A DNA stretch of 64,000 nt, taken from positions 62,001-126,000 of the forward strand of contig CALUYZ010000003.1 in NCBI GenBank assembly GCA_944325175.1. Direction: 5' to 3'. Shown one piece after another: positions 1 to 64,000 of this stretch. A program made the translations under genes and the position numbers. Source of the stretch: Candidatus Gastranaerophilales bacterium. Its GTDB lineage: Bacteria; Cyanobacteriota; Vampirovibrionia; Gastranaerophilales; Gastranaerophilaceae. Positions within the stretch are counted from its first letter, which is position 1, and every line of letters starts with the position of its first letter. Under the pieces are notes generated by a model. It had not been told where the DNA came from, did no database searches, and saw nothing but the letters and a program-made list of their open reading frames with translations.

Positions 1-545
1 GCATTTATGTTTTTATCTTTTGAATTAAGGTAAAAAACTCCTGATGAAAAGCATTTATTTAATGGTTTTATTATAATTTCTTCATTTTCGAATAAAAATT
101 CTTTTATAAGTGAACTTTCGGATGTAACAATATTTTTCGGTGCTAATTGCGGAAATTTATTTATATAAAGCTTTTCGTTTATATTTCTTAATGCCTTGTT
201 TGAATTTATACAAAAAACTTTTTCGTCTAAATAATCCAATACATAGGTTGCATTAATAAAATCAATGTCTACAGGGGGGTCAGGACGTGTAAATATTACA
301 TCATAATTATTTAAACAATTTTTTATTTTGCTGTCGGATTTAAAAATATTATTATGCTTTACATTTGTTGAATAAACAAGCGAAAACGGTTTATTGCCCT
401 CTAAAAAAAGCTCGTGTTTTGTTGTTATGTCAACTTTGTAACCTTGTTCAAGAAATGTTTTAATCATCCAAAAATCTGTAACTAAAACATTAAATTCAAA
501 ATACTTAAATTCAATTTCATCAATTATAAATAAAATGTTTTTCAT
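1..545 (-). CDS. gshB: Glutathione synthetase (ATP-grasp), 3' end outside window
   Basis: Read on the minus strand from the ATG at 543-545, this frame stays open to the window edge (181 codons). It would join gamma-glutamylcysteine and glycine with ATP. The translation contains FTRPDPPVDIDFINATYVLD and, later, FCINSNKALRNINEKLY, which match the prokaryotic GshB N-terminal domain (usual pattern: TRkDPPfD, then INsP-alR-aNEKLy). A KPLNKCFSSGVF segment near the window edge corresponds to the start of the ATP-grasp domain; it is more divergent than the usual KPLdGmGG pattern. The ATP and Mg ligand region is missing because the gene runs off the window. It is divergent from the TPR gene at 640. 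Confidence 0.8.
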   Translation of the reverse strand, partial: MKNILFIIDEIEFKYFEFNVLVTDFWMIKTFLEQGYKVDITTKHELFLEGNKPFSLVYSTNVKHNNIFKSDSKIKNCLNNYDVIFTRPDPPVDIDFINATYVLDYLDEKVFCINSNKALRNINEKLYINKFPQLAPKNIVTSESSLIKEFLFENEEIIIKPLNKCFSSGVFYLNSKDKNIN

Positions 546-579
546 AAAATATATTATATAATAAAAACAATTTTAATAA

Positions 580-610
580 TTGTGCCAAGTTGTGTCCGAT
601 TTGGTATAAT
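580..610 (+). promoter_or_regulatory. Promoter of the TPR gene at 640
   Basis: A perfect TATAAT at 605-610 is preceded by TGG, giving TGGTATAAT. A TTGTGC at 580-585 lies 19 bases upstream and could be a weak -35. Transcription would begin near 617. An AAGGG Shine-Dalgarno sits just before the ATG at 640. Confidence 0.5.
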
Positions 611-639
611 TAAAATAATTTAAAATAAGGGTATTTATT

Positions 640-1686
640 ATGCATGAAGATAAAATTAAAAGTTTGGTTGAGGAAATAAAAAACGACCCAAACAATCTTA
701 ATAACTACAGAGCGCTTGCAGATTTGTATATAGATAAGCAAGATTATAATTCTGCTTTTAATATTTATCAGGAAATTTTAAAGAAAAATGAAAATGATAT
801 TCAAGCACTTTTAAATTCAGGCAGTATTAAATTTTATACAAAAGAATTTAAAGAGGCGCTTAAATTTTATTCAAAAGGTATTGAAATTGAGCCTGAAAAC
901 AGCTTGTTGCACTATAACGCAGGAAATGTTTATGCAGAAATAAATGATTTTGAAGATGCTGTTCGAGAATATAAAAGTGCAATTAAAACAGGAATGAATA
1001 ATGCTGCAATTTATAATGCAATGGGCATTTTGTATTCTGATAACGGTAAATATCCTGATGCGAAAGGCTTTTTCCTTCGTGCTCTTCAATTCGAGCCTGA
1101 TAATTCGGAATGTCTTGCAAATTATGGCACCTTGTGCCAAAGAATGGGCGATTTCAAGCTGGCAGAAGAAAATTATAAAAAATCTTTTGCAATAAAAAAT
1201 GATAATGAACAGGTTGCACTTGCGCTTGCAAATTTGTATGTTCAAATGGAAAGAAAAAATGAAGCTGGAGAATTTTTTCAAAAAGCTGTTGAAATAAAGC
1301 CGGATTATTATTCTGCTTGGGTTTGCAGAGCTATTTTTCATTCGGATGAAAAAGAATTTGATGAAGCCATTAAATATTATAAAAATGCGATTGAATTAGA
1401 ACCTAAAAAATCAAATGCTTATATGCTTTTGGCTCATCTTCTTTTAAACGAAAAAAGATACGATGAAGCCATTGATACATACAAAAGAAGCTTAGAGCTT
1501 ACTGAAAATAAAACAATGGTATATGTTTTTATTGCAAATGCTTATATGCTTAATTCAAATATGAAAGAGGCAATTAATTATTACAGGCTTGCAATGAAAT
1601 CTACCAAAGATAATGCAGAAATTACCCTTATATACATTGATATTTTAAGTGAATTTATTGAAGGAAAAATAAATAATGCAGCATAA
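640..1686 (+). CDS. Tetratricopeptide repeat (TPR) protein
   Basis: The 348-residue protein is built almost entirely of about ten 34-residue TPR units, with recurring A-x-x-Y, G-x-x-Y and (I/L)-E-(I/L)-x-P-E/D signatures (for example KGIEIEPEN and QFEPDNSEC). There is no signal peptide or transmembrane segment, so it is probably a cytoplasmic scaffold; the partner is unknown. The start is supported by AAGGG 8 bases upstream. Its last 11 bases overlap the membrane-protein gene at 1676, and a second TPR gene follows. The three were probably co-transcribed. Confidence 0.85.
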   Translation: MHEDKIKSLVEEIKNDPNNLNNYRALADLYIDKQDYNSAFNIYQEILKKNENDIQALLNSGSIKFYTKEFKEALKFYSKGIEIEPENSLLHYNAGNVYAEINDFEDAVREYKSAIKTGMNNAAIYNAMGILYSDNGKYPDAKGFFLRALQFEPDNSECLANYGTLCQRMGDFKLAEENYKKSFAIKNDNEQVALALANLYVQMERKNEAGEFFQKAVEIKPDYYSAWVCRAIFHSDEKEFDEAIKYYKNAIELEPKKSNAYMLLAHLLLNEKRYDEAIDTYKRSLELTENKTMVYVFIANAYMLNSNMKEAINYYRLAMKSTKDNAEITLIYIDILSEFIEGKINNAA

Positions 1687-2086
1687 AACAGAGGTTCCTT
1701 TTTTTGAAAGAATTATTGCAGCCGGGTCATATTTAACTCTTGGCACGGTTGGCATGATTTGGTTTTTGATTAGCGTTTTTGTTGTTAAAAAACCAATGAG
1801 CGGATATTTAACATGCAATTTAATACAATCTTTTGTTTTGTCTATTTTATATGCAATTATAAGCCTTGCATACAGCATTTTTATAGGCTTATTAACAGCA
1901 ATTCCTTTTGTTGGAACTTTATTTTTGAAATTACATGTTTTTCTTTTTGAAATGCCGATTTTTAATACCTTAAATTTCATAAACTATATAATTTTATTAT
2001 TCTTATGTTATCTGTCTTTTATTTCACTTTTTGGCAAACTTCCTTATGTGCCTTATATAACAGACATTGCAAAAAAGATGTTTTAG
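1676..2086 (+). CDS. Small membrane protein, Tic20-like
   Basis: The 136-residue protein has three or four hydrophobic segments (about 12-36, 45-75, 95-115) and overlaps the preceding TPR gene by 11 bases. Two stretches resemble the Tic20/cyanobacterial Tic20-like family: SGYLTCNLIQSFVLSIL corresponds to the family's RFi-RFNvmQAilLdI helix, and the C-terminus FGKLPYVPYITDIAKKMF corresponds to the family's G-x-x-x-(I/V)P-x-Is-x-A ending. In plastids Tic20 is an inner-envelope translocon component; the role of bacterial relatives is not settled. The match is from recalled family features only, so DUF4870-type or other small membrane proteins remain possible. Confidence 0.6.
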   Translation: MQHKTEVPFFERIIAAGSYLTLGTVGMIWFLISVFVVKKPMSGYLTCNLIQSFVLSILYAIISLAYSIFIGLLTAIPFVGTLFLKLHVFLFEMPIFNTLNFINYIILLFLCYLSFISLFGKLPYVPYITDIAKKMF

Positions 2087-2141
2087 TTTACTGTTTTTAA
2101 CAAGCTTGATAGTTTTTGAAATGAATAGTATTATACTATCT

Positions 2142-3854
2142 ATGCTGGATTTTATTAAAAAACTGGTAAAAAAGATAAATAAGCTTGATGATTTTATAAA
2201 TCTTTATAAAGAAAATGCAGGCGAAGTTTCAATGCCTTCTTATGCTTATATGAACTGGGGCATAAAACTTTTAGATGTCGGAGATGAAAAAAAGGCATTG
2301 GAACTATTGGAAAAAAGTGTTGAGATGCCTTATGCAAATTCAGATTCTTATGTGAACCTTGCAATAGTACTTGCAAAAGAAAATAAATATGAGCTTGCGC
2401 TTAATTATCTTAAAAAAGCTACAAAATTAGATAATGAAAATGCAAAAGCATATCAAGTTTTGGGGTCTGTTTATTCTGAAATGGAAAATTTTGAAGAGGC
2501 AAAAAAAGCGTTTTCAATTTCAATTAAAATTAACCCCAGAAACTCTCAAACTTATATAAATCGTGCAATTTTTTATGCCAAAACAGGTAAAATTAAAGAA
2601 GCACATACAGATTTTAAAACCGCCTGTCATATAAACCCCGGAAATACACAAGGCTGGTTTTTATGGGGGGTTTTGTGTTCTCAGTGTAAAGACTATATAA
2701 ATGCAATAGACAGGCTTAAAAAGGCGGTTTCGCTTGACCCTTTTCATTCTGATGCTTACTATCACCTTGCATCTATTTCTTTTTTAACGGGTCAATTTAA
2801 AGATGCTATAAAATATGCAAAAAAATCTATTGCAATTAATCCGAAACGTCCTGAAACATATATTGCGCTTGCAGAAAGCTGGTTGCAGCTAAAAAATGAA
2901 AATGAATGTTTATCGGTTTATCCTAATGCACTAAAAGAATGTGAAGTGAACTCTCAATTTTATTATTCTTGGGGGGTTTCATTTCAATATTTTAAAAAAT
3001 GGGAAGAATCTTTTGATAAATTAAAAAAAGCAATAGAGCTTGATGAAAAAAATCACCTCGCCTATTATGCTTTATCTATTTCATATTTTAAGACAGAACA
3101 AGAAGAACAAGCTTCTAAAATGCTTGAAAAAACCATTGAAATAAAACCGGACCATTTGATAGCTTTATATAATTTAGGGCAATATTATTTAAGAAGAAAC
3201 GATTATGAGCATGCTGTCGAATATTATAAAAAAGCCGTTGCAAGCAATATAAATGCCGGTTATATTTACCTAAACATTGCATCTTGTTTTGAGCTTATGG
3301 GCAATAAAGAAGAAGCGCTTGAATATTGGAAAAAGGCGGTTGAATATAATCCAAACAATATAGATGCAAAAATAAGCCTTGCCAATGCCTATTTGAAAGC
3401 AGGCGATATTCAAAATGCAATCAGAAAAATCAGGGGTGCATACATAAATAATAAAAATGATATTAAAATTCTTTTAATGTATGGAGTTTTGCTTTTAAAT
3501 AACGGAGAATATTTTGAAGCATTGGAAAAATTAAACGATGCCCTTGAAATTAATCCGGAGTATGAAATTGCGAAATATGCAAAAGTTGAATGTCTTATAA
3601 AATTGGGCAAAATAGAAGAAGCTGAAGCAATTTACAGCCAATTTGCACAAAAAGAAAATTCAAAAGATGACTCTGATATTTTATATTTAACGGCTCTTAT
3701 TAATGAAGCTAAGATAACAAAAAGTAATAATCTTGAATTAATTGATGAAACTATAAATATTTGTGATAAAATAATTTCACTGCATAATGAAGGTGGAGTT
3801 GACTCCAAGGTATTAGCAATTAAGGACAATTTAATTAAAATTAAGGAAAATTAA
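2142..3854 (+). CDS. Large TPR-repeat protein
   Basis: About 570 residues with some 14-15 consecutive TPR units, for example ALELLEKSVEMP and AIKYAKKSIAINPKRPETY. The frame is open from 2067, but that start overlaps the previous gene, whereas the ATG at 2142 (MLDFIKKLVKK) begins a sensible protein and follows TATACT at 2132-2137, so I prefer 2142. There is no signal peptide with this start. A conserved array of this size suggests a protein-interaction scaffold. It lies 6 bases before lysC, so read-through into lysC is likely. The function is not recognisable beyond TPR. Confidence 0.8.
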   Translation: MLDFIKKLVKKINKLDDFINLYKENAGEVSMPSYAYMNWGIKLLDVGDEKKALELLEKSVEMPYANSDSYVNLAIVLAKENKYELALNYLKKATKLDNENAKAYQVLGSVYSEMENFEEAKKAFSISIKINPRNSQTYINRAIFYAKTGKIKEAHTDFKTACHINPGNTQGWFLWGVLCSQCKDYINAIDRLKKAVSLDPFHSDAYYHLASISFLTGQFKDAIKYAKKSIAINPKRPETYIALAESWLQLKNENECLSVYPNALKECEVNSQFYYSWGVSFQYFKKWEESFDKLKKAIELDEKNHLAYYALSISYFKTEQEEQASKMLEKTIEIKPDHLIALYNLGQYYLRRNDYEHAVEYYKKAVASNINAGYIYLNIASCFELMGNKEEALEYWKKAVEYNPNNIDAKISLANAYLKAGDIQNAIRKIRGAYINNKNDIKILLMYGVLLLNNGEYFEALEKLNDALEINPEYEIAKYAKVECLIKLGKIEEAEAIYSQFAQKENSKDDSDILYLTALINEAKITKSNNLELIDETINICDKIISLHNEGGVDSKVLAIKDNLIKIKEN

Positions 3855-3860
3855 GAAGCA

Positions 3861-5135
3861 ATGGCAATAGTAGTTCAAAAATTTGGCGGTACATCTTTAG
3901 CGGATGTTGAAAAAATTAAAAATGTGGCAAAAGCTGTAGTTAGAGAAAAAGAGCTTGGAAATGACGTGGTTGTTGTGGTTTCTGCAATGGGTCACACAAC
4001 GGACAATCTCATAAAATTGGCTCATGATATTTCAAAAAACCCTTCAGCAAGGGAAATGGATATGCTTATGTCAACTGGCGAACAAATTTCCATTTCGCTT
4101 TTAGCAATAGCCATTCAAGAAATGGGTTATAAAGCAGTTTCCATGACAGGCGCTCAAGTTGGCATCTACACTGAAGATACTCATTCAAAAGCAAGAATTG
4201 TTGACATTAAAACAGAAAAAATAATGTCTTATATTAAAGAGGGAAACATAGTTATTGTTGCAGGTTTTCAAGGAATTACAAAAGATGGAGAAATAACCAC
4301 TTTGGGTCGTGGCGGTTCTGATACATCTGCTGTTGCAATCGCAGCAAAATTGCAGGTTGAAAACCTTGGAATCGAAAGATGTGATATTTATTCTGATGTT
4401 GAAGGCATTTATACTACAGACCCAAGAGTTGTGCCTACTGCAAGAAAATTAAAAGTTATTTCTTATGAAGAAATGCTTGAACTTGCAAGGGTTGGCGCAA
4501 ATGTTCTTCACCCGAGGTCTGTTGAAACTGCAAAACAGTTTCAAGTGCCGATGAGGTTAAGAAGTTCATTCAAATTAGACGATTTAGGAACACTTGTTAT
4601 AGGAGTTGAAAAAATGGAAATTTATAAACCCGTCACTGGGCTTGCTTGCGACAAATCACAAGTAAGGGTTGTTATATGCGATATTCCGGACAGACCCGGT
4701 AATGCAGGTAAATTGTTCTCTTTACTTGCAAAATATGAACTTTCAGTTGATATGATTATTCAATCCTATGCAAGAAGCTCAAATAATACTAATGACATAG
4801 CTTTCACAATAGATAAAGATGATCTTCAAAAGTTCATGTCATTAAAAGAAGAAATAACATCTATTATGAATCCTTCAAATATTCATATTGATGAAGATAT
4901 TGCAAAAATTTCAATAGTGGGTGCCGGCATGATTGACCGTCCGGGTATTGCGGCTCAAATGTTTGAATCATTAGCAAAAGAAGGTATCAACATTAAGATG
5001 ATTTCAACATCTGAAATTAAAATCAGCTGTCTTGTTGAAAAAATGCATGCAAAACAGGCAACTGAAGCTTTATGCAAAGTGTTTGAACTTGAAGGTGAAG
5101 ATGTTGCAGTTGTTCATGGAACATTACCTGATTAA
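3861..5135 (+). CDS. lysC: Aspartate kinase
   Basis: Phosphorylates aspartate, the first step to lysine, threonine, methionine and diaminopimelate. The 424-residue protein opens with VVQKFGGTSLADVEKI (the kinase K-F-G-G-T-S motif), has LGRGGSDTSAVAIAA (aspartate/ATP site), and ends with two ACT domains (about 265-345 and 350-420) that normally bind lysine or threonine for feedback control. The two-ACT length matches the common monofunctional form rather than the longer cyanobacterial four-ACT form. dapB, asd and dapA, the next lysine enzymes, are at 21-24 kb. It starts 6 bases after the TPR gene. Confidence 0.95.
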   Translation: MAIVVQKFGGTSLADVEKIKNVAKAVVREKELGNDVVVVVSAMGHTTDNLIKLAHDISKNPSAREMDMLMSTGEQISISLLAIAIQEMGYKAVSMTGAQVGIYTEDTHSKARIVDIKTEKIMSYIKEGNIVIVAGFQGITKDGEITTLGRGGSDTSAVAIAAKLQVENLGIERCDIYSDVEGIYTTDPRVVPTARKLKVISYEEMLELARVGANVLHPRSVETAKQFQVPMRLRSSFKLDDLGTLVIGVEKMEIYKPVTGLACDKSQVRVVICDIPDRPGNAGKLFSLLAKYELSVDMIIQSYARSSNNTNDIAFTIDKDDLQKFMSLKEEITSIMNPSNIHIDEDIAKISIVGAGMIDRPGIAAQMFESLAKEGINIKMISTSEIKISCLVEKMHAKQATEALCKVFELEGEDVAVVHGTLPD

Positions 5136-5145
5136 TTTTTAAATT

Positions 5146-6057
5146 ATGAATGGAAAATTTAAACTAATTACAGGTTTAGGAAACAAAGATAAAAACAAGG
5201 TGAAAAGCCTTGTTTTCCTTTGGGCAAAAGCGGGCGCCGATATTTTTGATGTTTCGCCTGCAGTTGTTCCTTTGATTCAAGAAGCAATAGTTGAAAACGG
5301 TTTAAAATTAGAAGATTATGATTTTTGCACTTCTTATGCCATAGAAGGAGATTTTCATGGCAAAAAAGCGCAAATTGATTCCATTAAATGTAAACTGTGC
5401 AATAAATGCGTTAAATCTTGCATTGAAGGCGCAATAAACCCGCCAAATATAGATGAAACAAAGTGTATCGGTTGTGCCCACTGCAAAAAGGCATGCAAAT
5501 ATGGTGCAATACATCTGTATGATGAAATTGACCACAGTTTTTATGATTTACTTAAAAAAGATGTCAAGTTGGATACGGTTGAAATTCATATTTCAATTAA
5601 AGATAAAAAAACCATTAAAGATGAATTTAAAAAAATCATAAAAGCTCTTGATAATTCAAAGTGTGCCAAAAATTCAAAAATCAGCATTTGTTTCAATAGA
5701 AAATATTTTTCAAATTCAAAAGCGGAAAAAATTCTTGCTAAATTAAAAGAAATGTCAGGCGAAAGAGAGTTTTTGGTTCAAGCAGACGGCAATTCCATGA
5801 ATGGTGCAAATAACAGTTTATCAGGTACCATTGAAACTGTTGCTTTTGGCTTATTTATAAAAAGTTTAGGATATGATGTTATTTTATCAGGCGGCTGTAA
5901 CGAATTTACGGCTGAATTAGCCAAAAATGTCGGGCTACAATGTTCAATAGGCTATGGCAGCTTTGCAAGAAAGATGACAGAAAATTTGTCCGAAGATGAA
6001 AAATTAAAAATTGCAAAAGAATTTGTCAGAAAAACAAAAGAATTATTAAATGATTAA
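5146..6057 (+). CDS. LdpA-like iron-sulfur protein
   Basis: 303 residues, homologous in my reading to cyanobacterial LdpA (light-dependent period modulator, a redox-sensing input protein of the Synechococcus circadian clock). The N-terminus KLITGLGNKDKNKV...AGADIFDVSP parallels LdpA's KLICGAS...AGADCIDVAAD. Two 4Fe-4S motifs follow: C82, C85, C88, C92 and C107, C110, C113, C117. The C-terminal block LVQADGNSMNG...GGCNEF...IGYGSFARK parallels LdpA's QTDGRPMSGD...AGGTN...YGSYAR. It lies 10 bases after lysC and its 3' end overlaps tilS by 8 bases. No clock genes (kaiABC) are in the window, so it more likely has a general redox or metabolic role here. Confidence 0.7.
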   Translation: MNGKFKLITGLGNKDKNKVKSLVFLWAKAGADIFDVSPAVVPLIQEAIVENGLKLEDYDFCTSYAIEGDFHGKKAQIDSIKCKLCNKCVKSCIEGAINPPNIDETKCIGCAHCKKACKYGAIHLYDEIDHSFYDLLKKDVKLDTVEIHISIKDKKTIKDEFKKIIKALDNSKCAKNSKISICFNRKYFSNSKAEKILAKLKEMSGEREFLVQADGNSMNGANNSLSGTIETVAFGLFIKSLGYDVILSGGCNEFTAELAKNVGLQCSIGYGSFARKMTENLSEDEKLKIAKEFVRKTKELLND

Positions 6058-7339
6058 TCTTGTTAAAAATTTTATAAAAGAAAATAATTTAGAGAATAAA
6101 ACAATTCTTTTAGGATTCTCAGGCGGTGTCGACAGCGCCACTTTGCTTGACATTCTATCTAAAATAGAAAATATAAAACCGGTTGCAATTCATCTTAATC
6201 ATAATTGGAGAGGGGAAGATTCCAAAAAAGATGAAGAGCTTGCAAGGCGCCTTGCTAAAGAAAAAAACGTTGAATTCTATTGTGAAACTCTTTCTAAAAA
6301 TGCAAAAAAAACGGAAACAGTTGCAAGAGAACTCAGGTATAAATTTTTTGAAAATTGTGCAGAAAAATTTATGGCAGATGCAATTTTTTTGGCGCACAAC
6401 AAAAATGATAATGTCGAAACCCTTATTTATAGGTTAATTAAAGGAACAGGTCCAAGCGGTCTTAATTCAATTCCAAAAAGAAGAAATTTATTCTACAGAC
6501 CCTTAATTAATACGGAAAGATGCGAGATTGAAAAATATGCAAGTGAAAACAATCTTGAATTTGCGGTTGATAAATCTAACTTTGATACAAAATATAAAAG
6601 AAATTTAATCAGGAAAAAAATTCTTCCTCTTATGCAAGAAATTAACCCTGAAGTTATTAATTCAATTTCAAACTTTATAGACCTAAACACTAAAAGTCAA
6701 AAAATTATCGACGATGTTATTTTAAATGTTCAAAAGAAAATTATTCAAAATGCCAAAATAAACAGGGAAAAATTTTTGGCGCAAAATGTTGAAATTCAAT
6801 ATGAAATAATAAACAGATACCTGAAAGGAATTATAAAAAACCGAGATTTTAAAACCATAGATAAAGTTGTTCGTTTTATAAAAAATAAATCAGTCGGCAA
6901 AATTTCAATCGGGCTGAATTTATTTTTAAAAATTTATAACAATGAAATTTATATCTTAAATACAAAACAAAAGCCTGATTTTTTTCAAATTAATTTACAA
7001 GAAAAAAATAAATTTTTGAATTACGAAATTAATCTTGAAGAAGTTGAGCTGCCTAAGGTTTTTGAAAAAAATTGTTTTATCAAACTTGATAAAAGCAAAA
7101 AATATGTAATACGAACAAGAAAAGAAGGCGATATTTTCACTCCTTTTGGTTCTAATTCACCCCAAAAATTAAAAACATATTTTATAAAGAAAAAAATTCC
7201 TTCGGAATTAAGGGATAAAATACCTTTAATTGCAATTAAAAATGAAATAATGTATATAGCAGGTGTTTCTATGAGTGAAAAATTAAAAGTAGATACAAAT
7301 GATAAAAAATGTTATAAAATAACGGTAAAGGAATTTTAA
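6050..7339 (+). CDS. tilS: tRNA(Ile)-lysidine synthetase
   Basis: Modifies C34 of tRNA-Ile(CAU) to lysidine so that it reads AUA, an essential step in bacteria and important in this AT-rich genome. The 429-residue protein has the PP-loop SGGVDS at residues 24-29, the LNHNWRGEDS motif, and the family's AHNKNDNVET segment. The C-terminal TilS domain is present (RTRKEGDIFTPFGS...KLKTYFIKKKIP). It overlaps the LdpA-like gene by 8 bases, and hpt follows 1 base after its stop. Confidence 0.95.
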   Translation: MINLVKNFIKENNLENKTILLGFSGGVDSATLLDILSKIENIKPVAIHLNHNWRGEDSKKDEELARRLAKEKNVEFYCETLSKNAKKTETVARELRYKFFENCAEKFMADAIFLAHNKNDNVETLIYRLIKGTGPSGLNSIPKRRNLFYRPLINTERCEIEKYASENNLEFAVDKSNFDTKYKRNLIRKKILPLMQEINPEVINSISNFIDLNTKSQKIIDDVILNVQKKIIQNAKINREKFLAQNVEIQYEIINRYLKGIIKNRDFKTIDKVVRFIKNKSVGKISIGLNLFLKIYNNEIYILNTKQKPDFFQINLQEKNKFLNYEINLEEVELPKVFEKNCFIKLDKSKKYVIRTRKEGDIFTPFGSNSPQKLKTYFIKKKIPSELRDKIPLIAIKNEIMYIAGVSMSEKLKVDTNDKKCYKITVKEF

Positions 7340-7340
7340 T

Positions 7341-7868
7341 ATGGAAAAACAACTAAAAACTTTAATTGATGAAAACAGGCTAAAAGAAAGAATAAAAGAG
7401 CTTGCGCAAGAAATTAACGCACAATATAAAGAAGATGAGCCAATAGTTGCAATTTGTGTTTTAAAAGGTGCAGTTATGTTTTTTTGCGAGCTTGTTAAAT
7501 ATTTAAAAATGCCTGTTCGTATGGAATTTGTCAGCTTATCAAGCTACGGATGCTCTGAATGTTCATCAGGCAGAGTTTCTGCCCTTAATGTATCTTTACC
7601 CCCACTTGAAAATCAAAAAGTTTTAGTTGTTGAAGATATTATGGATACAGGTTTGACTTTAAAATTTTTACTTGATTATCTTAAAACAAAATGTAATGTT
7701 AATGATGTTAAATTAGCTGTCATGTTTGACAAGAAATGTGCGAGAAAGTTTGATATTGAACCTGATTTTTCGGCATTTGATGTAGATGATAAATTCATTG
7801 TCGGTTTTGGGCTTGATTATAATGAATATATGAGAAATATTCCTTATGTAGGATATTATGAAAAATAG
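7341..7868 (+). CDS. hpt: Hypoxanthine phosphoribosyltransferase
   Basis: Salvages hypoxanthine and guanine to IMP and GMP using PRPP. The 175-residue length is typical. The PRPP-binding signature VLVVEDIMDTGLTL is at residues 94-107, with the two acidic residues E98 and D99, and the family's VCVLKGA-like loop appears as ICVLKGAVMF near residue 39. The pairing tilS-hpt is common in bacteria. AAGGA lies 6 bases before the ATG. Confidence 0.93.
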   Translation: MEKQLKTLIDENRLKERIKELAQEINAQYKEDEPIVAICVLKGAVMFFCELVKYLKMPVRMEFVSLSSYGCSECSSGRVSALNVSLPPLENQKVLVVEDIMDTGLTLKFLLDYLKTKCNVNDVKLAVMFDKKCARKFDIEPDFSAFDVDDKFIVGFGLDYNEYMRNIPYVGYYEK

Positions 7869-7927
7869 CAAAAATATTTCTTGACAGGTTTTCATTAACT
7901 AACACATATTATACGAAGGATAAGAGA

Positions 7928-9334
7928 TTGAGAATTAACAACATAACACCTGTCAGTTTTGGCTACTCCAAAAAAAGCCAAGAATATTTAGAACAAAATG
8001 CTGCCCGTATTCAAGAACCTGAATTAAGAGATGCGCTTTTATTGTGTTCTGATACTTGCAATAAAATGGAAGATGTAATTAGAGCAAATGAAAAAAAATA
8101 TGGCCCTATGTATTCCATTTCAAATTATGTCGATTTTTTTGTTGCACTGAAAGACACCTTGTTATCGCACATAGTTCTTTTATTTGATGATAGCGATAAA
8201 TATATTCAATCTGAATACAGCTATTATTCATCAGCTCTAAACAGATGTAAAAATTCTGAAGACAACTGGAGAGCAAGTGTTATAGACAGGCTTAAACTTT
8301 GGAATTCCAATCTTGGAAAAACCAAAGAAGAAATGCAAGTTGAACTTGAACAAAACAGACAATATGCAGAAATTGGCAAAGCAACCTTTATGGAAGCTTT
8401 TCAAGATACGCCCGATGATATGGCAAAAGCAACTTCAACAGATACGGCACCTGTAATTGAAACCCTTGCAAAAACTGAATTTTCACCAAAGGGCATGCAA
8501 GATGTTATGGGAATGGATTCTTTAAAAAAAGAATTAATTGAAAATATAATTGAACCTGTAAATAATCCGCAACAAGCAAAGCTTGATTTTGAAGAATACG
8601 GCAAAAGAATTCCTTCAGGTATATTGCTATATGGACCTCCGGGGTGCGGTAAAACATACATAATCGAAGCTCTTGCAGCAGAAACCGACAGTAAAGTTTA
8701 CGTTATAAATAGCGGCAATACGGGTTCAAAATATGTAAATCAAACTGCAAATAATATTAAAAATGCCTTTGATACGGTATTTACGGAAGGCGATAAATCA
8801 GAAAAACCTGTTTTTATATTTATGGATGAAATTGACGCTATGACATCAAACAGGGATGAATCAAGCAACGGCGAAGATACAAAAGCTGTTGCAACACTTT
8901 TGAAATGCATAGAAAGTGCCAAAGCTCATAATACAATCGTTATAGGCGCAACAAACAAATACGATTTAATGGACCCTGCAATCAGGCGCCGTTTTGATAT
9001 GAAAAGATATGTTGGTTTGCCTGAGCAAGAACACAGAGAGGCGTTAATCAGGAATAATTTATCTGCAAAAACAAAAGGTAAAAAAATTCTTGGCGAAGAT
9101 GAAAAAATTAAATCTATTGCACAATCGCTTCAAGGATATTCTTCAAGCAGCATAAATATAATAGCAAATTTAGCCGCTTTAAATGCGCTTGATAGAGGAA
9201 GAGCAGACATAGATATTTGTGATTTTAAAAAGGCAATAGAAACAACCGGTGAAGAAAAAATTGATGAAAAACCTTATAAACCTATGGCGAAAAAAGATAA
9301 AATAGGTTTTGCCACAAGTTTTTTCAATGATTAA
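7928..9334 (+). CDS. AAA+ ATPase with lineage N-terminal motif
   Basis: 468 residues, starting at a TTG preceded by GAAGGA about 10 bases upstream. Residues 1-12 read MRINNITPVSFG, a leader also seen in variants at 46276 and 33233. A helical region (about 15-180) precedes one AAA+ module of the FtsH/p97 clade: Walker A GPPGCGKT at 236-243, Walker B FIFMDEID ending at about 303, sensor-1 Asn in GATNKYD, and arginine fingers RRR at 353-355. No HEXXH or other protease domain follows, so it is an ATPase without its own peptidase. Its substrate is unknown. Confidence 0.85.
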   Translation: MRINNITPVSFGYSKKSQEYLEQNAARIQEPELRDALLLCSDTCNKMEDVIRANEKKYGPMYSISNYVDFFVALKDTLLSHIVLLFDDSDKYIQSEYSYYSSALNRCKNSEDNWRASVIDRLKLWNSNLGKTKEEMQVELEQNRQYAEIGKATFMEAFQDTPDDMAKATSTDTAPVIETLAKTEFSPKGMQDVMGMDSLKKELIENIIEPVNNPQQAKLDFEEYGKRIPSGILLYGPPGCGKTYIIEALAAETDSKVYVINSGNTGSKYVNQTANNIKNAFDTVFTEGDKSEKPVFIFMDEIDAMTSNRDESSNGEDTKAVATLLKCIESAKAHNTIVIGATNKYDLMDPAIRRRFDMKRYVGLPEQEHREALIRNNLSAKTKGKKILGEDEKIKSIAQSLQGYSSSSINIIANLAALNALDRGRADIDICDFKKAIETTGEEKIDEKPYKPMAKKDKIGFATSFFND

Positions 9335-9403
9335 TAAAATGTAAATCAGTCAAATGAAGTAAAAATATCTAAAAAAACAAACTTTACGGTTGATTTTATT
9401 ACC

Positions 9404-9616
9404 ATGCTCATCATGCATAATAGCAATATTATGAACACAAACGAGAAATGTCTCATCAAATATTTATCATTCGGGAAATACGAACAAGGTGTGGATACTC
9501 ACTCATTGATTAAGTTTTTAATTAATCATGACATTAAGTTTTCATTCAACGAGCTAAACCCTGTTTGTAACATTATTGACGAATTGGAATTTTTTGAAAA
9601 TATCAATTATAATTAA
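9404..9616 (+). CDS. Hypothetical small protein
   Basis: An open frame of 70 codons from 9404, or 61 from the ATG at 9431 (MNTNEKCLIKYLSF). It lies alone between the AAA+ ATPase and the CHASE2-GGDEF gene, 5 bases before the latter, suggesting translational coupling. No known domain is recognised. Residue composition looks like a real soluble protein, but there is no clear Shine-Dalgarno, so confidence is moderate. Confidence 0.5.
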   Translation: MLIMHNSNIMNTNEKCLIKYLSFGKYEQGVDTHSLIKFLINHDIKFSFNELNPVCNIIDELEFFENINYN

Positions 9617-9621
9617 TTCTT

Positions 9622-11424
9622 ATGAAGGAAAAATTTTTAAAAAATATTTTTTTTCTAATAGCTGTCACATTTGTTATAGCTTTTCTTGTTTTTCTTTTTA
9701 AATTATTCAACATCTGGAATTTTTTACTTGAAATTGAAAATAAAACATTTGATTTTCGTCAACAAATAATTTCACAGTATAAAAAATCAGATAAAGATAT
9801 TGTGATTTTAGCAGTTGATGATTCAAGCTACGAATACATTGTTTCAACTTATGGCGCTTGGCCTGCCCCCAGAGATTTTTGGGCACATATTTCAAATGGT
9901 ATTGAACAAGCAAAACCAAGGGCGATTGTATATGATCTTTTGTTTGTTCAGAATTTTAAAGTTTTCGGCAACAGTGATAAAAAGCTGACAGATACCGTTA
10001 ATAATAATGATAATATTTATGTTTCAATGACATTTGATTCAAGACCAAAAGAAGTAAGAAAACCAATCGAGCTTCCAAAATCTTTAGAAACAAACATTAA
10101 CGGTAATTTTGAATTTTTAAAAAAAGCACCTCTTGTAAATAAAACAAATGTAATGGGAATTTTACCGGATTTATTAAACGGAACAGATAATATAGGTTTT
10201 ATTAACGTTGCAAGAGATAAAGACGGAATTTTAAGAACAAGTATTCCTTTATTTGTTTATAAAGATAAATTCTATAAGCATCTGGATTTTCTTTTGGCAC
10301 TTGATATTTTGGGATTGGATTCTAAAAATTTAACCATAGATAAAAACCGTGCAATCAAGCTTGCTGACGGCAGAAAAATCCCCCTAAATGAAGATGGCAG
10401 ATGCTATCTCAACTGGTATGGCGAGCAAGAATCTTTTAAATATATTCCTCTTTGGGAAGCTGACAAGGCAATTAAAGAAAATAATATAAACTATTTGAAT
10501 TCAACATTTAACAATAAAATTATTTTTGTTGGTGTAACAACAACAAGTTTGAACGATATTAAATCTACCCCAACGTCCAGAATGTTTGCAGGTGTTGAAA
10601 CCCATGCAACTTTTTTAAACAATATTTTTGATAATAATTTGATTAAAAAAACAAGCAATTTGTTTGATATAATTGCAACAATAATATTAACTCTTTTAAC
10701 CGCTTTTATTGTTGTGAAATCAAAAAATGTGCCTTACGCAATTTTGGGTGTAATTGCACTTATAATAATTTATTCAATTTTAACAATACTTATAATGCAC
10801 TTTTTAAATCTGTGGGTTGGGCTTGTTTTACCTTTGGTTTGTTCAATCGGTACGGTTACCGGATGTTATGCAATTAAGTATATTGTAACCTCAAGAGATT
10901 ATGAACATACTTATAAATTGGCTGTTACAGACGGTTTAACAGATATGTACAACCACAGATATTTTCAAGAGCAAATGAAGTTAAATATAGATAATGCAAA
11001 AAGATACAATACGCCTTTTTCTTTAATTATGGTTGATATTGACTTCTTTAAAAAATTTAACGATAAATACGGTCATCAATCAGGCGACGCTGTTTTAAGA
11101 CAAGTGGCTCAAACAATTAAGAAAAATATAAGGTCAACTGATATTCCTTGCAGATACGGCGGCGAAGAAATGAGTGTTATTTTGTCTAACACTAAAAAAG
11201 AAGAAGCTTATATCGTTGCTCAAAAAATATGCGAAGCTGTCAGAAATAAAGAATTTGAACTTGCAACGGGTGATTGGACCCATGTTACAATTAGCTTAGG
11301 AGTTGCAAGCGCGCCTTTTGATTCTGATTCTGTTCAAGGGCTTATAGAATATGCCGATAAATGTCTTTATATTGCAAAAGAAAACGGAAGAAATCAGGTT
11401 GTTTCAAAAATTGAAAATAACTAA
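9622..11424 (+). CDS. CHASE2-GGDEF membrane diguanylate cyclase
   Basis: 600 residues. A first transmembrane helix (about 8-30) is followed by an extracytoplasmic CHASE2 sensor domain (about 35-330; hallmarks IVILAVDDSSYEY and the GVTTTSLNDI region), then three helices (about 345-420) and a cytoplasmic GGDEF domain. The active-site motif is GGEEM at 513-517, with Met replacing the usual Phe. The RxxD inhibitory site (RSTD, 504-507) sits five residues before it, implying product inhibition by c-di-GMP. It should synthesise c-di-GMP in response to an external signal. Its stop overlaps the convergent gene by 4 bases. Confidence 0.92.
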   Translation: MKEKFLKNIFFLIAVTFVIAFLVFLFKLFNIWNFLLEIENKTFDFRQQIISQYKKSDKDIVILAVDDSSYEYIVSTYGAWPAPRDFWAHISNGIEQAKPRAIVYDLLFVQNFKVFGNSDKKLTDTVNNNDNIYVSMTFDSRPKEVRKPIELPKSLETNINGNFEFLKKAPLVNKTNVMGILPDLLNGTDNIGFINVARDKDGILRTSIPLFVYKDKFYKHLDFLLALDILGLDSKNLTIDKNRAIKLADGRKIPLNEDGRCYLNWYGEQESFKYIPLWEADKAIKENNINYLNSTFNNKIIFVGVTTTSLNDIKSTPTSRMFAGVETHATFLNNIFDNNLIKKTSNLFDIIATIILTLLTAFIVVKSKNVPYAILGVIALIIIYSILTILIMHFLNLWVGLVLPLVCSIGTVTGCYAIKYIVTSRDYEHTYKLAVTDGLTDMYNHRYFQEQMKLNIDNAKRYNTPFSLIMVDIDFFKKFNDKYGHQSGDAVLRQVAQTIKKNIRSTDIPCRYGGEEMSVILSNTKKEEAYIVAQKICEAVRNKEFELATGDWTHVTISLGVASAPFDSDSVQGLIEYADKCLYIAKENGRNQVVSKIENN

Positions 11425-11849
11425 GCCTCTGTGGTTAAAAATTTAGCTTGCCTTGGTAAAAACATTTTCTCATTGCTCATTTTGTTATCTTTTTTTTCAA
11501 AATCCTTATTTTCAACCCAAATTTCAAAGTCAAAATTCTTTTGCTCTTGAATTATTTCTTCTTTAACTTCAATCGCATAATTTATATCTACAAAATTCAG
11601 CTTTTCATATTTTTCAATGTAAAAATCGCTTTCGCCGCAATTTGTACAAAATTTATCTTCGGGAATAATGTTTCCAAACTCTTTTTTGGCTGTCCTTTTT
11701 ATTTGACAATGTGAACATCTTACTATGTAATAGCTTTTTTTTAAATATTTACCGCACCTTGGACAATAACCTTCGTTTGAATATAAAAGAGCGCCAATGT
11801 GTCTGCATTTAAACAAATTTTTAATTATTTCTTTTAGTTGAATTTTCAT
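11421..11849 (-). CDS. Zinc-ribbon hypothetical protein
   Basis: 142 residues. Three cysteine knuckles are visible: CPRCGKYLKKSYYIVRC-SHC and FCTNCGES, i.e. CxxC...CxxC...CxxC, which would bind one or two zinc ions. The C-terminal half is charged and low in complexity, without recognised domains. It converges on the GGDEF gene (4-base overlap of the ends). I do not recognise a family; a nucleic-acid- or protein-binding role is only suggested by the zinc ribbons. Confidence 0.65.
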   Translation of the reverse strand: MKIQLKEIIKNLFKCRHIGALLYSNEGYCPRCGKYLKKSYYIVRCSHCQIKRTAKKEFGNIIPEDKFCTNCGESDFYIEKYEKLNFVDINYAIEVKEEIIQEQKNFDFEIWVENKDFEKKDNKMSNEKMFLPRQAKFLTTEA

Positions 11850-11872
11850 ATCAGATATTTAATTTTTTAATT

Positions 11873-12387
11873 AAAAAAGTCAAAATTAAACATCTATATT
11901 GCCATAATAGTCGTCATCATCTGCAATTTCATATTCATCATCATCAGATAAAATATCGTTTTGTTTGTTTATTTGAATTTTATATGGTTTATATTCTTCG
12001 TATTCTTCTTCTCTTATTTCATCTTCATCAATGGTTTTATTATCTTGTTTGACAAATGAATCTTTAACTTCATCTTTGTTTTTTGTTTTAATAAATCTTG
12101 TAATTGCACCAAAAAACTTCTTTTTTGTTAAAAAAAGTCAAAATTAAACATCTATATTGCCATAATAGTCGTCATCATCTGCAATTTCATATTCATCATC
12201 ATCAGATAAAATATCGTTTTGTTTGTTTATTTGAATTTTATATGGTTTATATTCTTCGTATTCTTCTTCTCTTATTTCATCTTCATCAATGGTTTTATTA
12301 TCTTGTTTGACAAATGAATCTTTAACTTCATCTTTATTTTTTGTTTTAATAAATCTTGAAATTGCACCAAAAAACTTCTTTTTTGTT
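11873..12387. repeat. 258-bp tandem direct duplication
   Basis: Two adjacent copies, about 11873-12129 and 12130-12387, match except for two substitutions. Copy 2 is the 3' part of the gene at 12144-12605; copy 1 is the non-coding remnant. The period is a multiple of three. Similar gene-end duplications occur at 24041 and 54571. Confidence 0.9.
11886..12129 (-). pseudogene. Truncated duplicate of the acidic protein gene 3' end
   Basis: This stretch repeats the last ~80 codons and stop of the gene at 12144-12605 with a period of exactly 258 bases. Only two differences are seen (12078 versus 12336, 12101 versus 12359): one synonymous, one Ser to Thr. It lacks a start codon and begins directly after the intact gene, so it should not be translated independently. 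Both differences lie near the gene-upstream edge; the remaining ~190 bases are identical. Confidence 0.8.
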
Positions 12388-12605
12388 TTTTTATCAGTAT
12401 TGTTTTCAGATTTTACAAAGGAATCTTCAGGTTGTTCTTCTAAAAATACGGAATTGTCTTCTTCGTTGTTGTTATCCTTTCCTTTTCTTTTGCGCATATT
12501 CATATAGCCTGTGTTGCCGCCACCGCCACCGTCTTTTCCGAGGTTTTGGGAACTTTGCACCATAGGTTGGTTATTTGAAGGGCCGTTTATGTTAAAAGAA
12601 GACAT
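12144..12605 (-). CDS. Acidic low-complexity hypothetical protein
   Basis: 153 residues, no recognised domain. Order: polar N-terminus with a glycine run (GGGGG near 27), a basic patch (MRKRKGK), an amphipathic basic segment (KKKFFGAISRFIKTK, about 76-90) and a very acidic tail ending in ADDDDYYGNIDV. An internal near-repeat DSFVKSEN/DSFVKQDN brackets the basic segment. The 3' end is duplicated downstream. A 12-bp inverted repeat lies 30-80 bases upstream. Probably a disordered, lineage-specific protein. Confidence 0.7.
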   Translation of the reverse strand: MSSFNINGPSNNQPMVQSSQNLGKDGGGGGNTGYMNMRKRKGKDNNNEEDNSVFLEEQPEDSFVKSENNTDKKTKKKFFGAISRFIKTKNKDEVKDSFVKQDNKTIDEDEIREEEYEEYKPYKIQINKQNDILSDDDEYEIADDDDYYGNIDV

Positions 12606-12636
12606 ATTATATTCCCTTATAAGTTAAATTAACCTA

Positions 12637-12682
12637 TTTTGATTATAATATTTAGGGGAATTTATAGAAGTTATAATCAAAA
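12637..12682. promoter_or_regulatory. Perfect 12-bp inverted repeat upstream of acidic protein gene
   Basis: TTTTGATTATAA at 12637-12648 is mirrored exactly by TTATAATCAAAA at 12671-12682, with 22 bases between. It lies between the pdxA-family stop and the start of the acidic-protein gene, both on the minus strand. On that strand the arm nearest the gene contains TATAAT, so the repeat could be an operator over the promoter. No T-run follows that would make it a terminator. Confidence 0.4.
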
Positions 12683-12706
12683 ATATACACTATATAACGG
12701 ATGAAA

Positions 12707-13597
12707 TTATATTAACTTTAAAATAACCTTTATGGCGTCAACCATGCCGTCAAAATTTGCAATATTTTTGCCTTTAATATCATAAGCTGTGCCTGATGAG
12801 GGGGATGTTCTTATAATGCTAAGCCCTATTGTTGTGTTAACGGCATCATTCCCTGTTAGCGCCTTAACGGCACACAAACCCTGATCATGGTACATTGCAA
12901 CGTATGCATCATAATCTTGTTTTTTATCTTGAAGATATTTTTTGCCGGCATTAGAAAAAAGCCCGTCAGCACTATATGGACCGTATGCAAAAATACCAAG
13001 CGAATTTAGCGAATTAACCGCAGGAATTATTGTATCTATTTCTTCATGACCCAAAATGCCGTTTTCGCCCGCATGGGGGTTAAGCGCACAAAGGGCAATT
13101 TTTGGATATTGAATATTGCATTTTTCTTTTAGAAATTTATTTAGCCTTTGAACTTTTTGAATAATCATATCTTTAGTTATTTCAATATTTTTTAACGGCA
13201 CATGTCTTGTTAAAAGCATTACCCTTAATTCTTTTGCAATAAAAAGCATTTCTGCCTTTTCATTTTCGTTATCAGATAACAGCTTTTCAAGAATTTCTGT
13301 TTGCCCTGAATAATGATAGCCTGATTTATTCAGTTGTTCTTTTGAAACAGGCGCAGTTACTATGCCTTGAATTTGCCCTAACCGTGCAAGGTCTGCTGCT
13401 GTTCTTAAACATTCAAAACAATATTTGCCAATATCTTTTTGATTAAGCTCAATAGTTTCATATCCTAAGCCTAAGTTTTTTCCTATGATTACAATTTTAT
13501 CTACAGGCGGTCTTAATTCTAAAAGAGCCTTATATGTTATTTCTTCCCCAATTCCAAGCGGGTCGCCTGTTGTTATAGCTATTTTATTTTTGTTCAT
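12707..13597 (-). CDS. pdxA: PdxA-family 4-phosphate dehydrogenase (possibly threonate/erythronate type)
   Basis: 296 residues. N-terminal GDPLGIGEE, central LTRHVPL, ALNPHAGENG and C-terminal MYHDQGL and TSPSSGTAYDI are PdxA-family motifs with the metal-binding histidines. PdxA oxidises 4-phosphohydroxythreonine in vitamin B6 synthesis. However, the gene overlaps by 14 bases a DUF1537 sugar-acid kinase, and that pairing is the hallmark of PdxA2, which oxidises D-threonate or D-erythronate 4-phosphate to dihydroxyacetone phosphate. I think the catabolic role is at least as likely. Sequence alone cannot separate the two. Confidence 0.88.
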   Translation of the reverse strand: MNKNKIAITTGDPLGIGEEITYKALLELRPPVDKIVIIGKNLGLGYETIELNQKDIGKYCFECLRTAADLARLGQIQGIVTAPVSKEQLNKSGYHYSGQTEILEKLLSDNENEKAEMLFIAKELRVMLLTRHVPLKNIEITKDMIIQKVQRLNKFLKEKCNIQYPKIALCALNPHAGENGILGHEEIDTIIPAVNSLNSLGIFAYGPYSADGLFSNAGKKYLQDKKQDYDAYVAMYHDQGLCAVKALTGNDAVNTTIGLSIIRTSPSSGTAYDIKGKNIANFDGMVDAIKVILKLI

Positions 13598-14900
13598 GGT
13601 TTTTGAAATAGTTAATTATATCCACTAAAGCTGTAATTGAACCCATATTTCCTGATTTTGTAACAATAAAGCCGGCGTTTGAATCCATACAAAGTGAAAT
13701 TGCAGGCAAAATGCTGTCTGTAACTTGCAGATAACCGCAATTTAATATATTTGTACATTTATAAGATGTTTCGCCGCCTATTGTGATTAAAATACATTCT
13801 GCTTTATTTTTTACATTTAATGAAATATTAGCTAAATAATCGGTTATCATAGATGCTAACGCCTCTTTTGTAATGCCTTCGTCAATAAGGAGCTCTTTGC
13901 CTTTTTCTTCAAGCATTTCTTCTTCAATTTTAGAAACATGCGCAACTACGATGTTACTTTTGCCGAAATTTTGTACAATTCTATCCGCCATTATTGCATA
14001 ATCATTGGATAAAATATCTTGCAATTTTAAATCAATACAATAAACATTATTTATATCATCGTCCAATAACAGCTTATTTATTTGCGCTGTTGTCATAGAA
14101 TTTTTTGAACCGGATAAAATAAGTTTTGGTAATTTTGGAATAACTTTTTGAACCGGCGGTTTGTTGTTTTCAGGTAACCAAACATTGCCCAAAGCGTTTG
14201 CAAGACCGGCAGAGCCAACCGGCAAAATATTGAACTGACTTTTTGTAATAGCCAGCACGATTTGTTCTAAATCAATGGCAGAAACTGCATCAACCACAAT
14301 CAATTTTTTACCTTGAGATACAAGTTCGTTTAATTTTGTTGTAATTGGTCCTGCGCCTTTTGCTACAATGTTTAATTGAATTGTTGCAATGGTGTCGTAT
14401 AAATTTTCATTAACTTTTTTCTTTAAGATATCAGGAATGTATGAATCATAAATAGGAGCGTATGAATCTCTTGCTGCATCGGTTCTTTCTATTGGCACGC
14501 CTTTTAGTAATTGATAGCCGCCTATTGTAATTCTTCCTTCTCTGATAAAAGCGGGCGCAATAACCGCTGCATCGTATCCTATGGCATCAAGCATGGCTAA
14601 GGTTTCAACGGCAATATTTCCCCTTAATGTTGAATCAATTTTTTTATAGAAATATTCGACAGAAAAGTTATCTTTCAGTTTTCTTGCGCTTTCCCAAACT
14701 TTTTTGGCAGCAGTTTTTGCATCTATATTTCTTGTTTCTGTCGTTAGCGCAAACGTGCCTACATTGGGATGATTTTGAATAATTTCATCCGTATCGAAAA
14801 CAATTTCTGTATTTGAACCTTTTATAAAAAATTGAAGTGCTGTATCATTTGCACCTGTTAAATCATCGGCAATAATGCCAATGGTGCCTGTTATAGCCAT
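13584..14900 (-). CDS. Four-carbon acid sugar kinase family protein (DUF1537)
   Basis: 438 residues. N-terminus GIIADDLTGANDTALQF is the family's (A/I)DDxTGA signature, and the C-terminal half has the nucleotide-binding GGETSYK and GFIVTKSGNMG. Family members (DtnK, DenK, OtnK) phosphorylate D-threonate, D-erythronate or oxo-tetronates. It is followed by and overlaps the pdxA-family gene, giving a kinase-dehydrogenase pair to dihydroxyacetone phosphate. It starts 3 bases after the ssb stop, so all three are probably one transcript. The exact substrate cannot be read from the sequence. Confidence 0.85.
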   Translation of the reverse strand: MAITGTIGIIADDLTGANDTALQFFIKGSNTEIVFDTDEIIQNHPNVGTFALTTETRNIDAKTAAKKVWESARKLKDNFSVEYFYKKIDSTLRGNIAVETLAMLDAIGYDAAVIAPAFIREGRITIGGYQLLKGVPIERTDAARDSYAPIYDSYIPDILKKKVNENLYDTIATIQLNIVAKGAGPITTKLNELVSQGKKLIVVDAVSAIDLEQIVLAITKSQFNILPVGSAGLANALGNVWLPENNKPPVQKVIPKLPKLILSGSKNSMTTAQINKLLLDDDINNVYCIDLKLQDILSNDYAIMADRIVQNFGKSNIVVAHVSKIEEEMLEEKGKELLIDEGITKEALASMITDYLANISLNVKNKAECILITIGGETSYKCTNILNCGYLQVTDSILPAISLCMDSNAGFIVTKSGNMGSITALVDIINYFKNHEQK

Positions 14901-14903
14901 ATA

Positions 14904-15233
14904 CTAATTCTCTTCTCTTTTAGAACCCATTAATCTGATGTTGGTGCATCTGATTAAGTATCTTTCAAGTGTTTCGCCGTCAGGTGTTGTCCATTTGCTT
15001 GAGGCTAATCTGCCTTCAATGCCCACAAGTGAACCTTTTTTAACCCATTCGCCGGCAAATTCTGCCTGTTTGTCCCAAATTTCTATATTAAACCAGTCGG
15101 TAACTTCCTCTTTTGCTTTTGAATCCCACCTGTTAACGGCAACTGAAAAAGTAACTTTCACTTTGCCTGAATCAAAATATTTCATTTCGGGTGCTTGACC
15201 CACTCTGCCAACTACTACTACGGAATTTACCAT
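14904..15233 (-). CDS. ssb: Single-stranded DNA-binding protein
   Basis: 109 residues, one OB fold. It starts MVNSVVVVGRVGQAPEMKYF and continues with the VKVTFSVAVNRW and WFNIEIWDKQAE strands typical of Ssb. It lacks the acidic C-terminal tail (DDDIPF) of classical Ssb that recruits repair proteins; it ends SKREEN. This short form with GRVGQxPExKYF resembles cyanobacterial Ssb as I recall it. AGGAAGAGG lies upstream of the ATG. It is first in a probable operon with the sugar-acid kinase. Confidence 0.92.
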   Translation of the reverse strand: MVNSVVVVGRVGQAPEMKYFDSGKVKVTFSVAVNRWDSKAKEEVTDWFNIEIWDKQAEFAGEWVKKGSLVGIEGRLASSKWTTPDGETLERYLIRCTNIRLMGSKREEN

Positions 15234-15297
15234 CTAAAAAACCTCTTCCTTATTATTTATAATAAGATTATATTATCAAAAAAAGCCGCATGCAAAT

Positions 15298-17211
15298 TTA
15301 TTCCATATAAATATCTTTAATGGCATTTTTGAATTCTCTGACCAATTCCTCTGAATATTTTTTTCCTGCAAGGTTTTGAATTTCAATAATTGCTTCTTCT
15401 CTTGTAAAAGCTTTTCTGTACGGTCTTTCCGATATCATTGCAAAGAATGAATCCACGATTAAAATAATTTGAGAAATTAAAGGAATATCATCACCTTTTT
15501 TGTTGTCAGGGTATCCCGAACCGTCCCAATTTTCGTGGTGATGCTCAATAATAGGAATTATGCTTGAAACATGGCTTATCGGTTTTAAAATTTCTTGAGC
15601 GCCTAAAATCGGATGTTTTGTAATAACTTCTTTTTCTTCTTTTGTTAAAGGGGTAGTTTTAGAAAGAACATCTGTCGGTATCATTACATTGCCAATGTCG
15701 TATAAAAGCATGGCAAGTTTTAGTTTATCCATATCTGCTTTTGTTAATTCAAACCTTTTAGCTATAGCATAAGCAAGCTCTATTTTTTGTTTTGTTGTGC
15801 CTGAAGTGTAGTATGGAGTGTATGTTTTTGAGATAGCATCCACAACGTCAAACAAAAGCTCTTTTGCAAATATACCGTTGTTTGTTTCTTGTTTTGATTG
15901 AAGTTTTTTAATAAGTTCGTTTGCGGTTTTTTTGCCGAAGGGAATTTTATGTTGGTCTAAAATCTGAACAAATGCATCGATTGCAATGTTTTGCCATGAA
16001 ACAGATTCTTGTGCTTCTGCTAATTTAACCTGATTTCTGCCGTTTTGTTTTGCAAAATACATTGCTTTATCTGCAATTTCAACCAATTCATCAACATCTG
16101 TCGTCATTTCAATAAATGTGGCAACACCTATACTTGCGGTAACTTGCCCTACGCCTTCAACATGTTCTTGTTCTAAAGATGCTCTGATTCTTTCTGCTGC
16201 AACCATTGCGCCTTGTGAATCAACTCCGGGTAAGATTATTGTAAATTCTTCACCGCCAACTCTGCTTGGAACATCTACTGACCTTGAATTTTTATTTATA
16301 ACTCTTGCAACGGCTTTTATGGCTGCATCTCCGGCTGCATGACCAAGGGTATCGTTTATATGTTTTAATTTGTCCAAATCAAGTGAAATTAGGCTGAAAG
16401 GTTGATTTAGCCTTAGCGCACGGACAGCTTCTCTTGATAGCGCATCTTCATAAAATCTTCTGTTAAATAATTCTGTTAATGGGTCTGTAACCGCTTGTTT
16501 TTTTACTGTTTCGAAAAGATTTGCAATGGTAATTGCAAGTTCAATTTGCCTTGCAAAAAGATTAAGGAAGTTTAATTCAGAATCCTTGGCATCTTCTCTT
16601 GGCGAAAATACAATTAAAAGACCCGTAAAGCCTTTAGATACTATAGGAAGAGCAATTAACGATTTTGCCGGATTTTTTTGCTTGAATTCTTCAATTTTTT
16701 CATCGCTTAGCTCGAACGGTAAAATTTCGCCTAGAACCTTTTTTAGATTATCAAAATACATAATCTCATGGTTTTTTAAAACTTCATTCAGCTCATCGCC
16801 TTCTTTAATTACAAATCTTGTTTCAAAAAGGTTGTTTGGAAGGCATTTGTCGAGTTCATCGGAAAAAGAATTTTGAAGATATGTTCTAAATGCAAAAAAG
16901 CTGCCTTGAGTATCTAGTTGTTTTTGCAAAATGCAGCTGTAAATATAGCCAAATTCACCATGAAGGCTTGATACGATTGTTTCTAAAACGCTTGATAGGG
17001 GCCTTGATGAGTTCATCATATCCCAAACATGCTCTAAAGTTAAAAGGGTTTGGTTTGCTTTTCTTAATTCTTCCGTTCTAAGTGCAATTTCCTTTTCAAG
17101 CGCAATATTTCTTTGATATACCTCAATAAAATCGCTTTTTTGCTGGTACATCTTATCTTCAATTTGCTTCAGAGCGTCGCTTGAATTTTTTATCCAATCA
17201 AAAAGTCCCAT
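15298..17211 (-). CDS. GAF-GGDEF-HD-GYP protein with altered HD site
   Basis: 637 residues: N-terminal coiled coil (about 25-60), GAF domain (65-235), GGDEF domain and a C-terminal HD-GYP domain (400-637). The cyclase motif is intact (GGEEF 319-323) with an RxxD inhibitory site (RSVD). In the HD-GYP domain the HHE...DGSGYP signature is kept (HHHENWDGSGYP 557-568), but the defining HD is YD at 504-505 and the following IGK is IGN. Losing this metal-binding histidine suggests the phosphodiesterase half is impaired, leaving a cyclase or a c-di-GMP sensor. No transmembrane helix, so cytoplasmic. Confidence 0.92.
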   Translation of the reverse strand: MGLFDWIKNSSDALKQIEDKMYQQKSDFIEVYQRNIALEKEIALRTEELRKANQTLLTLEHVWDMMNSSRPLSSVLETIVSSLHGEFGYIYSCILQKQLDTQGSFFAFRTYLQNSFSDELDKCLPNNLFETRFVIKEGDELNEVLKNHEIMYFDNLKKVLGEILPFELSDEKIEEFKQKNPAKSLIALPIVSKGFTGLLIVFSPREDAKDSELNFLNLFARQIELAITIANLFETVKKQAVTDPLTELFNRRFYEDALSREAVRALRLNQPFSLISLDLDKLKHINDTLGHAAGDAAIKAVARVINKNSRSVDVPSRVGGEEFTIILPGVDSQGAMVAAERIRASLEQEHVEGVGQVTASIGVATFIEMTTDVDELVEIADKAMYFAKQNGRNQVKLAEAQESVSWQNIAIDAFVQILDQHKIPFGKKTANELIKKLQSKQETNNGIFAKELLFDVVDAISKTYTPYYTSGTTKQKIELAYAIAKRFELTKADMDKLKLAMLLYDIGNVMIPTDVLSKTTPLTKEEKEVITKHPILGAQEILKPISHVSSIIPIIEHHHENWDGSGYPDNKKGDDIPLISQIILIVDSFFAMISERPYRKAFTREEAIIEIQNLAGKKYSEELVREFKNAIKDIYME

Positions 17212-17263
17212 AAAATTAATTATACAACTTTTTTTTAAAAAAAGAAACGAACATATAAAAAAA

Positions 17264-17779
17264 TTAGTCTGTTATATAAAAATCTATTTTTTTATCAAAA
17301 ATGTTTGCATTAATGTTATCAACCACAAGTTCTTTATTAATTACAACAATTTTTTTTGCCTTAAATGAAGTATCTGAAAAAAGCCTGTCATAATAGCCTT
17401 TGCCATAGCCTATTCTGTTCATATTTTTATCAACGGCAAGGGCCGGTATAAAGGCTGTGTCTATTATTGATAAATTTTTGCAAAAAATGTTATCAACAGG
17501 TTCCATAACATTAAAAGAAGATTTTTTTAAATTATTTGAATACGGGCAAATTAAAAGATTATCACCTTCTACTTTTGGTAAATAAAAATTTTTATCTTTA
17601 AATTCCAATAAAGGTAAAAGATTTATTTCATATTTAAGAGGATAGAAAATTAAGACATTTTTTGCATCCAAAAATTCTTTCAAAGAGCAAATTTTTGAAA
17701 GAATTATATCAGACGCTTTTTTTATATTCAGCTGTTTTCTTAAAAGTTTATTGTTAGTTCTAATTAAGTTTTTATCCAT
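17264..17779 (-). CDS. 5-formyltetrahydrofolate cyclo-ligase
   Basis: Converts 5-formyl-THF to 5,10-methenyl-THF with ATP, returning the stored folate to use. 171 residues, a little short for the family (about 180-200). The signature NRIGYGKGYYDRLF near 121-134 (RxGxGxGYYDR) and the N-terminal RKQLNIKKAS region are diagnostic. Its ATG lies 7 bases after the stop of the 40-residue gene at 17787, so the two are likely coupled. Confidence 0.88.
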   Translation of the reverse strand: MDKNLIRTNNKLLRKQLNIKKASDIILSKICSLKEFLDAKNVLIFYPLKYEINLLPLLEFKDKNFYLPKVEGDNLLICPYSNNLKKSSFNVMEPVDNIFCKNLSIIDTAFIPALAVDKNMNRIGYGKGYYDRLFSDTSFKAKKIVVINKELVVDNINANIFDKKIDFYITD

Positions 17780-17786
17780 TAAAAAA

Positions 17787-17909
17787 TTAAACCATTCTTA
17801 ATATGGATTTTAACCATACCATAAAAAATGGCGGTTTGTCATTTTTTTCGGGCTTTTTTTCTTCTTTTTGATAAGCGGCAAGATAAGCCATAAATTCTTC
17901 GGAATACAT
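17787..17909 (-). CDS. 40-residue hypothetical protein
   Basis: A short frame on the minus strand, ATG at 17907-17909 and TAA at 17787-17789, with a strong AAAGGAG Shine-Dalgarno 6 bases before the ATG. The N-terminus is MYSEEFMAYLAAYQKEEKK, then a charged linker, then a hydrophobic-cationic tail (FFMVWLKSILRMV) that could be membrane-associated. It lies immediately upstream of the folate cyclo-ligase and downstream of the HIT gene. The strong ribosome site and the clean length make it a credible gene; the function is unknown. Confidence 0.65.
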   Translation of the reverse strand: MYSEEFMAYLAAYQKEEKKPEKNDKPPFFMVWLKSILRMV

Positions 17910-17989
17910 ATAAACTCCTTTTTTCTATATTTTTAATTAAGAGTGTTCTTAAATAAAAATTGCTTATTTAAAGAAAAATGTAAAGTTTT

Positions 17990-18319
17990 TTAACCAAGTG
18001 AGCCTAATTTTCTTCCTGAAATTATATGTATATGCAGGTGAAAAACCTCTTGACCGGCATCTTTACCTGTATTTATTACAGTTCTGTAACTTTCAATATT
18101 TAACTTTTTAACAACATTTTGAACTGTTTCCATAAGTTCTTTTAATAAATTTTTATCATCTACTTCAGATAAATTTGAATAGTGTTTTTTGGGAACAACG
18201 AGTAAATGAGTTGGCGCAACGGGGTTGATGTCTTTAAAAACAACAACATTTTCGGTTTCATAAACAAATTCTGTTTTGAATTCGCCGTTTGCAATTTTGC
18301 AAAATATACAATCTGACAT
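17990..18319 (-). CDS. HIT-family nucleotide-binding protein
   Basis: 109 residues. N-terminal DCIFCKIANGE with a CxxC and the C-terminal histidine triad HLHIHII (normally HxHxHxx) mark the HIT/PKCI branch, which hydrolyses nucleoside phosphoramidates such as AMP-lysine. The family's TxHxLVVPKKH segment appears as THLLVVPKKHY. AAAGGAG precedes the ATG. It is divergent from the exported protein at 18397 and shares a short regulatory region with it. Confidence 0.92.
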   Translation of the reverse strand: MSDCIFCKIANGEFKTEFVYETENVVVFKDINPVAPTHLLVVPKKHYSNLSEVDDKNLLKELMETVQNVVKKLNIESYRTVINTGKDAGQEVFHLHIHIISGRKLGSLG

Positions 18320-18354
18320 AAAAATCTCCTTTTTTTAGATTTTACACATTTAAT

Positions 18355-18368
18355 TTGTCATGTGACAA
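18355..18368. promoter_or_regulatory. Inverted repeat with back-to-back -35-like boxes
   Basis: TTGTCA-TG-TGACAA: each arm read on its own strand is TTGTCA. On the minus strand it stands 18 bases before TAAAAT, a fitting promoter for the HIT gene. On the plus strand it is 22 bases before TATAAT, which is rather long. It may equally be an operator. Confidence 0.4.
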
Positions 18369-18382
18369 TTTTTGAAACATAG

Positions 18383-18388
18383 TATAAT
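18383..18388 (+). promoter_or_regulatory. -10 box 8 bases before start codon
   Basis: A perfect TATAAT lies 8 bases before the ATG at 18397, and no Shine-Dalgarno fits between them. Transcription would start at or next to the ATG, i.e. a leaderless mRNA. Confidence 0.5.
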
Positions 18389-18396
18389 TTATTATT

Positions 18397-19476
18397 ATGA
18401 AACAAACCGTCAAAAAAATTTTATCTGCATTAATTATTATTAGCCTGTTTTCAGGTTATACACCTTGTTTCTCTGAAACCCTTAAAGGCTCTGTTGTAGA
18501 AGAAGGTGAATTTGTTGACAATAAAATGTTTACAGGCGAAATTGATAAGCTTGATAAAAAAGATAAAGTAAAATTGACTGTATCTCATGTTATTAGCGGC
18601 TCTATTAATGAAGCAGGGGATGAATTTTTTGCAGAAATTACAGAAAATGTTGCAGGCAAAAAAGGCGTTATTATTCCAAAAGGGACTATTGTCCATGGTA
18701 TTATACAACAAATTAATGACCCGAAAAAATTAAACAGAGATGGCTACATGCTCACCGCTTTTGATTATATGGTAACACCGGATGGCAGAAAAATACCAAT
18801 TCAAGGCAATTTGACAACAAAAGAAAATTTAGCCATAGGAACCGCTAAAAATGTAGCTCAACATGCGGGTGTTACTTTGGTTACAGGCGCAATAGGCGGG
18901 CTTATGAGTATTAATTTGTTTGGAATAGAGGCTGCAATAGCTTCTCATGGTATGACTGCAGCAGGTGGTGCCGCCATTGGGGGCGCAATAGGGCTTGTTT
19001 CAATGTTGAACAAAAAAGGCGATATTGCTCATCTTGCTCCTGGGGATGAATTTGAAATTGAAATATTGGGTGAAGTTGACCTTCCTGTTTTTTCAAGTGA
19101 AGCATTTAAAGAGGATGATATTTATCTGAATGGTTTAGATGTTGAAATATATAGCGCAAAATTTACAAAAGACCCCTTTGGTGATGATGATTTTATTACA
19201 ATTCAGTTAAAAATAACAAACAATAGTGATATAGATTTTTACCCCTTTGACATTGCTCTAACCGATGATGTAAAAAAAATTTATTACCCCTCTCCTTTTA
19301 CGGATAATGATATTTGGTTTAAAGCAATCAGAAGCGGAGAAAAGGCTGTTGGAAAAATTTCTTTTTCAGTTACAAGTAAAAAAAATAAACATTGGTTAAT
19401 TTTTATGGACAGAGGAACAAAAAAGCCCCTTGCAAAGTATTCAATAGAATCGCTTTTAATGTCGAATAAAAAATAA
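18397..19476 (+). CDS. Exported hypothetical protein with glycine-zipper segment
   Basis: 359 residues. A signal peptide (MKQTVKKILSALIIISLFSG, cleavage around 27) leads into a beta-rich domain with IIPKGTIVHGIIQQI, a pattern recalling the 'pKGT-v-G-v' strand of VirB10/TrbI-type and other envelope beta domains. The central GGAAIGGAIGLVSML is a glycine zipper, likely membrane-interacting. A second, DUF-like beta domain follows (about 240-350; TIQLKITNNSDIDFYPF). Probably periplasmic or envelope-associated. No conjugation genes are nearby, so I do not call it a transfer protein. Confidence 0.7.
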   Translation: MKQTVKKILSALIIISLFSGYTPCFSETLKGSVVEEGEFVDNKMFTGEIDKLDKKDKVKLTVSHVISGSINEAGDEFFAEITENVAGKKGVIIPKGTIVHGIIQQINDPKKLNRDGYMLTAFDYMVTPDGRKIPIQGNLTTKENLAIGTAKNVAQHAGVTLVTGAIGGLMSINLFGIEAAIASHGMTAAGGAAIGGAIGLVSMLNKKGDIAHLAPGDEFEIEILGEVDLPVFSSEAFKEDDIYLNGLDVEIYSAKFTKDPFGDDDFITIQLKITNNSDIDFYPFDIALTDDVKKIYYPSPFTDNDIWFKAIRSGEKAVGKISFSVTSKKNKHWLIFMDRGTKKPLAKYSIESLLMSNKK

Positions 19477-19546
19477 ACAGTTTGGCAATTTTTATGTTTT
19501 AGTTGTTTTTATATACATAAAAAGGTAACTGACTAATCGGTTTTTT

Positions 19547-20932
19547 ATGCAAAATAATATAGTTCAAAGCAGCTTATTACAATCTTATATGCAAAAAGCA
19601 GGTATCAATTCTCAAATTGGTGTAAATAATAGCACCAATAATGATACGGCTGCAATAAATGTGGCACAAAAACCGGATGCATTTCAAAAAGAAGGCGAAG
19701 AAGAAACCAAAAAAGGAAAAATTGCTAAGTATGCTCTTGGCGCTTCAATGGGAATAAGCGTTGCAGCAGCGATTATTGCTTCTTTTAGACACAAAGGCGG
19801 TGTTTTTAAAGCAGTTAAGCAAAATATATCTAAAGTAAAAAATGCGATAGTTGATGGCGGTAAAAAAACAGGTGAAACTATAAAAAATTCTAAGGTTTCA
19901 GCTGAAAATCTTACTGAATTTCAAAAGGGTGCAGATAATATAAGTAATGCCAAAGATTCAATAATAAGACATGTGCTTATGAAAATTCCCGGATATGAAA
20001 AATTTGACGCTTGGGCATCAGGAATATATAAAAAAGCAGCGCTCAAAACATTAAATAAAACATATTCAAATGCAAAAAATGCCGTTTCTCTTGCAGACGA
20101 TGCAGTTTTAGAGGCAGCAAAAAAAGCAGATGTTGACAAAACAACCCTTGAAAGATTAACAGAACTTGTCCAAAAAAGAAGACAAGGTTTGAGTGATTTT
20201 ACTTCAAACGAGGCTATACAATCAAGAATATCAAAGATTGACGATTCAATTCAAAGGCTTGATGATGACGCTTGGAAAACAATAAAAGATATTAAAGATG
20301 AAGGTCTTATGCAAGGCGCAAGAAAGCTTTCAAAAGAAGCGCTTGCAGAAGCAAGATTAAAAGAGGCAAAAAGAATTCAAGAAGAACTTATGCTGCCATA
20401 CAAAAATATGGGGCTAAGTGAAAGTGAAGCTCAAGAATATATTGAGCTTGCAGGAAAAATATTGGAAAATTCATCAGTTAACAATAAAACAATTCTAAAA
20501 AAAGCTGAAAAGGCTTTCAATAAAGCATTTTCGAAAGAAAAAACAGATTTCTTTGAAAAAATAAGAGATATAAATTACGGATGCGCGCCTTCCGATATAC
20601 TCAGCACGGCAGGAACCATTGCCACTTTGGGTTTATATACGGCACAAGCAGACACAAAGGAAGAAAAAGTAGGCGTAACTTTAACAACAGGAATTCCTTT
20701 GGCGGTTTCTCTGGGCACAACAATTACTATGACAACAAGAATGGTAGGGGGTGCAAAGGCTTTAATATTAGGCGCTCTGACTGGCTTTGGCGCTAATATT
20801 TTGGGTAAACAAATTAATAAAAAATATCAGGAAGTAAATGGAATAGAAAATGTTCCAAAAACAATTATCACTCTTGATGATTATGCCAATGAAGCAAAAG
20901 AGAAAGCAGACAGATTTATTCATACAGTATAA
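19547..20932 (+). CDS. Coiled-coil membrane-associated hypothetical protein
   Basis: 461 residues, not recognised. N-terminus polar (MQNNIVQSSLLQSYMQKAG), a hydrophobic helix at about 66-85 (YALGASMGISVAAAIIASF), a long alanine/lysine-rich helical region (90-350), and two C-terminal hydrophobic segments (about 360-375 and 385-430) rich in Gly and Ala. The layout matches other lineage-type proteins in this window (46276). A strong bidirectional terminator follows its stop directly. Confidence 0.65.
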   Translation: MQNNIVQSSLLQSYMQKAGINSQIGVNNSTNNDTAAINVAQKPDAFQKEGEEETKKGKIAKYALGASMGISVAAAIIASFRHKGGVFKAVKQNISKVKNAIVDGGKKTGETIKNSKVSAENLTEFQKGADNISNAKDSIIRHVLMKIPGYEKFDAWASGIYKKAALKTLNKTYSNAKNAVSLADDAVLEAAKKADVDKTTLERLTELVQKRRQGLSDFTSNEAIQSRISKIDDSIQRLDDDAWKTIKDIKDEGLMQGARKLSKEALAEARLKEAKRIQEELMLPYKNMGLSESEAQEYIELAGKILENSSVNNKTILKKAEKAFNKAFSKEKTDFFEKIRDINYGCAPSDILSTAGTIATLGLYTAQADTKEEKVGVTLTTGIPLAVSLGTTITMTTRMVGGAKALILGALTGFGANILGKQINKKYQEVNGIENVPKTIITLDDYANEAKEKADRFIHTV

Positions 20933-20962
20933 AAACCGCCCGTTTAAAACGAGCGGTTTTTT
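20931..20962. terminator. Bidirectional rho-independent terminator
   Basis: AAAACCGC...GCGGTTTT closes a long stem that continues with CGTTT/AAACG. A T-run on each strand lets it serve both the gene ending at 20932 and the ferredoxin gene ending at 20980 on the other strand. Confidence 0.85.
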
Positions 20963-20979
20963 AAAGTTTTATTAAAAAA

Positions 20980-21159
20980 CTATTCTTCAACAACGATAAC
21001 GCTTACAGGGCAGCCTTCAGCAGCTTCTTTAACAGCGTCTTCGTTGCCTGCAACTTTTGAATTGTCAGCAACTGCAACATCTTCTACTTTAAATACGTCA
21101 GGGCAGAATGATTCGCAAGCGCCGCAAGCGATGCAACCGTCTTCAATAGTAACTTTCAT
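20980..21159 (-). CDS. Single-cluster 4Fe-4S ferredoxin
   Basis: 59 residues from the ATG at 21157-21159, preceded by AAAGGAG. The motif GCIACGACESFCPD (C10, C13, C16... pattern CxxCxxxxC region) and a distant CP (EGCPVSVI) bind one 4Fe-4S cluster, as in Thermotoga- or Desulfovibrio-type ferredoxins. It likely carries electrons for anaerobic metabolism, possibly to the glutamate synthase at 55-60 kb. Codon use is noticeably richer in GC than its neighbours (GGCGCTTGC), usual for a highly expressed gene. Confidence 0.9.
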   Translation of the reverse strand: MKVTIEDGCIACGACESFCPDVFKVEDVAVADNSKVAGNEDAVKEAAEGCPVSVIVVEE

Positions 21160-21343
21160 TTAATAACTCCTTTAAATTAAAAATTGTATTAACTTTTATG
21201 TATGTCATGATACAAGCAATAAAAATAAATTGCAAGTTTAATAAAAACACCTTTATTGATAAAGTTTTAGAGTGAAATTTTATTGAATTTAATAACTTTT
21301 TGTGAGATAATATGTGAGCAAAATGTATAATGAGGTATTAGCG

Positions 21344-22117
21344 TTGATTAAAGTCGGAGTAACCGGTGCTTTAGGCAGAATGGGACAAGAAGTTGTTAAA
21401 GCAGTTATAAACGATAATGAAACCGCTCTTGTTTGTGCCATTGATAAATTGGAAACCGGAAAAAATGTTTTTGAGTCAGTTAATATTGAATCTGACATTT
21501 TAAAATCAATAGAGGTAAACAAACCCGATGTAATTGTTGATTTTACTGAACCTTCCATTGTTTTTGAAAATGCGAAATTATATATAAAAAATAAAGTAAA
21601 GCCTGTTATTGGTACTACAGGTTTATCTGATGAACAAATTGATGAATTGAAAAAACTGTCTTTGGAATATAACACAGGCTGCTTAATTGCTCCAAACTTT
21701 GCAACCGGTGCAGTTTTAATGATGATGTTTTCAAAAATGGCTGCAAAATATTTTAATAATGCAGAAATAATTGAACTTCATCACAATCAAAAAAAAGATG
21801 CACCTTCAGGAACTGCAATTAAAACTGCCAAAATGATGGCAGAAGCCAATTCTGACTTTAAAAAAGGAAATATTAAAGATACAGAACTTATTCAAGGTGC
21901 GAGAGGGGCTGAAAGCTACGGCAACATAAACATTCATTCTGTTAGGATGCCCGGGTTTGTTGCTTCTCAAGAAGTAATTTTTGGTGCAAACGGGCAAGTT
22001 TTAACAATTAAACACGATACATCAAACAGAGAATGTTTTATGCCCGGTGTTATCCTTGCAATTAAACATGTTTACAGAGAAAATGACTTTGTCTTCGGAT
22101 TGGAGAATATACTATGA
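21344..22117 (+). CDS. dapB: 4-hydroxy-tetrahydrodipicolinate reductase
   Basis: Reduces HTPA in lysine/diaminopimelate synthesis. N-terminal KVGVTGALGRMGQEV is the NAD(P)-binding loop; LHHNQKKDAPSGTA is the DapB signature with the catalytic His and Lys. The frame is open from a GTG at 21314, but family members begin right at (M)IKVGVTG, and a GAGG stands 8 bases before the TTG at 21344, so I choose TTG. An ATG at 21323 is the alternative. The stop overlaps asd by 4 bases (ATGA). Confidence 0.93.
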   Translation: MIKVGVTGALGRMGQEVVKAVINDNETALVCAIDKLETGKNVFESVNIESDILKSIEVNKPDVIVDFTEPSIVFENAKLYIKNKVKPVIGTTGLSDEQIDELKKLSLEYNTGCLIAPNFATGAVLMMMFSKMAAKYFNNAEIIELHHNQKKDAPSGTAIKTAKMMAEANSDFKKGNIKDTELIQGARGAESYGNINIHSVRMPGFVASQEVIFGANGQVLTIKHDTSNRECFMPGVILAIKHVYRENDFVFGLENIL

Positions 22118-23130
22118 AAAAACCTAATTTAGCAGTACTTGGCGCAACAGGCGTTGTTGGAAGAGAAATTTTATCTATTTTGGAAGAACAAAAAGTTGAA
22201 TTTAATGAAATTAAATTTTTGTCTTCTTATCGTTCCGCAGGCTCAAAAATAACATTTATGGGCAAAGAATACATTGTAGAAGAAGCAAAACCCGAATCTT
22301 TTGAAAATGTGAATATTGTTTTAGCATCCGCCGGCGGTTCAACAAGTTTGAAATTGGCTCCTGAAGCTGCAAAAAGAGGTGCAGTTTTTATTGATAATTC
22401 AAGCGCATTCAGAATGGATAAAGATGTTCCTTTAGTTATAGCAGGCGTTAACGATGACGACCTTAAAAATCATAAAGGAATTATTGCAAATCCTAACTGC
22501 TCAACTTCACAATTAATGCTTGTTTTAAAGCCGTTAAATGATTACGCTAAAATTAAAAGATTAATTGTTTCAACCTATCAAGCCGTTTCAGGCGCAGGTT
22601 TGGCTGCAATTAACGAATTAACCGACAATACAAAAGTTAATTTGATAGGCATGCCTTATGAACCAAAAGCGTTTAAGCATGAAATAGGTTTCAATTTGAT
22701 TCCTCAAATTGATTCTTTTACGGAAAACGGCTATACAAAAGAAGAAATGAAAGTTACAAATGAAACCAGAAAAATTCTTCATTTGAGCGAAAATGTTCCT
22801 ATTTCTTGTACTGCAGTAAGAGTTCCTGTATACAGAGGACATTCTGAAGCAGTTACCATTGAATTTGAAAATGAAATAACACCGGAAAAAACAAAAGAAA
22901 TTTTAGCAAACGCTTACGGTGTTAAATTAGAAGATGATATTGATAATTTTGTATACCCTACGCCAAAAGAATGTGCAGGAAAAGACCCTGTTTATGTTGG
23001 CAGAATAAGAAAATCTTTAGCTTTTGAAAATGCAATAGATTTATTCTGTGTTGCAGACAATTTGAGAATCGGTGCTGCACTTAACACAGTAAGGTTAGCA
23101 ATGAAAGTTATTGAAATGGGATTATATTAA
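22114..23130 (+). CDS. asd: Aspartate-semialdehyde dehydrogenase
   Basis: Makes aspartate semialdehyde from aspartyl phosphate, linking lysC to dapA. 338 residues: N-terminal LAVLGATGVVGREIL (NADP loop), the active-site cysteine in IANPNCSTSQ (about residue 129), and the VPVYRGHSEAVTIEF substrate motif with the catalytic His. GGAG lies 8 bases before the ATG, within the end of dapB. A 13-base gap leads to dapA. Confidence 0.95.
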   Translation: MKKPNLAVLGATGVVGREILSILEEQKVEFNEIKFLSSYRSAGSKITFMGKEYIVEEAKPESFENVNIVLASAGGSTSLKLAPEAAKRGAVFIDNSSAFRMDKDVPLVIAGVNDDDLKNHKGIIANPNCSTSQLMLVLKPLNDYAKIKRLIVSTYQAVSGAGLAAINELTDNTKVNLIGMPYEPKAFKHEIGFNLIPQIDSFTENGYTKEEMKVTNETRKILHLSENVPISCTAVRVPVYRGHSEAVTIEFENEITPEKTKEILANAYGVKLEDDIDNFVYPTPKECAGKDPVYVGRIRKSLAFENAIDLFCVADNLRIGAALNTVRLAMKVIEMGLY

Positions 23131-23143
23131 TAAGGAATAGAAC

Positions 23144-24046
23144 ATGAATTTAAGATACGATGCAGGCGAGGTTATAACAGCAATGGTTACTCCCTTTAAT
23201 GAAAAAAGGGAAGTGGACTTTGAAGCTTTGGAGAAACTTGTTCGTCACCTGATTAATTCAAATTCTGATGCAATTTTGGTTGCCGGAACAACGGGTGAAA
23301 GCCCTACTTTAACCCATGAAGAGGAATATGAAATATTGTATCAGGTAAAATCTACCGTTCAGGGTGCAAGAAAAGTTATAATGGGCGCAGGTTCAAATTC
23401 AACAAGAACCGCCGTAGATTCAAGCAAAAAAGCGGTTGAGCTTGGAGCTGATGCTATTTTATCGGTTGTTCCATATTATAATAAGCCAAACCAACAGGGA
23501 ATAATTGAACATTTTAGCGCTATTGCACGTGCAGTTGATATTCCTATTATTATGTATAATATCCCCGGAAGAACCGGTGTTAATATGACACCTCAAACGG
23601 CAGCATTTTTGGCAAAAGAATTTCCAAACATTGTTGCTCTAAAACAAAGCTTCCCTGATATGGATATTATAACAGAGCTAAAATCCCTCTGCCCTGATGA
23701 TTTTGCGATTTATTGCGGGGATGACAGCTTAACGCTGCCTATGCTATCTTTAGGTGCGCATGGGGTAATTTCAGTTGCATCCCATGTTGTAGGTGATGAA
23801 ATTAAATCTTTAATTCATAACTATAAATCGGGTCAAGTTAAGGCTGCAAGAAATATGCACCAAAAATTGTATCCATTGTTCAGGAAACTTTTTATGGCGC
23901 CAAACCCTGTGCCTGTTAAGGCTGTTTTATCAAGATTAAAGATGATTGAAAATTTTGTAAGACGCCCTTTGGTTGAATTAAACGAAATGGAAAGAGCCGA
24001 ACTTTTTGATGTATTGAATTCAGTTTTGGAAAGCATCGGCAAATAA
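23144..24046 (+). CDS. dapA: 4-hydroxy-tetrahydrodipicolinate synthase
   Basis: Condenses pyruvate with aspartate semialdehyde. 300 residues, TIM barrel. AGTTGESPTLTHEE is the family signature 1, YNIPGRTGVNM carries the catalytic Tyr, and the Schiff-base Lys is in VALKQSFPD. TAAGGAA precedes the ATG. It ends the dapB-asd-dapA operon; a terminator follows 6 bases after the stop, and that terminator is part of a repeat array. Confidence 0.95.
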   Translation: MNLRYDAGEVITAMVTPFNEKREVDFEALEKLVRHLINSNSDAILVAGTTGESPTLTHEEEYEILYQVKSTVQGARKVIMGAGSNSTRTAVDSSKKAVELGADAILSVVPYYNKPNQQGIIEHFSAIARAVDIPIIMYNIPGRTGVNMTPQTAAFLAKEFPNIVALKQSFPDMDIITELKSLCPDDFAIYCGDDSLTLPMLSLGAHGVISVASHVVGDEIKSLIHNYKSGQVKAARNMHQKLYPLFRKLFMAPNPVPVKAVLSRLKMIENFVRRPLVELNEMERAELFDVLNSVLESIGK

Positions 24047-24051
24047 ATATT

Positions 24052-24077
24052 AAGCCCCTTAAACAAAGGGGCTTTTT
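24052..24077. terminator. Terminator after dapA (copy 1)
   Basis: AAGCCCCTT (24052-24060) pairs with AAGGGGCTT (24066-24074), followed by Ts. It is repeated at 24262-24287 and 24472-24497 within the array, and the last copy also ends trxA on the minus strand. Confidence 0.85.
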
Positions 24078-24261
24078 AGTATATAGAAATTTAATTATAA
24101 ATATTTTTGAACATTTGAAATTATATGAGATTTTGGCATTAGCCCCACAAGAGTTTCTTTAGGTTCGCCATTTTGAAAAATATAGAGGCTATGAGAAAGT
24201 TAATTTCATATTTTCGTGCTTGTAATGTTGACCTTTTAAAGGGTGTTAATAAATAAATATT

Positions 24262-24287
24262 AAGCCCCTTAAACAAAGGGGCTTTTT
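24262..24287. terminator. Terminator copy 2 in repeat array
   Basis: Exact copy of the hairpin after dapA, second unit of the 210-bp array. Confidence 0.75.
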
Positions 24288-24471
24288 AGTATATAGAAAT
24301 TTAATTATAAATATTTTTGAACATTTGAAATTATATGAGATTTTGGCATTAGCCCCACAAGAGTTTCTTTAGGTTCGCCATTTTGAAAAATATAGAGGCT
24401 ATGAGAAAGTTAATTTCATATTTTCGTGCTTGTAATGTTGACCTTTTAAAGGGTGTTAATAAATAAATATT

Positions 24472-24497
24472 AAGCCCCTTAAACAAAGGGGCTTTTT
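24472..24497. terminator. Terminator copy 3, directly downstream of trxA
   Basis: Third exact copy. On the minus strand it lies 18 bases past the trxA stop and is followed by an A/T-rich tail, so it is the native trxA terminator. Confidence 0.8.
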
Positions 24498-24514
24498 AGT
24501 ATATAGAAATTTAA

Positions 24515-24838
24515 TTATAAATATTTTTGAACATTTGAAATTATATGAGATTTTGGCATTAGCCCCACAAGAGTTTCTTTAGGTTCGCCATTTTGAAAAA
24601 TATAGAGGCATGGAATACTTGAAATCATATATTCAGTTGCTGTTTTAACATTTTCATCTGTGTTTATTTTATAAACTTTAACTTTGTCTTTTAATTCTTC
24701 TGCAACCTCATCTAAAATTGGTCCCATTTTTCTGCAAGGACCGCACCAAGGCGCCCAAAAATCAACAATTTTAACACCTTCGGAATTTAAAACCTCTTTT
24801 TCAAAGTTTGAATCATCTAATTCTATTGCATTTGACAT
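24515..24838 (-). CDS. trxA: Thioredoxin
   Basis: 107 residues, typical of TrxA. The redox motif is WCGPC at 31-35 inside VDFWAPWCGPCRKMGP, and the cis-proline loop is SSIPCLYIF. Reduces protein disulfides. Unusually, an extra Cys follows the cis-Pro. The ATG is preceded by AGGAGATATAATA. The promoter (TTGACA-17-TATAAT) is at 24873-24901 and overlaps that of nth. The last 34 codons are repeated downstream. Confidence 0.95.
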   Translation of the reverse strand: MSNAIELDDSNFEKEVLNSEGVKIVDFWAPWCGPCRKMGPILDEVAEELKDKVKVYKINTDENVKTATEYMISSIPCLYIFQNGEPKETLVGLMPKSHIISNVQKYL

Positions 24839-24872
24839 TATTATATCTCCTTATTTTTAAAAGCTTTTTTGT

Positions 24873-24901
24873 ATTATAATTTCATTTAAAATTGTTGTCA
24901 A
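24873..24901 (-). promoter_or_regulatory. trxA promoter, overlapping the nth -10 box
   Basis: On the minus strand, TTGACA (24896-24901) and TATAAT (24873-24878) are both perfect and 17 bases apart. The same AT-rich octamer reads TATAAT at 24875-24880 on the plus strand, a plausible -10 for nth (ATG 24913). Two divergent promoters share one -10 region. Confidence 0.75.
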
Positions 24902-24912
24902 AAAGGTAAATT

Positions 24913-25563
24913 ATGGCAGATATAGATAATATAATCGAAGAATTAAAAAAAGATAATAAGACGCATAGGGTAGTTCAAACAGAGTTTGTAAAGTTTATGG
25001 AAAATGTTGGTGACCCGTATTTAGTTCTGATTTGCTGTATTTTATCTTTAAGAACCAATGATAAAACAACTTATCCTTGTTCAATGAATATGCTTAAACT
25101 CGGTAAAACCCCCGATGAAATTGCGAAATTGGATGTTGAAACTTTGGCAAAAGCAATTTATCCTGTCGGTTTTTATAAAAATAAGGCTGAGCAAATTATA
25201 GAACTATCAAAAATTTTAGTTGAAAAATATAATTCAAAAGTGCCAAAATCTATTGATGAACTTATAAAGTTCAAAGGTGTGGGCAGAAAAACAGCTAATT
25301 TAGTTATGACAAAGGGCTTTAATATTCCTGCAATTTGTGTTGATGTTCATGTTCATAGAATTACAAACAGATTAGGCTATGTTAAAACAAAAACACCCGA
25401 TGAAACCGAAATGAAATTAAGAGAAGTTTTGCCTGAAAAATATTGGATAGATTTTAACACATTGCTTGTAACCCATGGGCAAAACATCTGTAAACCAATA
25501 AACCCAAAATGCGAAATTTGTTCAATTAAAAAATATTGTAAAACCTACCTTGAAAATTTTTGA
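24913..25563 (+). CDS. nth: Endonuclease III (DNA glycosylase/AP lyase)
   Basis: Excises oxidised pyrimidines. 216 residues. Helix-hairpin-helix KFKGVGRKTANLV carries the catalytic Lys; the catalytic Asp is in CVDVHVHRITNRLGY. The C-terminal 4Fe-4S cysteines are C193, C200, C203 and C209, spaced C-x6-C-x2-C-x5-C as expected. AAGG precedes the ATG. It converges on folE2 and overlaps it by 19 bases. Confidence 0.95.
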   Translation: MADIDNIIEELKKDNKTHRVVQTEFVKFMENVGDPYLVLICCILSLRTNDKTTYPCSMNMLKLGKTPDEIAKLDVETLAKAIYPVGFYKNKAEQIIELSKILVEKYNSKVPKSIDELIKFKGVGRKTANLVMTKGFNIPAICVDVHVHRITNRLGYVKTKTPDETEMKLREVLPEKYWIDFNTLLVTHGQNICKPINPKCEICSIKKYCKTYLENF

Positions 25564-26336
25564 TAAGCCCAAGCGTTGTGGTTATGAATTGATTCTAATG
25601 CTTCAATTTCAACTTCAAATTCATTTATAATTTCATTGTTTTGCAATTTTAAAACAACATCTCTTAAAAGGTCTTCAACAAATCTCGGGTTTTCATAGGC
25701 TTTTTCTGTTACAAATTTTTCATCTTCCCTTTTTAATAATGAATATAATTCAGATGAAGCCGATTCTTCAATCCATTGAATTAAATCTTCAAGCCAGATG
25801 TGGTTTTTTTCGCTATATGAAATTTTTACTTTAACAAGCGCTCTTTGGTTATGCGCCCCATATTTTGAAATTTCTTTTGAACAAGGGCACAAAGTGGTTA
25901 CAGGAACTTTCACCCCTAAATAAAATTTATAATCATCGTTGTTTGAAATTCCTTCAAAGTAGGAATCATAACACATTAAAGATTTCCTTTTACTTACAGG
26001 TGCTTGTTTTTCTATGAAATATTTAAAGTCAAATTTAGCATAGGCGCAATTTGCACTAAGTTTTTTTTTGACTTTTAAAAGAAGTTTTTTAATATCAACG
26101 CCAAGAAGGTTTTTTTCTCTTTCTTCTTCCAAAACTTCGACAAATCTTGACATGTGCGTTCCTTTGAATTGTTTTGGAAGCGAAACGCTCATTTTTGCTT
26201 TGGCATAAACGGTTTGAGTAATGTCTTTGCCTTCTTCCGATTTTCTTTGAATAATTAAGGGGAGTTCAACATCTTTAACTCCCACTTTTTGTATGTCTAT
26301 ATTTCTTGAATCTAATTGGTTTTGAACGTCATTCAT
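25545..26336 (-). CDS. folE2: GTP cyclohydrolase FolE2 (type IB)
   Basis: Makes dihydroneopterin triphosphate from GTP for folate (and queuosine-type) pathways; the IB type works with other metals than zinc. 263 residues. The N-terminus DVQNQLDSRNIDIQKVGV is the family's start, and LCPCSKEISKYGAHNQR (C150, C152, H162) is the metal-binding region. It is 2 bases downstream of the hypothetical at 26339, in a run with rdgB and uppS. Confidence 0.93.
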   Translation of the reverse strand: MNDVQNQLDSRNIDIQKVGVKDVELPLIIQRKSEEGKDITQTVYAKAKMSVSLPKQFKGTHMSRFVEVLEEEREKNLLGVDIKKLLLKVKKKLSANCAYAKFDFKYFIEKQAPVSKRKSLMCYDSYFEGISNNDDYKFYLGVKVPVTTLCPCSKEISKYGAHNQRALVKVKISYSEKNHIWLEDLIQWIEESASSELYSLLKREDEKFVTEKAYENPRFVEDLLRDVVLKLQNNEIINEFEVEIEALESIHNHNAWAYQKFSR

Positions 26337-26338
26337 TT

Positions 26339-26692
26339 TTAATTGTCTTTTTTCATTTCTAATGACTGCAAAATTTTTAATGCAGCTATTCTTTGTGTTT
26401 TCGGGTCTGCATGGCGTAAAATTTCAACTGCTCTAAGCATTACAGGGTCGTTATCATACCAACGATTGCCTTTGCCTGCATATTGAGTAACCATTTCATA
26501 AATTCTTTCAATAACATCTGCTGCAACTTCTTCTTGAAGCTTTAGAATGTAATCTTGCGCTTCTTTTCTTTCATCAGGTGCAGATAACCTTAAAAGATCA
26601 AGCGCTTCTTTTAAGACAGGGTCTTTATCATACCAGCGCATGTGCCCTTTTTCACTGTTATTTTCATTTTTTTCTTCGAATTTATCTTCCAT
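26339..26692 (-). CDS. Hypothetical protein with two internal repeats
   Basis: 117 residues; two copies of a ~32-residue unit, each beginning RWYDxDPV (RWYDKDPVLKEALDLLR at about 19 and RWYDNDPVMLRAVEILR at about 77) and ending in an IL-containing helix. The repeats are mostly helical with a W-Y-D turn. The family is not recognised. It lies between rdgB and folE2 with gaps of 10 and 2 bases, so probably one operon. Confidence 0.7.
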   Translation of the reverse strand: MEDKFEEKNENNSEKGHMRWYDKDPVLKEALDLLRLSAPDERKEAQDYILKLQEEVAADVIERIYEMVTQYAGKGNRWYDNDPVMLRAVEILRHADPKTQRIAALKILQSLEMKKDN

Positions 26693-26702
26693 TATTTTGC
26701 CC

Positions 26703-27296
26703 TTAATTCAGATTACTCTTAATCCATTGTATCATATTAAAAAGCGCTTGTCCTCTATGAGATAATGTATTTTTCTCATCTTCCGTTAATTCTGCCATTG
26801 TTTTATTTATACCGTCAACAAGAAAAACAGGGTCGTATCCAAAGCCGTTTGTTCCTTTTTTGGAATATGAAATTTTACCCTTCACTATTCCTTTTTCCGT
26901 ATGCAAAACTTCACCTTTATCATCAACAAGGCACAAGGCACAAACAAAATGTGCGCATCTGTTTTTATCTTCTTTTAGATTGAATAAAAGTTTTTCTATT
27001 CTTTTGTCAGGGGTCTCGGCGTATCTTGCGGAATGAATCCCGGGGGCGCCATTTAGAAAATCAACACAAAGACCTGAATCATCCGCCATAAAATATTTGC
27101 CCGTATTTGAAACTTTGGATGCTTCAACAGCTTTTATTTTTGCGTTTTCTTCAAAAGTTTCGCCGTTTTCATTTGGGTTAAAATTTTCGGCTGATAGCGG
27201 AATAAACTCAATATTAAAAGGATTTGCAATTTTATTTATTTCAAAAACCTTATGAGGGTTAGATGTTCCTAAAGTTATTGTAATTTTATCCGCCAT
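26703..27296 (-). CDS. rdgB: XTP/dITP diphosphatase (RdgB/Ham1 family)
   Basis: Hydrolyses deaminated purine triphosphates to keep them out of DNA and RNA. 197 residues. N-terminal LGTSNPHKVFEI, catalytic ADDSGLCVD, and GAPGIHSARYA are the family's motifs, with GFGYDPVFL near 150. It overlaps uppS by 11 bases. Confidence 0.93.
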   Translation of the reverse strand: MADKITITLGTSNPHKVFEINKIANPFNIEFIPLSAENFNPNENGETFEENAKIKAVEASKVSNTGKYFMADDSGLCVDFLNGAPGIHSARYAETPDKRIEKLLFNLKEDKNRCAHFVCALCLVDDKGEVLHTEKGIVKGKISYSKKGTNGFGYDPVFLVDGINKTMAELTEDEKNTLSHRGQALFNMIQWIKSNLN

Positions 27297-28008
27297 ATCT
27301 TCTTTGTCTTTCTTTAAATGATTTTACCGCTTCAATTAAGGCTTCTTTGTCAAATTCAGGCCAATATTTTTTAGTTACATAAATTTCAGAATATGCTATT
27401 TGCCATAAAAGATAGTTGCTAACTCTTAATTCTCCGCCCGTTCTAATTAAAAGGTCGGGGTTTGGAATATCTTTTGTGTATAAAAATTTTTCAAATAAGT
27501 TGGCATCAACTTCTTTTATTCCTGATTTTAAAATTTCATTAACAGCCGTTACAATTTCATCTCTTGCGCCATAATTTATTGCAATTTGAAGGTTTACGCC
27601 AGTATTATTTTTTGTTACTTCTTTTGCGTTTAATAAAACATCTTGCAAATTTTTGTTTAATGCCGATAAATTGCCGATAAAGCTTATTTTAACGTTATTT
27701 TCATTTAATTCTTTTGTTTCATTTTTCATTGTAATTGCAAGAAGGTTCATTAAAAAATCAACTTCTTCTTTTTTTCTGTTCCAGTTTTCTGTTGAAAAAG
27801 CGTACATTGTTAAATATTTTATGCCAAATTCATCTGCCGCTTTTACAACCTTTTTAAGGCTTTCAACGCCTTTTTTATGCCCCATGGCAGTTGGCAAGCC
27901 TTTTTCTTTTGCCCAGCGCCTGTTACCGTCCATAATAATTGCAATGTGGGTAAGGTTTGTTTCTTTAACTATATCTTTAATTTCATTTTCAATTTTTAAT
28001 TCAATCAT
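27286..28008 (-). CDS. uppS: Undecaprenyl diphosphate synthase (isoprenyl transferase)
   Basis: Makes the C55 lipid carrier for peptidoglycan. HIAIIMDGNRRWAKEKG holds the catalytic Asp; FSTENW and GGELRVSNYLLWQ are the family's later motifs. The frame is open from a TTG at 28035, but AAAAGG 7 bases before the ATG at 28008 (MIELKIENEI) marks the better start, giving about 240 residues, the usual length. Confidence 0.94.
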   Translation of the reverse strand: MIELKIENEIKDIVKETNLTHIAIIMDGNRRWAKEKGLPTAMGHKKGVESLKKVVKAADEFGIKYLTMYAFSTENWNRKKEEVDFLMNLLAITMKNETKELNENNVKISFIGNLSALNKNLQDVLLNAKEVTKNNTGVNLQIAINYGARDEIVTAVNEILKSGIKEVDANLFEKFLYTKDIPNPDLLIRTGGELRVSNYLLWQIAYSEIYVTKKYWPEFDKEALIEAVKSFKERQRRYGG

Positions 28009-28107
28009 ATATAACCTTTTATTTTTAAAAGCCAATCAATTATAAAATAAAATTAAGCTAAAATTAAGTGTTAAAAAATTTAATTTAATATTAGTTAAAA
28101 TTAAGAG

Positions 28108-28131
28108 GTACCATGAAAAAGGTTATGGTAC
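28108..28131 (+). promoter_or_regulatory. Hairpin just upstream of dnaE
   Basis: GTACCAT (28108-28114) and ATGGTAC (28125-28131) form a perfect 7-bp inverted repeat with a 10-base loop, ending 9 bases before the dnaE ATG. A GAGG plus ATG at 28113 opens a 31-codon frame that overlaps the start of dnaE out of frame. dnaE itself has no clear Shine-Dalgarno. Confidence 0.35.
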
Positions 28132-28140
28132 ATTTTAATT

Positions 28141-31100
28141 ATGAAATACGTTCCTTTGCATCTTCACACAGAATACAGTTTATTGGACGGGGCTATAAAA
28201 ATCCCTGATTTGTACAAATTTGCAGCAGAAAACGATATGCCGGCCGTTGCAATTACAGACCATGGCGTTATGTTTGGCTGCGCTGATATGTTCATTGCAA
28301 AAAATGAACTTATGTCGCACATGTTGACTGATGATGTTCAAGAACTAAAGAAAAAAATTGAAGCCGTTAAACCTATTATTGGTTGTGAATTTTACGTTTG
28401 TGACGGTGATGTTTTGGAAGATAGAAGCAAAAAAACAATGTACCATTTAATTTTGCTTGCAAAAAACCAAAACGGCTACCACAATTTATGTGAATTAAAT
28501 TCAATAGCATCTACTAAAGCTTATTATTATAAACCCCGTATAAACCACGAGATGCTTGAAAAATATAAAGATGATGTTATTTGTCTATCTGCTTGTATTC
28601 AAGGCGAAGTTGCAAGAATATTTTTAGACGGCAACAAAGAAGAAGCAATTAAAAGGGTTGAATATTATAAAAATTTGTTTGGCGATGATTATTACATTGA
28701 ACTTCAAGACCATGGGCTTAAAGAACAAAAAGATTCAAACCCATTTTTAATGGAAGTTGCAAAAAAATATAACATTAAAACCGTTATTACAAACGATTCT
28801 CACTATTTAAGAGCAGAAGATGCCCTCTGGCATGATACGCTTCTTTGCGAACAAACAAAATCATCTAAAAACGACCAAAACCGCTTTAAATTTTCTGTTA
28901 ATGAATTTTACGTTAAAACTGTTGACGAATTAAGACAAGCGTTTTCTTGGATGGATGAAGATTATTTCAACAAATGTATTGAAACAACGGTTGAAATTGC
29001 AGATAAAATTGATTTTAAAATGGACAAATTGGAATTTGGCAAAACAAAAGAATATCTGCCAAAATACCCGTGTCCAGATAATATGACGGAAGAAGAATAT
29101 TTTGATTTTCTCTGTAAAAAAGGTTTAAAAGAAAGATACGGCGACCCTGTTCCAGAATCTATAGTTGAAAGATATGAATATGAAAAATCTGTTATTTTCA
29201 AAATGGGTTTTCCTGCATACTTTTTATTAACTTGGGATTTTATCAACTGGGCAAAAGAACATAATATCCCTGTTGGACCTGGCAGAGGCTCTGCAGCAGG
29301 AAGTATAGTTGCATATTCATTAGGTATTACGGAACTTGACCCTATTGAGCATAATCTCTTGTTTGAAAGATTCTTAAACCCTGAAAGAATTTCAATGCCT
29401 GATATAGACATTGACTTTTGCAAAAGAAGAAGGGGCGAAGTTATAGATTATGTTTCAAGCAGGTGGGGAGAAGACCATGTTTGTCAAATTATAACCTTCG
29501 GCACATTGGCTGCAAAGGCAGCCTTAAAAGCTGTTGCAAGGGTTTATGATGTTGATTTTACAACAAGTAACACTTGGGCGGGGTTAATTCCGTCTGTCCC
29601 CGGTACAAAATTAAATGATGCTTTAGCTGAAGGTACAGAATTTAGAAAATTATATGATACAAACCCCGAAGCTAAAAAATTAATAGATGAAGCGCTTCAT
29701 ATTGAAGGCCTAAAAAACCAAGTGGGCACTCACGCAGCGGGTGTTATTATTGCGCCAAAACCAATGTCAAACATTATTCCCGTAGCGCTTTCAAAAGAAA
29801 AATCCACAACCACACAATACCCGATGGCAGGCATTGAAAAAATCGGGCTTTTGAAAATGGACTTCCTTGGCCTTGAAACTTTAACAATCATTAGAGATTG
29901 CCTTGATATGATTAAAAAAAGAAAAGGCATTGATTTTGATATTAATAAAATTCCTCTTGATGATGAAAAAACTTTTGAATTATTGAAAAAAGGCGATACG
30001 GACAGTGTATTCCAGCTTGAATCGCCGGGGATGAAAAGGCTTGTTAAAGAATTAAAACCGTCTGTTTTTGAAGACTTGGGCGCTTTGGTTGCTCTATTTA
30101 GGCCGGGGCCATTGGAAGCCGGCATGGTAAAAGATTTCGTTGATAGAAAACACGGTCGCCAAAAAATAGAATACGCTCACCCATTATTACAAAACATTTT
30201 AAAAGATACCTACGGAACCATTTTGTATCAAGAGCAGATTATGCAAATTTTCCAAACCCTTGCGGATTATTCACTTGGTGATGCGGATATGGTTCGCCGT
30301 ATGATGGGTAAAAAGAAACTTCAACAAATGGCGGAACAAAAAGTGCGTTTTGTAAAAGCATCATCTACAAAAGGAATGACAGAGGAAGATGCAAGCCACT
30401 TATTTGAACAGATTGAAAGCTTTGCAAAATACTGCTTCAACAAAGCCCATTCATCTGCTTATGCTTTTGTTGCCTATCAAACGGCATATCTAAAAGCACA
30501 TTATCCTGTTGAATGGATGGCAGCGAACTTAACATCTCAAGCAAACAATCAAGAAAAAACTCAAACCTACATTCTTCAATGCCAAGCATTAGGAATTGAA
30601 GTTTTACCGCCTGATATTAATAAATCTGATGCCGATTTTACACCTGACGGCAACAACATAAGATTTGGTTTAGCTTCAATTAAAAACGTAGGTCGTGGCG
30701 TTGTTGATGAAATTATGGAGTTAAGAAAAGAAAAAGAATTTGAATCTTTATATGATTACTGCGAAAGAATGGATGGCAGAGGCGTTAACAAGCTGACATT
30801 AGAAGCCTTAATTAAAGTGGGCGCATTTTCAAGCATTGAAAAATCAAGAAAACAGCTTGTTGAAAATATGGAAAGAATAAATAAAGATGTAGCCCAGAAA
30901 AAAGCCGCATCTAAAAACGGGCAAGTAAGCCTTTTTGCTGCTTTGGGCGAACAAGCTCAAGATATTGGGCTTCCAACTTTTGAACTATCAGGAAGTTCTG
31001 ATGATGAATATCTTGATACTGAAATTCAACAATTTGAACACGATTTAATGGGAATTTACGTTTCAAGCCACCCGTTATCAAGCATTAGAGATACCTTAAA

Positions 31101-31671
31101 ATATTTAACAACAGATACTCTATCTGAAATTATTCAATCACCTGAAAAAGATAAAACAGTTACAATTTGCGGGTTATTATCAAAAGTTATTTCAAAACCC
31201 ACAAGAAAAGACCCTTCAAAAATTTTAAAAATAGGAACGATTGAAGACTTATCAGGCGGCAGAGTTGAATTTATTTCATTCCCAAAAATAACAGAACAAT
31301 TTGGTTCAATTCTTGCAAATGATGAAAAAGTTATTTTAACAGGCAGAGTAAATGTTAGAGAGGGAGATGAAATAAACATTGCGGTTTTAGAAGCTCAGCC
31401 CATTCAAAACGTTAATTTAGTTACAATTAAAATGCTTCAAAAATTTGAATTTGAAGAAAATGAATACCTAAAAGGGTTATTGTCAAAATATGGCGGAAAT
31501 AGCCCCGTTGTAATAGATTTTGAAGACCCTGATTCAGATACGCCTGATAAAAGAGTGCAAATTTTAGCCAACAAAAGACTTTGGGTTAACCCCGATTCAG
31601 AGCTAAAAGAAAATATAGATAAAATTTTCAAAGGTAAACTTGAATATAGTGTTAAATCGTTAATGAAATAA
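28141..31671 (+). CDS. dnaE: DNA polymerase III alpha subunit
   Basis: Replicative polymerase catalytic subunit, 1176 residues. The PHP domain starts at once (PLHLHTEYSLLDG), and the catalytic acidic residues are in PDIDIDFCK (about 420-430). The GPGRGSAAGS motif and a C-terminal OB domain are present. No embedded proofreading exonuclease, so it is DnaE1-type, not PolC. The ATG is right for the family. Convergent with the HD-GYP gene, 1 base apart. Confidence 0.97.
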   Translation: MKYVPLHLHTEYSLLDGAIKIPDLYKFAAENDMPAVAITDHGVMFGCADMFIAKNELMSHMLTDDVQELKKKIEAVKPIIGCEFYVCDGDVLEDRSKKTMYHLILLAKNQNGYHNLCELNSIASTKAYYYKPRINHEMLEKYKDDVICLSACIQGEVARIFLDGNKEEAIKRVEYYKNLFGDDYYIELQDHGLKEQKDSNPFLMEVAKKYNIKTVITNDSHYLRAEDALWHDTLLCEQTKSSKNDQNRFKFSVNEFYVKTVDELRQAFSWMDEDYFNKCIETTVEIADKIDFKMDKLEFGKTKEYLPKYPCPDNMTEEEYFDFLCKKGLKERYGDPVPESIVERYEYEKSVIFKMGFPAYFLLTWDFINWAKEHNIPVGPGRGSAAGSIVAYSLGITELDPIEHNLLFERFLNPERISMPDIDIDFCKRRRGEVIDYVSSRWGEDHVCQIITFGTLAAKAALKAVARVYDVDFTTSNTWAGLIPSVPGTKLNDALAEGTEFRKLYDTNPEAKKLIDEALHIEGLKNQVGTHAAGVIIAPKPMSNIIPVALSKEKSTTTQYPMAGIEKIGLLKMDFLGLETLTIIRDCLDMIKKRKGIDFDINKIPLDDEKTFELLKKGDTDSVFQLESPGMKRLVKELKPSVFEDLGALVALFRPGPLEAGMVKDFVDRKHGRQKIEYAHPLLQNILKDTYGTILYQEQIMQIFQTLADYSLGDADMVRRMMGKKKLQQMAEQKVRFVKASSTKGMTEEDASHLFEQIESFAKYCFNKAHSSAYAFVAYQTAYLKAHYPVEWMAANLTSQANNQEKTQTYILQCQALGIEVLPPDINKSDADFTPDGNNIRFGLASIKNVGRGVVDEIMELRKEKEFESLYDYCERMDGRGVNKLTLEALIKVGAFSSIEKSRKQLVENMERINKDVAQKKAASKNGQVSLFAALGEQAQDIGLPTFELSGSSDDEYLDTEIQQFEHDLMGIYVSSHPLSSIRDTLKYLTTDTLSEIIQSPEKDKTVTICGLLSKVISKPTRKDPSKILKIGTIEDLSGGRVEFISFPKITEQFGSILANDEKVILTGRVNVREGDEINIAVLEAQPIQNVNLVTIKMLQKFEFEENEYLKGLLSKYGGNSPVVIDFEDPDSDTPDKRVQILANKRLWVNPDSELKENIDKIFKGKLEYSVKSLMK

Positions 31672-31672
31672 T

Positions 31673-32956
31673 TTATCTTATTTTTTCTAAAGCCTCATAT
31701 ACGACAGGGTCCCATTTTGTGCCACATTCGCTTTTTAAAATTTCAAGCGCTTCTTTGTTTGTTTTTGCTTTTCTGTGGCTTCTATCTTGAATTAAAGCGC
31801 AATAAGCGTCTGCAAGCGCTATAATTCTTGAACCGAAAGGAATAGATAAACCCTTCAAGCCTTCAGGTTTACCTGAGCCATTGTAGCGTTCCTTTTGATA
31901 ATAAACATAAGGAACAACTTCTGATAAAAAGTTTATATTCATAAGCAAACTTACACCGGCATTTGGATATTCTTGCAATTTATCCCATTCTTCTTTTGAA
32001 AGTTTATCTTTTTTGGTAAATAATTGTTCATTTAATGTAATTTTGCCAATATTTTGTAATAAACCGGCGTAATATATTAAGTCTGTTGTTTTTTCATTTA
32101 AGCCAAGCTCTATACAGAGTTCTTTGGATAATTCCGCAACAGATTTAGAATGGCTGTTTTTGTATCTGCTTTTAATATCAACTGCTCTTGCCATTGTTTC
32201 GACAAATGCTTGCTGTTGGTCTTGCAAATCACCTATTATTGCAGTCAGTTGTGCTCTTAAATTTTGAAGCTCGGAAGTTGATATAACATCGTTTGCTAAA
32301 ACTTTTTTTACTTCATCAATTAATTTTTGTATTCCCAAAGAAGTTACAAAAAGCCCTGCTGTTATTTTTAATAAATCAACGTATTCTTCTTCCAAGGGTT
32401 TGTTTAATGGTCTTTTAATTTCTATTGAACCAATGCACTCAAAGTTATTTTTCATAGGAAAAATTTGAACAATTTTTGTTTTATTTTGAATTGTTACTAT
32501 TTCTTCCTTTTCAAAACATTCTCTTATATTTTTATTAACTCTGCCTCTTAGTAAATTTTTAGATGTGCCTGCCAATTTTAGAGGTTGTTTTTTTTGTGAA
32601 AGATAAATATTGCACTCATCCAATGTGAGCATTAATTTTATTGCCCTTGCGATTGAATCGTAAATTATATAATCTTCATGCTTTTTAAAGCCAAGTAAAG
32701 AAAGGGTTGAATCTATTGAATATATTGAAATCAATTCCCTTAATTGTGCTTTTAGACCTTCAACTTTATCTTTTTTATTTGAAATTTTGCCTGCAAGTTC
32801 ATCATTAATTAAACTTTCACAAAGAAAGTCGCCCAAGTTAAGCGCAAAAATTTCTTCCAAAGGGTCATCATTCATAAGGTCTAATGACCTTGAAAATAAT
32901 GAGACGCCTCCGTCTTTTAAAATATCCAATTCTTCTCGGTTTTTGGCATTTTCCAT
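31673..32956 (-). CDS. Degenerate HD-GYP domain protein with GAF-like N-terminus
   Basis: 427 residues. A GAF-like sensor (about 75-205) and a coiled linker (210-250) precede an HD-GYP-like domain (250-427). Compared with active HD-GYP phosphodiesterases the HD pair is QN (301-302, in LLQNIGKITLN), and HHE..DGSGYP is YYQKERYNGSGKP (352-364). With both metal-ligand sets changed, c-di-GMP hydrolysis is unlikely; a regulatory or binding role is more plausible. It converges on dnaE with 1 base between the stops. Confidence 0.85.
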   Translation of the reverse strand: MENAKNREELDILKDGGVSLFSRSLDLMNDDPLEEIFALNLGDFLCESLINDELAGKISNKKDKVEGLKAQLRELISIYSIDSTLSLLGFKKHEDYIIYDSIARAIKLMLTLDECNIYLSQKKQPLKLAGTSKNLLRGRVNKNIRECFEKEEIVTIQNKTKIVQIFPMKNNFECIGSIEIKRPLNKPLEEEYVDLLKITAGLFVTSLGIQKLIDEVKKVLANDVISTSELQNLRAQLTAIIGDLQDQQQAFVETMARAVDIKSRYKNSHSKSVAELSKELCIELGLNEKTTDLIYYAGLLQNIGKITLNEQLFTKKDKLSKEEWDKLQEYPNAGVSLLMNINFLSEVVPYVYYQKERYNGSGKPEGLKGLSIPFGSRIIALADAYCALIQDRSHRKAKTNKEALEILKSECGTKWDPVVYEALEKIR

Positions 32957-33232
32957 TAATCTTACCTTGTTTTCCTATTTAATGTCAGAAAAGAAATTTT
33001 TTCTTCCCATGAATTATATCGGCATGTTTTAATAAAACTTTTGCCTTATTTTACAAAAATTATACTTTAGTTTGCAAAAAACCTACATATAGTGTAATTT
33101 TTATGAAATTAAAACTTTTAAATATTAGTGTTTTAATTTTTTCTTGTTACATTTGTTCATAATTTATTTTATTTTGTCAAAGATTAACAAAAAAACAACT
33201 TTATAGATATAGGAAGGAATTTAGGTATAAAA
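32957..33232. other. 276-base A/T-rich intergenic region between divergent genes
   Basis: Upstream of both the HD-GYP gene (minus) and the cupin gene (plus). No gene is convincing; a 19-codon frame from the ATG at 33103 has no ribosome site. A TTGTCA at about 33176 and AT-rich boxes near 33200 may hold the promoter of the cupin gene, whose TTG start at 33233 follows AGG by 8 bases. Confidence 0.4.
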
Positions 33233-34960
33233 TTGCAAATTAATTCATTAAATTATATTAATAACAATGTATTTTCACCCAATAAAGAATCTAAGTCGAG
33301 CCGTAATTCTCTAAATTTTGGCTCACAAGATTTTATGAAAAATGTTTCAGGTCAAAGCTGTCGTGCTAATTTTGCACCGCAAGTAAATTTTACAGGCAAT
33401 GCTCCAAAAATTAAGCAAGCATACATAATTACAGGTGAAGAAAAAGACGTCCCCTTGCTTGTTACAAAGAAAAATGAATCTTATGTTATAGATTTTGATT
33501 CTCAAACAGAAATTATATATGGCGATGCAGCAGTTGATTATCTTAATAAATATGATGAATTCGAGTATGATACTCAGATAATTTTTCCAAGAAAGGCTGA
33601 AGGCAATGTAGAAGTTGACGGAAAAACAATCGAGTTGCCTGAAAATGCTGCAATTCTTTTAAATGCCGGAACAAAAGCAAAGATAAACGTAAAAAAGGGT
33701 TATCCAATGCTTTTGGTATCTAAAAAAGATTATGATTGGTACGAAAGATACGGCAAAAATGCGAAAGATATAAATATAAGAAATAAATTTTTAGAGTTAA
33801 TTTGGTACAATTCACATTTATTTAACGGTGAATTTACACCAAACGTCCTTTTGAGTGAAAATTTAAGGGATGAAGGCTTTTTAAATTCAAAGGGCATAAA
33901 CAAACAAGAAGCAAGAAACGGGCTTGTATATGCACTTTATGATAAAAAAGATTTATTAAATGATGATGAAAGAAAAGAAGTTGAAAACGCTAAACACATC
34001 GTCGATAAACTTTTTCAAGAAGGTTTTATAGAAGCAAAAGCTGACGGATATTTAAGGTTTAGACCTTTTTATAAACCTGAATATATTGAAAAACTTTTAC
34101 AAGAAAAAGGTTTCGATGAAACAGAAATTAAAAAATTAATGCCAATATACAGACAAGCAAGGCAAGCAAAAATGGATGCCAGATTTGCGCTAAAAAATAA
34201 TGCTTCGTCATTCAAACCTGAATATATTGAAAGAATGAAAAAAGCGGGCATTTTATTTGATACAAATAAAGGCGTTAATGATTATGTATACTGGAAAGAA
34301 GTTTTTGGAAACGAAGACATTTTAAGAGGCAGATTATATGATGCCGGATTTAATAAAGATGAAGAAAATGAAATTGTTGAAGCATGGAAAAAGGAAAATC
34401 TGACAGGCTTTGATATTTCAGGCTTAAAATTTATAAATGAAAATATGGCAATTTATAATCTTAATGACAAATTAAACAACTGGACCCATGAAAAAACAAA
34501 TTGGGTTACAAATTCTACGGTTTTGCAATCTTCGGAAGGAAATACGCCATTCATTGGTGTTTCTATGGTGCAATTTGATGATGAAGGTGCAATTCCTATA
34601 AAAAGTATAAGGAGAGAAGAAAAACTTCATGCTCATCCGAACTTAGAAGAAAAAAGACAAACTGAAATTTATGTTATATCATCCGGTGCTGCCATTTTAA
34701 ATGTTGTTAAAAACGGTCAAAGCAAAACGCAGTTATTAAAAGAAGGTGATTTAGCAGTTGTGGGACCGGGTGTTTTGCATTGCGTGAATTCAATTTTGGG
34801 CGAATATGAGCATATTGTAACTCAAGTGCCATCTGCTTTTCAGTATGGTTTTGGTTTTAAACAAATGGTTGAACCGCCTTCAGATTACGATGAAGAAAGG
34901 CTTTTAAATGAAGCATTGCAAGAACTTCAACATTATAAAGATGAAGTTAGTAATACATAA
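33233..34960 (+). CDS. Cupin-domain protein with lineage N-terminal segment
   Basis: 575 residues from a TTG. The N-terminal 60 residues are low-complexity and contain SLNFGS and QVNFTGNAPK, similar to the VSFG/ISFG leaders of other proteins here. A middle region (60-430) is helical and charged with repeats of EYIE-type segments (FKPEYIERMKK, YKPEYIEKLLQ). A C-terminal cupin fold (about 455-545) has KLHAHPNLEEKRQTEIYVIS and the second motif VGPGVLHCVN, both with metal-ligand His/Glu. The substrate is unknown. Confidence 0.75.
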   Translation: MQINSLNYINNNVFSPNKESKSSRNSLNFGSQDFMKNVSGQSCRANFAPQVNFTGNAPKIKQAYIITGEEKDVPLLVTKKNESYVIDFDSQTEIIYGDAAVDYLNKYDEFEYDTQIIFPRKAEGNVEVDGKTIELPENAAILLNAGTKAKINVKKGYPMLLVSKKDYDWYERYGKNAKDINIRNKFLELIWYNSHLFNGEFTPNVLLSENLRDEGFLNSKGINKQEARNGLVYALYDKKDLLNDDERKEVENAKHIVDKLFQEGFIEAKADGYLRFRPFYKPEYIEKLLQEKGFDETEIKKLMPIYRQARQAKMDARFALKNNASSFKPEYIERMKKAGILFDTNKGVNDYVYWKEVFGNEDILRGRLYDAGFNKDEENEIVEAWKKENLTGFDISGLKFINENMAIYNLNDKLNNWTHEKTNWVTNSTVLQSSEGNTPFIGVSMVQFDDEGAIPIKSIRREEKLHAHPNLEEKRQTEIYVISSGAAILNVVKNGQSKTQLLKEGDLAVVGPGVLHCVNSILGEYEHIVTQVPSAFQYGFGFKQMVEPPSDYDEERLLNEALQELQHYKDEVSNT

Positions 34961-35040
34961 TTTTATTTGTTAAGAAATATTAAGCTATGAGTATATAAAA
35001 AAGCAATATTTTTTGCATATAAAACTTTATATAAGTACAA

Positions 35041-35084
35041 GAGAGAAATTAGAGAGATAAAAAGAGAGATTAGAGAGAATTAAA
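35041..35084. repeat. Purine-rich short repeat (GAGAGA units)
   Basis: Two imperfect ~22-base units rich in AGAGAGATTAGAGAGA-type sequence lie between the cupin gene and the terminator at 35133. Simple sequence only; no function is inferred. Confidence 0.5.
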
Positions 35085-35132
35085 CCACATTTGCCACATT
35101 TTACTACCACAAAAGAGGATACATAAAAAAAT

Positions 35133-35157
35133 TTACCCGCTAAATAAGCGGGTTTTT
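35133..35157. terminator. Bidirectional terminator between convergent genes
   Basis: ACCCGCT (35135-35141) pairs with AGCGGGT (35147-35153); T-runs on both strands. It serves the cupin gene and the phosphohexomutase. Confidence 0.85.
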
Positions 35158-35164
35158 ATTTGTA

Positions 35165-36667
35165 TTAAACTTTTATGCTTTTAATTTTATCTACAAGTGA
35201 ATTTGTCAAATTAACAAGCGCATTTTCATATTGCTTGCATTTTTCTTTTTTGGTTGCCTCAAACCTTAGAGTGAAAACAGGCTCTGTGTTTGATTGTCTA
35301 ATGAGGGCAAAACCGTCTTCAAAAACAATTCTAAGTCCGTCCAGGGTAATAATGTCTTTAATTTTTTCGCCAAAAAGTTCGTCATTAACTTGTTCTTTAA
35401 TTTCTTCCAAAACTTCTTTTTTAAATTCATTTGGGCAATTAAGCCTGATTTCAGGTGAAATTGAAACAGAATCAAAAGGCTTTAACATATCTTTCAGCTT
35501 GAATTCAGGGTTTAATTTTTTATTTTTTGCAAAAATTTCAATTAATCTGCAGCCCGCATAAACTGCATCATCAAAGCCATAGTATCTGTCTTTAAAAAAT
35601 GTATGACCTGACATTTCCCCTGCTAAAAGTGCATTTGTTTCTCTCATTTTTGCTTTAATGTAGCCATGACCGGTTTTACACATAACGGCTTTTCCGCCCA
35701 TTTTTTCAATTTCATTGTATAAAACTTGAGAACATTTAACTTCTGAAACTATTGTCGGAACTTCGTTTCTTATTTTAAGGTCTTTTATCAGGTCTGTGGC
35801 ATAAATTAAAAGAAGCTTGTCGCCTGTTATCATTTTGCCTTCATTGTCTACAACACCGATTCTGTCTGAATCGCCGTCAAAGGCTATGCCAAAATCAGCT
35901 TTATTTTCAACAACTGTTTTTTTAAGGTCTTCTAAAGTTGCCTCAACGCTTGGGTTTGGGTGGTGATTAGGAAAAGTTCCGTCAGGCTCTGTATAAAGCT
36001 CAATAACTTCTGCGCCTATATTTCTGTATAATTCAGGCGCAACCACTCCTGCCGTTGCATTTGCGCAATCTGTTACAATTTTAATTCCTTTGGCTGTAAA
36101 AGAATTTGTCATTTTTTCAATATACATTGAAATTAAGTCGGGTTTTTTAATCCAGCCTTTTTTATAGTAGCCGTATTGACCGTTTTTGCTTAATTCATAA
36201 ACTTCTTTTGTTTTTTCTTTAACTTCTTTAATGTCTTCTTCTGATAAAGATTGTTTGTTAAAAGTCATTTTTAATCCGTTGTATTCGCTTGGGTTGTGAG
36301 ATGCGGTTATAATTAATGCGCCCGTAACTTTTGTATTGTCTAAAACTTCTTCATCAAAATGCGCCCATTCGCCGTAATAACCAATCGGAGTTGGTGCTAA
36401 ACCAATGTCAAAAACATTTGCGCCTGCTGAAGTTAAGCCTTCAATAACGGCTGTTTTTAATTCAGGCGAATGAAGCCTTGCATCCATACAAACAACAAAA
36501 GTCATTTTATCGGGTTTTCTTGAAATACCCGATTTTGTTAACTTAGAGCTTACCCATTTTACATAACCTCTTGCCGTATGAAAAAACAGTTCAGAATATA
36601 CTTCACTTGGGAAAATACCCCTAATATCATTTTTGCCGAACGCAGAGTAATTTAAACCTTCCTGCAT
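35165..36667 (-). CDS. Phosphomannomutase/phosphoglucomutase
   Basis: Interconverts hexose 1- and 6-phosphates for surface polysaccharide precursors. 500 residues. The phosphoserine loop is ITASHNPSEYNGLKM (about 130-144), the metal-binding loop is FDGDSDRIG, the sugar-binding loop GEMSGHTFF, and the phosphate-binding region RQSNTEPVFTLR. Matches the AlgC/ManB branch by length and motifs. GAGGG precedes the ATG. Confidence 0.92.
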   Translation of the reverse strand: MQEGLNYSAFGKNDIRGIFPSEVYSELFFHTARGYVKWVSSKLTKSGISRKPDKMTFVVCMDARLHSPELKTAVIEGLTSAGANVFDIGLAPTPIGYYGEWAHFDEEVLDNTKVTGALIITASHNPSEYNGLKMTFNKQSLSEEDIKEVKEKTKEVYELSKNGQYGYYKKGWIKKPDLISMYIEKMTNSFTAKGIKIVTDCANATAGVVAPELYRNIGAEVIELYTEPDGTFPNHHPNPSVEATLEDLKKTVVENKADFGIAFDGDSDRIGVVDNEGKMITGDKLLLIYATDLIKDLKIRNEVPTIVSEVKCSQVLYNEIEKMGGKAVMCKTGHGYIKAKMRETNALLAGEMSGHTFFKDRYYGFDDAVYAGCRLIEIFAKNKKLNPEFKLKDMLKPFDSVSISPEIRLNCPNEFKKEVLEEIKEQVNDELFGEKIKDIITLDGLRIVFEDGFALIRQSNTEPVFTLRFEATKKEKCKQYENALVNLTNSLVDKIKSIKV

Positions 36668-36749
36668 ATAATATTCCCTCTAAAAATAAAACCAATAATC
36701 CAATTATATTACAAATTTAACAATAAGTAGTGTTTTTTTTAAAATAATG

Positions 36750-36755
36750 TATAAT
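36750..36755 (+). promoter_or_regulatory. -10 box 7 bases before start codon
   Basis: TATAAT ends 7 bases before the ATG at 36763 and overlaps the alternative ATG at 36754. This favours 36763 and implies a leaderless transcript. Confidence 0.5.
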
Positions 36756-36762
36756 GAAAAAT

Positions 36763-37665
36763 ATGAAAGAAATTACATTAACAAATGAACAACTTGCAAA
36801 CCTTATAAAGATTTCAGGTATTGATGTTCCGCTTGATGCCGTAAATGAAGAAACTGTTTCAAGAGCATTAATTGAAATAGAGAGAAAATTAAACTTTTTT
36901 TCATATCCTGTAAGTTTCTTTACTGCAGAAAATTTACATGTGTTAATTGTTGATGATATGGAATTATCAATTTATCAATTAACTTCCATGCTGAAAAAAA
37001 TCGGCACAGACGTTTGCGTTGCAAGAACAAAAGAAGAAGCAATTTCTGAGTTAAAGAAAAAACATTTTGATTATGCGGTGTTTGATTTATTCTTGCCTGA
37101 TGCTGAAGATGGTTTAGAGCTTATAAAAATGGCAAATAAGCTGAAAACAGAATCTAATAAAGAGTTTAAGATACTTGTTGTTTCGGGAACGGATGATTCC
37201 AACATGATTCAAAGATGCTATAGTGAAGGCATTGATGAATTTATTGCAAAACAGCCAAATTGGCATCAAAGCGTTATGAAATTCATATCTGATACCGTTG
37301 TTAAAGCAACAAGTGAAGAATATCAAAAATATTATATAAACGATGATATTTGTGTTTTATCTGTTCATAAAATAAATAATGAAACATATATTGCAAACAT
37401 TTTAAAAGAAGTTAACGCCAATGTTTTGACAGGTAAACCGAATATAATTTTTGATATGGAACATATTAAAATATTTTCAGACAAGTTTGCAGCAGTTTTT
37501 GCGCAAGTTTATAAAACAGCAAGTCAAGCAGGCGGCAATTTTGTTATTGTAAAACCTTCAAAAGATATTTTAAATGCTCTTTCATTTGTGTTTTTAAATA
37601 ATGTCATAAAAACATTTTATTCGATTGAAGAAGCAGTTGATTTTATTGAACAAAGCCGAAATTAA
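36763..37665 (+). CDS. Response regulator with REC and STAS-like domains
   Basis: About 300 residues. A short N-terminal helical region (1-60) precedes a REC domain (about 63-185): acidic pocket VLIVDDME, phosphorylatable Asp in YAVFDLFLPD, and the Thr/Ser and Lys of LVVSGTDD and FIAKQ. The C-terminal domain (205-300) resembles STAS anti-sigma-antagonist folds (IIFDMEHIKIFSDKFAAVF...GGNFVIVKPS). This would couple phosphorylation to a partner switch. No histidine kinase lies adjacent. I place the start at 36763 because the -10 box covers 36754. Confidence 0.8.
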   Translation: MKEITLTNEQLANLIKISGIDVPLDAVNEETVSRALIEIERKLNFFSYPVSFFTAENLHVLIVDDMELSIYQLTSMLKKIGTDVCVARTKEEAISELKKKHFDYAVFDLFLPDAEDGLELIKMANKLKTESNKEFKILVVSGTDDSNMIQRCYSEGIDEFIAKQPNWHQSVMKFISDTVVKATSEEYQKYYINDDICVLSVHKINNETYIANILKEVNANVLTGKPNIIFDMEHIKIFSDKFAAVFAQVYKTASQAGGNFVIVKPSKDILNALSFVFLNNVIKTFYSIEEAVDFIEQSRN

Positions 37666-37682
37666 GAAATAATTTTTTAATA

Positions 37683-37718
37683 AAAAAATGAGCCTTTTTA
37701 TTTTAGGCTCATTTTTTA
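37683..37718. terminator. Bidirectional terminator
   Basis: AAAAATGAGCC (37684-37694) pairs with GGCTCATTTTT (37706-37716), with an A/T tail on each strand. It separates the convergent REC-STAS gene and the GltD-like gene. Confidence 0.9.
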
Positions 37719-37735
37719 TTGTTTATTATTGTAGC

Positions 37736-39106
37736 TTATGAAAGTGCTTCTATAATTGTTTTTGCAGCACGTTTGCCTGCACCCATTGCGTTAATTGCGG
37801 TTGATTCGCCTAACGGTGCAACGTCGCCGCCTGCGTATATTTCATTAATTGAGGTTTCGCCTTTTTCATTAATTATAATATAGCCTTTTTTATCTGTATT
37901 TAATTCAAGGTTATCATTTTTGGCTGAATCTTGAATAATTGGGTTTGGACCTGTACCTAGTGAAACAATAACTGCATCAAAATCCATTGTTTCATATTTA
38001 CCTGTGCCAACAGGGCGACGTCTGCCTGAAGCATCGGGTTCGCCAAGTTCCATAATTTCAAAGGTCATGGATTTAACTGCGCCATTTTCTCCTTCAATTT
38101 CAACGGGAGCTCTTAATAATTTAAAGATAACGCCTTCTTCTTTAGCATGCCTGATTTCTTCTTTTCTTGCAGGAAGTTCTTCTTCCGTTCTTCTGTACAT
38201 AATGTAAACTTCTTTATATCCAACCCTAACGGCTGTTCTTGCAGCATCCATTGCAACGTTTCCGCCGCCAATAATAGCTGCTTTTTCGCCAACTTTTAGA
38301 GGGGTTGGTGTGGTTAGTTCATTTGCATGCATTAAGTTAACTCTTGTTAAAAATTCGTTTGCACTGTATACGCCGTTTAAGTTTTCGCCTTTAATGCCCA
38401 TCATTTTTGGTAAGCCTGCGCCCGAGCAGATGAAAATAGCGTCATAGCCTTCTTCTTTAAGTTGTTTTAATGTGATTGATTTACCAACAACAACGTTTTT
38501 AACAATATTAACGCCTTTTTCTTTTAAGCCTTTGATTTCTCTGTCTAAAACGGTTCTTGGAAGCCTAAATGGCGGAATACCATATCTTAAAACACCGCCT
38601 GTTTCATGGAGTGCTTCGAAAATTGTAACATCAAAGCCTGCATTTCTAAGGTCATTAGCAGCACTCATGCCGGCACACCCTGAACCTACTATTGCAACTT
38701 TTTTGCCGTTTGGAGTAATTTTAACTTCAACAGGTTCTGAATTATCCCCAACATATCTTTCTAAAGCACCGATTGCAACAGGTGTTCCTTTAATTCCTAA
38801 AATACATTTTGATTCACATTGTCTTTCCTGCGGGCAAACTCTGCCGCAAACAGATGGCAACATGTTTGTTTCTCTTATAATTTCGCCTGCTTTTTGAATA
38901 TTTCCGTTTTTAACTTCTTGAATAAATTCTGGAATATTAACGCTAACAGGGCAGCCTTTTTTGCACATCGGGTTTTTGCAATTTAAACATCTTGAAGCTT
39001 CTAATTTTGCTTGTTCAGCTGTAAAATTTTCTTCAACAGGGTTAAAATTGCTTCTTCTTTCCACCATATCCTGTTCAACAGGTTTTTGACGTTCTATCAT
39101 CACCAT
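37736..39106 (-). CDS. NADPH-dependent glutamate synthase small-subunit-like flavoprotein
   Basis: 456 residues. Two N-terminal 4Fe-4S sites (CLNCKNPMCKKGCPV and VCGRVCPQERQCESKC), then an FAD-binding GSGCAGMSAANDL and an NADPH-binding GGGNVAMDAARTA. This is the stand-alone GltA/SudA form, also close to the NfnB subunit of electron-bifurcating ferredoxin:NADP oxidoreductase. No nfnA-like gene is adjacent, so it may donate electrons to the split glutamate synthase at 55-60 kb or act alone. AGGAGAG precedes the start. Confidence 0.88.
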   Translation of the reverse strand: MVMIERQKPVEQDMVERRSNFNPVEENFTAEQAKLEASRCLNCKNPMCKKGCPVSVNIPEFIQEVKNGNIQKAGEIIRETNMLPSVCGRVCPQERQCESKCILGIKGTPVAIGALERYVGDNSEPVEVKITPNGKKVAIVGSGCAGMSAANDLRNAGFDVTIFEALHETGGVLRYGIPPFRLPRTVLDREIKGLKEKGVNIVKNVVVGKSITLKQLKEEGYDAIFICSGAGLPKMMGIKGENLNGVYSANEFLTRVNLMHANELTTPTPLKVGEKAAIIGGGNVAMDAARTAVRVGYKEVYIMYRRTEEELPARKEEIRHAKEEGVIFKLLRAPVEIEGENGAVKSMTFEIMELGEPDASGRRRPVGTGKYETMDFDAVIVSLGTGPNPIIQDSAKNDNLELNTDKKGYIIINEKGETSINEIYAGGDVAPLGESTAINAMGAGKRAAKTIIEALS

Positions 39107-39142
39107 TAAAATTCTCTCCTAATAACTTCATTAATTTTATTG

Positions 39143-39148
39143 TATAAT
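39143..39148 (+). promoter_or_regulatory. -10 box of HAD phosphatase gene
   Basis: TTGTATAAT; the TATAAT ends 11 bases before the ATG at 39160, leaving a leader of about five bases and no Shine-Dalgarno. Confidence 0.4.
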
Positions 39149-39159
39149 AAAAACTAAAA

Positions 39160-39990
39160 ATGAGCGAACTTATTATGAATAACATTAAACTTTTAATAAC
39201 AGATATAGACGGAACAGTTTTAAATGAAAAGTGTGAATATACCCCAAAATTAAAAAATTTGTTTCACATTTTAACAAATAACAATGTAAAAGTTGTTCTT
39301 GCAACGGGAAGAATGTTTATGGGGGCAGACCCTGTAAGACAACAACTTGAACTTAAAACTCCCGTTGTTTGCTATCAAGGTGCAATGATTAGAGAAGGAG
39401 ATAAAATTCTTCATCAGGCATCTGTTAAAAATGAAATTGCAAAAGAAGTTATAGAAACATCAAGAAAAAAAGGGTTTCACCTTAATTTATACAATGATGA
39501 CGTTTTAATTGTTGAAGATGACAATAAAAAATTTATGGAAGATTACACAAAAGGACGCCACACAACATATAAAGTGGTAAATTCTTTTGATGAAGTTAAA
39601 TTAAACGTTGTTTCAAAACTTTTAGCCATTGTTTATGATGAAAACGAGCTTTTAAAACTTCAAGAAGAAATGAAGGAACTATTTAAGGGCAGATTAACTG
39701 TTGTAAGAAGTCACAAACATTACCTGGAATTTACTGACCCGAAAGCAACGAAAGGAGAAGCCCTAAAGTTTCTTTCAAATTATTGGGGCATTAAAAAAGA
39801 AGAAATTATGGCATCAGGTGATCAAGATAACGATTTTGACATGCTTCAAAATGCGGGAATAAAAATTGCAATGGGAAATGCAAGCCCCAAATTAAAAGAA
39901 ATTGCAGATTTTATCTGCCCCGCAATTAATGAAGACGGGTTAAGTTATGCAATAGAAAAATATATAACAGGTGAAATAAAATGCGTATAG
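39160..39990 (+). CDS. Cof-type HAD hydrolase
   Basis: 276 residues. HAD motif I ITDIDGTVL, motif II LATGR, C2 cap domain, and motif IV GDQDNDFDML near 220. Cof-type phosphatases act on sugar phosphates, pyridoxal phosphate or FMN; the substrate cannot be predicted. It overlaps ispF by 10 bases. An alternative ATG at 39175 is possible. Confidence 0.9.
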   Translation: MSELIMNNIKLLITDIDGTVLNEKCEYTPKLKNLFHILTNNNVKVVLATGRMFMGADPVRQQLELKTPVVCYQGAMIREGDKILHQASVKNEIAKEVIETSRKKGFHLNLYNDDVLIVEDDNKKFMEDYTKGRHTTYKVVNSFDEVKLNVVSKLLAIVYDENELLKLQEEMKELFKGRLTVVRSHKHYLEFTDPKATKGEALKFLSNYWGIKKEEIMASGDQDNDFDMLQNAGIKIAMGNASPKLKEIADFICPAINEDGLSYAIEKYITGEIKCV

Positions 39991-40466
39991 GTCAAGGCTA
40001 TGATATTCATAAAACGGCAGATTTTCGCCCCCTTATTTTAGGTGGCGTTAAAATTCCTTATGATAAGGGCTTATTAGGTCACTCTGATGCAGATGTTTTA
40101 GTTCATGCAATTATAGATTCAATTTTTGGCGCTATTGCAGAAGGCGACATTGGGGAACATTTCCCTGATACCGATTCAAAATATAAAAATGCAAACAGTA
40201 TTGAACTTTTATCTGAAACAAATAAAATTTTAAATGAAAAAGGGTATAAAATAATAAACCTTGATACAACAATAATTTGTGAAAAGCCAAAGTTATTGCC
40301 TTATAAAGAGCAAATGAAAGAAAATATAGCAGCTGCTCTTAATATTTCGAAAAATTTAATTTCAATAAAAGCAAAAACTAAAGAAAAGCTTGATGCAGCA
40401 GGCGAAGGCAATGCAATAGAAGCATTTTCCATTGTTTTAGTTGAAAAAACAACTAATAATTTATGA
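39981..40466 (+). CDS. ispF: 2-C-methyl-D-erythritol 2,4-cyclodiphosphate synthase
   Basis: Fifth step of the MEP isoprenoid pathway. 161 residues. GQGYDIH at the start carries metal-binding Asp and His, then HSDADVLVHAIIDSIFGA, the family signature, and KAKTKEKLDAAGEG near the end. The product ultimately feeds uppS (27 kb). It starts inside the HAD gene. Confidence 0.95.
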   Translation: MRIGQGYDIHKTADFRPLILGGVKIPYDKGLLGHSDADVLVHAIIDSIFGAIAEGDIGEHFPDTDSKYKNANSIELLSETNKILNEKGYKIINLDTTIICEKPKLLPYKEQMKENIAAALNISKNLISIKAKTKEKLDAAGEGNAIEAFSIVLVEKTTNNL

Positions 40467-40496
40467 AAGAATTTTTAACCTTTATATTATTTTTAC

Positions 40497-40525
40497 TTGT
40501 AAATAAATTATGGTTGTAGTACTAT
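40497..40525 (+). promoter_or_regulatory. glyQ promoter
   Basis: TTGTAA (40497-40502) and TACTAT (40520-40525) are 17 bases apart. The -10 ends 9 bases before the ATG at 40535, and no Shine-Dalgarno is present, so a leaderless or nearly leaderless mRNA is expected. Confidence 0.5.
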
Positions 40526-40534
40526 TCAAAAGTT

Positions 40535-41410
40535 ATGGCACTTACATTTCAGGAATTAATTTTAAATTTATCAAAATATTGGTCAGATTACGGCTGTATT
40601 ATTCAACAGCCTTATGACATTGAAAAGGGCGCAAGCACAATGAACCCCGCTACTTTTTTAAGAGCTTTGGGTCCTGAACCATATTCAACAGCTATGGTTG
40701 AACCTTGCCGCCGCCCGACAGATGCAAGATACGGTGAAAACCCAAACCGCTTGGGGCATTATTTTCAATATCAAGTAATTTTAAAACCTTCCCCCGATGA
40801 TGCTCAAACAATTTATCTAAAATCATTAGAGGCAATGGGAATTGACCTTAATAAACACGATGTCAGATTTGTTGAAGATAACTGGGAATCGCCAACCTTA
40901 GGCGCAGCAGGCGTTGGCTGGGAAGTTTGGCTTGATGGCATGGAAATAACACAATTTACATATTTCCAACAAGTGGGCGGTTTAGAAGTTAAACCCGTTG
41001 CGCTTGAAATTACCTATGGTTTAGAGAGAATTGCCATGTATCTTCAAAACGTAGATTCCGTTTTTGATGTCATGTGGAATAAAAAACTCAAATATGGCGA
41101 TATTTATTTACAAAACGAAATTGAACAATCTAAATATAATTTTGAATACTCATCAGCTGAAAGGCTTTTTAAACTCTTTGATTTAGCTGAAGCTGAAAGT
41201 TATTCTTGTATTGAAGCAGATATAGTCCTTCCTGCCTATGATTGGGTTTTAAAGTGTTCACATACTTTCAATTTGCTTGATGCAAGAGGCGTTATAAGTA
41301 AAGATGAAAGAATTAACTACATAAACAGAGTAAGAAAAATGGCATCTGAAGTTGCCAAACTTTATGTTAAACAAAGAGAGAAACTCGGCTATCCGCTTTT
41401 AAGGCAATAG
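40535..41410 (+). CDS. glyQ: Glycyl-tRNA synthetase alpha subunit
   Basis: 291 residues; charges tRNA-Gly together with the beta subunit (GlyS). [24 protein letters not shown] and [17 protein letters not shown] are characteristic of GlyQ. glyS, often directly downstream, is not in the window: two permeases follow instead, so the beta subunit must be encoded elsewhere. Confidence 0.96.
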
Positions 41411-41443
41411 TCTTATAAAAAACCGAAGGATTAATAAAAGCTA

Positions 41444-43024
41444 ATGGAAGAAAAAAATGTTCAGGGGATAAACTCCCTTTCTGAAGACCTTGAAGTAAAC
41501 TCTCAAGAAATGAACACCCTTGTGAGATTAGGCAAGAACATGTTCACTTTAAAAAACCCTGATGAAATGTTAAAATCGGCAAGTTCGGCAGGTCTTAAAA
41601 AAACGCTCGGCGCTTTGGATTTAATCATTTTGGGAGTTGGCGCAATAATTGGTTCCGGTATTTTTACTGTTGTAGGCATTGCAGCAGCAGGCGGTCCTGA
41701 ATCGGTTGGTGCGGGTCCTGCACTTGTTGTTTCAATGGTTTTGGCTTCTTTAGCTTGTGTATTTTCTGCAATGTGTTATTCTGAATTTGCTTCCATGATT
41801 CCTGTTGCAGGAAGTGCTTATTTATACACCTATGCCACAATGGGCGAATTTTTAGCTTGGATTGTAGGCTGGGTTTTAATGCTTGAATATTTGGTTGGCT
41901 ACATTGCGGTAGCATCTGCTTGGACAGGGTATTTTATGCAATTTTTGCAAGGTTTTTCAAAATATTTACCCCATTTCATTGTAAACCCCCCTGTTTGGCT
42001 TATTCACGATTATAAAACGGCAGCAAACATTCTTGTTGATAAAGGAATTGACCCTGCGGCAAACATCCCTCACATTTTGGGAGTTCCCGTTTCTCTTAAT
42101 TTCCCCGGGATTTTAATGACCCTTATTATCATGGGAATTTTAATTAAGGGAATAAAAGAATCTGCTAAAATGGCAGGGTTTATGGTTTTAATTAAAATAA
42201 TGGTAATTGTTCTGTTTTTAGTAACAGGCGCCTTTTATGTAAAACCTGAAAACTGGACACCTTTTGCACCAAACGGCTTTAGCGGCATTTTTATGGGCGC
42301 ATTTATAATTTTCTTTGCATACATTGGGTTTGATGCCTTGGCAACAGCAGCAGAAGAAACCAAAAACCCTCAAAAAAACCTTCCCATTGGTATAATTGGC
42401 TCTCTTGGAATTACAACCATTATTTATGTTTTGGTTGCACTTGTCTTATGCGGCATTATGCCTATTGATAAAATTGACCTTCAAGCACCAATAGCGCATG
42501 CTATTAGTTCTGTCGGGCAAGATTGGGTTGCAGGATTAATTTCAATCGGCGCTCTAACAGGGTTAACATCTGTTTTAATGGTGCTAATGCTTGCAGCTAC
42601 AAGAATTTTATACGCTATGAGCAGAGATAAATTTTTACCGAAAAGCTTGCAAGCGGTTCACCCCAAATTTAAAACACCGCATTTAATAACGGTTTTAGCA
42701 GCTCTAATTTGTATTATTGGTTCAACATTTTTAAACATTTCAACAGCAGCCGAACTTTGTAACTTTGGAACATTTACATCGTTTATCATTGTATGTGTTG
42801 CAGTTTTAATTTTAAGAAAAACCGACCCAAAAAGACCTCGTCCTTATAAAGTTCCTTTTTCACCATGGTTTCCTTTATTTGGAATAATATGCTGCACCGG
42901 GCTTATGCTGTATTCAATGAAATTTTTAACCACATCAAGGTTTTTATTCCCATTGTGGATTCTTCTGGGCATAGTTTTCTATTTTGCCTACAGCTATAAA
43001 AATTTAAGAAAAGACGGAGAGTAA
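41444..43024 (+). CDS. Amino acid permease (APC superfamily), first of a tandem pair
   Basis: 526 residues, 12 or more transmembrane helices. The conserved APC first helix GVGAIIGSGIFTVVGIAAA (about 65-85) and FAYIGFDALATAAEETKNPQKNLP are typical of the cationic amino acid transporter-like branch (YfnA type). A polar N-terminal extension of about 40 residues is absent from the second copy. It is 3 bases from its paralogue; both are probably co-transcribed. Substrate unknown. Confidence 0.92.
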   Translation: MEEKNVQGINSLSEDLEVNSQEMNTLVRLGKNMFTLKNPDEMLKSASSAGLKKTLGALDLIILGVGAIIGSGIFTVVGIAAAGGPESVGAGPALVVSMVLASLACVFSAMCYSEFASMIPVAGSAYLYTYATMGEFLAWIVGWVLMLEYLVGYIAVASAWTGYFMQFLQGFSKYLPHFIVNPPVWLIHDYKTAANILVDKGIDPAANIPHILGVPVSLNFPGILMTLIIMGILIKGIKESAKMAGFMVLIKIMVIVLFLVTGAFYVKPENWTPFAPNGFSGIFMGAFIIFFAYIGFDALATAAEETKNPQKNLPIGIIGSLGITTIIYVLVALVLCGIMPIDKIDLQAPIAHAISSVGQDWVAGLISIGALTGLTSVLMVLMLAATRILYAMSRDKFLPKSLQAVHPKFKTPHLITVLAALICIIGSTFLNISTAAELCNFGTFTSFIIVCVAVLILRKTDPKRPRPYKVPFSPWFPLFGIICCTGLMLYSMKFLTTSRFLFPLWILLGIVFYFAYSYKNLRKDGE

Positions 43025-43027
43025 AAA

Positions 43028-44554
43028 GTGGCATTTGATTTTGAAAATTTTAAAAAAAACCTTTTATGTAAAAAATCTCCGGATGAAATTTTAAAAACAG
43101 CCGAACATGCAAATTTAAAGAAAACTCTTAATGCATTTGACCTTATTATGCTTGGTATTGGTGCTGTTATTGGAACAGGCATTTTTACAATCATAGGCGT
43201 CGCAGCAGCAGGAGGTCCTGAATCTTTAGGAGCAGGACCGGCACTTGTTGTTTCTATGGTAATCGCAATGCTTGCTTGTCTTTTTTCTGCTCTTTGTTAT
43301 TCTGAATTTGCTTCTATGATACCAGTTGCAGGCAGCTCTTATACATATACTTATGCTACTATGGGCGAATTTATGGCTTGGATGATAGGCTGGGTTTTAA
43401 TGCTTGAATATGCAATAGGAAATATAACCGTAGCATCTGCTTGGAGCGGATATTTCTTTGAATTTTTAAGGGGTTTTTCCCATATTTTGCCTTCTTGGCT
43501 TGTAAATCCACCAATCTATCTTGTAAATGATTATAGAACGGCAGTTTCAATTTATACAGATATGGGGTTAGACCCTTCTGTTGAAATACCGAGAATATTT
43601 GGTTTTATTCCTTTAGCAATAAATATTCCCGCAATTTTACTTGTTCTTATTATTACAATGCTTTTAGTAAGGGGCATTAAAGAATCTACAAGAACAGCAA
43701 CCGTTATGGTGTTTATCAAGCTTGCTGTTATATTTTTATTTATTTTTGCAGGTGCTTTTTATGTAAAACCCGAAAATTGGGTTCCATTTGCGCCAAACGG
43801 TTTTCATGGGATAATTTCAGGTGCATTTATAATTTTCTTTGCATACATTGGCTTTGACGCCATTTCAACTGCGGCAGAAGAAACAAAAAACCCTCAAAAG
43901 AATTTGCCCATTGGTTTAATTGGCACTCTTATTATATGCACGATTGTATATGTTTTAACCGCTCTTGTTTTATGCGGTATGGTTCCTATTGATAAAATAA
44001 ACGTTTTAGCACCAATTTCAGCTGCTATGAGCGCAACCGGAAATAATTGGATCGCAGGGTTTATATCAGTTGGAGCCCTTGCCGGTTTAACCTCTGTTTT
44101 ACTTGTTTATCAATTAGGCACAACAAGAATTTTATATGCAATGAGCAGAGACGGTTTTTTGCCTAAAATTTTACAGGATGTTCATAAAAAATATCAAACA
44201 CCACACATTATAACTTGGGTTTCAGGGTTAATTGTTGTTGTTGGTGCATTGTTTATGGATTTAAACGTTTCAGCCGAACTTTGCGACTTTGGAACGTTTG
44301 CATCTTTTACTATTGTTTGTATTGCGGTTTTAATTTTAAGAAAAACAGACCCAAACAGAAAAAGACCCTTCAAGGTTCCTTTTGTTCCTTTATTTCCAAT
44401 TTTAGGAATACTTTTCTGCGGCGGGCTTATGGTTTATTCATTATTTACGCTTGGAACAAGCGCCATTTTATTCCCCTTGTGGGTTTTAATCGGCATTATA
44501 ATTTATTTTGGCTATTGCTATAAAAACATAAGAAAAATAGAAAAAGTAAAATAA
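43028..44554 (+). CDS. Amino acid permease (APC superfamily), second of a tandem pair
   Basis: 508 residues from a GTG. Closely similar to the preceding permease throughout (GIGAVIGTGIFTIIGVAAAGG; FAYIGFDAISTAAEETKN), so the pair arose by tandem duplication and then diverged. The changes in transmembrane segments suggest a different substrate range. 12-14 helices predicted by eye. Confidence 0.92.
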   Translation: MAFDFENFKKNLLCKKSPDEILKTAEHANLKKTLNAFDLIMLGIGAVIGTGIFTIIGVAAAGGPESLGAGPALVVSMVIAMLACLFSALCYSEFASMIPVAGSSYTYTYATMGEFMAWMIGWVLMLEYAIGNITVASAWSGYFFEFLRGFSHILPSWLVNPPIYLVNDYRTAVSIYTDMGLDPSVEIPRIFGFIPLAINIPAILLVLIITMLLVRGIKESTRTATVMVFIKLAVIFLFIFAGAFYVKPENWVPFAPNGFHGIISGAFIIFFAYIGFDAISTAAEETKNPQKNLPIGLIGTLIICTIVYVLTALVLCGMVPIDKINVLAPISAAMSATGNNWIAGFISVGALAGLTSVLLVYQLGTTRILYAMSRDGFLPKILQDVHKKYQTPHIITWVSGLIVVVGALFMDLNVSAELCDFGTFASFTIVCIAVLILRKTDPNRKRPFKVPFVPLFPILGILFCGGLMVYSLFTLGTSAILFPLWVLIGIIIYFGYCYKNIRKIEKVK

Positions 44555-44646
44555 TAAAGAATTTAATTTGCCCATTTTGATTATATTCAAAAGGGCAATT
44601 TCATATTCTCTCTTTTAAATAAAAATTATTTAAAAAGGAGGGAATT

Positions 44647-45039
44647 ATGACTGAAAAATTAAATTTATACAAATGCGATGCTTGCGGCAACATAGTAGAA
44701 GTTGTTATTGAAGGCGAAGGCACTTTAGTTTGCTGCGGTAAAGACATGAAACTTTTGAGGGCAGGCGAATCAGACGGTGCATCCGAAAAGCATGTTCCTG
44801 TTGTTGAGCATATAGGTTCAAGCCATGTTATAAAGGTTGGTTCAATTCCTCATCCAATGGAAAAAGAGCACTACATTCAATTCATAGAAGCAATTTCAAA
44901 AGATAAAAGATATGTTAAAAGAAAATATCTTAACCCCAACGAAGAACCCGAAATGATTATTAAATGTTTAGCAGATGATGATTTCACGGCAGAAGAATAT
45001 TGTAATATCCATGGACTTTTTGAATGTAAGGGGGAATAA
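44647..45039 (+). CDS. dfx: Superoxide reductase (desulfoferrodoxin, 2Fe class)
   Basis: Reduces superoxide to peroxide without making oxygen, the anaerobe's alternative to superoxide dismutase. 130 residues. N-terminal desulforedoxin centre I cysteines C10, C13, C29 and C30 are intact, as are centre II ligands H49, H69, H75, C119 and H122 and the E47-K48 loop. AAAGGAGGG precedes the ATG. The ferritin gene is 2 bases downstream. Confidence 0.96.
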   Translation: MTEKLNLYKCDACGNIVEVVIEGEGTLVCCGKDMKLLRAGESDGASEKHVPVVEHIGSSHVIKVGSIPHPMEKEHYIQFIEAISKDKRYVKRKYLNPNEEPEMIIKCLADDDFTAEEYCNIHGLFECKGE

Positions 45040-45041
45040 TT

Positions 45042-45539
45042 ATGGACAATAAACTTCTTGAAAATCTGAATAAACAATTAAACAAAGAAATGTATTCCGC
45101 TTATCTTTACTTTGCAATGTCCAATTATTTCATAAATATAAATATGGAAGGTTTTGCAAAAGTTGTAAGGCAGCAAGCAAAAGAAGAACTTGACCATGCA
45201 AGAAAAATATACAATTACTTAGTGGCAAGAAACGAACAAATAACTTTAATGCCCATCGATGCACCTGATACAAATTGGATTAATCCGACTGATGCAATAA
45301 AAAATGCACTTTCTCATGAACAATTTATTACCTCTTTATTTAATGAACTTTTTGAACTCGCAAGAAATACTAAAGATTATGCAACGGAAGTATTTTTGCA
45401 ATGGTTTATAGAAGAACAGGTTGAAGAGGAAGACAAATTCAGAACCTTGCTTGAAAAAATGGATAATATCGATAATTGTGATTGTGAAATAATGCACATA
45501 GACAGAAACCTTAAAATAGATAAGGAATATGTTGAATAA
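45042..45539 (+). CDS. ftnA: Ferritin (non-heme)
   Basis: 165 residues. Stores iron by oxidation at a di-iron site; E16, E49, H52 and E-x-x-Q/E pairs in EEQVEEEDKF are visible. The pairing with superoxide reductase makes sense: removal of free iron limits Fenton chemistry. GGGGGAA before the ATG overlaps the end of dfx. A terminator follows. Confidence 0.95.
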   Translation: MDNKLLENLNKQLNKEMYSAYLYFAMSNYFININMEGFAKVVRQQAKEELDHARKIYNYLVARNEQITLMPIDAPDTNWINPTDAIKNALSHEQFITSLFNELFELARNTKDYATEVFLQWFIEEQVEEEDKFRTLLEKMDNIDNCDCEIMHIDRNLKIDKEYVE

Positions 45540-45544
45540 AACTA

Positions 45545-45572
45545 AAATACCGCTTTTTGCGGTATTTTTTTA
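45545..45572 (+). terminator. Rho-independent terminator after ferritin
   Basis: AAATACCGC (45545-45553) pairs with GCGGTATTT (45559-45567), followed by a run of seven Ts. Confidence 0.9.
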
Positions 45573-45593
45573 TTTCAATTAATTAAAAAATCT

Positions 45594-45601
45594 GGTATAA
45601 T
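45594..45601 (+). promoter_or_regulatory. Extended -10 promoter of bioD
   Basis: TGGTATAAT at 45593-45601 is an extended -10. Transcription would start near 45608, leaving a short leader with a strong AAGGAGG before bioD. Confidence 0.5.
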
Positions 45602-45630
45602 AGTGAAAAGCGTTGAAGGAGGTGTTATTT

Positions 45631-46296
45631 ATGTATATTTTTGTGACAGGTTCTGATACTGATGTTGGAAAAAGCTATGTTTGCCGTGGAATATGCAAAG
45701 AACTTTTAAACCACAATGAAACTGTCGGCTATTTAAAACCCTTTCAATCAGGAGTTATTGAAGGTGTATTAAATGATGCGGATTCTGTTCAAACAGGCAG
45801 TGAAGATATTATTGCAAAAAGCTCTTATATAACAAGAACGCCCTCAACTCCTTTAATTTCTGCGGAAATAGATAATATTGAATTTGATTTGAATAAAATT
45901 GTTTCAGATTACGAATTAATGAAAAAAGAATGTCAAAATGTTGTTGTAGAAGGCTCAGGCGGCATTTATGTTCCCGTTAAAAAAGGAGTTTTAATGATAG
46001 ATGTCATTAAAAAATTAAAACTACCTGTAATTGTTGTTGCAAGACCTGATTTAGGCACAATCAACCACACATTAATGACAATAGATTGCCTTATAAATAA
46101 CGACATCAAAGTTTTAGGAATTGTTATTTCAAATTATCCTGAAAAAACAACAGACCCCGTTATTACAAGGGTAAAAGAAATGATTGAAATGTTTTCAGGC
46201 GATGTTAAGGTTTTAGAGATTATAAAACAAAATCAAAAAGATTTCTCTGTTTTGACATCTAAAATTATGGAAAATCTAGCCTTGAGTTGTTTTTAG
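45631..46296 (+). CDS. bioD: Dethiobiotin synthetase
   Basis: Closes the ureido ring of biotin using CO2 and ATP. 221 residues. Start chosen at 45631 because AAGGAGGTG stands 6 bases upstream; an earlier TTG (45613) would lie in front of it. P-loop GSDTDVGKSY at 7-16; LKPFQSG and VVEGSGGIYVPV carry the substrate and Mg sites. No other bio genes are here. The 3' end overlaps the convergent gene by 21 bases. Confidence 0.93.
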   Translation: MYIFVTGSDTDVGKSYVCRGICKELLNHNETVGYLKPFQSGVIEGVLNDADSVQTGSEDIIAKSSYITRTPSTPLISAEIDNIEFDLNKIVSDYELMKKECQNVVVEGSGGIYVPVKKGVLMIDVIKKLKLPVIVVARPDLGTINHTLMTIDCLINNDIKVLGIVISNYPEKTTDPVITRVKEMIEMFSGDVKVLEIIKQNQKDFSVLTSKIMENLALSCF

Positions 46297-47064
46297 AGGC
46301 TGCATGGCATTATTTACAGCTCCTGTTGCATTGTTTACAGGGGCTTGTTTGTGTTTGGCGCCAATTATTCCGTATGTTTTTAAAATGTTTAAAACTAAGG
46401 CACCAAAAACACCAACAGCAATGCCTGCCCCCACCATTGCATTTCTTCTTAAATCTTTTGCGGCTTTTTCTGCCATTGTTTGCACTCTATAATCTTTAGA
46501 TGCGCTTTCAATAAACTGCCCTTTTAGAGTTGAAAATTCGTTATTAATGTCTTTTGATTTTTCCATTAATTCTTTAAATTTATTTTTAATTGCTTCTATA
46601 ATTTCGTCTTTTTTTGCATCTTTAAAGGCAAAATCGCTTTTATCGCCAAAAAATTCTTTTAATGCTTTTTGTATATTATCTTTACTTAAATCGTCTTCAG
46701 GCAAGGTTTTTATAATTGAATATAATTTATCTGCATTTGAAACTTTAACACCTATTGCAATATCTTCTTTTACAAGTTCTGTGCCTTTTTTAACTGCGCT
46801 TGCAACTTCGTCTCCCATGTTTGAAATATATTCCGGTAATTCTTCTTTAATTCCCGCTTTTAAGAACATATCACCATATTGAGCTTCTATTGCTGATGTT
46901 GAAGGTTTATAAGGCGTTAGTGAAGCAATTTTTCCGCCAATTCCGCCTAATGCGCCGCCTGCAACTGCCGTAAAACCGACATTTAGAGCTGAATCTTTAA
47001 TGGCGCCAAATATACTGCCATTTGATTTGTCGGAATTGCCAAACGAGATAGAATTATTTATCAT
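46276..47064 (-). CDS. SFG-motif membrane-associated hypothetical protein
   Basis: About 262 residues from the ATG at 47062-47064 (GGTG 5 bases upstream); the frame is open 10 codons further. It begins MINNSISFGNSDKSNG, then GFTAVAGGALGGIGGKIASL (glycine-rich amphipathic), a long helical charged middle, and a C-terminal helix (GAGIAVGVFGALVLNIL). The layout parallels 19547. The N-terminus resembles that of the AAA+ ATPase at 7928. No family known to me; probably lineage-specific. Confidence 0.65.
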   Translation of the reverse strand: MINNSISFGNSDKSNGSIFGAIKDSALNVGFTAVAGGALGGIGGKIASLTPYKPSTSAIEAQYGDMFLKAGIKEELPEYISNMGDEVASAVKKGTELVKEDIAIGVKVSNADKLYSIIKTLPEDDLSKDNIQKALKEFFGDKSDFAFKDAKKDEIIEAIKNKFKELMEKSKDINNEFSTLKGQFIESASKDYRVQTMAEKAAKDLRRNAMVGAGIAVGVFGALVLNILKTYGIIGAKHKQAPVNNATGAVNNAMQPLKTTQG

Positions 47065-47197
47065 AAAACACCACAACTTTACTTTACAAACCATTAATGC
47101 ATATAAAATAAATAAATTGCTTAAATTTTAACAAAATGTAACATTAACTTTTAATTTTATAAATGTATAAGTGTCAAAAATACGATAAATAAAGGGG

Positions 47198-47226
47198 TTG
47201 TGGTCATTTTTTATTTATGCTATAAT
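47198..47226 (+). promoter_or_regulatory. Promoter of the glycosidase gene at 47323
   Basis: TTGTGG and a perfect TATAAT (47221-47226) separated by 17 bases. The leader would be about 90 bases; the rest of the 258-base gap shows nothing recognisable. Confidence 0.45.
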
Positions 47227-47322
47227 AGTAGTATAAAGCCGTAACTAATCGAAGAATTTCATATACTAATCCCCTAATAATACTTAATAAGATACAAAAA
47301 AGAAAAGACTGACTGGTAAAAA

Positions 47323-48639
47323 ATGACAACGGCTAAAACATCTTTGATTTCATTTTGGCAAGATGACAAAATGTTATCCTGCAAGGGGTGGTTTATTTCT
47401 ATATTGGCATATTGGATAAACTTAAATTTAATTGCAATAACCCTTCTTTCAATAGGCTTTTTTGGCGGTGATGTTTGTAGTTCAAAGTTAGATGACAAAA
47501 TTGTTAAAGTTCAGGCTGCCGCTAAAATTAGTACGGAAATTATCACGGAAGATGAAAAAATAAGCTGGATTGATGCGAAAAATACAAAATATTCAAAATT
47601 TAAAGTAACGTTTCTTGAAGATGGAATTCTATACGCAAAAGGACTTGTTCCTGTCGGCAACAAAAGTGTTAGGGTGAATATTTTGGAAATAAATACAAAA
47701 ATTAACCCAAACCTTGATGTTGAGCCAAAAACAGCATCTTCTTCAAAACTTAATTCAAGAGTAAAAATTCAAAACATTGCATCAAATTCAAATACCATAG
47801 CTGCAGTAAATGGCGGCTATTTTAAACCTCAAACGGGTGTGCCTTTGGGCGCACTTGTTATAAATAATGAAGTTATTACAGGTCCGATATATAATCGTGC
47901 TTCAATTTCAATTAATAATGACGGAACGTATTCTATTGGAAAAAGTGATATAAAATTTTTCCTAAAAAACAGAAAAACAGTTCTTAAAATTGATAATATT
48001 AACCAGCCAAGAATACTTTCCACATATTCAATAATATATACGCAAAGGTGGGGTAAAACAGCGCCAATGCCCCCAAAATACGGAGCAAATGCTCTAATTA
48101 AAAATGGCAAAATTACAGGCATTTATAATGGCACTGTTCAAATACCTGAAGGCGGTTATGTTTTGTCTGCGCCGATAAAAGTAATTCAAGATATTAAAAA
48201 TCAAAGAAATCTTAAACTTGAAGTAAAATACCCAAAATATTTTGAAAACAGCAAACATATTATTTCAGGCGGCCCGTTTTTAATTAAAGACGGAGAAATT
48301 TATATTGATGCAAAAGAAGAAAAACTAACTGCAATAAGCGGAAGAAATCCAAGAACCCTGATTGGTTACACAAAAGATAATGAACTGATTTTGGCAACGG
48401 TTGACGGCAGAGAAAACCGTTCTGTCGGAATGACATTGTATGAATCTGCAAAATTTATGCAAAAACTGGGTTGTATAAATGCAATAAATTTAGATGGCGG
48501 TTCATCAAGCGTTATGTATCTTAAAGGGCAAATTGCAAACAAGCCGCCAATTATGGGTGGCATACCGCTTTCAGGCATAGTGTCCATAAATTTAAACTAC
48601 CCTGTAATAACTTCTGCAAAAGATTTATCTCAAATGTAA
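47323..48639 (+). CDS. Phosphodiester glycosidase family protein (NAGPA domain)
   Basis: 438 residues. An N-terminal signal anchor (about 25-52) places it in the envelope. The NAGPA/DUF2233 domain follows (about 120-430): AAVNGGYFKPQTGVPLGALV, ISGGPFLIKDGEI, and the C-terminal NLDGGSSSVMYLKG signature. Related enzymes remove N-acetylglucosamine from phosphodiester-linked glycans; in bacteria it is often near exopolysaccharide genes. Here alaS and a GT-C-like protein lie downstream. Confidence 0.9.
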   Translation: MTTAKTSLISFWQDDKMLSCKGWFISILAYWINLNLIAITLLSIGFFGGDVCSSKLDDKIVKVQAAAKISTEIITEDEKISWIDAKNTKYSKFKVTFLEDGILYAKGLVPVGNKSVRVNILEINTKINPNLDVEPKTASSSKLNSRVKIQNIASNSNTIAAVNGGYFKPQTGVPLGALVINNEVITGPIYNRASISINNDGTYSIGKSDIKFFLKNRKTVLKIDNINQPRILSTYSIIYTQRWGKTAPMPPKYGANALIKNGKITGIYNGTVQIPEGGYVLSAPIKVIQDIKNQRNLKLEVKYPKYFENSKHIISGGPFLIKDGEIYIDAKEEKLTAISGRNPRTLIGYTKDNELILATVDGRENRSVGMTLYESAKFMQKLGCINAINLDGGSSSVMYLKGQIANKPPIMGGIPLSGIVSINLNYPVITSAKDLSQM

Positions 48640-48663
48640 AGAAAATTAAAATATAATTTTTAT

Positions 48664-48797
48664 ATATGTTATATATATTTTTCGTGTGGAATATTATAAG
48701 TGGTTAGTTCTTCTCTTTTCCACTCCTTCCTCCATTATATACGAAATTTCAGGCGGACACCCGAGCTTTTAGGTTTGGCGACCGCCTTCTTTTTTGT
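48664..48797 (+). ncRNA. Candidate structured small RNA or alaS leader
   Basis: Between the glycosidase and alaS. TTTCGT (48680-48685) pairs with ACGAAA (48741-48746), and immediately inside, GTGGAA (48686-48691) pairs with TTCCAC (48718-48723). The 17-base bulge on the 3' side contains TCCTTCCTCC. A terminator (48751-48797) ends it. TATAAT at 48652-48657 could start it. The inner terminator stem relies on G-U pairs, so it folds better on the plus strand. No Rfam family recognised. Confidence 0.5.
48751..48797 (+). terminator. Terminator upstream of alaS
   Basis: AGGCGG (48751-48756) pairs with CCGCCT (48782-48787); CCGAGC and GTTTGG form an inner stem with G-U pairs. CTTTTTT follows. Confidence 0.75.
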
Positions 48798-48860
48798 TTT
48801 TAGAATAATTTGTTTATGTTAAAATTTAGCTGAAATTATTGTTTAAAAAAGGTAGAAATA

Positions 48861-51515
48861 ATGAAAACTTCAGCTGAAATAAGAGAAATGTTTTTAAGTT
48901 TCTTTGAAAAGAAACATAATTCAACAAGGGTTAAAAGTTCATCATTAATTCCTGATAACCCGACAATTTTACTCACAACGGCAGGCATGGTTCAATTTAT
49001 GCCATATTATTTGGGGCTTGAAAAACCCCCATATAACCCGCCAAGAGCAACAAGCTGCCAAAAATGCGCCAGAGCAGGCGGTAAAGATTCAGATATTGAA
49101 AATGTAGGCAGAACACCAAGACACCACACATTTTTTGAAATGCTCGGCAATTTCAGCTTTGGAGATTACTATAAGAAAGAAGTTATTCCTTGGGCTTGGG
49201 AATTTGTTACGAGTGAAGAATATTTAGGGCTTGATAAATCAAGACTTTGGGTAACAATTTACCTTGATGACGATGAAGCTTTTGAAATATGGAAATCTGT
49301 TGGAGTTCCTGAAGATAGAATCATAAGAAAAGGCAAAAAAGACAATTTCTGGGGTCCCCCGGGGGCGTCAGGTTCTTGCGGACCTTGCAGTGAAATTCAT
49401 TACGACTTAGGCGAACACTTAAAATGTAGCGATGATTGTTCAATCGCAACTTGTGAATGTAACCGCTGGGTTGAAATTTGGAACCTTGTATTTACGGAAT
49501 TATTTCAAGATGAACAAGGAAACCAAAGCCCCTTAGATAAAAAGAATGTTGATACAGGCATGGGGTTAGAAAGAATTTCTATGGTATGCCAAGGGGTTGA
49601 ATCCACTTTTGAAACAGACCTTTTAAAATCTATCATAGATAAAGTTTCTGAAATTTCAGGCAAAAAATATAAAGAAAACGAAAAAACAGATATTTCATTA
49701 AGGATAGTAACAGACCATGCAAGGTGTGTTTCTTTTATGATAGCAGATGGCATTTTGCCCACAAACGAAGGCAGAGGATACGTTTTAAGAATGATTTTAA
49801 GACGTGCGCTTCGCCATGGGTATTTGCTCGGTTTAGAACTTCCTTTTATGGAACCTGTTATAAATAAGGTTATTGATAATTATAAAGATGCATACCCTGA
49901 ATTAATTGAAAATAAAGAAAAAATCTTAAAAACCGTAAAACTTGAAGAAGAAAGGTTTAAATTAACTCTGGATAGGGGCTATCATAACATTGAAGAAATT
50001 ATGTCCAATTTGAAAAAAGAAAACAAAAATACAATTCAAGGGGCAGATGCTTTTAAACTGTATGATACGTTTGGATTTCCTTTTGAATTAACAAAAGAAA
50101 TAGCTGAAGAAAACGGTTTGCTTGTTGATGAAGCAGGCTATAAAAAAGAAATGGAAAACCAAAAACAAATGGCAAGGGCTTCAATGCAAAAGGTTGTTTT
50201 AACAGATGACCTTAACTATACAAATAACCCTGATACAAAATTTACAGGGTATGAATCAAACGAAGAAAATGCAAAAGTTTTAGCCATTGTAAAAGACGGC
50301 AACGATGTTGATTCTATTGAAAATGATGAAGCAGATGTTATTTTGGATGTAACACCTTTTTATGCTGAATCAGGCGGTCAAATCGGCGACTTTGGGCTTA
50401 TTACATCCGGAAATTCATATTTTGAAGTAAATAAAACGTTTAAAGCAGGCAAAGTTTTTGTTCATAGAGGTTTTGGTTCAATTAAAAAAGGCGAAACCGT
50501 TAAAGCCAAAATTGACGTTCAAAAAAGAGAAGAAATTAAAAAACACCATTCATTAGCACACCTTCTTCAAGCTGCTTTAATTAAAGTTTTAGGAAATGAA
50601 GTTCATCAGGCAGGGTCTTGGGTTGAAGAAAATAAAACAAGGTTCGATTTTTCATTCTCAAGGGCACTTACAAAAGATGAAATCAAAAAAACTGAAAAAT
50701 ATATAAACGAATGGATTAAAGAAGGTTTATCAGGTAAAACCGAAATTATGGATATTGAAACCGCCAAAAAATCGGGCGCTATGGCATTATTTGGCGAAAA
50801 GTACGGCGAGAAGGTTCGTGTTGTTTCATTTTCAAATGATAAAGAAACAATGTCTAAAGAACTTTGCGGCGGCACGCACGTTTCAAATACATCAACTCTA
50901 AGGCTTGCAAAAATTGTTTCAGAAAGCGCAATTTCACAAGGTGTAAGAAGAATTGAAGCGCTTTGTTCTGATGCTGCACTTAATTTCTTAAACGAAAAAG
51001 CCGATTTATTGTTTGAAATTGCACAAAATAACAAAATTAAGCCTGAAGACATTGAAGTTAAAATTCAAAAATTAACAGATGAAATTAAGGAGCAAAATTC
51101 TAAAATAACGGAACTTCAAAATAAAATTACTCAAGCTAAATTTGATTCTTTAATTTCAAAAGCAGAAGATGTTGAAATTAAAGGTCAAAAAGGTAAACTC
51201 TTTATTTCTATGGCAGAAGATATGCCATTAGGTGCTATCAGAATAAGCGTTGAAATGCTTGCAAAACGCTTGGGCGGCGAAACAATTATTGTTCTTTGCT
51301 GCAAAAAAGCTGAAGGCGGCGCTGTTGTAATTTCAAAAGTAACAGACGGTTTTGTTAAAGCAGGAATTTCTGCAGGAAACATTGTTTCTAAAATTACAAA
51401 ACTTATGAACGGCAACGGCGGCGGCAAACCAAATATGGCACAAGGTTCTGCTAAAGATATTACAAATGCAGTGAATATTTTAGCCGACCTTGAACGCGAA
51501 ATAAAGGAAAATTAA
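48861..51515 (+). CDS. alaS: Alanyl-tRNA synthetase
   Basis: 884 residues. Class II core (TAGMVQFMPYYLGLE, GRTPRHHTFFEMLGNFSFGDYY), the editing domain with HHSLAHLLQAAL and CGGTHVSNTS (zinc-binding His and Cys), and the C-Ala domain with GGGKPNMAQGSAKD. Full length. AAGGT precedes the ATG. The candidate RNA and terminator just upstream might control its expression. Confidence 0.97.
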   Translation: MKTSAEIREMFLSFFEKKHNSTRVKSSSLIPDNPTILLTTAGMVQFMPYYLGLEKPPYNPPRATSCQKCARAGGKDSDIENVGRTPRHHTFFEMLGNFSFGDYYKKEVIPWAWEFVTSEEYLGLDKSRLWVTIYLDDDEAFEIWKSVGVPEDRIIRKGKKDNFWGPPGASGSCGPCSEIHYDLGEHLKCSDDCSIATCECNRWVEIWNLVFTELFQDEQGNQSPLDKKNVDTGMGLERISMVCQGVESTFETDLLKSIIDKVSEISGKKYKENEKTDISLRIVTDHARCVSFMIADGILPTNEGRGYVLRMILRRALRHGYLLGLELPFMEPVINKVIDNYKDAYPELIENKEKILKTVKLEEERFKLTLDRGYHNIEEIMSNLKKENKNTIQGADAFKLYDTFGFPFELTKEIAEENGLLVDEAGYKKEMENQKQMARASMQKVVLTDDLNYTNNPDTKFTGYESNEENAKVLAIVKDGNDVDSIENDEADVILDVTPFYAESGGQIGDFGLITSGNSYFEVNKTFKAGKVFVHRGFGSIKKGETVKAKIDVQKREEIKKHHSLAHLLQAALIKVLGNEVHQAGSWVEENKTRFDFSFSRALTKDEIKKTEKYINEWIKEGLSGKTEIMDIETAKKSGAMALFGEKYGEKVRVVSFSNDKETMSKELCGGTHVSNTSTLRLAKIVSESAISQGVRRIEALCSDAALNFLNEKADLLFEIAQNNKIKPEDIEVKIQKLTDEIKEQNSKITELQNKITQAKFDSLISKAEDVEIKGQKGKLFISMAEDMPLGAIRISVEMLAKRLGGETIIVLCCKKAEGGAVVISKVTDGFVKAGISAGNIVSKITKLMNGNGGGKPNMAQGSAKDITNAVNILADLEREIKEN

Positions 51516-52967
51516 TTGAACCTTAATTTAAAAAATAACGATAAAACGGCAAAAACCCTATCTTGGGCAATTTTTGCCGTTTTTGCCATTTTGACATTTA
51601 TTTTAATGTTAAATAGAACCCCATTTTTTGATGAAGCTCACGCTTGGATGGTTTCTAAAAGTTTTAATTTAGTTGAACTTTTTAAAATAGAAAAATTTGA
51701 AGGGCATCTTTTTGTTTGGCATGCTTTATTGATGCCTTTTTCAAAGAATGATTTGTTTTACCCTTATTCAATGTATATTTTAAATTGGGTTTTTTGTATT
51801 CTTGCAATGGGTGTTTTTTGGCGGTTTGCGCCGTTTAGGCAGTTAGAAAAGGTTTTAATAACGTTTTCATTTCCTATCTTTTGGTATTTTGCACAAGTTG
51901 CAAGGTGCTATTCGATTGGTTTATTGTTTTTATTTTTAATTCTTGCGCTATGGAAGGAGAGAAAAAATAAGCCCATTTTGATTTCATTTCTTTTAATTTT
52001 GCTTGCAAATACATCTGCAATGGCTTTAATCGGGGCATTTGCTTTAGGTTTAATTTTTATTTTTGATATTTTAAAAGAAAAAATTGATAAAAAGAATTTA
52101 ATTTGTTCATTTTTAATTTTATTTTTTGGTGCAATTTTAGTTTTTGTTCAATTATTTGGCGCATACCACCCCGATATTGAAGCATTATTTAAAGAAAAAA
52201 TATTTTTCTATAATTTAATAACATATTTTTATTATATTGATTTTAAACATTTAACTTTTTCCTATATTTTTAATAAAATTACTGCATTATTTGCACTTTT
52301 AACCATTCTTTTTTCATTTTTATTTTTGTTTAAAAACAAAAGAAGCTTTTTCTTTTTAACAACAACATACCTTTTAATGTTTTTGTTATTCACTTTTAAA
52401 TATTCAGGCGCTTGGTGGCACTACCTTTTCTTTTACGTTTATTTAATTTCAGCTGTTTGGCTATATAAAACAGATAAAAACTCTGAAAATATTTTTCAAA
52501 AACCATTTCAAGTTTTATTTTTAGCCCTTATTTCACTTTTTACAATAACAACAATGTTTTTTGATACTCTCTTTTTATCAGAAGTTTACCATTCAAGAAC
52601 AAAAGAAATTTATGAAATCATAAAAAAAGAAGGGTTATTTGAGGGCAACAAAAAAATATATGCACTTGATAATTTTTCTCAAACATCAACAGGCATTATG
52701 CCTTATTTAAAAGAAACCAAAATTTATAATGTTTTTGGCGATGAAAAATATTCAAAAGAAGAATATAAGCACTATATGAAAAAAGAAAAAAGAACTTTTT
52801 TAATAGACGAATTTGCAGCTTCATTGGATGAAAACAAAATAAATTTAGGAATATCTGATAGAAAAATGTTTCCTGTTTATTTCGGCAAAAAATACAGGCT
52901 AATTTTAAAGCCATATTACAAAAACGAAAACCCAAATTTTATAATTTATGAATTAGAAAAAATTTAG
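51516..52967 (+). CDS. Polytopic membrane protein, GT-C glycosyltransferase-like
   Basis: 483 residues starting at TTG directly after the alaS stop (AAGGA 7 bases before). About 9-11 transmembrane helices. The first extracytoplasmic loop has NRTPFFDEAHAWMVS, the Asp-Glu motif near the membrane characteristic of GT-C (GT39/GT83-like) enzymes that use polyprenyl-phosphate sugars. The C-terminal third is soluble and extracytoplasmic. Substrate unknown; membership is inference. Confidence 0.65.
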   Translation: MNLNLKNNDKTAKTLSWAIFAVFAILTFILMLNRTPFFDEAHAWMVSKSFNLVELFKIEKFEGHLFVWHALLMPFSKNDLFYPYSMYILNWVFCILAMGVFWRFAPFRQLEKVLITFSFPIFWYFAQVARCYSIGLLFLFLILALWKERKNKPILISFLLILLANTSAMALIGAFALGLIFIFDILKEKIDKKNLICSFLILFFGAILVFVQLFGAYHPDIEALFKEKIFFYNLITYFYYIDFKHLTFSYIFNKITALFALLTILFSFLFLFKNKRSFFFLTTTYLLMFLLFTFKYSGAWWHYLFFYVYLISAVWLYKTDKNSENIFQKPFQVLFLALISLFTITTMFFDTLFLSEVYHSRTKEIYEIIKKEGLFEGNKKIYALDNFSQTSTGIMPYLKETKIYNVFGDEKYSKEEYKHYMKKEKRTFLIDEFAASLDENKINLGISDRKMFPVYFGKKYRLILKPYYKNENPNFIIYELEKI

Positions 52968-53608
52968 AAAAAGAAATTTGTTTTTGGGCTTTGTTCGTGG
53001 AATTGACCGCCTGCACAAACAATTTCAATAACCTTTAAAAGAAAATCTCTTGGCGCATCCACGTGGGATAAGAAATATTCTTGGTTATCTTTGTGTTTAA
53101 TTGTCATAATAACGCTTTGGTTTTTTTCTGCAGGCACATAAAGGGAAGCTATTTCATTATCTAATAAAATTTTCATCTGCCCGTCATAATCGTTTGTTCC
53201 TTGCATTAAATTTGCAAAGTTGCCGTTAATTGCAAAAATTCTGCCGCAAAAAAGCGGGTTGCCGCCTTCTCTTGGAAGTGCTTTTGGTGCAATATTAAAG
53301 CGGGATGTAAAACTTATTGTGTGCCATAAAATGTTTATTGTTGCAATTGTTTTTGTGGAATCAATTTCATAGTAAATGTTGCCGGATGGAATGTTTCTAA
53401 CGCTAAAAGATTGTTTTAAAGATTCAACAACCTGATCCATAACATCTGCCATTCTTATAAAAATTTCAGCAGTGTTTTGGTTAGATTTTTGAAAATCTAA
53501 AAATTGTTTGTACATATGAACCGCAACAAGGCCTGTTCTTTCTTGCACAACAGAAGATTTTCTAATGCTTCCTTCAAGGTTATTTAAACTTTCAAAGTTG
53601 TTAGCCAA
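52964..53608 (-). CDS. Hypothetical protein
   Basis: 214 residues, soluble, no family recognised. N-terminal 80 residues are helical (VAVHMYKQFLDFQKSNQ...MDQVVESLKQSF), followed by a mixed alpha/beta portion with strands NIYYEIDSTKTIATINIL and SVIMTIKHKDNQEYFL. It converges on the GT-C-like gene (4-base overlap) and is divergent from xerC. Confidence 0.6.
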   Translation of the reverse strand: MANNFESLNNLEGSIRKSSVVQERTGLVAVHMYKQFLDFQKSNQNTAEIFIRMADVMDQVVESLKQSFSVRNIPSGNIYYEIDSTKTIATINILWHTISFTSRFNIAPKALPREGGNPLFCGRIFAINGNFANLMQGTNDYDGQMKILLDNEIASLYVPAEKNQSVIMTIKHKDNQEYFLSHVDAPRDFLLKVIEIVCAGGQFHEQSPKTNFFF

Positions 53609-53733
53609 TTCGATTCCGTTTCTTATAATTTATAAATCTATGTTAACTTAAAAATAGGGAATTACCACATTATATTATAATTTTTTTTACAATAAACAAA
53701 TACTTAATTTATATTAATTTTAAAAAATATATG

Positions 53734-53739
53734 TATAAT
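53734..53739 (+). promoter_or_regulatory. -10 box 6 bases before xerC start
   Basis: TATAAT directly preceded by TG, ending 6 bases before the ATG at 53746. No Shine-Dalgarno. Transcription would begin at the ATG. Confidence 0.55.
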
Positions 53740-53745
53740 TGAAAT

Positions 53746-54648
53746 ATGGCTGTTAATAATAAATCAAAAAATTACTTAAAAAATTTTGAAAACTACCTTA
53801 AATTGGAAAAAAACTTTTCATCTCACACAATAAGGGCATATAGTGCTGATGTTTTGTGCTTCTTAATTTGGTTAAACGAGCTTGAAGTTAACAAAATTGA
53901 TGCCAAAAAGTTTTCAGAGTATCTTTATTTTATTTCACAAATGAACTATACAAAAACTACAATAGCAAGAAAAATTGCTTCTATAAGGGCGTTTTACAGA
54001 TTTTTATACAATATGGAAATTGTAGATTTTAACCCGACAGATACTGCAAAAGGTCCTAAACTTCCAAAAAGTTTGCCCGATTTTCTTTCTGAAGATGAAA
54101 TTGAAAACATTTTAACAAACATCAAAATTTCAAGTCCCGCAGGCTTTAGAAACAGAGTGATATTCGAGCTTTTATGGGTAACGGGAATGAGAATTTCAGA
54201 ACTTTCAGGCTTAAATTATGAAGATTTGAATTTAGAACAAAATGAAATAAGGGTTTTTGGTAAAGGTGCAAAAGAAAGAATTGTTTTAATTCCAAACAAA
54301 ACAAAAGAGCTTCTTTTAAATTATATTGAAAATGTTTCAAATTTAATTCATAAAACAGAACACAACGGCAAAAACCCTTTATTTATAAATAATAACGGTT
54401 ACAGGCTTCAAAACCAAACAATAAGAAAAGCACTGAAAGCTGTTGTTGATTCAATCGAATTAAATAAACACGTAACACCGCACATTTTTAGGCACTCTTT
54501 TGCAACAAGATTAATTGAAAAAGGTGCAGATTTAAGGGTTGTGCAAGAGCTTTTAGGGCATCAAAGCATTGCAAACACACAAATTTACACCCATGTTTCT
54601 ATGGAAAGGTTGAAATCTGTTTATGAATCAGCTCATCCGAGGGCTTAA
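53746..54648 (+). CDS. xerC: Tyrosine recombinase XerC/XerD type
   Basis: 300 residues, the usual Xer length. N-terminal SAM-like domain (8-95); catalytic R149 (TGMRISELSG), K173, H246 and R249 (PHIFRHSF), H272 (LLGHQSI) and nucleophile Y281 (TQIYTH) are all present. Resolves chromosome dimers at dif. C and D types are not separable here. No integrase-type neighbours, so it is a housekeeping gene. The 3' end is repeated downstream, and decayed xer-like pieces follow. Confidence 0.93.
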   Translation: MAVNNKSKNYLKNFENYLKLEKNFSSHTIRAYSADVLCFLIWLNELEVNKIDAKKFSEYLYFISQMNYTKTTIARKIASIRAFYRFLYNMEIVDFNPTDTAKGPKLPKSLPDFLSEDEIENILTNIKISSPAGFRNRVIFELLWVTGMRISELSGLNYEDLNLEQNEIRVFGKGAKERIVLIPNKTKELLLNYIENVSNLIHKTEHNGKNPLFINNNGYRLQNQTIRKALKAVVDSIELNKHVTPHIFRHSFATRLIEKGADLRVVQELLGHQSIANTQIYTHVSMERLKSVYESAHPRA

Positions 54649-55101
54649 TTTAAGTGTAATCTGATTAAATATTGATATTGTTTTTGCATATTTTGAAAAA
54701 GCGCAAGTCTGAGAATTGTACAAGAGCTTTTAGAGTGTTAAAGCATTGCAAACACACAAATTTACACCCATGTTTCTATGGAAAGGTTGAAATCTGTTTA
54801 TGAATCAGCTCATCCGAGGGCTTAATTTAAGTGTAATCTGATTAAATATTGATATTGTTTTTGCATATTTTGAAAAAGCGCAAGTCTGAGAATTGTACAA
54901 GAGCTTTTAGAGTGTTAAAGCATTGCAAACACACAAATTTACACCCATGTTTCTATGGAAAGGTTGAAATCTGTTTATGAATCAGCTCATCCGAGGGCTT
55001 AATTTAAGTGTAATCTGATTAAATATTGATATTGTTTTTGCATATTTTGAAAAAGCGCAAGTCTAAGAATTGTACAAGAGTTTTTAGGGCATCAAAGCAT
55101 T
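54571..55101. repeat. 177-bp tandem array formed from the xerC 3' end
   Basis: Units begin at 54571 (inside xerC), 54748 and 54925, period 177. Each holds the last codons of xerC with stop, about 60 bases of spacer, and a segment aligning with the gene region just upstream (TTGAAAAAGCGCAAGTCTGAGAATTG versus gene TTGAAAAAGGTGCAGATTTAAGGGTTG), so each unit is a hybrid of intact and decayed xer. The third unit ends with three changes that make it closer to the gene (TTTTTAGGGCATCAAAG). Confidence 0.9.
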
Positions 55102-55160
55102 AAAACAACGACTATGAAAATGTTGTTTATATGTAAATAAACCTATCTGAGAGTTTAATT
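55102..55160 (+). pseudogene. Decayed xer 3' remnant
   Basis: After the last unit the sequence (ATGAAAATGTTG...CTATCTGAGAGTTTAATTT) still aligns with the xerC end (ATGGAAAGGTTG...TCATCCGAGGGCTTAATTT), with substitutions and small gaps. This looks like the original diverged copy that seeded the array. It is not translatable as a recombinase. Together with the array it fills the 512-base stretch after xerC. Confidence 0.6.
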
Positions 55161-57470
55161 TTAAATATTGCTTGTCATTTTCCATATTCCGCAAGGGCAA
55201 ACGCCTGCGCAGATGCCGCAACCGATGCATTTGTTGGGGTCAGAAATATATGCAAAATCTTCACCCATTTCGACTCTTTCAATGGCGCCTTTTGGGCAAG
55301 AATTCATGCACATTTTGCAATCTCTGCAAACGCCACAGCTTAAACATCTGTCTTTTTCGTCCAAAACATCCATTGCATAAAGGTCAGAACCCTTTAGAGT
55401 CGGGTAATATGCACATTTAACTTCATCTAATGAAATTTTTTCTTTTGTTTTAAATTCTTTTAAATCATTTTTTTCAAATAAATTATCAATATTTATTGCA
55501 ACTTCTCTTCCTTTGCCTATCGCATCGCAAAATAAACCTTGACCCGTGCAATCGCCGATAAAGAAAAGTTTTTTTGAAACTTCGGATTGACTAAATTTAT
55601 TTACAAGAGGGAATTTTCTTTCATTCAAATATTTTTCGTCAATAAAATCAAATACCGGCCTATCACCGATTGAAATAATAACAGTGTCTGCTTTTAAAAG
55701 AGTTCCGTCTTTTAGGTGAACACCTTTTTCATCAACACTTTCAGTAAAGCAAGGGTATAAAATTTTAGCACCCAAAGACTTTGCATGTTCAATTTCTTTG
55801 TCAAATGCCAAAGGTTTTTGAATGTCTATTGCAGTAACGTTTTTAGCACCCATTTTATAAGCGCCTATCACAACATCCATTGCAGCGTTGCCGGCACCAA
55901 TAATAACAACGTTATTGCCTACTTTAACTTTTTTGCCTTTGTTTATTTCTTTTAAGAAATCTAAACCTTTAGTTAGCCTTTCTTTTCCATTAATCGGAAT
56001 AACAACAGGATTGTGTGCGCCAATAGCAACTACTACTACATCAAATTCTTTTTGTATTCTTTCAAATTCGTCGTTGTCTATTGTAATGCCAAGATTGAAT
56101 TTAATGCCTGAATTTTTAATTATCTCAAGTTCGGCATTTAATGTATCTTGATTCAAGCGGTCAGAAGGAATTACTTGTCTTAATTTGCCGCCTATTTCAT
56201 TATCTTTTTCAAAAACTTCTACATTATATCCTTCTTTTTGCAGTGTCCAAGCGCAAGAAAGCCCTGCAACACCTGCACCAATAATTGCAACCTTTTTATT
56301 TTTATATGGTTCAACCACTTTTATATCAACATTTTCAAACGATTTTATACCAAGTGGTGCAATTTTAATGTGTTCATCTATATATTTTCTGGAACATTCA
56401 TTCATACAAAGGTTTGGGCAAACCTGTCCGCAAACACTTGCCGGAAAAGGAGAATAATCGTAGATTAAATTGAGCGCTTCTTGAAGTTTGCCTTCTCTTA
56501 TTAATTCAATTCTTTTTTGGGTTGGAATAGAAACAGGGCAATTAAATTCACATGGCGGGGTTTTTAGATTGTTTTCCCAACTTGGTGTTCTTAATCTGTT
56601 ATCGCCTGTGTTTATTACATCAATAACTTCTCTGTAGGAGCCAAAAAATTCAGAAAAAATGCCGTCTTTAACCCATTTTTGTTCTCTAAATTCTTTAATT
56701 GAATATGGAACTTGTTTAACTTTTTTATCATAAGGTTTTGCAAGAATTTTTTTCCATTGAGAAAATTCCGTTAATTCTTCATATAAATTTTGCCTGTCAA
56801 TTTCGCCCAAAAACCTCATTAAACCTGATTTTAAGAAGTTTTTATCGCTTTCATCTAATTCGTATATATCAACGTCATTGGTTAAGCCTTTGACATTGCC
56901 TCTAACATAAACAACACCGCCAACCATACCGCAGCAGCTTCTATCAGATAAAACCGATTCCATATTCTCGCAGCCATAGCCGCAAACAATAGCACGCCCG
57001 CCGCCCATAAATTCAAAAGAAAATGAGCCTGTGTTTTTTAACACCCAAAATTCAGGTTCTTCAAATTTTGGGTCATGTTTCATTAAAGCGCCCGAGCGAG
57101 TTCCCACTCTTCCTGCTACATAAATCTTGCCTGAAGCTTGACAATGCGCTGCGGTATCACCGGCGTCACCCAAAACGGTAATTTCAGCGCCTGAATTCAA
57201 CCAACCGATATCAGCCGGAGCTGAACCTTTTACTATAATTTTTGTACCTGCCATGCCCATAGAACCCACTCTTTGACCGGGGTTTGTAATGTGGAATATC
57301 AAAGGTTTGCCGTCTTTTGACCACAAAGGCCCGCCTATATCATGCTGACCTGAGGCTAAAATTTTAAATTCGTTAAAACCCATCTCGATTTTTTCATAAA
57401 TTATATCGAGAAGTTCTTTTGTTGAAAGTCTTTTGTTATCTTGCAGAGTATCAATTATAGTAGTGTTCAT
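55161..57470 (-). CDS. Glutamate synthase GXGXG domain fused to GltD-like flavoprotein and ferredoxin
   Basis: 769 residues. Residues 1-250: GXGXG (alpha-subunit C-terminal) domain (GMAGTKIIVKG, GDAGDTAAHCQASGKIYVAGRVG). Residues about 295-370: 4Fe-4S domain (CEFNCPVSI, VCGQVCPNLCMNECS). About 385-690: FAD (GAGVAGLSCAWTL) and NAD(P) (GAGNAAMDVVIG) folds. C-terminus: two 4Fe-4S motifs (CLSCGVCRDCKMCMNSCP and CIGCGICAGVCPCG). Lies 3' of the two other glutamate synthase parts on the same strand. It likely handles electron input and the structural helix. Confidence 0.85.
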   Translation of the reverse strand: MNTTIIDTLQDNKRLSTKELLDIIYEKIEMGFNEFKILASGQHDIGGPLWSKDGKPLIFHITNPGQRVGSMGMAGTKIIVKGSAPADIGWLNSGAEITVLGDAGDTAAHCQASGKIYVAGRVGTRSGALMKHDPKFEEPEFWVLKNTGSFSFEFMGGGRAIVCGYGCENMESVLSDRSCCGMVGGVVYVRGNVKGLTNDVDIYELDESDKNFLKSGLMRFLGEIDRQNLYEELTEFSQWKKILAKPYDKKVKQVPYSIKEFREQKWVKDGIFSEFFGSYREVIDVINTGDNRLRTPSWENNLKTPPCEFNCPVSIPTQKRIELIREGKLQEALNLIYDYSPFPASVCGQVCPNLCMNECSRKYIDEHIKIAPLGIKSFENVDIKVVEPYKNKKVAIIGAGVAGLSCAWTLQKEGYNVEVFEKDNEIGGKLRQVIPSDRLNQDTLNAELEIIKNSGIKFNLGITIDNDEFERIQKEFDVVVVAIGAHNPVVIPINGKERLTKGLDFLKEINKGKKVKVGNNVVIIGAGNAAMDVVIGAYKMGAKNVTAIDIQKPLAFDKEIEHAKSLGAKILYPCFTESVDEKGVHLKDGTLLKADTVIISIGDRPVFDFIDEKYLNERKFPLVNKFSQSEVSKKLFFIGDCTGQGLFCDAIGKGREVAINIDNLFEKNDLKEFKTKEKISLDEVKCAYYPTLKGSDLYAMDVLDEKDRCLSCGVCRDCKMCMNSCPKGAIERVEMGEDFAYISDPNKCIGCGICAGVCPCGIWKMTSNI

Positions 57471-57485
57471 AATTTCCTTTTATTT

Positions 57486-59129
57486 TTAGCAAACATGCTG
57501 TATGCCTAATCTTTCGGCAACATTTTTATCAACTGTAACAAGGGCGTCAGATCGACCAACAGGCAATGTTGAATTGCCAATGGGCGCCATAAGTTTTTTA
57601 AGTTCTGTATCTGTTGCAAGAAAATAATTAACAATATTTTGTGCAACTTTATCTATATCAAGTCTTTTCATTAGAATTGGATTTTGGGTTGTTAGTCCTG
57701 CTGGACAAAGACCTGTGTTGCAAGCGTTGCATCTGCCGTAATCGTCACCTAAACAGCCTGCAATTTGAAGCATTAATCGCCCTGTAAATACGCCGTTTGC
57801 GCCTAAACAAATCATCTTAAAGGCATCTGCCGCTAAGGTTCCTTTCATGCCTAAACCGCCTGCAGCCCAAAGCGGAATTTGACCTTGTTTTCCTTGATGC
57901 ACTGCAGCATTGTAGCAATCTCTAAGCCTTGAAACAATCGGGTGCCCTGTATGGTCTAATGACGTTTCATGAGCAGCGCCCGTGCCGCCTGCAATACCGT
58001 CTAAGAAAAAGCCGCCGACAATGTCGTATGGGTCTCTTAATAAATTGTTGTAAACAGAAACAGATGTAACCGATGCAGCCACTTTAATTGCAACCGGTAC
58101 TTTAAATTTGAAAGCTGAATTCATTGACAAAAACATCTTTTGAACGCTTTCTTCGATTGAATAAAGCCCTTGGTGGTTAGGTGGCGATAGTAAATCTGAT
58201 TTTGGAACACCCCTTATTTCTTGAATATGTTTTGCAACTTTTTTAGCCAATAATAAACCGCCATCTCCGGGTTTTGCGCCTTGACCTATTTTGATTAGTA
58301 TTCCTGCGGGGTCTTCTGTCATATATGGCATTGAATTTATGATTCTATTCCAGCCAAAATGACCTGATGCAATCTGCAAAATCATATATTTTAAATATTT
58401 TGACCTTAACAGTTTTTCAGGCACACCGCCTTCGCCTGAGCACATTCTGATTGGAATGTTATAGACCTCATTAAGGTATGCAACAGCTATTGCAATAGCT
58501 TCCCAAAGCCTTGGAGATAAAGCCCCTATTGACATATCTCCGATTATGATAGGGTAAATCCATCTTGTTGTGGGAATTTTTTTGGTCAATGAAAGATTTC
58601 CCATCGGGTCAATTTCAAAAGGAAGATTTTCAGGCGGCATTACTCTTCCAAAAGGCGCTAAAAGTTCAAATGTGTGGCGCATAGCATCCAGAGAAGGGTC
58701 TGTCATTTGAGAAATTCTGCCCACTTTAATTTTATCTAAGGTCCTTCCTTCTGTGTGCAAATTGGTTCTTCCGCCTCTTTTGGGTGATTCTGCGTTTAGC
58801 GCTCTATATTTAACATTCATCCTGTTTCTTTCGTTATAAACAGGCTTAATTGCTTCATTACCGCAAACTTTAGCGCACATTCCGCAGCCGACACAATTTT
58901 TAGATTTTGTAACAACTTGTTTTATGACAGGAACCGTTGTTTCTGATACTTCAGGGTTTGGTGTGCAGCCATTTGAGATAACTTTTTTTCTCTTTTGAAC
59001 GTCAGCTTTTATTGCACCGAAAGTGCAAGCGGCAATACATTTACCGCAAAGTGTGCATTTGCTTGAATCATGCTCAATCTGCCAAGTTAAATCTTCTTTG
59101 TTTATTCCTGATATATCTACTGTGCCCAT
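57486..59129 (-). CDS. Glutamate synthase FMN domain protein (archaeal-type large part)
   Basis: 547 residues. Two N-terminal 4Fe-4S motifs (CTLCGKCIAAC, CVGCGMCAKVC), then the FMN-binding glutamate synthase barrel (about 150-520: GDMSIGALSP, IKIGQGAKPGDGG, ASVTSVSVYNNLL) and the 3Fe-4S site CNACNTGLCPAGLTTQ. Makes glutamate from 2-oxoglutarate and ammonia delivered by the amidotransferase. It overlaps the upstream gene by 13 bases and lies 15 bases before the next. Confidence 0.93.
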   Translation of the reverse strand: MGTVDISGINKEDLTWQIEHDSSKCTLCGKCIAACTFGAIKADVQKRKKVISNGCTPNPEVSETTVPVIKQVVTKSKNCVGCGMCAKVCGNEAIKPVYNERNRMNVKYRALNAESPKRGGRTNLHTEGRTLDKIKVGRISQMTDPSLDAMRHTFELLAPFGRVMPPENLPFEIDPMGNLSLTKKIPTTRWIYPIIIGDMSIGALSPRLWEAIAIAVAYLNEVYNIPIRMCSGEGGVPEKLLRSKYLKYMILQIASGHFGWNRIINSMPYMTEDPAGILIKIGQGAKPGDGGLLLAKKVAKHIQEIRGVPKSDLLSPPNHQGLYSIEESVQKMFLSMNSAFKFKVPVAIKVAASVTSVSVYNNLLRDPYDIVGGFFLDGIAGGTGAAHETSLDHTGHPIVSRLRDCYNAAVHQGKQGQIPLWAAGGLGMKGTLAADAFKMICLGANGVFTGRLMLQIAGCLGDDYGRCNACNTGLCPAGLTTQNPILMKRLDIDKVAQNIVNYFLATDTELKKLMAPIGNSTLPVGRSDALVTVDKNVAERLGIQHVC

Positions 59130-60226
59130 CTTTGTACCTTTAAATCATTTCCGATAACAACCATTTCTCTTTCATTTGGATATATATCGGATTCAAAATT
59201 TCTTTTTGGTAAAACTTCATTTATGCCTGTAACTTCACTTGTTATTGCAATGGTTTTATCATCAGAGCCTATTACAACAGGGCGCAATTTCTTTGAATCG
59301 CAAGTTACAAACAAAGTGCCATCAGGCAAAACGCCTATGATTGTGTTTGGTCCGTTTATTTCTAAATGCGCCAGTGATGCTTTTATTCTTAAAAGAACCT
59401 CGCTATCTTCTCTTTTTTGCATTTCATCGAATTCAAGAGGAGTTATAACGTGTTTGTAATATTTAAGCGGCCATTTTAAAATTTTATTCACATAGTGAAG
59501 GGTGTATAAAAAGCATTGCGAATCTGATTCAAAACCAATGTAGCCTTTATGCAAGCTTTTTTGGAAATTTTTATTTTTTTCATAAAATGTATTTTCGCCG
59601 TTTGCTAAAACCGTATAACCTTGTAAAAAGAAAGGGTGTGCAGCGTATCTTACAATGTCATAGTTTGTGTTTTGACGGCATTGAACGGTAATAATTTTTG
59701 AAACAAAATCATTGTTTGGTGTGTGAAGATTAAAATATGTCCCTATATCTTTTGGGTTGCCTATTTCTTTTAACATTAAAACATCAGGCCAGAAAGAATA
59801 TATATAGCCTTCATCTTTTTCTTCAAGCGCCATTCTTAATTGAAGCCTTGTGTCAAGCAATAATTGTTCTTTTTCTTCCTTTGTTGCATATTTGTATAAT
59901 TTTGGGTAGTTAAAAACTCCAAAAATATAGTTTGGCATAGGCGAAATTTGCAAGTTTTTTGCACTTTTGTTGATGTCAGGCGTCCATTGCAAAATTCTTG
60001 TAAAACCGATTGAATGAAGAATATCTTCTGCAATTCTAACGCCTTTATCGGTGCATGCCATAGATAATAAAGGTAAATCCTTATAAGGTTCAAAAATTCC
60101 CCCTAAATCTTGCATAACAAACGCAAAACCTGAATTGTCATGACCTTTTTGCTGTGAGCGCATAAGTTCTAAGGTTTTAGAAGGATGAAAATATTCACTT
60201 GATTTAATTGCCCCAATACGGCACAT
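59117..60226 (-). CDS. Glutamine amidotransferase class II, glutamate synthase part
   Basis: 369 residues. Nucleophile Cys2 in MCRIGAIKS; after removal of Met it would be the N-terminal Cys. NSGFAFVMQDLGG and FESDSQCFLYTLHYV are typical of class II amidotransferases. Releases ammonia from glutamine for the FMN subunit. First gene of the three-gene operon. Confidence 0.92.
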   Translation of the reverse strand: MCRIGAIKSSEYFHPSKTLELMRSQQKGHDNSGFAFVMQDLGGIFEPYKDLPLLSMACTDKGVRIAEDILHSIGFTRILQWTPDINKSAKNLQISPMPNYIFGVFNYPKLYKYATKEEKEQLLLDTRLQLRMALEEKDEGYIYSFWPDVLMLKEIGNPKDIGTYFNLHTPNNDFVSKIITVQCRQNTNYDIVRYAAHPFFLQGYTVLANGENTFYEKNKNFQKSLHKGYIGFESDSQCFLYTLHYVNKILKWPLKYYKHVITPLEFDEMQKREDSEVLLRIKASLAHLEINGPNTIIGVLPDGTLFVTCDSKKLRPVVIGSDDKTIAITSEVTGINEVLPKRNFESDIYPNEREMVVIGNDLKVQRWAQ

Positions 60227-60270
60227 AGGTTGTTCTTGCCTCTTAATCCAATAGTAGGTGATATAATTTT

Positions 60271-60299
60271 AATGTAACCGCTCAGCTTTTTGGTGTCAA
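60271..60299 (-). promoter_or_regulatory. Promoter of glutamate synthase operon
   Basis: On the minus strand TTGACA (60294-60299) lies 17 bases before TACATT (60271-60276), leaving about a 40-base leader. The -35 is perfect, the -10 is weak (4 of 6). Confidence 0.45.
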
Positions 60300-60317
60300 G
60301 AAACTTTAGAAAAATTT

Positions 60318-60953
60318 TTACTTTTTTACAAAAACAGGTGCTGTTTGGATGTAATTTGGTTTTAAATTTATTGAATCAAATGCCAGATTATTCTCAATTT
60401 TTTCTTTTGTAATTTCTATTTCAATTTCACCTATATTAAGATTTTCATCTTCATATTTAATAAGCTTATTTTTATAGCTGTCAAATTTTTCATTATTAAA
60501 AAGTTGTTTATCTGATATAAAATTGTCGCCTTTTTCTAAAATTTCAAATGCCTTATCGTATGGAATCAGTTCCATATTAATGCCGTCTTTAGAATAAAAA
60601 ACAGAACCTCTTCTTGCATCAAGCATGATAGATTTATTGTTCATTGCTCTTGATAATACCTCAGAGGTTGTATATGAAACAGTTTTTATTTTAAGCTGAT
60701 CTGATATAACTTTTACAACGGTTAAGCCCACCCTTATTCCGGTAAAGCTTCCAACTCCTGTATTTGTGCCGATAAAATTAATTTCATTGATATTGACATT
60801 ATTTTTATTTAGTAAATCTTTCAAAACTTTAATTAAATAAGCGCTGTGGTAGTTTTTTTCATCGCTTTTAATTTCTGTGGTAATTCTTTTGCCGTCTAAA
60901 AAAAGCCCGATATAGCTTTTATCTAAAGCAGTATCAACTGTTAAAAATTTCAA
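60318..60953 (-). CDS. tsaB: tRNA t6A37 threonylcarbamoyltransferase subunit TsaB
   Basis: 211 residues. Opens with FLTVDTALDKSYIGLFL and has TGVGSFTGIRVGLTVVK, the TsaB signature. With TsaD and TsaE it makes the t6A37 modification on ANN-reading tRNAs. Its start overlaps the tsaE stop by 4 bases. Confidence 0.94.
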   Translation of the reverse strand: MKFLTVDTALDKSYIGLFLDGKRITTEIKSDEKNYHSAYLIKVLKDLLNKNNVNINEINFIGTNTGVGSFTGIRVGLTVVKVISDQLKIKTVSYTTSEVLSRAMNNKSIMLDARRGSVFYSKDGINMELIPYDKAFEILEKGDNFISDKQLFNNEKFDSYKNKLIKYEDENLNIGEIEIEITKEKIENNLAFDSINLKPNYIQTAPVFVKK

Positions 60954-61447
60954 TTTTTGTTCCTTTTTTTATTAAATTCTTCAATGGTTTTTATAACAAC
61001 TTTTTTATAATATTCGTTTGTTCCAATAAATGTGAAAATTCTTTCTGTTGAATAATTTTCAATGTCATATTTTATATTTATCTCAATTTTATCAACAGGA
61101 AGCTCGTCTTTTCCAAAATTTGCCCATTCGACAAGGGTTAAAATTTTATCTTCACTGTAGGCTAAAAGCTCATCTTTAATGCTGTTTATGCCGGTTTCTT
61201 CCAAACGATATAAATCAAAATGATAAATCGGAAAAAATTTTGTTTTGTATTCATTTAAAATTACAAAGCTTGGGCTTGTAACATCTTCAACAACGCCTAA
61301 ACTTTTTAATAAAAACCTTGTAAATGCGGTTTTGCCGGCACCTATGTCTCCAAATAAGGAAACAAAAGCCCCTTTTTCTTTAATATTTTCACCAAAACAT
61401 TCTGCTAAAAGTTTTGTTTCATCCTGATTTTTTATTTTTACTTCCAT
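60950..61447 (-). CDS. tsaE: tRNA t6A37 threonylcarbamoyladenosine ATPase TsaE
   Basis: 165 residues. P-loop GDIGAGKTAFTRFLL, VTSPSFVILNEY and YHFDLYRLEE are the TsaE hallmarks. It supports turnover of the TsaB/TsaD complex. The upstream region on its strand has TAAAAT 6 bases before the ATG and no Shine-Dalgarno, so it may be leaderless. Confidence 0.94.
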   Translation of the reverse strand: MEVKIKNQDETKLLAECFGENIKEKGAFVSLFGDIGAGKTAFTRFLLKSLGVVEDVTSPSFVILNEYKTKFFPIYHFDLYRLEETGINSIKDELLAYSEDKILTLVEWANFGKDELPVDKIEINIKYDIENYSTERIFTFIGTNEYYKKVVIKTIEEFNKKRNKN

Positions 61448-61453
61448 AAAATA

Positions 61454-61459
61454 ATTTTA
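61454..61459 (-). promoter_or_regulatory. -10 box 6 bases before tsaE start
   Basis: TAAAAT on the minus strand, ending 6 bases before the ATG at 61447; the same arrangement as tatD (61742) and xerC (53734). Confidence 0.45.
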
Positions 61460-61540
61460 ACATAAATACATAAAAGCTAAAGGAATATTCATTTTGTACC
61501 GAAAAATAAGTTGGATGACAATTTATGGAAGGTTAAAAAA

Positions 61541-61705
61541 ATGGAAAATCTAAACTTAGACTTCGACCCTGAACTATCTGAATACAACCCTTTATTTAAG
61601 GAAGTTGCAAATCTGAAAAATAGAGCATGCGGAAAAGAAGATGTAAACTTTATTTCAAATTTAATTGAAAAATTAACTAAGCCGATTATCGTTCAAATTG
61701 ACTAA
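61541..61705 (+). CDS. Hypothetical small protein
   Basis: 54 residues from the ATG at 61541, with GGAAGG 8 bases upstream; the earlier ATG at 61511 has no such site and is rejected. Begins MENLNLDFDPELSEYNPLF, is acidic, predicted helical, and ends LTKPIIVQID. No family recognised. Lies between divergent tsaE and tatD. Confidence 0.6.
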   Translation: MENLNLDFDPELSEYNPLFKEVANLKNRACGKEDVNFISNLIEKLTKPIIVQID

Positions 61706-61741
61706 AAGTTAATAAATTTAACAAAAAGAATGTTTATCTGA

Positions 61742-61747
61742 TAAAAT
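61742..61747 (+). promoter_or_regulatory. -10 box 6 bases before tatD start
   Basis: TAAAAT ends 6 bases before the ATG at 61754, without a Shine-Dalgarno, implying a leaderless transcript. Confidence 0.45.
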
Positions 61748-61753
61748 TTTCTT

Positions 61754-62503
61754 ATGATAGATACACATTCTCACATAATGATGTTAAAAAACCCTGATGA
61801 AGCAATTAAGAAATCTCTTATTGCGGGGGTTGAAAAAATTATAGTACCAACATCTTCACCGGATGAATTTAAAGATGTAGCCGACCTTTGCACCAAATAT
61901 GACGAAATATATGGTGCTGTTGGCGTGCATCCAGAAGAAGTTTTAAAATTTAGTGAAGTTACACCAAAAGAAATTTATAAAGTTGCAAAAGATAATAAAA
62001 AAATTGTTGCAATAGGTGAAATCGGGCTTGATTACTATTGGGATAAAACCCAAAAAGAAGAACAGAAAAAAATTTTCAGAACACAAATTGAAATAGCTTT
62101 AAGCCTTAATTTGCCAATAATTGTTCATTCAAGAGAAGCACATTCAGATACATTTGATATTTTAAAAGAAACCGGAATAAAAAAGGTTATAATGCATTGT
62201 TTTTCAGGTTCGCTTGAGTTTGCCAATTCTTGCATTAAAGAAGGTTGGCTTCTTGGTGTTGGCGGTGTTGTAACTTTTAAAAATTCAAGAAAATTAAAAG
62301 AAGTTGTGAAAAATATTCCTCTTGAAAGTATTGTTTTAGAAACAGATGCCCCCTATATGGCGCCTCACCCTATGAGAGGCATGGAAAATACCCCTGAATA
62401 TTTGCCTTTTATTGCAAAAGAAATTGCATTTTTGAAGGATACATCAACAGAGCATGTGGATAAAATTACAACTAAAACCGCAAAAGAATTTTTTAATATT
62501 TAA
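61754..62503 (+). CDS. tatD: TatD-family metal-dependent hydrolase/DNase
   Basis: 249 residues, TIM-barrel amidohydrolase fold. IDTHSHI, IGEIGLDYYWD, VHSREAHSDT, MHCFSGS and ETDAPYMAPHP supply the metal ligands. TatD family proteins act as 3'-5' exonucleases; the exact substrate is uncertain. Followed by the small gene at 62522 and tlyA. Confidence 0.93.
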   Translation: MIDTHSHIMMLKNPDEAIKKSLIAGVEKIIVPTSSPDEFKDVADLCTKYDEIYGAVGVHPEEVLKFSEVTPKEIYKVAKDNKKIVAIGEIGLDYYWDKTQKEEQKKIFRTQIEIALSLNLPIIVHSREAHSDTFDILKETGIKKVIMHCFSGSLEFANSCIKEGWLLGVGGVVTFKNSRKLKEVVKNIPLESIVLETDAPYMAPHPMRGMENTPEYLPFIAKEIAFLKDTSTEHVDKITTKTAKEFFNI

Positions 62504-62521
62504 CAATAAGGAATTAAAAAT

Positions 62522-62782
62522 ATGACTCAACAACAATTTAATAATCAGCAATTAAAACAAAAAACAGCATTTATAGTGTTTGTAAAAGGCTCTATTGCTC
62601 CTGTTGTTTTATACTTAAATGACCCGATTAAGGTTTATGAAAATGTTCAAAGTTTGATTAGAAATCCGCAAGCGCCAAGAGTATTTGAGATTGAGGCAAA
62701 CGGACCTGTTAAGAAAGTTACCTTTGTTACAAGTGAAATAACAGGCTGTGCCTTGCAAGATGAAATGTATATTCAAAAATGA
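62522..62782 (+). CDS. Hypothetical small protein
   Basis: 86 residues with AAGGA 9 bases before the ATG. A glutamine-rich start (TQQQFNNQQLKQ) leads to a compact alpha/beta part (TAFIVFVKGSIAPVVLYL; VKKVTFVTSEITGCALQ). The second half may be a small beta domain. It overlaps tlyA by 4 bases, so the two are translated together. Family not recognised. Confidence 0.75.
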   Translation: MTQQQFNNQQLKQKTAFIVFVKGSIAPVVLYLNDPIKVYENVQSLIRNPQAPRVFEIEANGPVKKVTFVTSEITGCALQDEMYIQK

Positions 62783-63561
62783 AAAAAAGACTCGATTTAA
62801 TACTTTTTGAAAAAGGATATTTTGAAACAAAAAATGCGGCTTGCGCTGCTATTTTGGCTGGAAATGTTAAGATAGGCGAAAAAATTGTCGATAAAGCAGG
62901 GGAACAATTTGACCCTGACAAGCTTTTCAGTCCTGATTCAAAAGAAAAAATAGAAATAAAAGTTATGCCATACGTTTCTCGTGGCGGTTTAAAACTTGAA
63001 GGAGCCATAAAGGCTTTTAATATAAATTTAAAAGATAGAATTTGTATTGATATGGGTGCTTCCACAGGCGGTTTTACCGATTGTATGTTACAGTTTGGCG
63101 CTAAAAAAGTTTGGGCGATTGATGTTGGGTATAACCAGTTAGCTTGGAAATTAAGAGAAGATAAAAGGGTTATTTCAAAAGAAAAAACAAATGTAAGAAA
63201 TTGTACTTTTTTTGATATTTTTGGGTGCGAAACATTGCCTGAAGATGAAATGCCTAATTTTTTAAGCATGGATTTATCTTTTATTTCAATTAAAAAAGTT
63301 TTAGATAATATAGTTAACTTTGTAAGTTCTAATGCTGAATTTGTTTTTTTGATAAAGCCTCAATTTGAAGCAAAGAGAGAGGAAATTCAAAAAGGCGGGG
63401 TTGTAAGAGATGAAAAGATTCATGAAACAATAATAAAAGATATTAAAGAGTATGCGAAAAATTTAGGGCTTGATTTTTGTGGATTAATAAAATCGCCCAT
63501 TCAAGGCGCAAAACACGGAAATGTTGAATATTTAATTCATTTTAAAAGGGGAGAAATATAA
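62779..63561 (+). CDS. tlyA: TlyA-family rRNA methyltransferase (2'-O-methyltransferase)
   Basis: 260 residues. N-terminal S4 RNA-binding domain (1-60: RLDLILFEKGYFETKNAA), linker PYVSRGGLKLEGAI, then an FtsJ-like SAM-binding domain (DMGASTGGFTDCML, WAIDVGYNQL, SMDLSFISI). TlyA methylates ribosomal RNA in other bacteria. ATGA overlap with the upstream small gene. Confidence 0.93.
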   Translation: MKKRLDLILFEKGYFETKNAACAAILAGNVKIGEKIVDKAGEQFDPDKLFSPDSKEKIEIKVMPYVSRGGLKLEGAIKAFNINLKDRICIDMGASTGGFTDCMLQFGAKKVWAIDVGYNQLAWKLREDKRVISKEKTNVRNCTFFDIFGCETLPEDEMPNFLSMDLSFISIKKVLDNIVNFVSSNAEFVFLIKPQFEAKREEIQKGGVVRDEKIHETIIKDIKEYAKNLGLDFCGLIKSPIQGAKHGNVEYLIHFKRGEI

Positions 63562-63566
63562 AATAT

Positions 63567-64000
63567 ATGCCTTTAATCATTGAAACGACAGAGCTTATAA
63601 GTAAGACCATGGACAGCTTAATTGATTTTATCGTGAGAGATGAAAAATTAAGCAAAGAATTTGAAAATTATTTAATTAAAAATAAAATTGAAATTCAAAA
63701 AGAAGCAGAATTGAATAATGTTTTAATCGATTATATTTTAGAAGGCAAGATTGAATCAGGTATAAGGGTTTTGGATTATTTTTCAAAAAAGAATCCAAAC
63801 TGCGATAAAAAAACCGTTGAAGCCCTTAAAAATAGCTACGTTTCAGTTTTTAGAATAGAAAAAATATCTAAAAATTTCTTTGATGTGTATAATTTAGCGC
63901 AAGAAAAAAATTTCACACTGGTTCCTTTGGTTAAAACCACATCTTTAAGGGGAATTGGTTTATATGATTATATCAAAGCAAGGGTTTTTGAGCTTGATTC
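63567..64000 (+). CDS. Hypothetical protein, truncated by window end
   Basis: Open for 144 codons from the ATG at 63567 to the window edge, with GGGGAG about 11 bases upstream, within the end of tlyA. The sequence starts MPLIIETTELISKTMDSL, is largely helical and charged, and shows no domain I recognise. Co-transcribed with tlyA, 5 bases apart. Confidence 0.7.
   Translation, partial: MPLIIETTELISKTMDSLIDFIVRDEKLSKEFENYLIKNKIEIQKEAELNNVLIDYILEGKIESGIRVLDYFSKKNPNCDKKTVEALKNSYVSVFRIEKISKNFFDVYNLAQEKNFTLVPLVKTTSLRGIGLYDYIKARVFELD

Follow-up and report, generated by a model that had tools for sequence, protein, structure and literature searches.

We propose that the LdpA-like gene at positions 5146 to 6057 of the window, the 64,000-nucleotide stretch of DNA from a gut bacterium of the Candidatus Gastranaerophilales analysed here, belongs to a tilS-linked branch of the LdpA superfamily specific to Gastranaerophilales, that this branch is not the clock-input LdpA of cyanobacteria and that its product may act as an enzyme on a phosphosugar or sugar acid; we give this reading as a whole a probability of about 0.5. 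The original prediction had taken the gene for a homologue of the circadian input protein LdpA, retained in an organism without a visible clock. Membership of the LdpA superfamily stands, on the Pfam model PF12617, while the idea that it is LdpA itself is weakened by the equivalog model, the trees, the separation from ycf45 and a second copy of the gene in a genome of the same genus (G507).

Gene, operon and family membership

The open reading frame runs exactly from 5146 to 6057 on the forward strand, in agreement with the original prediction, and the linkage to lysC and tilS described there is borne out, as lysC ends at 5135 and tilS starts at 6050. The features of the region are as follows.

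1676-2086, forward strand: 136-residue protein of no known family, with no match in Pfam or NCBIfam
2067-3854, forward strand: TPR-repeat protein (TPR families), upstream of lysC
3861-5135, forward strand: lysC, aspartate kinase (TIGR00656, 434.8 bits against a cut-off of 402.25), 10 bases upstream of LdpA-T
5146-6057, forward strand: LdpA-T, the LdpA-like gene, named for its tilS linkage; 303 residues, predicted TIM barrel into which a two-cluster ferredoxin domain is inserted
5389-5421, forward strand: first 4Fe-4S motif, Cys 82, 85, 88 and 92 (C-x2-C-x2-C-x3-C)
5464-5496, forward strand: second 4Fe-4S motif, Cys 107, 110, 113 and 117 (C-x2-C-x2-C-x3-C); Fer4 (PF00037) over its cut-off at residues 101-122
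5779-5805, forward strand: QADGNSMNG, residues 212-220, at the end of predicted barrel strand 6
5890-5901, forward strand: GGCN, after predicted strand 7 (GGCNEF is residues 249-254)
5953-5970, forward strand: YGSFAR, residues 270-275, after predicted strand 8
6050-7339, forward strand: tilS, tRNA-Ile lysidine synthetase (TIGR02432 over its cut-off), overlapping LdpA-T by 8 bases
7341-7868, forward strand: hpt, hypoxanthine phosphoribosyltransferase (TIGR01203, 179.3 bits against 150), downstream of tilS

The dN/dS of LdpA-T, about 0.13-0.15 against three congeners, indicates that the gene is under purifying selection. The TPR-repeat gene lies two genes upstream of LdpA-T in all seven loci of the genus, and in one congener (L075) a KdsC-like phosphatase gene occupies the third place upstream, matching the position of the 136-residue protein in the window. 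Elsewhere in the window, on the reverse strand, a PdxA-family gene adjoins a gene for a two-domain sugar-acid kinase-like protein (SBD_N, NBD_C; 12707-14900), a pair which we take to be typical of four-carbon sugar-acid use, and split glutamate-synthase-like genes with ferredoxin domains lie at 55161-59129.

All of the motifs originally read from the sequence are present in the order given, namely AGADIFDV (residues 29-36), the two 4Fe-4S motifs, QADGNSMNG, GGCNEF and YGSFAR. In an alignment of 70 rows (A3) the four cysteines of the first 4Fe-4S motif are invariant, as are Cys 107, 110 and 113 of the second, with Cys 117 conserved in at least 90% of rows. The profile searches that had been suggested as a check gave a divided answer. 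LdpA-T matches the Pfam model of the C-terminal LdpA domain (PF12617, LdpA_C) with 36.1 bits against a cut-off of 22.2, and with an E value of 6.5e-9 the match is not due to chance; the model is a loose one that takes in several kinds, and proteins from non-cyanobacterial sugar-gene clusters also pass it (63.5 bits for L113, 44.8 bits for L118). However, LdpA-T falls below the cut-off of the NCBIfam LdpA equivalog NF045992 (58.2 bits against 450) and has no match to PF25160, the LdpA Fe-S domain, at E ≤ 0.001. The NF045992 cut-off is likewise missed by 30 non-photosynthetic relatives, which indicates that it is tuned to photosynthetic cyanobacteria. The scores of PF25160 elsewhere (cut-off 27.6) are 82.4 in a photosynthetic LdpA (L004), 25.9 in L033 and 30.6 in L042.

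The alternative that the gene encodes a generic ferredoxin lacking the C-terminal LdpA domain, which the original prediction had named, is ruled out by the LdpA_C match and by the conservation of the whole barrel. A search of PDB sequences with LdpA-T returned only ferredoxins and chance matches. Judged from its sequence, LdpA-T is a member of the LdpA superfamily: it shares with LdpA (NF045992, PF12617) the domain order, the two 4Fe-4S motifs, LdpA_C and the invariant pocket residues. It differs from LdpA in that identity is about 25% (23-28% to nine photosynthetic rows), in missing the equivalog cut-off, in lying outside the LdpA clade and in having neither a ycf45 neighbour nor, as far as its genome was searched, a clock. 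The trait of clock-input LdpA is redox sensing that sets the level of CikA and the circadian period.

Descent, gene order and the clock

Of the 386 genomes sampled in the phylum, 377 have PF12617, nearly always in a single copy; among 14 control genomes it occurs in one, that of Synechococcus elongatus. When genome contigs were scanned with a closer alignment, 90 relatives were confirmed and 80 loci retained; one scan of viral contigs yielded no relative. Full-length homologues also occur in genomes labelled as other phyla, i.e. Aquicultor, Anammoxibacter, Omnitrophota, Nitrospirae, Elusimicrobiales, Desulfobacterales, the Olavius Delta 4 endosymbiont, Nitrosomonadales, Pelagibacteraceae and methanogens including strain Methanocalculus taiwanensis P2F9704a; most of these homologues come from MAGs or single-cell genomes, so that single labels may be wrong. 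The non-cyanobacterial set used for counts comprises 14 loci. It excludes L115, from a MAG labelled Clostridiaceae and probably mislabelled, because its gene groups with Gastranaerophilales. In two Prochlorococcus single-cell genomes (L133 at 9938-11827, and L138) the LdpA-like gene belongs to the sugar-cluster type. The ORF after it in L133 has 283 residues, scores 58 bits against the LdpA profile and matches nothing in Pfam. Testing the Prochlorococcus single-cell genomes for co-occurrence of both types yielded one match each, which is no evidence for it. The Gastranaerophilales contig CALUZA010000004.1 (L096, L147) has a pair of LdpA-like genes separated by about 13 kb, one belonging to a sugar cluster.

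Schmelling et al. (2017; PMC5520375) describe LdpA as exclusive to cyanobacteria; their survey retained only organisms with a KaiC homologue, and the LdpA-like proteins of clock-less organisms would therefore have been invisible to it. RpaA, RpaB and NblS were found in earlier work, the relevant passages of which (PMC3787301, PMC4040986, PMC5877343) are silent on LdpA in Melainabacteria, and our search of the literature on LdpA in Gastranaerophilales found no paper.

Three maximum-likelihood trees were built, from 111, 89 and 83 rows. Two loci in which a simple caller gave no ORF (L100, L110) and one represented by a 101-residue ferredoxin ORF (L061) were left out of the analysis; the 89-row tree further omits three long branches (L054, L055, L056) and 19 near-duplicates, and for the 83-row tree 26 further rows were thinned and 20 new intermediates added. 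The LdpA proteins of photosynthetic cyanobacteria and of their sister families form one clade, with a support of 100 in the 111-row tree and 100/99 in the other two, and LdpA-T lies outside this clade in all three. The stem leading to the window's genus measured 1.7 in the 89-row tree; intermediates were then sought and added, and support rose in the 83-row tree, where LdpA-T falls within a clade of 22 tilS-linked Gastranaerophilales rows (100/99). A split supported at 98/96 places the tilS-linked clade on the side of the sugar-cluster copies of Aquicultor, Elusimicrobiales, Omnitrophota and Nitrospirae. All seven proteins of the genus score 198-227 bits against the non-LdpA profile and 161-190 bits against the 14 non-cyanobacterial rows, both above the 129-156 bits reached with the LdpA profile. 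The window agrees with the non-LdpA state at six of 16 diagnostic columns and with the LdpA state at four, which is weak support.

Downstream of true LdpA, 12 of 16 loci have a ycf45-like R3H/AAA gene (Pfam models R3H, Spore_III_AA and PTPase), in 11 of them as the immediate neighbour; of the other loci, L163 has ycf45, its ldpA ORF having been lost by the gene caller, and in L165, L166 and L167 no ycf45 was found. Gastranaerophilales have kept ycf45, with a match in 91 of 97 genomes, and in the stretch fetched around it none of 12 loci has an LdpA-family gene beside it; the ycf45 of the window's genome lies at a contig end. Genome-wide fast evolution is not supported, as this ycf45 is 52% identical to the query, the range in relatives with a whole-protein match being 47-55%. 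True LdpA also adjoins an Orn/Lys/Arg decarboxylase-like gene in L161, L162, L167 and L169, with a SpoU methylase gene upstream in L161 and L162, and the order spoU-decarboxylase-ldpA-ycf45 is possibly that of an ancient operon. Of the 23 tilS-linked loci, 21 have tilS directly downstream (L211 has no tilS and L217 ends there) and 15 have lysC directly upstream; the tilS-linked genes of L205 and L213 were not called as ORFs and were counted between lysC and tilS from their match coordinates. One genome of the window's genus, G507, has a tilS-linked copy (369.7 bits) together with a second one (168.3 bits) that lies in a cluster of TPP-, KdsB-, HMGL- and HAD-like genes. Because both occur in G507, the tilS-linked and the sugar-cluster copies are separate genes.

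The first alternative, to which the original prediction leads, is that LdpA-T is true LdpA, inherited vertically, moved from its place beside ycf45 into the tilS operon and now evolving fast as a redox sensor without a clock. We consider this unlikely, though deserving of attention. Sisterhood of LdpA and the tilS-linked clade was not rejected by the AU test, either before the intermediates were added (p 0.41) or after (p 0.235), nor was a single clade of all copies of the phylum (p 0.185 and p 0.0882). The p of 0.235 leaves a fast-evolving sister of LdpA, so that the reading of a retained LdpA is weakened and not refuted, and we do not claim that a vertical origin from LdpA is rejected. The nearly universal, single-copy occurrence of PF12617 in the phylum, the retention of all eight cluster cysteines and the presence of true LdpA in clock-poor sister families also favour it, but LdpA-T lies outside the 100/99 clade, its profile scores favour the non-LdpA side, it misses the NF045992 cut-off and the linkage to ycf45 is lost. 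The sugar-cluster copy in G507 counts in the same direction, showing that there are two genes but not which of them is LdpA. Setting the position outside the LdpA clade against the AU tests and the six-to-four division of diagnostic columns, we call the gene LdpA-like; it is probably not LdpA proper.

It is improbable that LdpA-T instead serves its own operon, as an Fe-S enzyme or redox switch for aspartate-family amino acids, tRNA lysidine or purine salvage. Such a role would suit the frequent adjacency of tilS and lysC and the 8-base overlap with tilS. The tilS-hpt arrangement is, however, a common housekeeping pair in bacteria, so the linkage of LdpA-T may be passive; moreover, L211 has the gene without tilS, and outside the tilS-linked clade no relative lies near lysC, tilS or hpt.

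No clock was found in the genome that the window comes from (2.02 Mb, 52 contigs, 89.1% complete), as had been predicted: KaiA and KaiB each gave 0 matches, and KaiC only a partial match of 49.3 bits to a 467-residue ORF (cut-off 408). Across the class, KaiC over the cut-off occurs in 9 of 194 genomes, all of family f43, and in 0 of the 97 genomes of the window's family (f1); KaiB matches occur in 19 of 194 genomes, none in f1, and KaiA gave one match among 117 genomes, a weak one in f45 interrupted by stop codons. In f43 genomes, which measure 4-9 Mb (L062-L069, e.g. G443:C186, G442:C4, G420:C33 and G407:C1), KaiB-like and full-length KaiC-like genes are adjacent. The suggestion of a non-photosynthetic relative of cyanobacteria holds, the nearest named relatives being Candidatus Gastranaerophilales MAGs. 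Other lineages do support the broader idea that LdpA can do without a clock, as true LdpA is found in sister families in which none of 19 genomes has a full-length KaiC over the cut-off (G013 and G044 have partial or weaker KaiC-like matches).

Predicted barrel and sugar-gene neighbourhoods

The AlphaFold2 model of LdpA-T, built from 70 sequences, has a pLDDT of 95.1 and a pTM of 0.91 and predicts a TIM barrel (strands 5-8, 33-35, 59-65, 144-149, 178-184, 209-214, 244-248 and 267-270) in which the ferredoxin part forms an insert between strands 3 and 4. Its best Foldseek match is tryptophan synthase alpha (E 7e-7); a second structure aligner placed ribulose-5-phosphate 3-epimerase at the top (Z 16.9, rmsd 3.4, 202 residues), with hexulose-6-phosphate synthase and ketogulonate-phosphate decarboxylase also top-ranked (Z 16-17). 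With many phosphosugar barrels scoring almost equally, the fold points to a class and not to a reaction. LdpA-T resembles the ribulose-phosphate-binding TIM barrels in fold (Z 16-17 over about 195-200 residues) and in the glycine loops after strands 7 and 8, with conserved GG and GS, where phosphate binding is putative. It differs from ribulose-5-phosphate 3-epimerase, hexulose-6-phosphate synthase and 3-keto-L-gulonate-6-phosphate decarboxylase in sequence (9-15% identity in the rows listed), and, to our knowledge, none of these three enzymes has a ferredoxin insert. A literature search joining LdpA with a TIM barrel or Pfam found no paper.

The residues invariant across all kinds of homologue in a 22-row alignment are A29, D35, S63, H71, seven of the eight cysteines, G109, E146, H148, Q212, D214, G215, G249, G250, G271 and R275. 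The model places the polar ones (D35, S63, H71, E146, H148, Q212, D214 and R275) on or just after strands, as in a barrel active site. GGCN would there take the position of the usual phosphate-gripping loop of phosphosugar TIM barrels, a putative phosphate role, and YGSFAR is the putative second half of this candidate site. Conservation reaches at least 90% in 39 columns across 103 other rows; 32 of these are unchanged in the window, among them all eight cysteines and the pocket residues. In QADGNSMNG, Q212, D214 and G215 are kept and residues 217 and 219 are altered from the PxS of the 103 other rows, the window's genus having N at 219 where others have S. Several of the seven changed columns (C9T, A11L, P217S, S219N, T251C, A286K and L293F) lie beside the putative phosphate or pocket loops, and the changes on the window's branch would fit a shifted substrate better than decay. 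That the barrel is dead and the protein a pure redox sensor or electron carrier would accord with the two ferredoxin-like clusters and with passages that describe cyanobacterial LdpA as a redox sensor (PMC13421787, PMC6378743), but it is very improbable, since the non-cysteine pocket residues from D35 to R275, needless in a dead barrel, are kept among those 32 columns.

The gene directly downstream encodes a HAD phosphatase in 12 of the 14 non-cyanobacterial loci, a count that omits two Pelagibacteraceae loci in which a 118-residue ORF has a DFDGTL motif only, with no Pfam match where tested (L148). Within four genes, these 14 loci have HMGL-like genes in 10 cases, HpcH/HpaI-like genes in 11, cytidylyltransferase-like genes in 9 and TPP enzymes in 3; the same classes among the other 64 loci number 11, 10, 2 and 4, and HAD genes 9. 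The cytidylyltransferase of L118 passes the KdsB models NF009905 and TIGR00466, and the HpaI-like and hydroxy-oxovalerate-aldolase-like neighbours score under their equivalog cut-offs. In the Pelagibacteraceae single-cell genomes L148 and L149, the LdpA-like gene lies beside an HpcH-like gene, the 118-residue DFDGTL ORF and a cytidylyltransferase-like gene. A literature search on HpaI/HMGL gave no useful paper.

Among the 23 tilS-linked loci, a KdsC-like HAD gene lies upstream in eight, including the congener L075 (that of L202 reaches 108.0 bits with TIGR01670, against 106.95), and a NeuB-family gene (PF03102) is present in four. LdpA-T is a full-length homologue of the sugar-cluster LdpA-like proteins, with 27-31% identity to the 14 rows and with invariants and tree side in common; these proteins sit in sugar-gene clusters, mostly with a HAD phosphatase, whereas LdpA-T sits in lysC-tilS-hpt. 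No HAD phosphatase or sugar-acid genes were found near LdpA-T in the window, and the sole KdsC match of its genome lies elsewhere and is 36% identical. The operon copy of KdsC is lost in the window's lineage.

The substrate class that we propose for LdpA-T follows from the relatives, which lie repeatedly beside HAD phosphatases, HpaI- or HMGL-type aldolases and KdsB-like CMP transferases, and from the KdsC-like and NeuB-like genes near its own closer relatives. LdpA-T would grip a phosphorylated sugar or sugar acid through the GG loop after strand 7 and the GS loop after strand 8, and its two 4Fe-4S clusters would either pass electrons to the reaction centre or hold it. The enzyme would make or change a phosphorylated sugar or sugar acid, and a HAD phosphatase would then dephosphorylate the product. 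The tilS-linked branch would most likely have come from a sugar-cluster copy that moved into the tilS operon and changed fast there (PMSG to SMNG). Several points count against a sugar substrate: nothing in lysC, tilS or hpt suggests sugars, the window's operon retains neither a HAD nor a KdsC gene, and the aldolase-like neighbours are below equivalog cut-offs. Many phosphate-binding barrels also score alike, and a common fold shows no function.

Meaning for the LdpA family

The findings that bear on the family are the full-length LdpA homologues in methanogenic archaea and in bacterial phyla other than Cyanobacteriota, the enzyme-like conservation and the sugar-acid gene neighbours. A wider reading, which we offer tentatively, is that LdpA was not a clock protein by origin: it would belong to a widespread family of ferredoxin-bearing TIM-barrel enzymes for phosphosugars or ulosonic acids, of which the clock adopted one branch as a redox input, while Gastranaerophilales run another without a clock. 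The clock role of LdpA may thus be a derived one. This wider reading of LdpA is worth testing and, if it is true, the redox sensing of LdpA and the change in CikA would become a question about the substrate of an enzyme, testable with purified protein.

Follow-up and report, generated by a model that had tools for sequence, protein, structure and literature searches.

The window, the whole 64,000-nucleotide stretch of Candidatus Gastranaerophilales DNA analyzed here, contains a gap between genes for a phosphodiester glycosidase and alanyl-tRNA synthetase (alaS). The gap raises the question of whether it encodes an RNA of its own or a leader of alaS, and of what such an RNA would do. An earlier note had proposed a separate small RNA that folds into two stacked stems with an asymmetric bulge, in which a C/U-rich motif lies, followed by a terminator. 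Judging from its sequence features, positions 48633 to 48795 are a stand-alone small-RNA gene upstream of alaS that has no earlier description. That the predicted RNA is distinct from an alaS leader is strongly supported by its conservation, its promoter, and its terminator. We think it reasonably probable that it is a trans-acting small RNA with its own promoter, an RpaB/HLR1-like box, a terminator, and a C/U tract that pairs with purine-rich ribosome-binding sites.

Promoter, predicted transcript, and neighboring genes

On the plus strand, the predicted promoter consists of a -35 element, GTTATA (48668 to 48673), and a -10 element, TGGAAT (48687 to 48692; GGGWAT in its family form), separated by 13 nt in the window and by 12 to 14 nt across homologues. 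The GTT of the -35 element and the GG.A of the -10 element are invariant in 42 sequences. In all genera examined, GTT[AT].. is found 12 to 14 nt before the -10 element, which is itself conserved at the DNA level. A promoter of this GTTTAA...GGGWAT (GTTTAA/GGGAAT) type suggests an alternative sigma factor, which perhaps serves transcription of the RNA from this site. With the SigBFG profile, several sigma factors matched, all below the cut-off, so we do not name the factor.

The promoter spacing and the terminator delimit a predicted small RNA of about 97 nt (48699 to 48795, plus strand). Its start, placed from the -10 element, would lie 7 nt after it, a position supported by the 5' hairpins of a sister RNA described below (for example, at L201, L204, and L205), which begin at about the same distance from a -10 element of the same type. 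The minimum-energy fold contains a weak 5' hairpin (48699 to 48724, plus strand) between AGUGG (48699 to 48703) and CCACU (48720 to 48724), with a z score of only -1.0. Its 5 bp are paired in 95.6% of cells in the genus, without covariation; the hairpin is present in some genera, with 8 bp in g20 and g49 (AAGUGUAG/UUAUACUU), and missing in many others. Transcription would end at an intrinsic terminator (48751 to 48795, plus strand), in which AGGCGG and CCGCCT enclose an inner stem and precede a U tract. As the earlier note had claimed, a terminator is indeed present here, and it is a strong one that beats its shuffled versions (z = -3.4; 0 of 200 shuffles). Every homologue has a plus-strand terminator of variable sequence, and the predicted transcripts of the homologues, mostly 63 to 100 nt long, are largely bare C/U-rich single strand plus this terminator.

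The two stacked stems drawn in the earlier note are contradicted by the homologues. Their strings are where the note had placed them (TTTCGT, 48680 to 48685; GTGGAA, 48686 to 48691; TTCCAC, 48718 to 48723; and ACGAAA, 48741 to 48746), as is the intervening 17-nt stretch, UCCUUCCUCCAUUAUAU (48724 to 48740). Of the 5' arms, the outer one, TTTCGT, corresponds to the end of the promoter spacer and is not conserved, and the inner one, GTGGAA, corresponds to the -10 element. When covariance was checked across nine genomes of the genus, 50% of cells were paired in the outer stem and 98%, without covariation, in the inner stem; since the letters of the inner stem are nearly invariant, they provide no test of pairing. 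The 67 nt that contain the claimed stems do fold better than shuffled sequences (z = -2.5), into a predicted structure that differs from the one drawn. We rejected the bulged two-stem structure because its outer stem is paired in only half of the cells and its 5' arms lie inside the promoter.

If the RNA were a 5' leader or attenuator of alaS, its place in the window and at L006 and L009 would be accounted for, since alaS lies downstream on the same strand at these three loci, with the terminator between. Among genomes of the genus, this arrangement is confined to these three; at L002 to L005, L007, and L008, as in other genera, various other genes follow, mostly convergent and not all annotated, yet both the RNA and its promoter persist. 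Neither a T-box nor any other Rfam leader matched. The different downstream genes contradict a leader, which we regard as highly improbable, and the closeness to alaS is incidental. Across loci, the nearest downstream frame is convergent in 31 of the 48 that have such a frame, a mechanical count of frames of at least 70 codons rather than of curated genes. The RNA gene is intergenic, has its own promoter and terminator, and is kept independently of its neighbors, as expected of a trans-acting small RNA, and in this respect the earlier proposal of a separate RNA holds.

Short reading frames on both strands in most copies could instead point to a small protein encoded on either strand, but these frames and their peptides, such as MEEGVEKRRTNHL on the minus strand, are not common to different genera, the promoter and terminator are found on the plus strand only, and no reading frame conserved across genera was found on either strand. 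We therefore rejected a small protein, to which we give hardly any probability.

Distribution of the RNA and a sister RNA

A DNA search found the element at 89 to 97% identity in all 8 of the 8 other genomes of the genus, with differing flanks. In 5 of the 8, the match ends at the terminator, where the sequence differs and still forms a terminator. A sequence-only model built from eleven copies (R1) picked up the element in further genera. A second sequence model (R2), for which 42 diverse copies were used, had matches at E ≤ 0.05 in 267 of the 287 genomes of the order Gastranaerophilales. R2 matches of about 1e-5 or better, many of them between 1e-8 and 1e-16, all fall within one GTDB family of the order, and the two models place the element in nearly all genera of that family. 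R2 also finds it in g8, g11, g14, g15, g16, and g23, genera outside the R2 training set. Two R2 matches in f6 are the sister RNA; the remaining weak R2 matches in other families seem to be due to chance, as do the weak BLAST hits L012 to L015, which lack the promoter-terminator plan. An exact scan of named genomes for the RNA core returned 48 stretches, the titles of which were all Gastranaerophilales, Galligastranaerophilus, Melainabacteria, "Cyanobacteria bacterium," or uncultured bacterium. Some genomes have the RNA gene twice: in G273 (L063; G273:C59) the two copies are in tandem, and in G176 (L083 and L084; G176:C1) they are separated by about 8 kb and are identical over the stretches compared.

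No Rfam family matches the window RNA, as the earlier note had anticipated, and we found no published regulatory small RNA for Melainabacteria or Gastranaerophilales in the literature searched. Identity with 6S RNA was rejected because RF00013 has no match in the window, and the 6S candidates seen in other genomes of the order are at different places. RF00013 finds no 6S RNA in nine genomes of genus g1 (G000 to G008), and most of their relatives have a candidate; in this genus, 6S RNA has been lost or has diverged too far for the model.

The R2 hit L149 pointed to another C/U-rich RNA, the sister RNA, which has the core UCUCUCUAAUUCCUCUCUCUAAUAUGUGGUA and a terminator. It was matched in 36 of 56 relatives, in families f1 to f7, among them the window's own genome (L194; G000:C6:12557-12605, minus strand). 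Other copies are at L178 to L189 and L195 to L206, often with a 5' hairpin. Its promoter plan is the same as that of the window RNA, GTTTAA N13-14 GGGAAT, with similar TGTAA repeats in some loci. No Rfam family matches the sister RNA, and a model of it (R3), applied to a sample of 291 genomes from the phylum, the composition of which is only partly listed, matched nothing beyond the order. The sister RNA is conserved more widely, across the order, than the window RNA, which is conserved across the family.

The C/U-rich tract and its candidate targets

The C/U motif of the earlier note is present. An unpaired C/U-rich tract, UUCUUCUCUUUUCCACUCCUUCCUCC (48708 to 48733, plus strand), is invariant in nine genomes of the genus and has related C/U cores in all other genera, including UUCUCUUUUCCACUCCUUCCUCC, CUUUCUCUUCCACUCCUUUUCUCC, and UUUAUUUUCUCCUACACAC. 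The tract is a candidate anti-Shine-Dalgarno seed, and its binding to GGAGG-like sites is plausible. By pairing with the purine-rich ribosome-binding sites of several mRNAs, a long unpaired tract of this kind (CUCC, ACUCCUU, and CCUCC) would lower their translation, as with Yfr1 and other C/U-rich RNAs. Because the tract contains the anti-Shine-Dalgarno-like CUCC and ACUCCUU and 33 of the 55 genes in the window have a recognizable Shine-Dalgarno site, pairing with start regions would be the simplest reading.

Duplex energies between the tract and start regions in the window (-9.07) were no better than those of composition-shuffled tracts (-9.13), and for this reason we claim no target. The adjoining genes for ferritin (45042) and desulfoferrodoxin (44647), at 44647 to 45539 of the window, have strong purine-rich ribosome-binding sites; both score well in the duplex screen but do not exceed the shuffled controls. 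A whole-genome target hunt with GGAGGAAGGAG found one start region, the other sites looking like coding sequence. This start region (L207; G000:C4:45293, minus strand) belongs to a small gene directly after a terminase-like frame, in what looks like a prophage, and its ribosome site, GUAGGAAGGAG, is complementary to the window RNA seed in 10 of 11 letters. No conserved target was found in these searches. The Hfq profile PF17209 found no Hfq in 29 Gastranaerophilales genomes; as it also fails on Synechococcus elongatus, these bacteria may still have a divergent Hfq.

Both the energies, no better than those of shuffled tracts, and the Hfq result would also suit a real RNA in which the C/U tract binds or sequesters an RNA-binding protein (ribosomal protein S1 or a protein of the RRM, KH, or cold-shock type), as would the length and bareness of a tract that varies in exact sequence among genera yet remains C/U-rich. 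A loose pyrimidine site, however, would need neither the invariance of the tract within the genus nor the recurrence of CUCC and ACUCCUU across genera, and we judge a protein site to be unlikely. A base-pairing small RNA remains our preferred reading.

Candidate RpaB box and relation to known small RNAs

Upstream of the -35 element lies an HLR1-like direct repeat with a degenerate second half, AATGTAAA-GA-AAATTAAA (48633 to 48650, plus strand), a candidate RpaB box through which RpaB would control transcription. HLR1 is KTTACAWW-N2-KTTACAWW, and activation by RpaB is reported for positions -45 to -66 (PMC13421787), a range that takes in the box, which spans about -66 to -49 relative to the predicted start. 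Perfect forms of the repeat, such as ATTGTAAATATATGTAAA at L068, are the reverse complement of HLR1 and lie at the same distance from the inferred start. Upstream of the -35 element, TGTAA repeats with a period of 10 had a mean best score of 7.91, compared to 6.88 for shuffled sequences (standard deviation, 0.10). With this period, 15 loci scored at least 9 and 9 were perfect; no other period gave more than 4 and 0, respectively. These counts are not independent, since the loci are related. The repeats usually begin 32 to 34 nt before the -35 element, a spacing seen in many genera. Several genera have an intact repeat at the activating distance, as at L068 and L071, and g22 and g52 have none; in the window's genus, RpaB control is less certain because the second half-box is degenerate there. 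Of the three OmpR-type regulators that the genome encodes, one (L214:1486-2232, minus strand) scores above the RpaB equivalog cut-off (363.5 versus 330 bits; NCBIfam), and rpaA, rpaB, and nblS were already known in Gastranaerophilales (PMC4040986). PsrR1 of Synechocystis is likewise a small RNA in the RpaB regulon (PMC13421787), as proposed for the window RNA, a likeness drawn without comparison of the RNA sequences. Compared to PsrR1, the HLR1-like repeat here is upstream of the -35 element, the reported position for activation, and in a non-photosynthetic lineage.

Yfr1 is defined by ACUCCUCACAC between two stem-loops and usually lies beside guaB and trxA (PMC2190773). Like Yfr1 (PMC2190773, PMC6778093, PMC6974561), the window RNA has the plan of a short, abundant-type small RNA, with an optional 5' hairpin, an unpaired C/U motif with CUCCU, and a Rho-independent terminator, a GC-rich 3' hairpin with a U tail, and each RNA is near-universal in its own lineage. 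The window RNA differs in its longer C/U tract, in its predicted length (63 to 100 nt, compared to 54 to 69 nt), and in its 5' stem, which has 5 bp rather than the 6 to 10 bp of Yfr1 (8 bp in g20 and g49). Descent of the window RNA from a Yfr1 present in the common ancestor of Cyanobacteriota, with later divergence, would fit the shared phylum, the similar order of parts (a 5' hairpin in some genera, an unpaired CUCC-containing tract, and a terminator), and the presence in several genera of CUCCUACACAC, which can be compared to the Yfr1 motif. The ultraconserved unpaired motif itself, however, is absent from the window RNA and its homologues, and the 11-nt sequence occurs in 2 of 56 Gastranaerophilales genomes, where a reversed control is no rarer. 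In addition, the flanks in the loci looked at are alaS and other genes rather than guaB or trxA, many homologues lack the 5' hairpin, and convergence readily yields short C/U motifs. We consider such descent quite unlikely and reject identity with true Yfr1, as its defining motif is no more frequent than the reversed control; given the absent motif and the different setting, we do not file the window RNA as Yfr1. By analogy, our preferred small RNA would work like Yfr1 without the motif that defines it. Without its bulged fold, the earlier reading stands: a small RNA in its own right, comparable to Yfr1, whose C/U motif is unpaired and resembles an anti-Shine-Dalgarno sequence.

C/U-rich anti-Shine-Dalgarno small RNAs also occur in other phyla. 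Rhizobial NfeR1-type RNAs with CCUCCUCCC (PMC10746234) have an unpaired CCUCC-type seed and proposed pairing with ribosome sites, likewise proposed here. They act in Hfq-containing bacteria, whereas no Hfq was found here, and they are not known to be linked to the window RNA by sequence or phylogeny.

It is conceivable, although we lean against it, that in Gastranaerophilales RpaB controls a group of two or more C/U-rich anti-Shine-Dalgarno RNAs, to which the family-wide window RNA and the order-wide sister RNA belong and in which one alternative-sigma promoter plan is shared. In this non-photosynthetic lineage, such a group would correspond to the Yfr1 and RpaB-PsrR1 circuits of photosynthetic cyanobacteria, and it may be the form that those circuits had in the common ancestor. 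A concrete promoter, predicted transcript, and candidate seed are now available for searches of existing gut metatranscriptomes, and it becomes possible to test how old C/U-rich regulation of the Yfr1 type is in the phylum. If this family-wide small RNA is under RpaB control, it hints at a role for a photosynthesis regulator in non-photosynthetic gut relatives.
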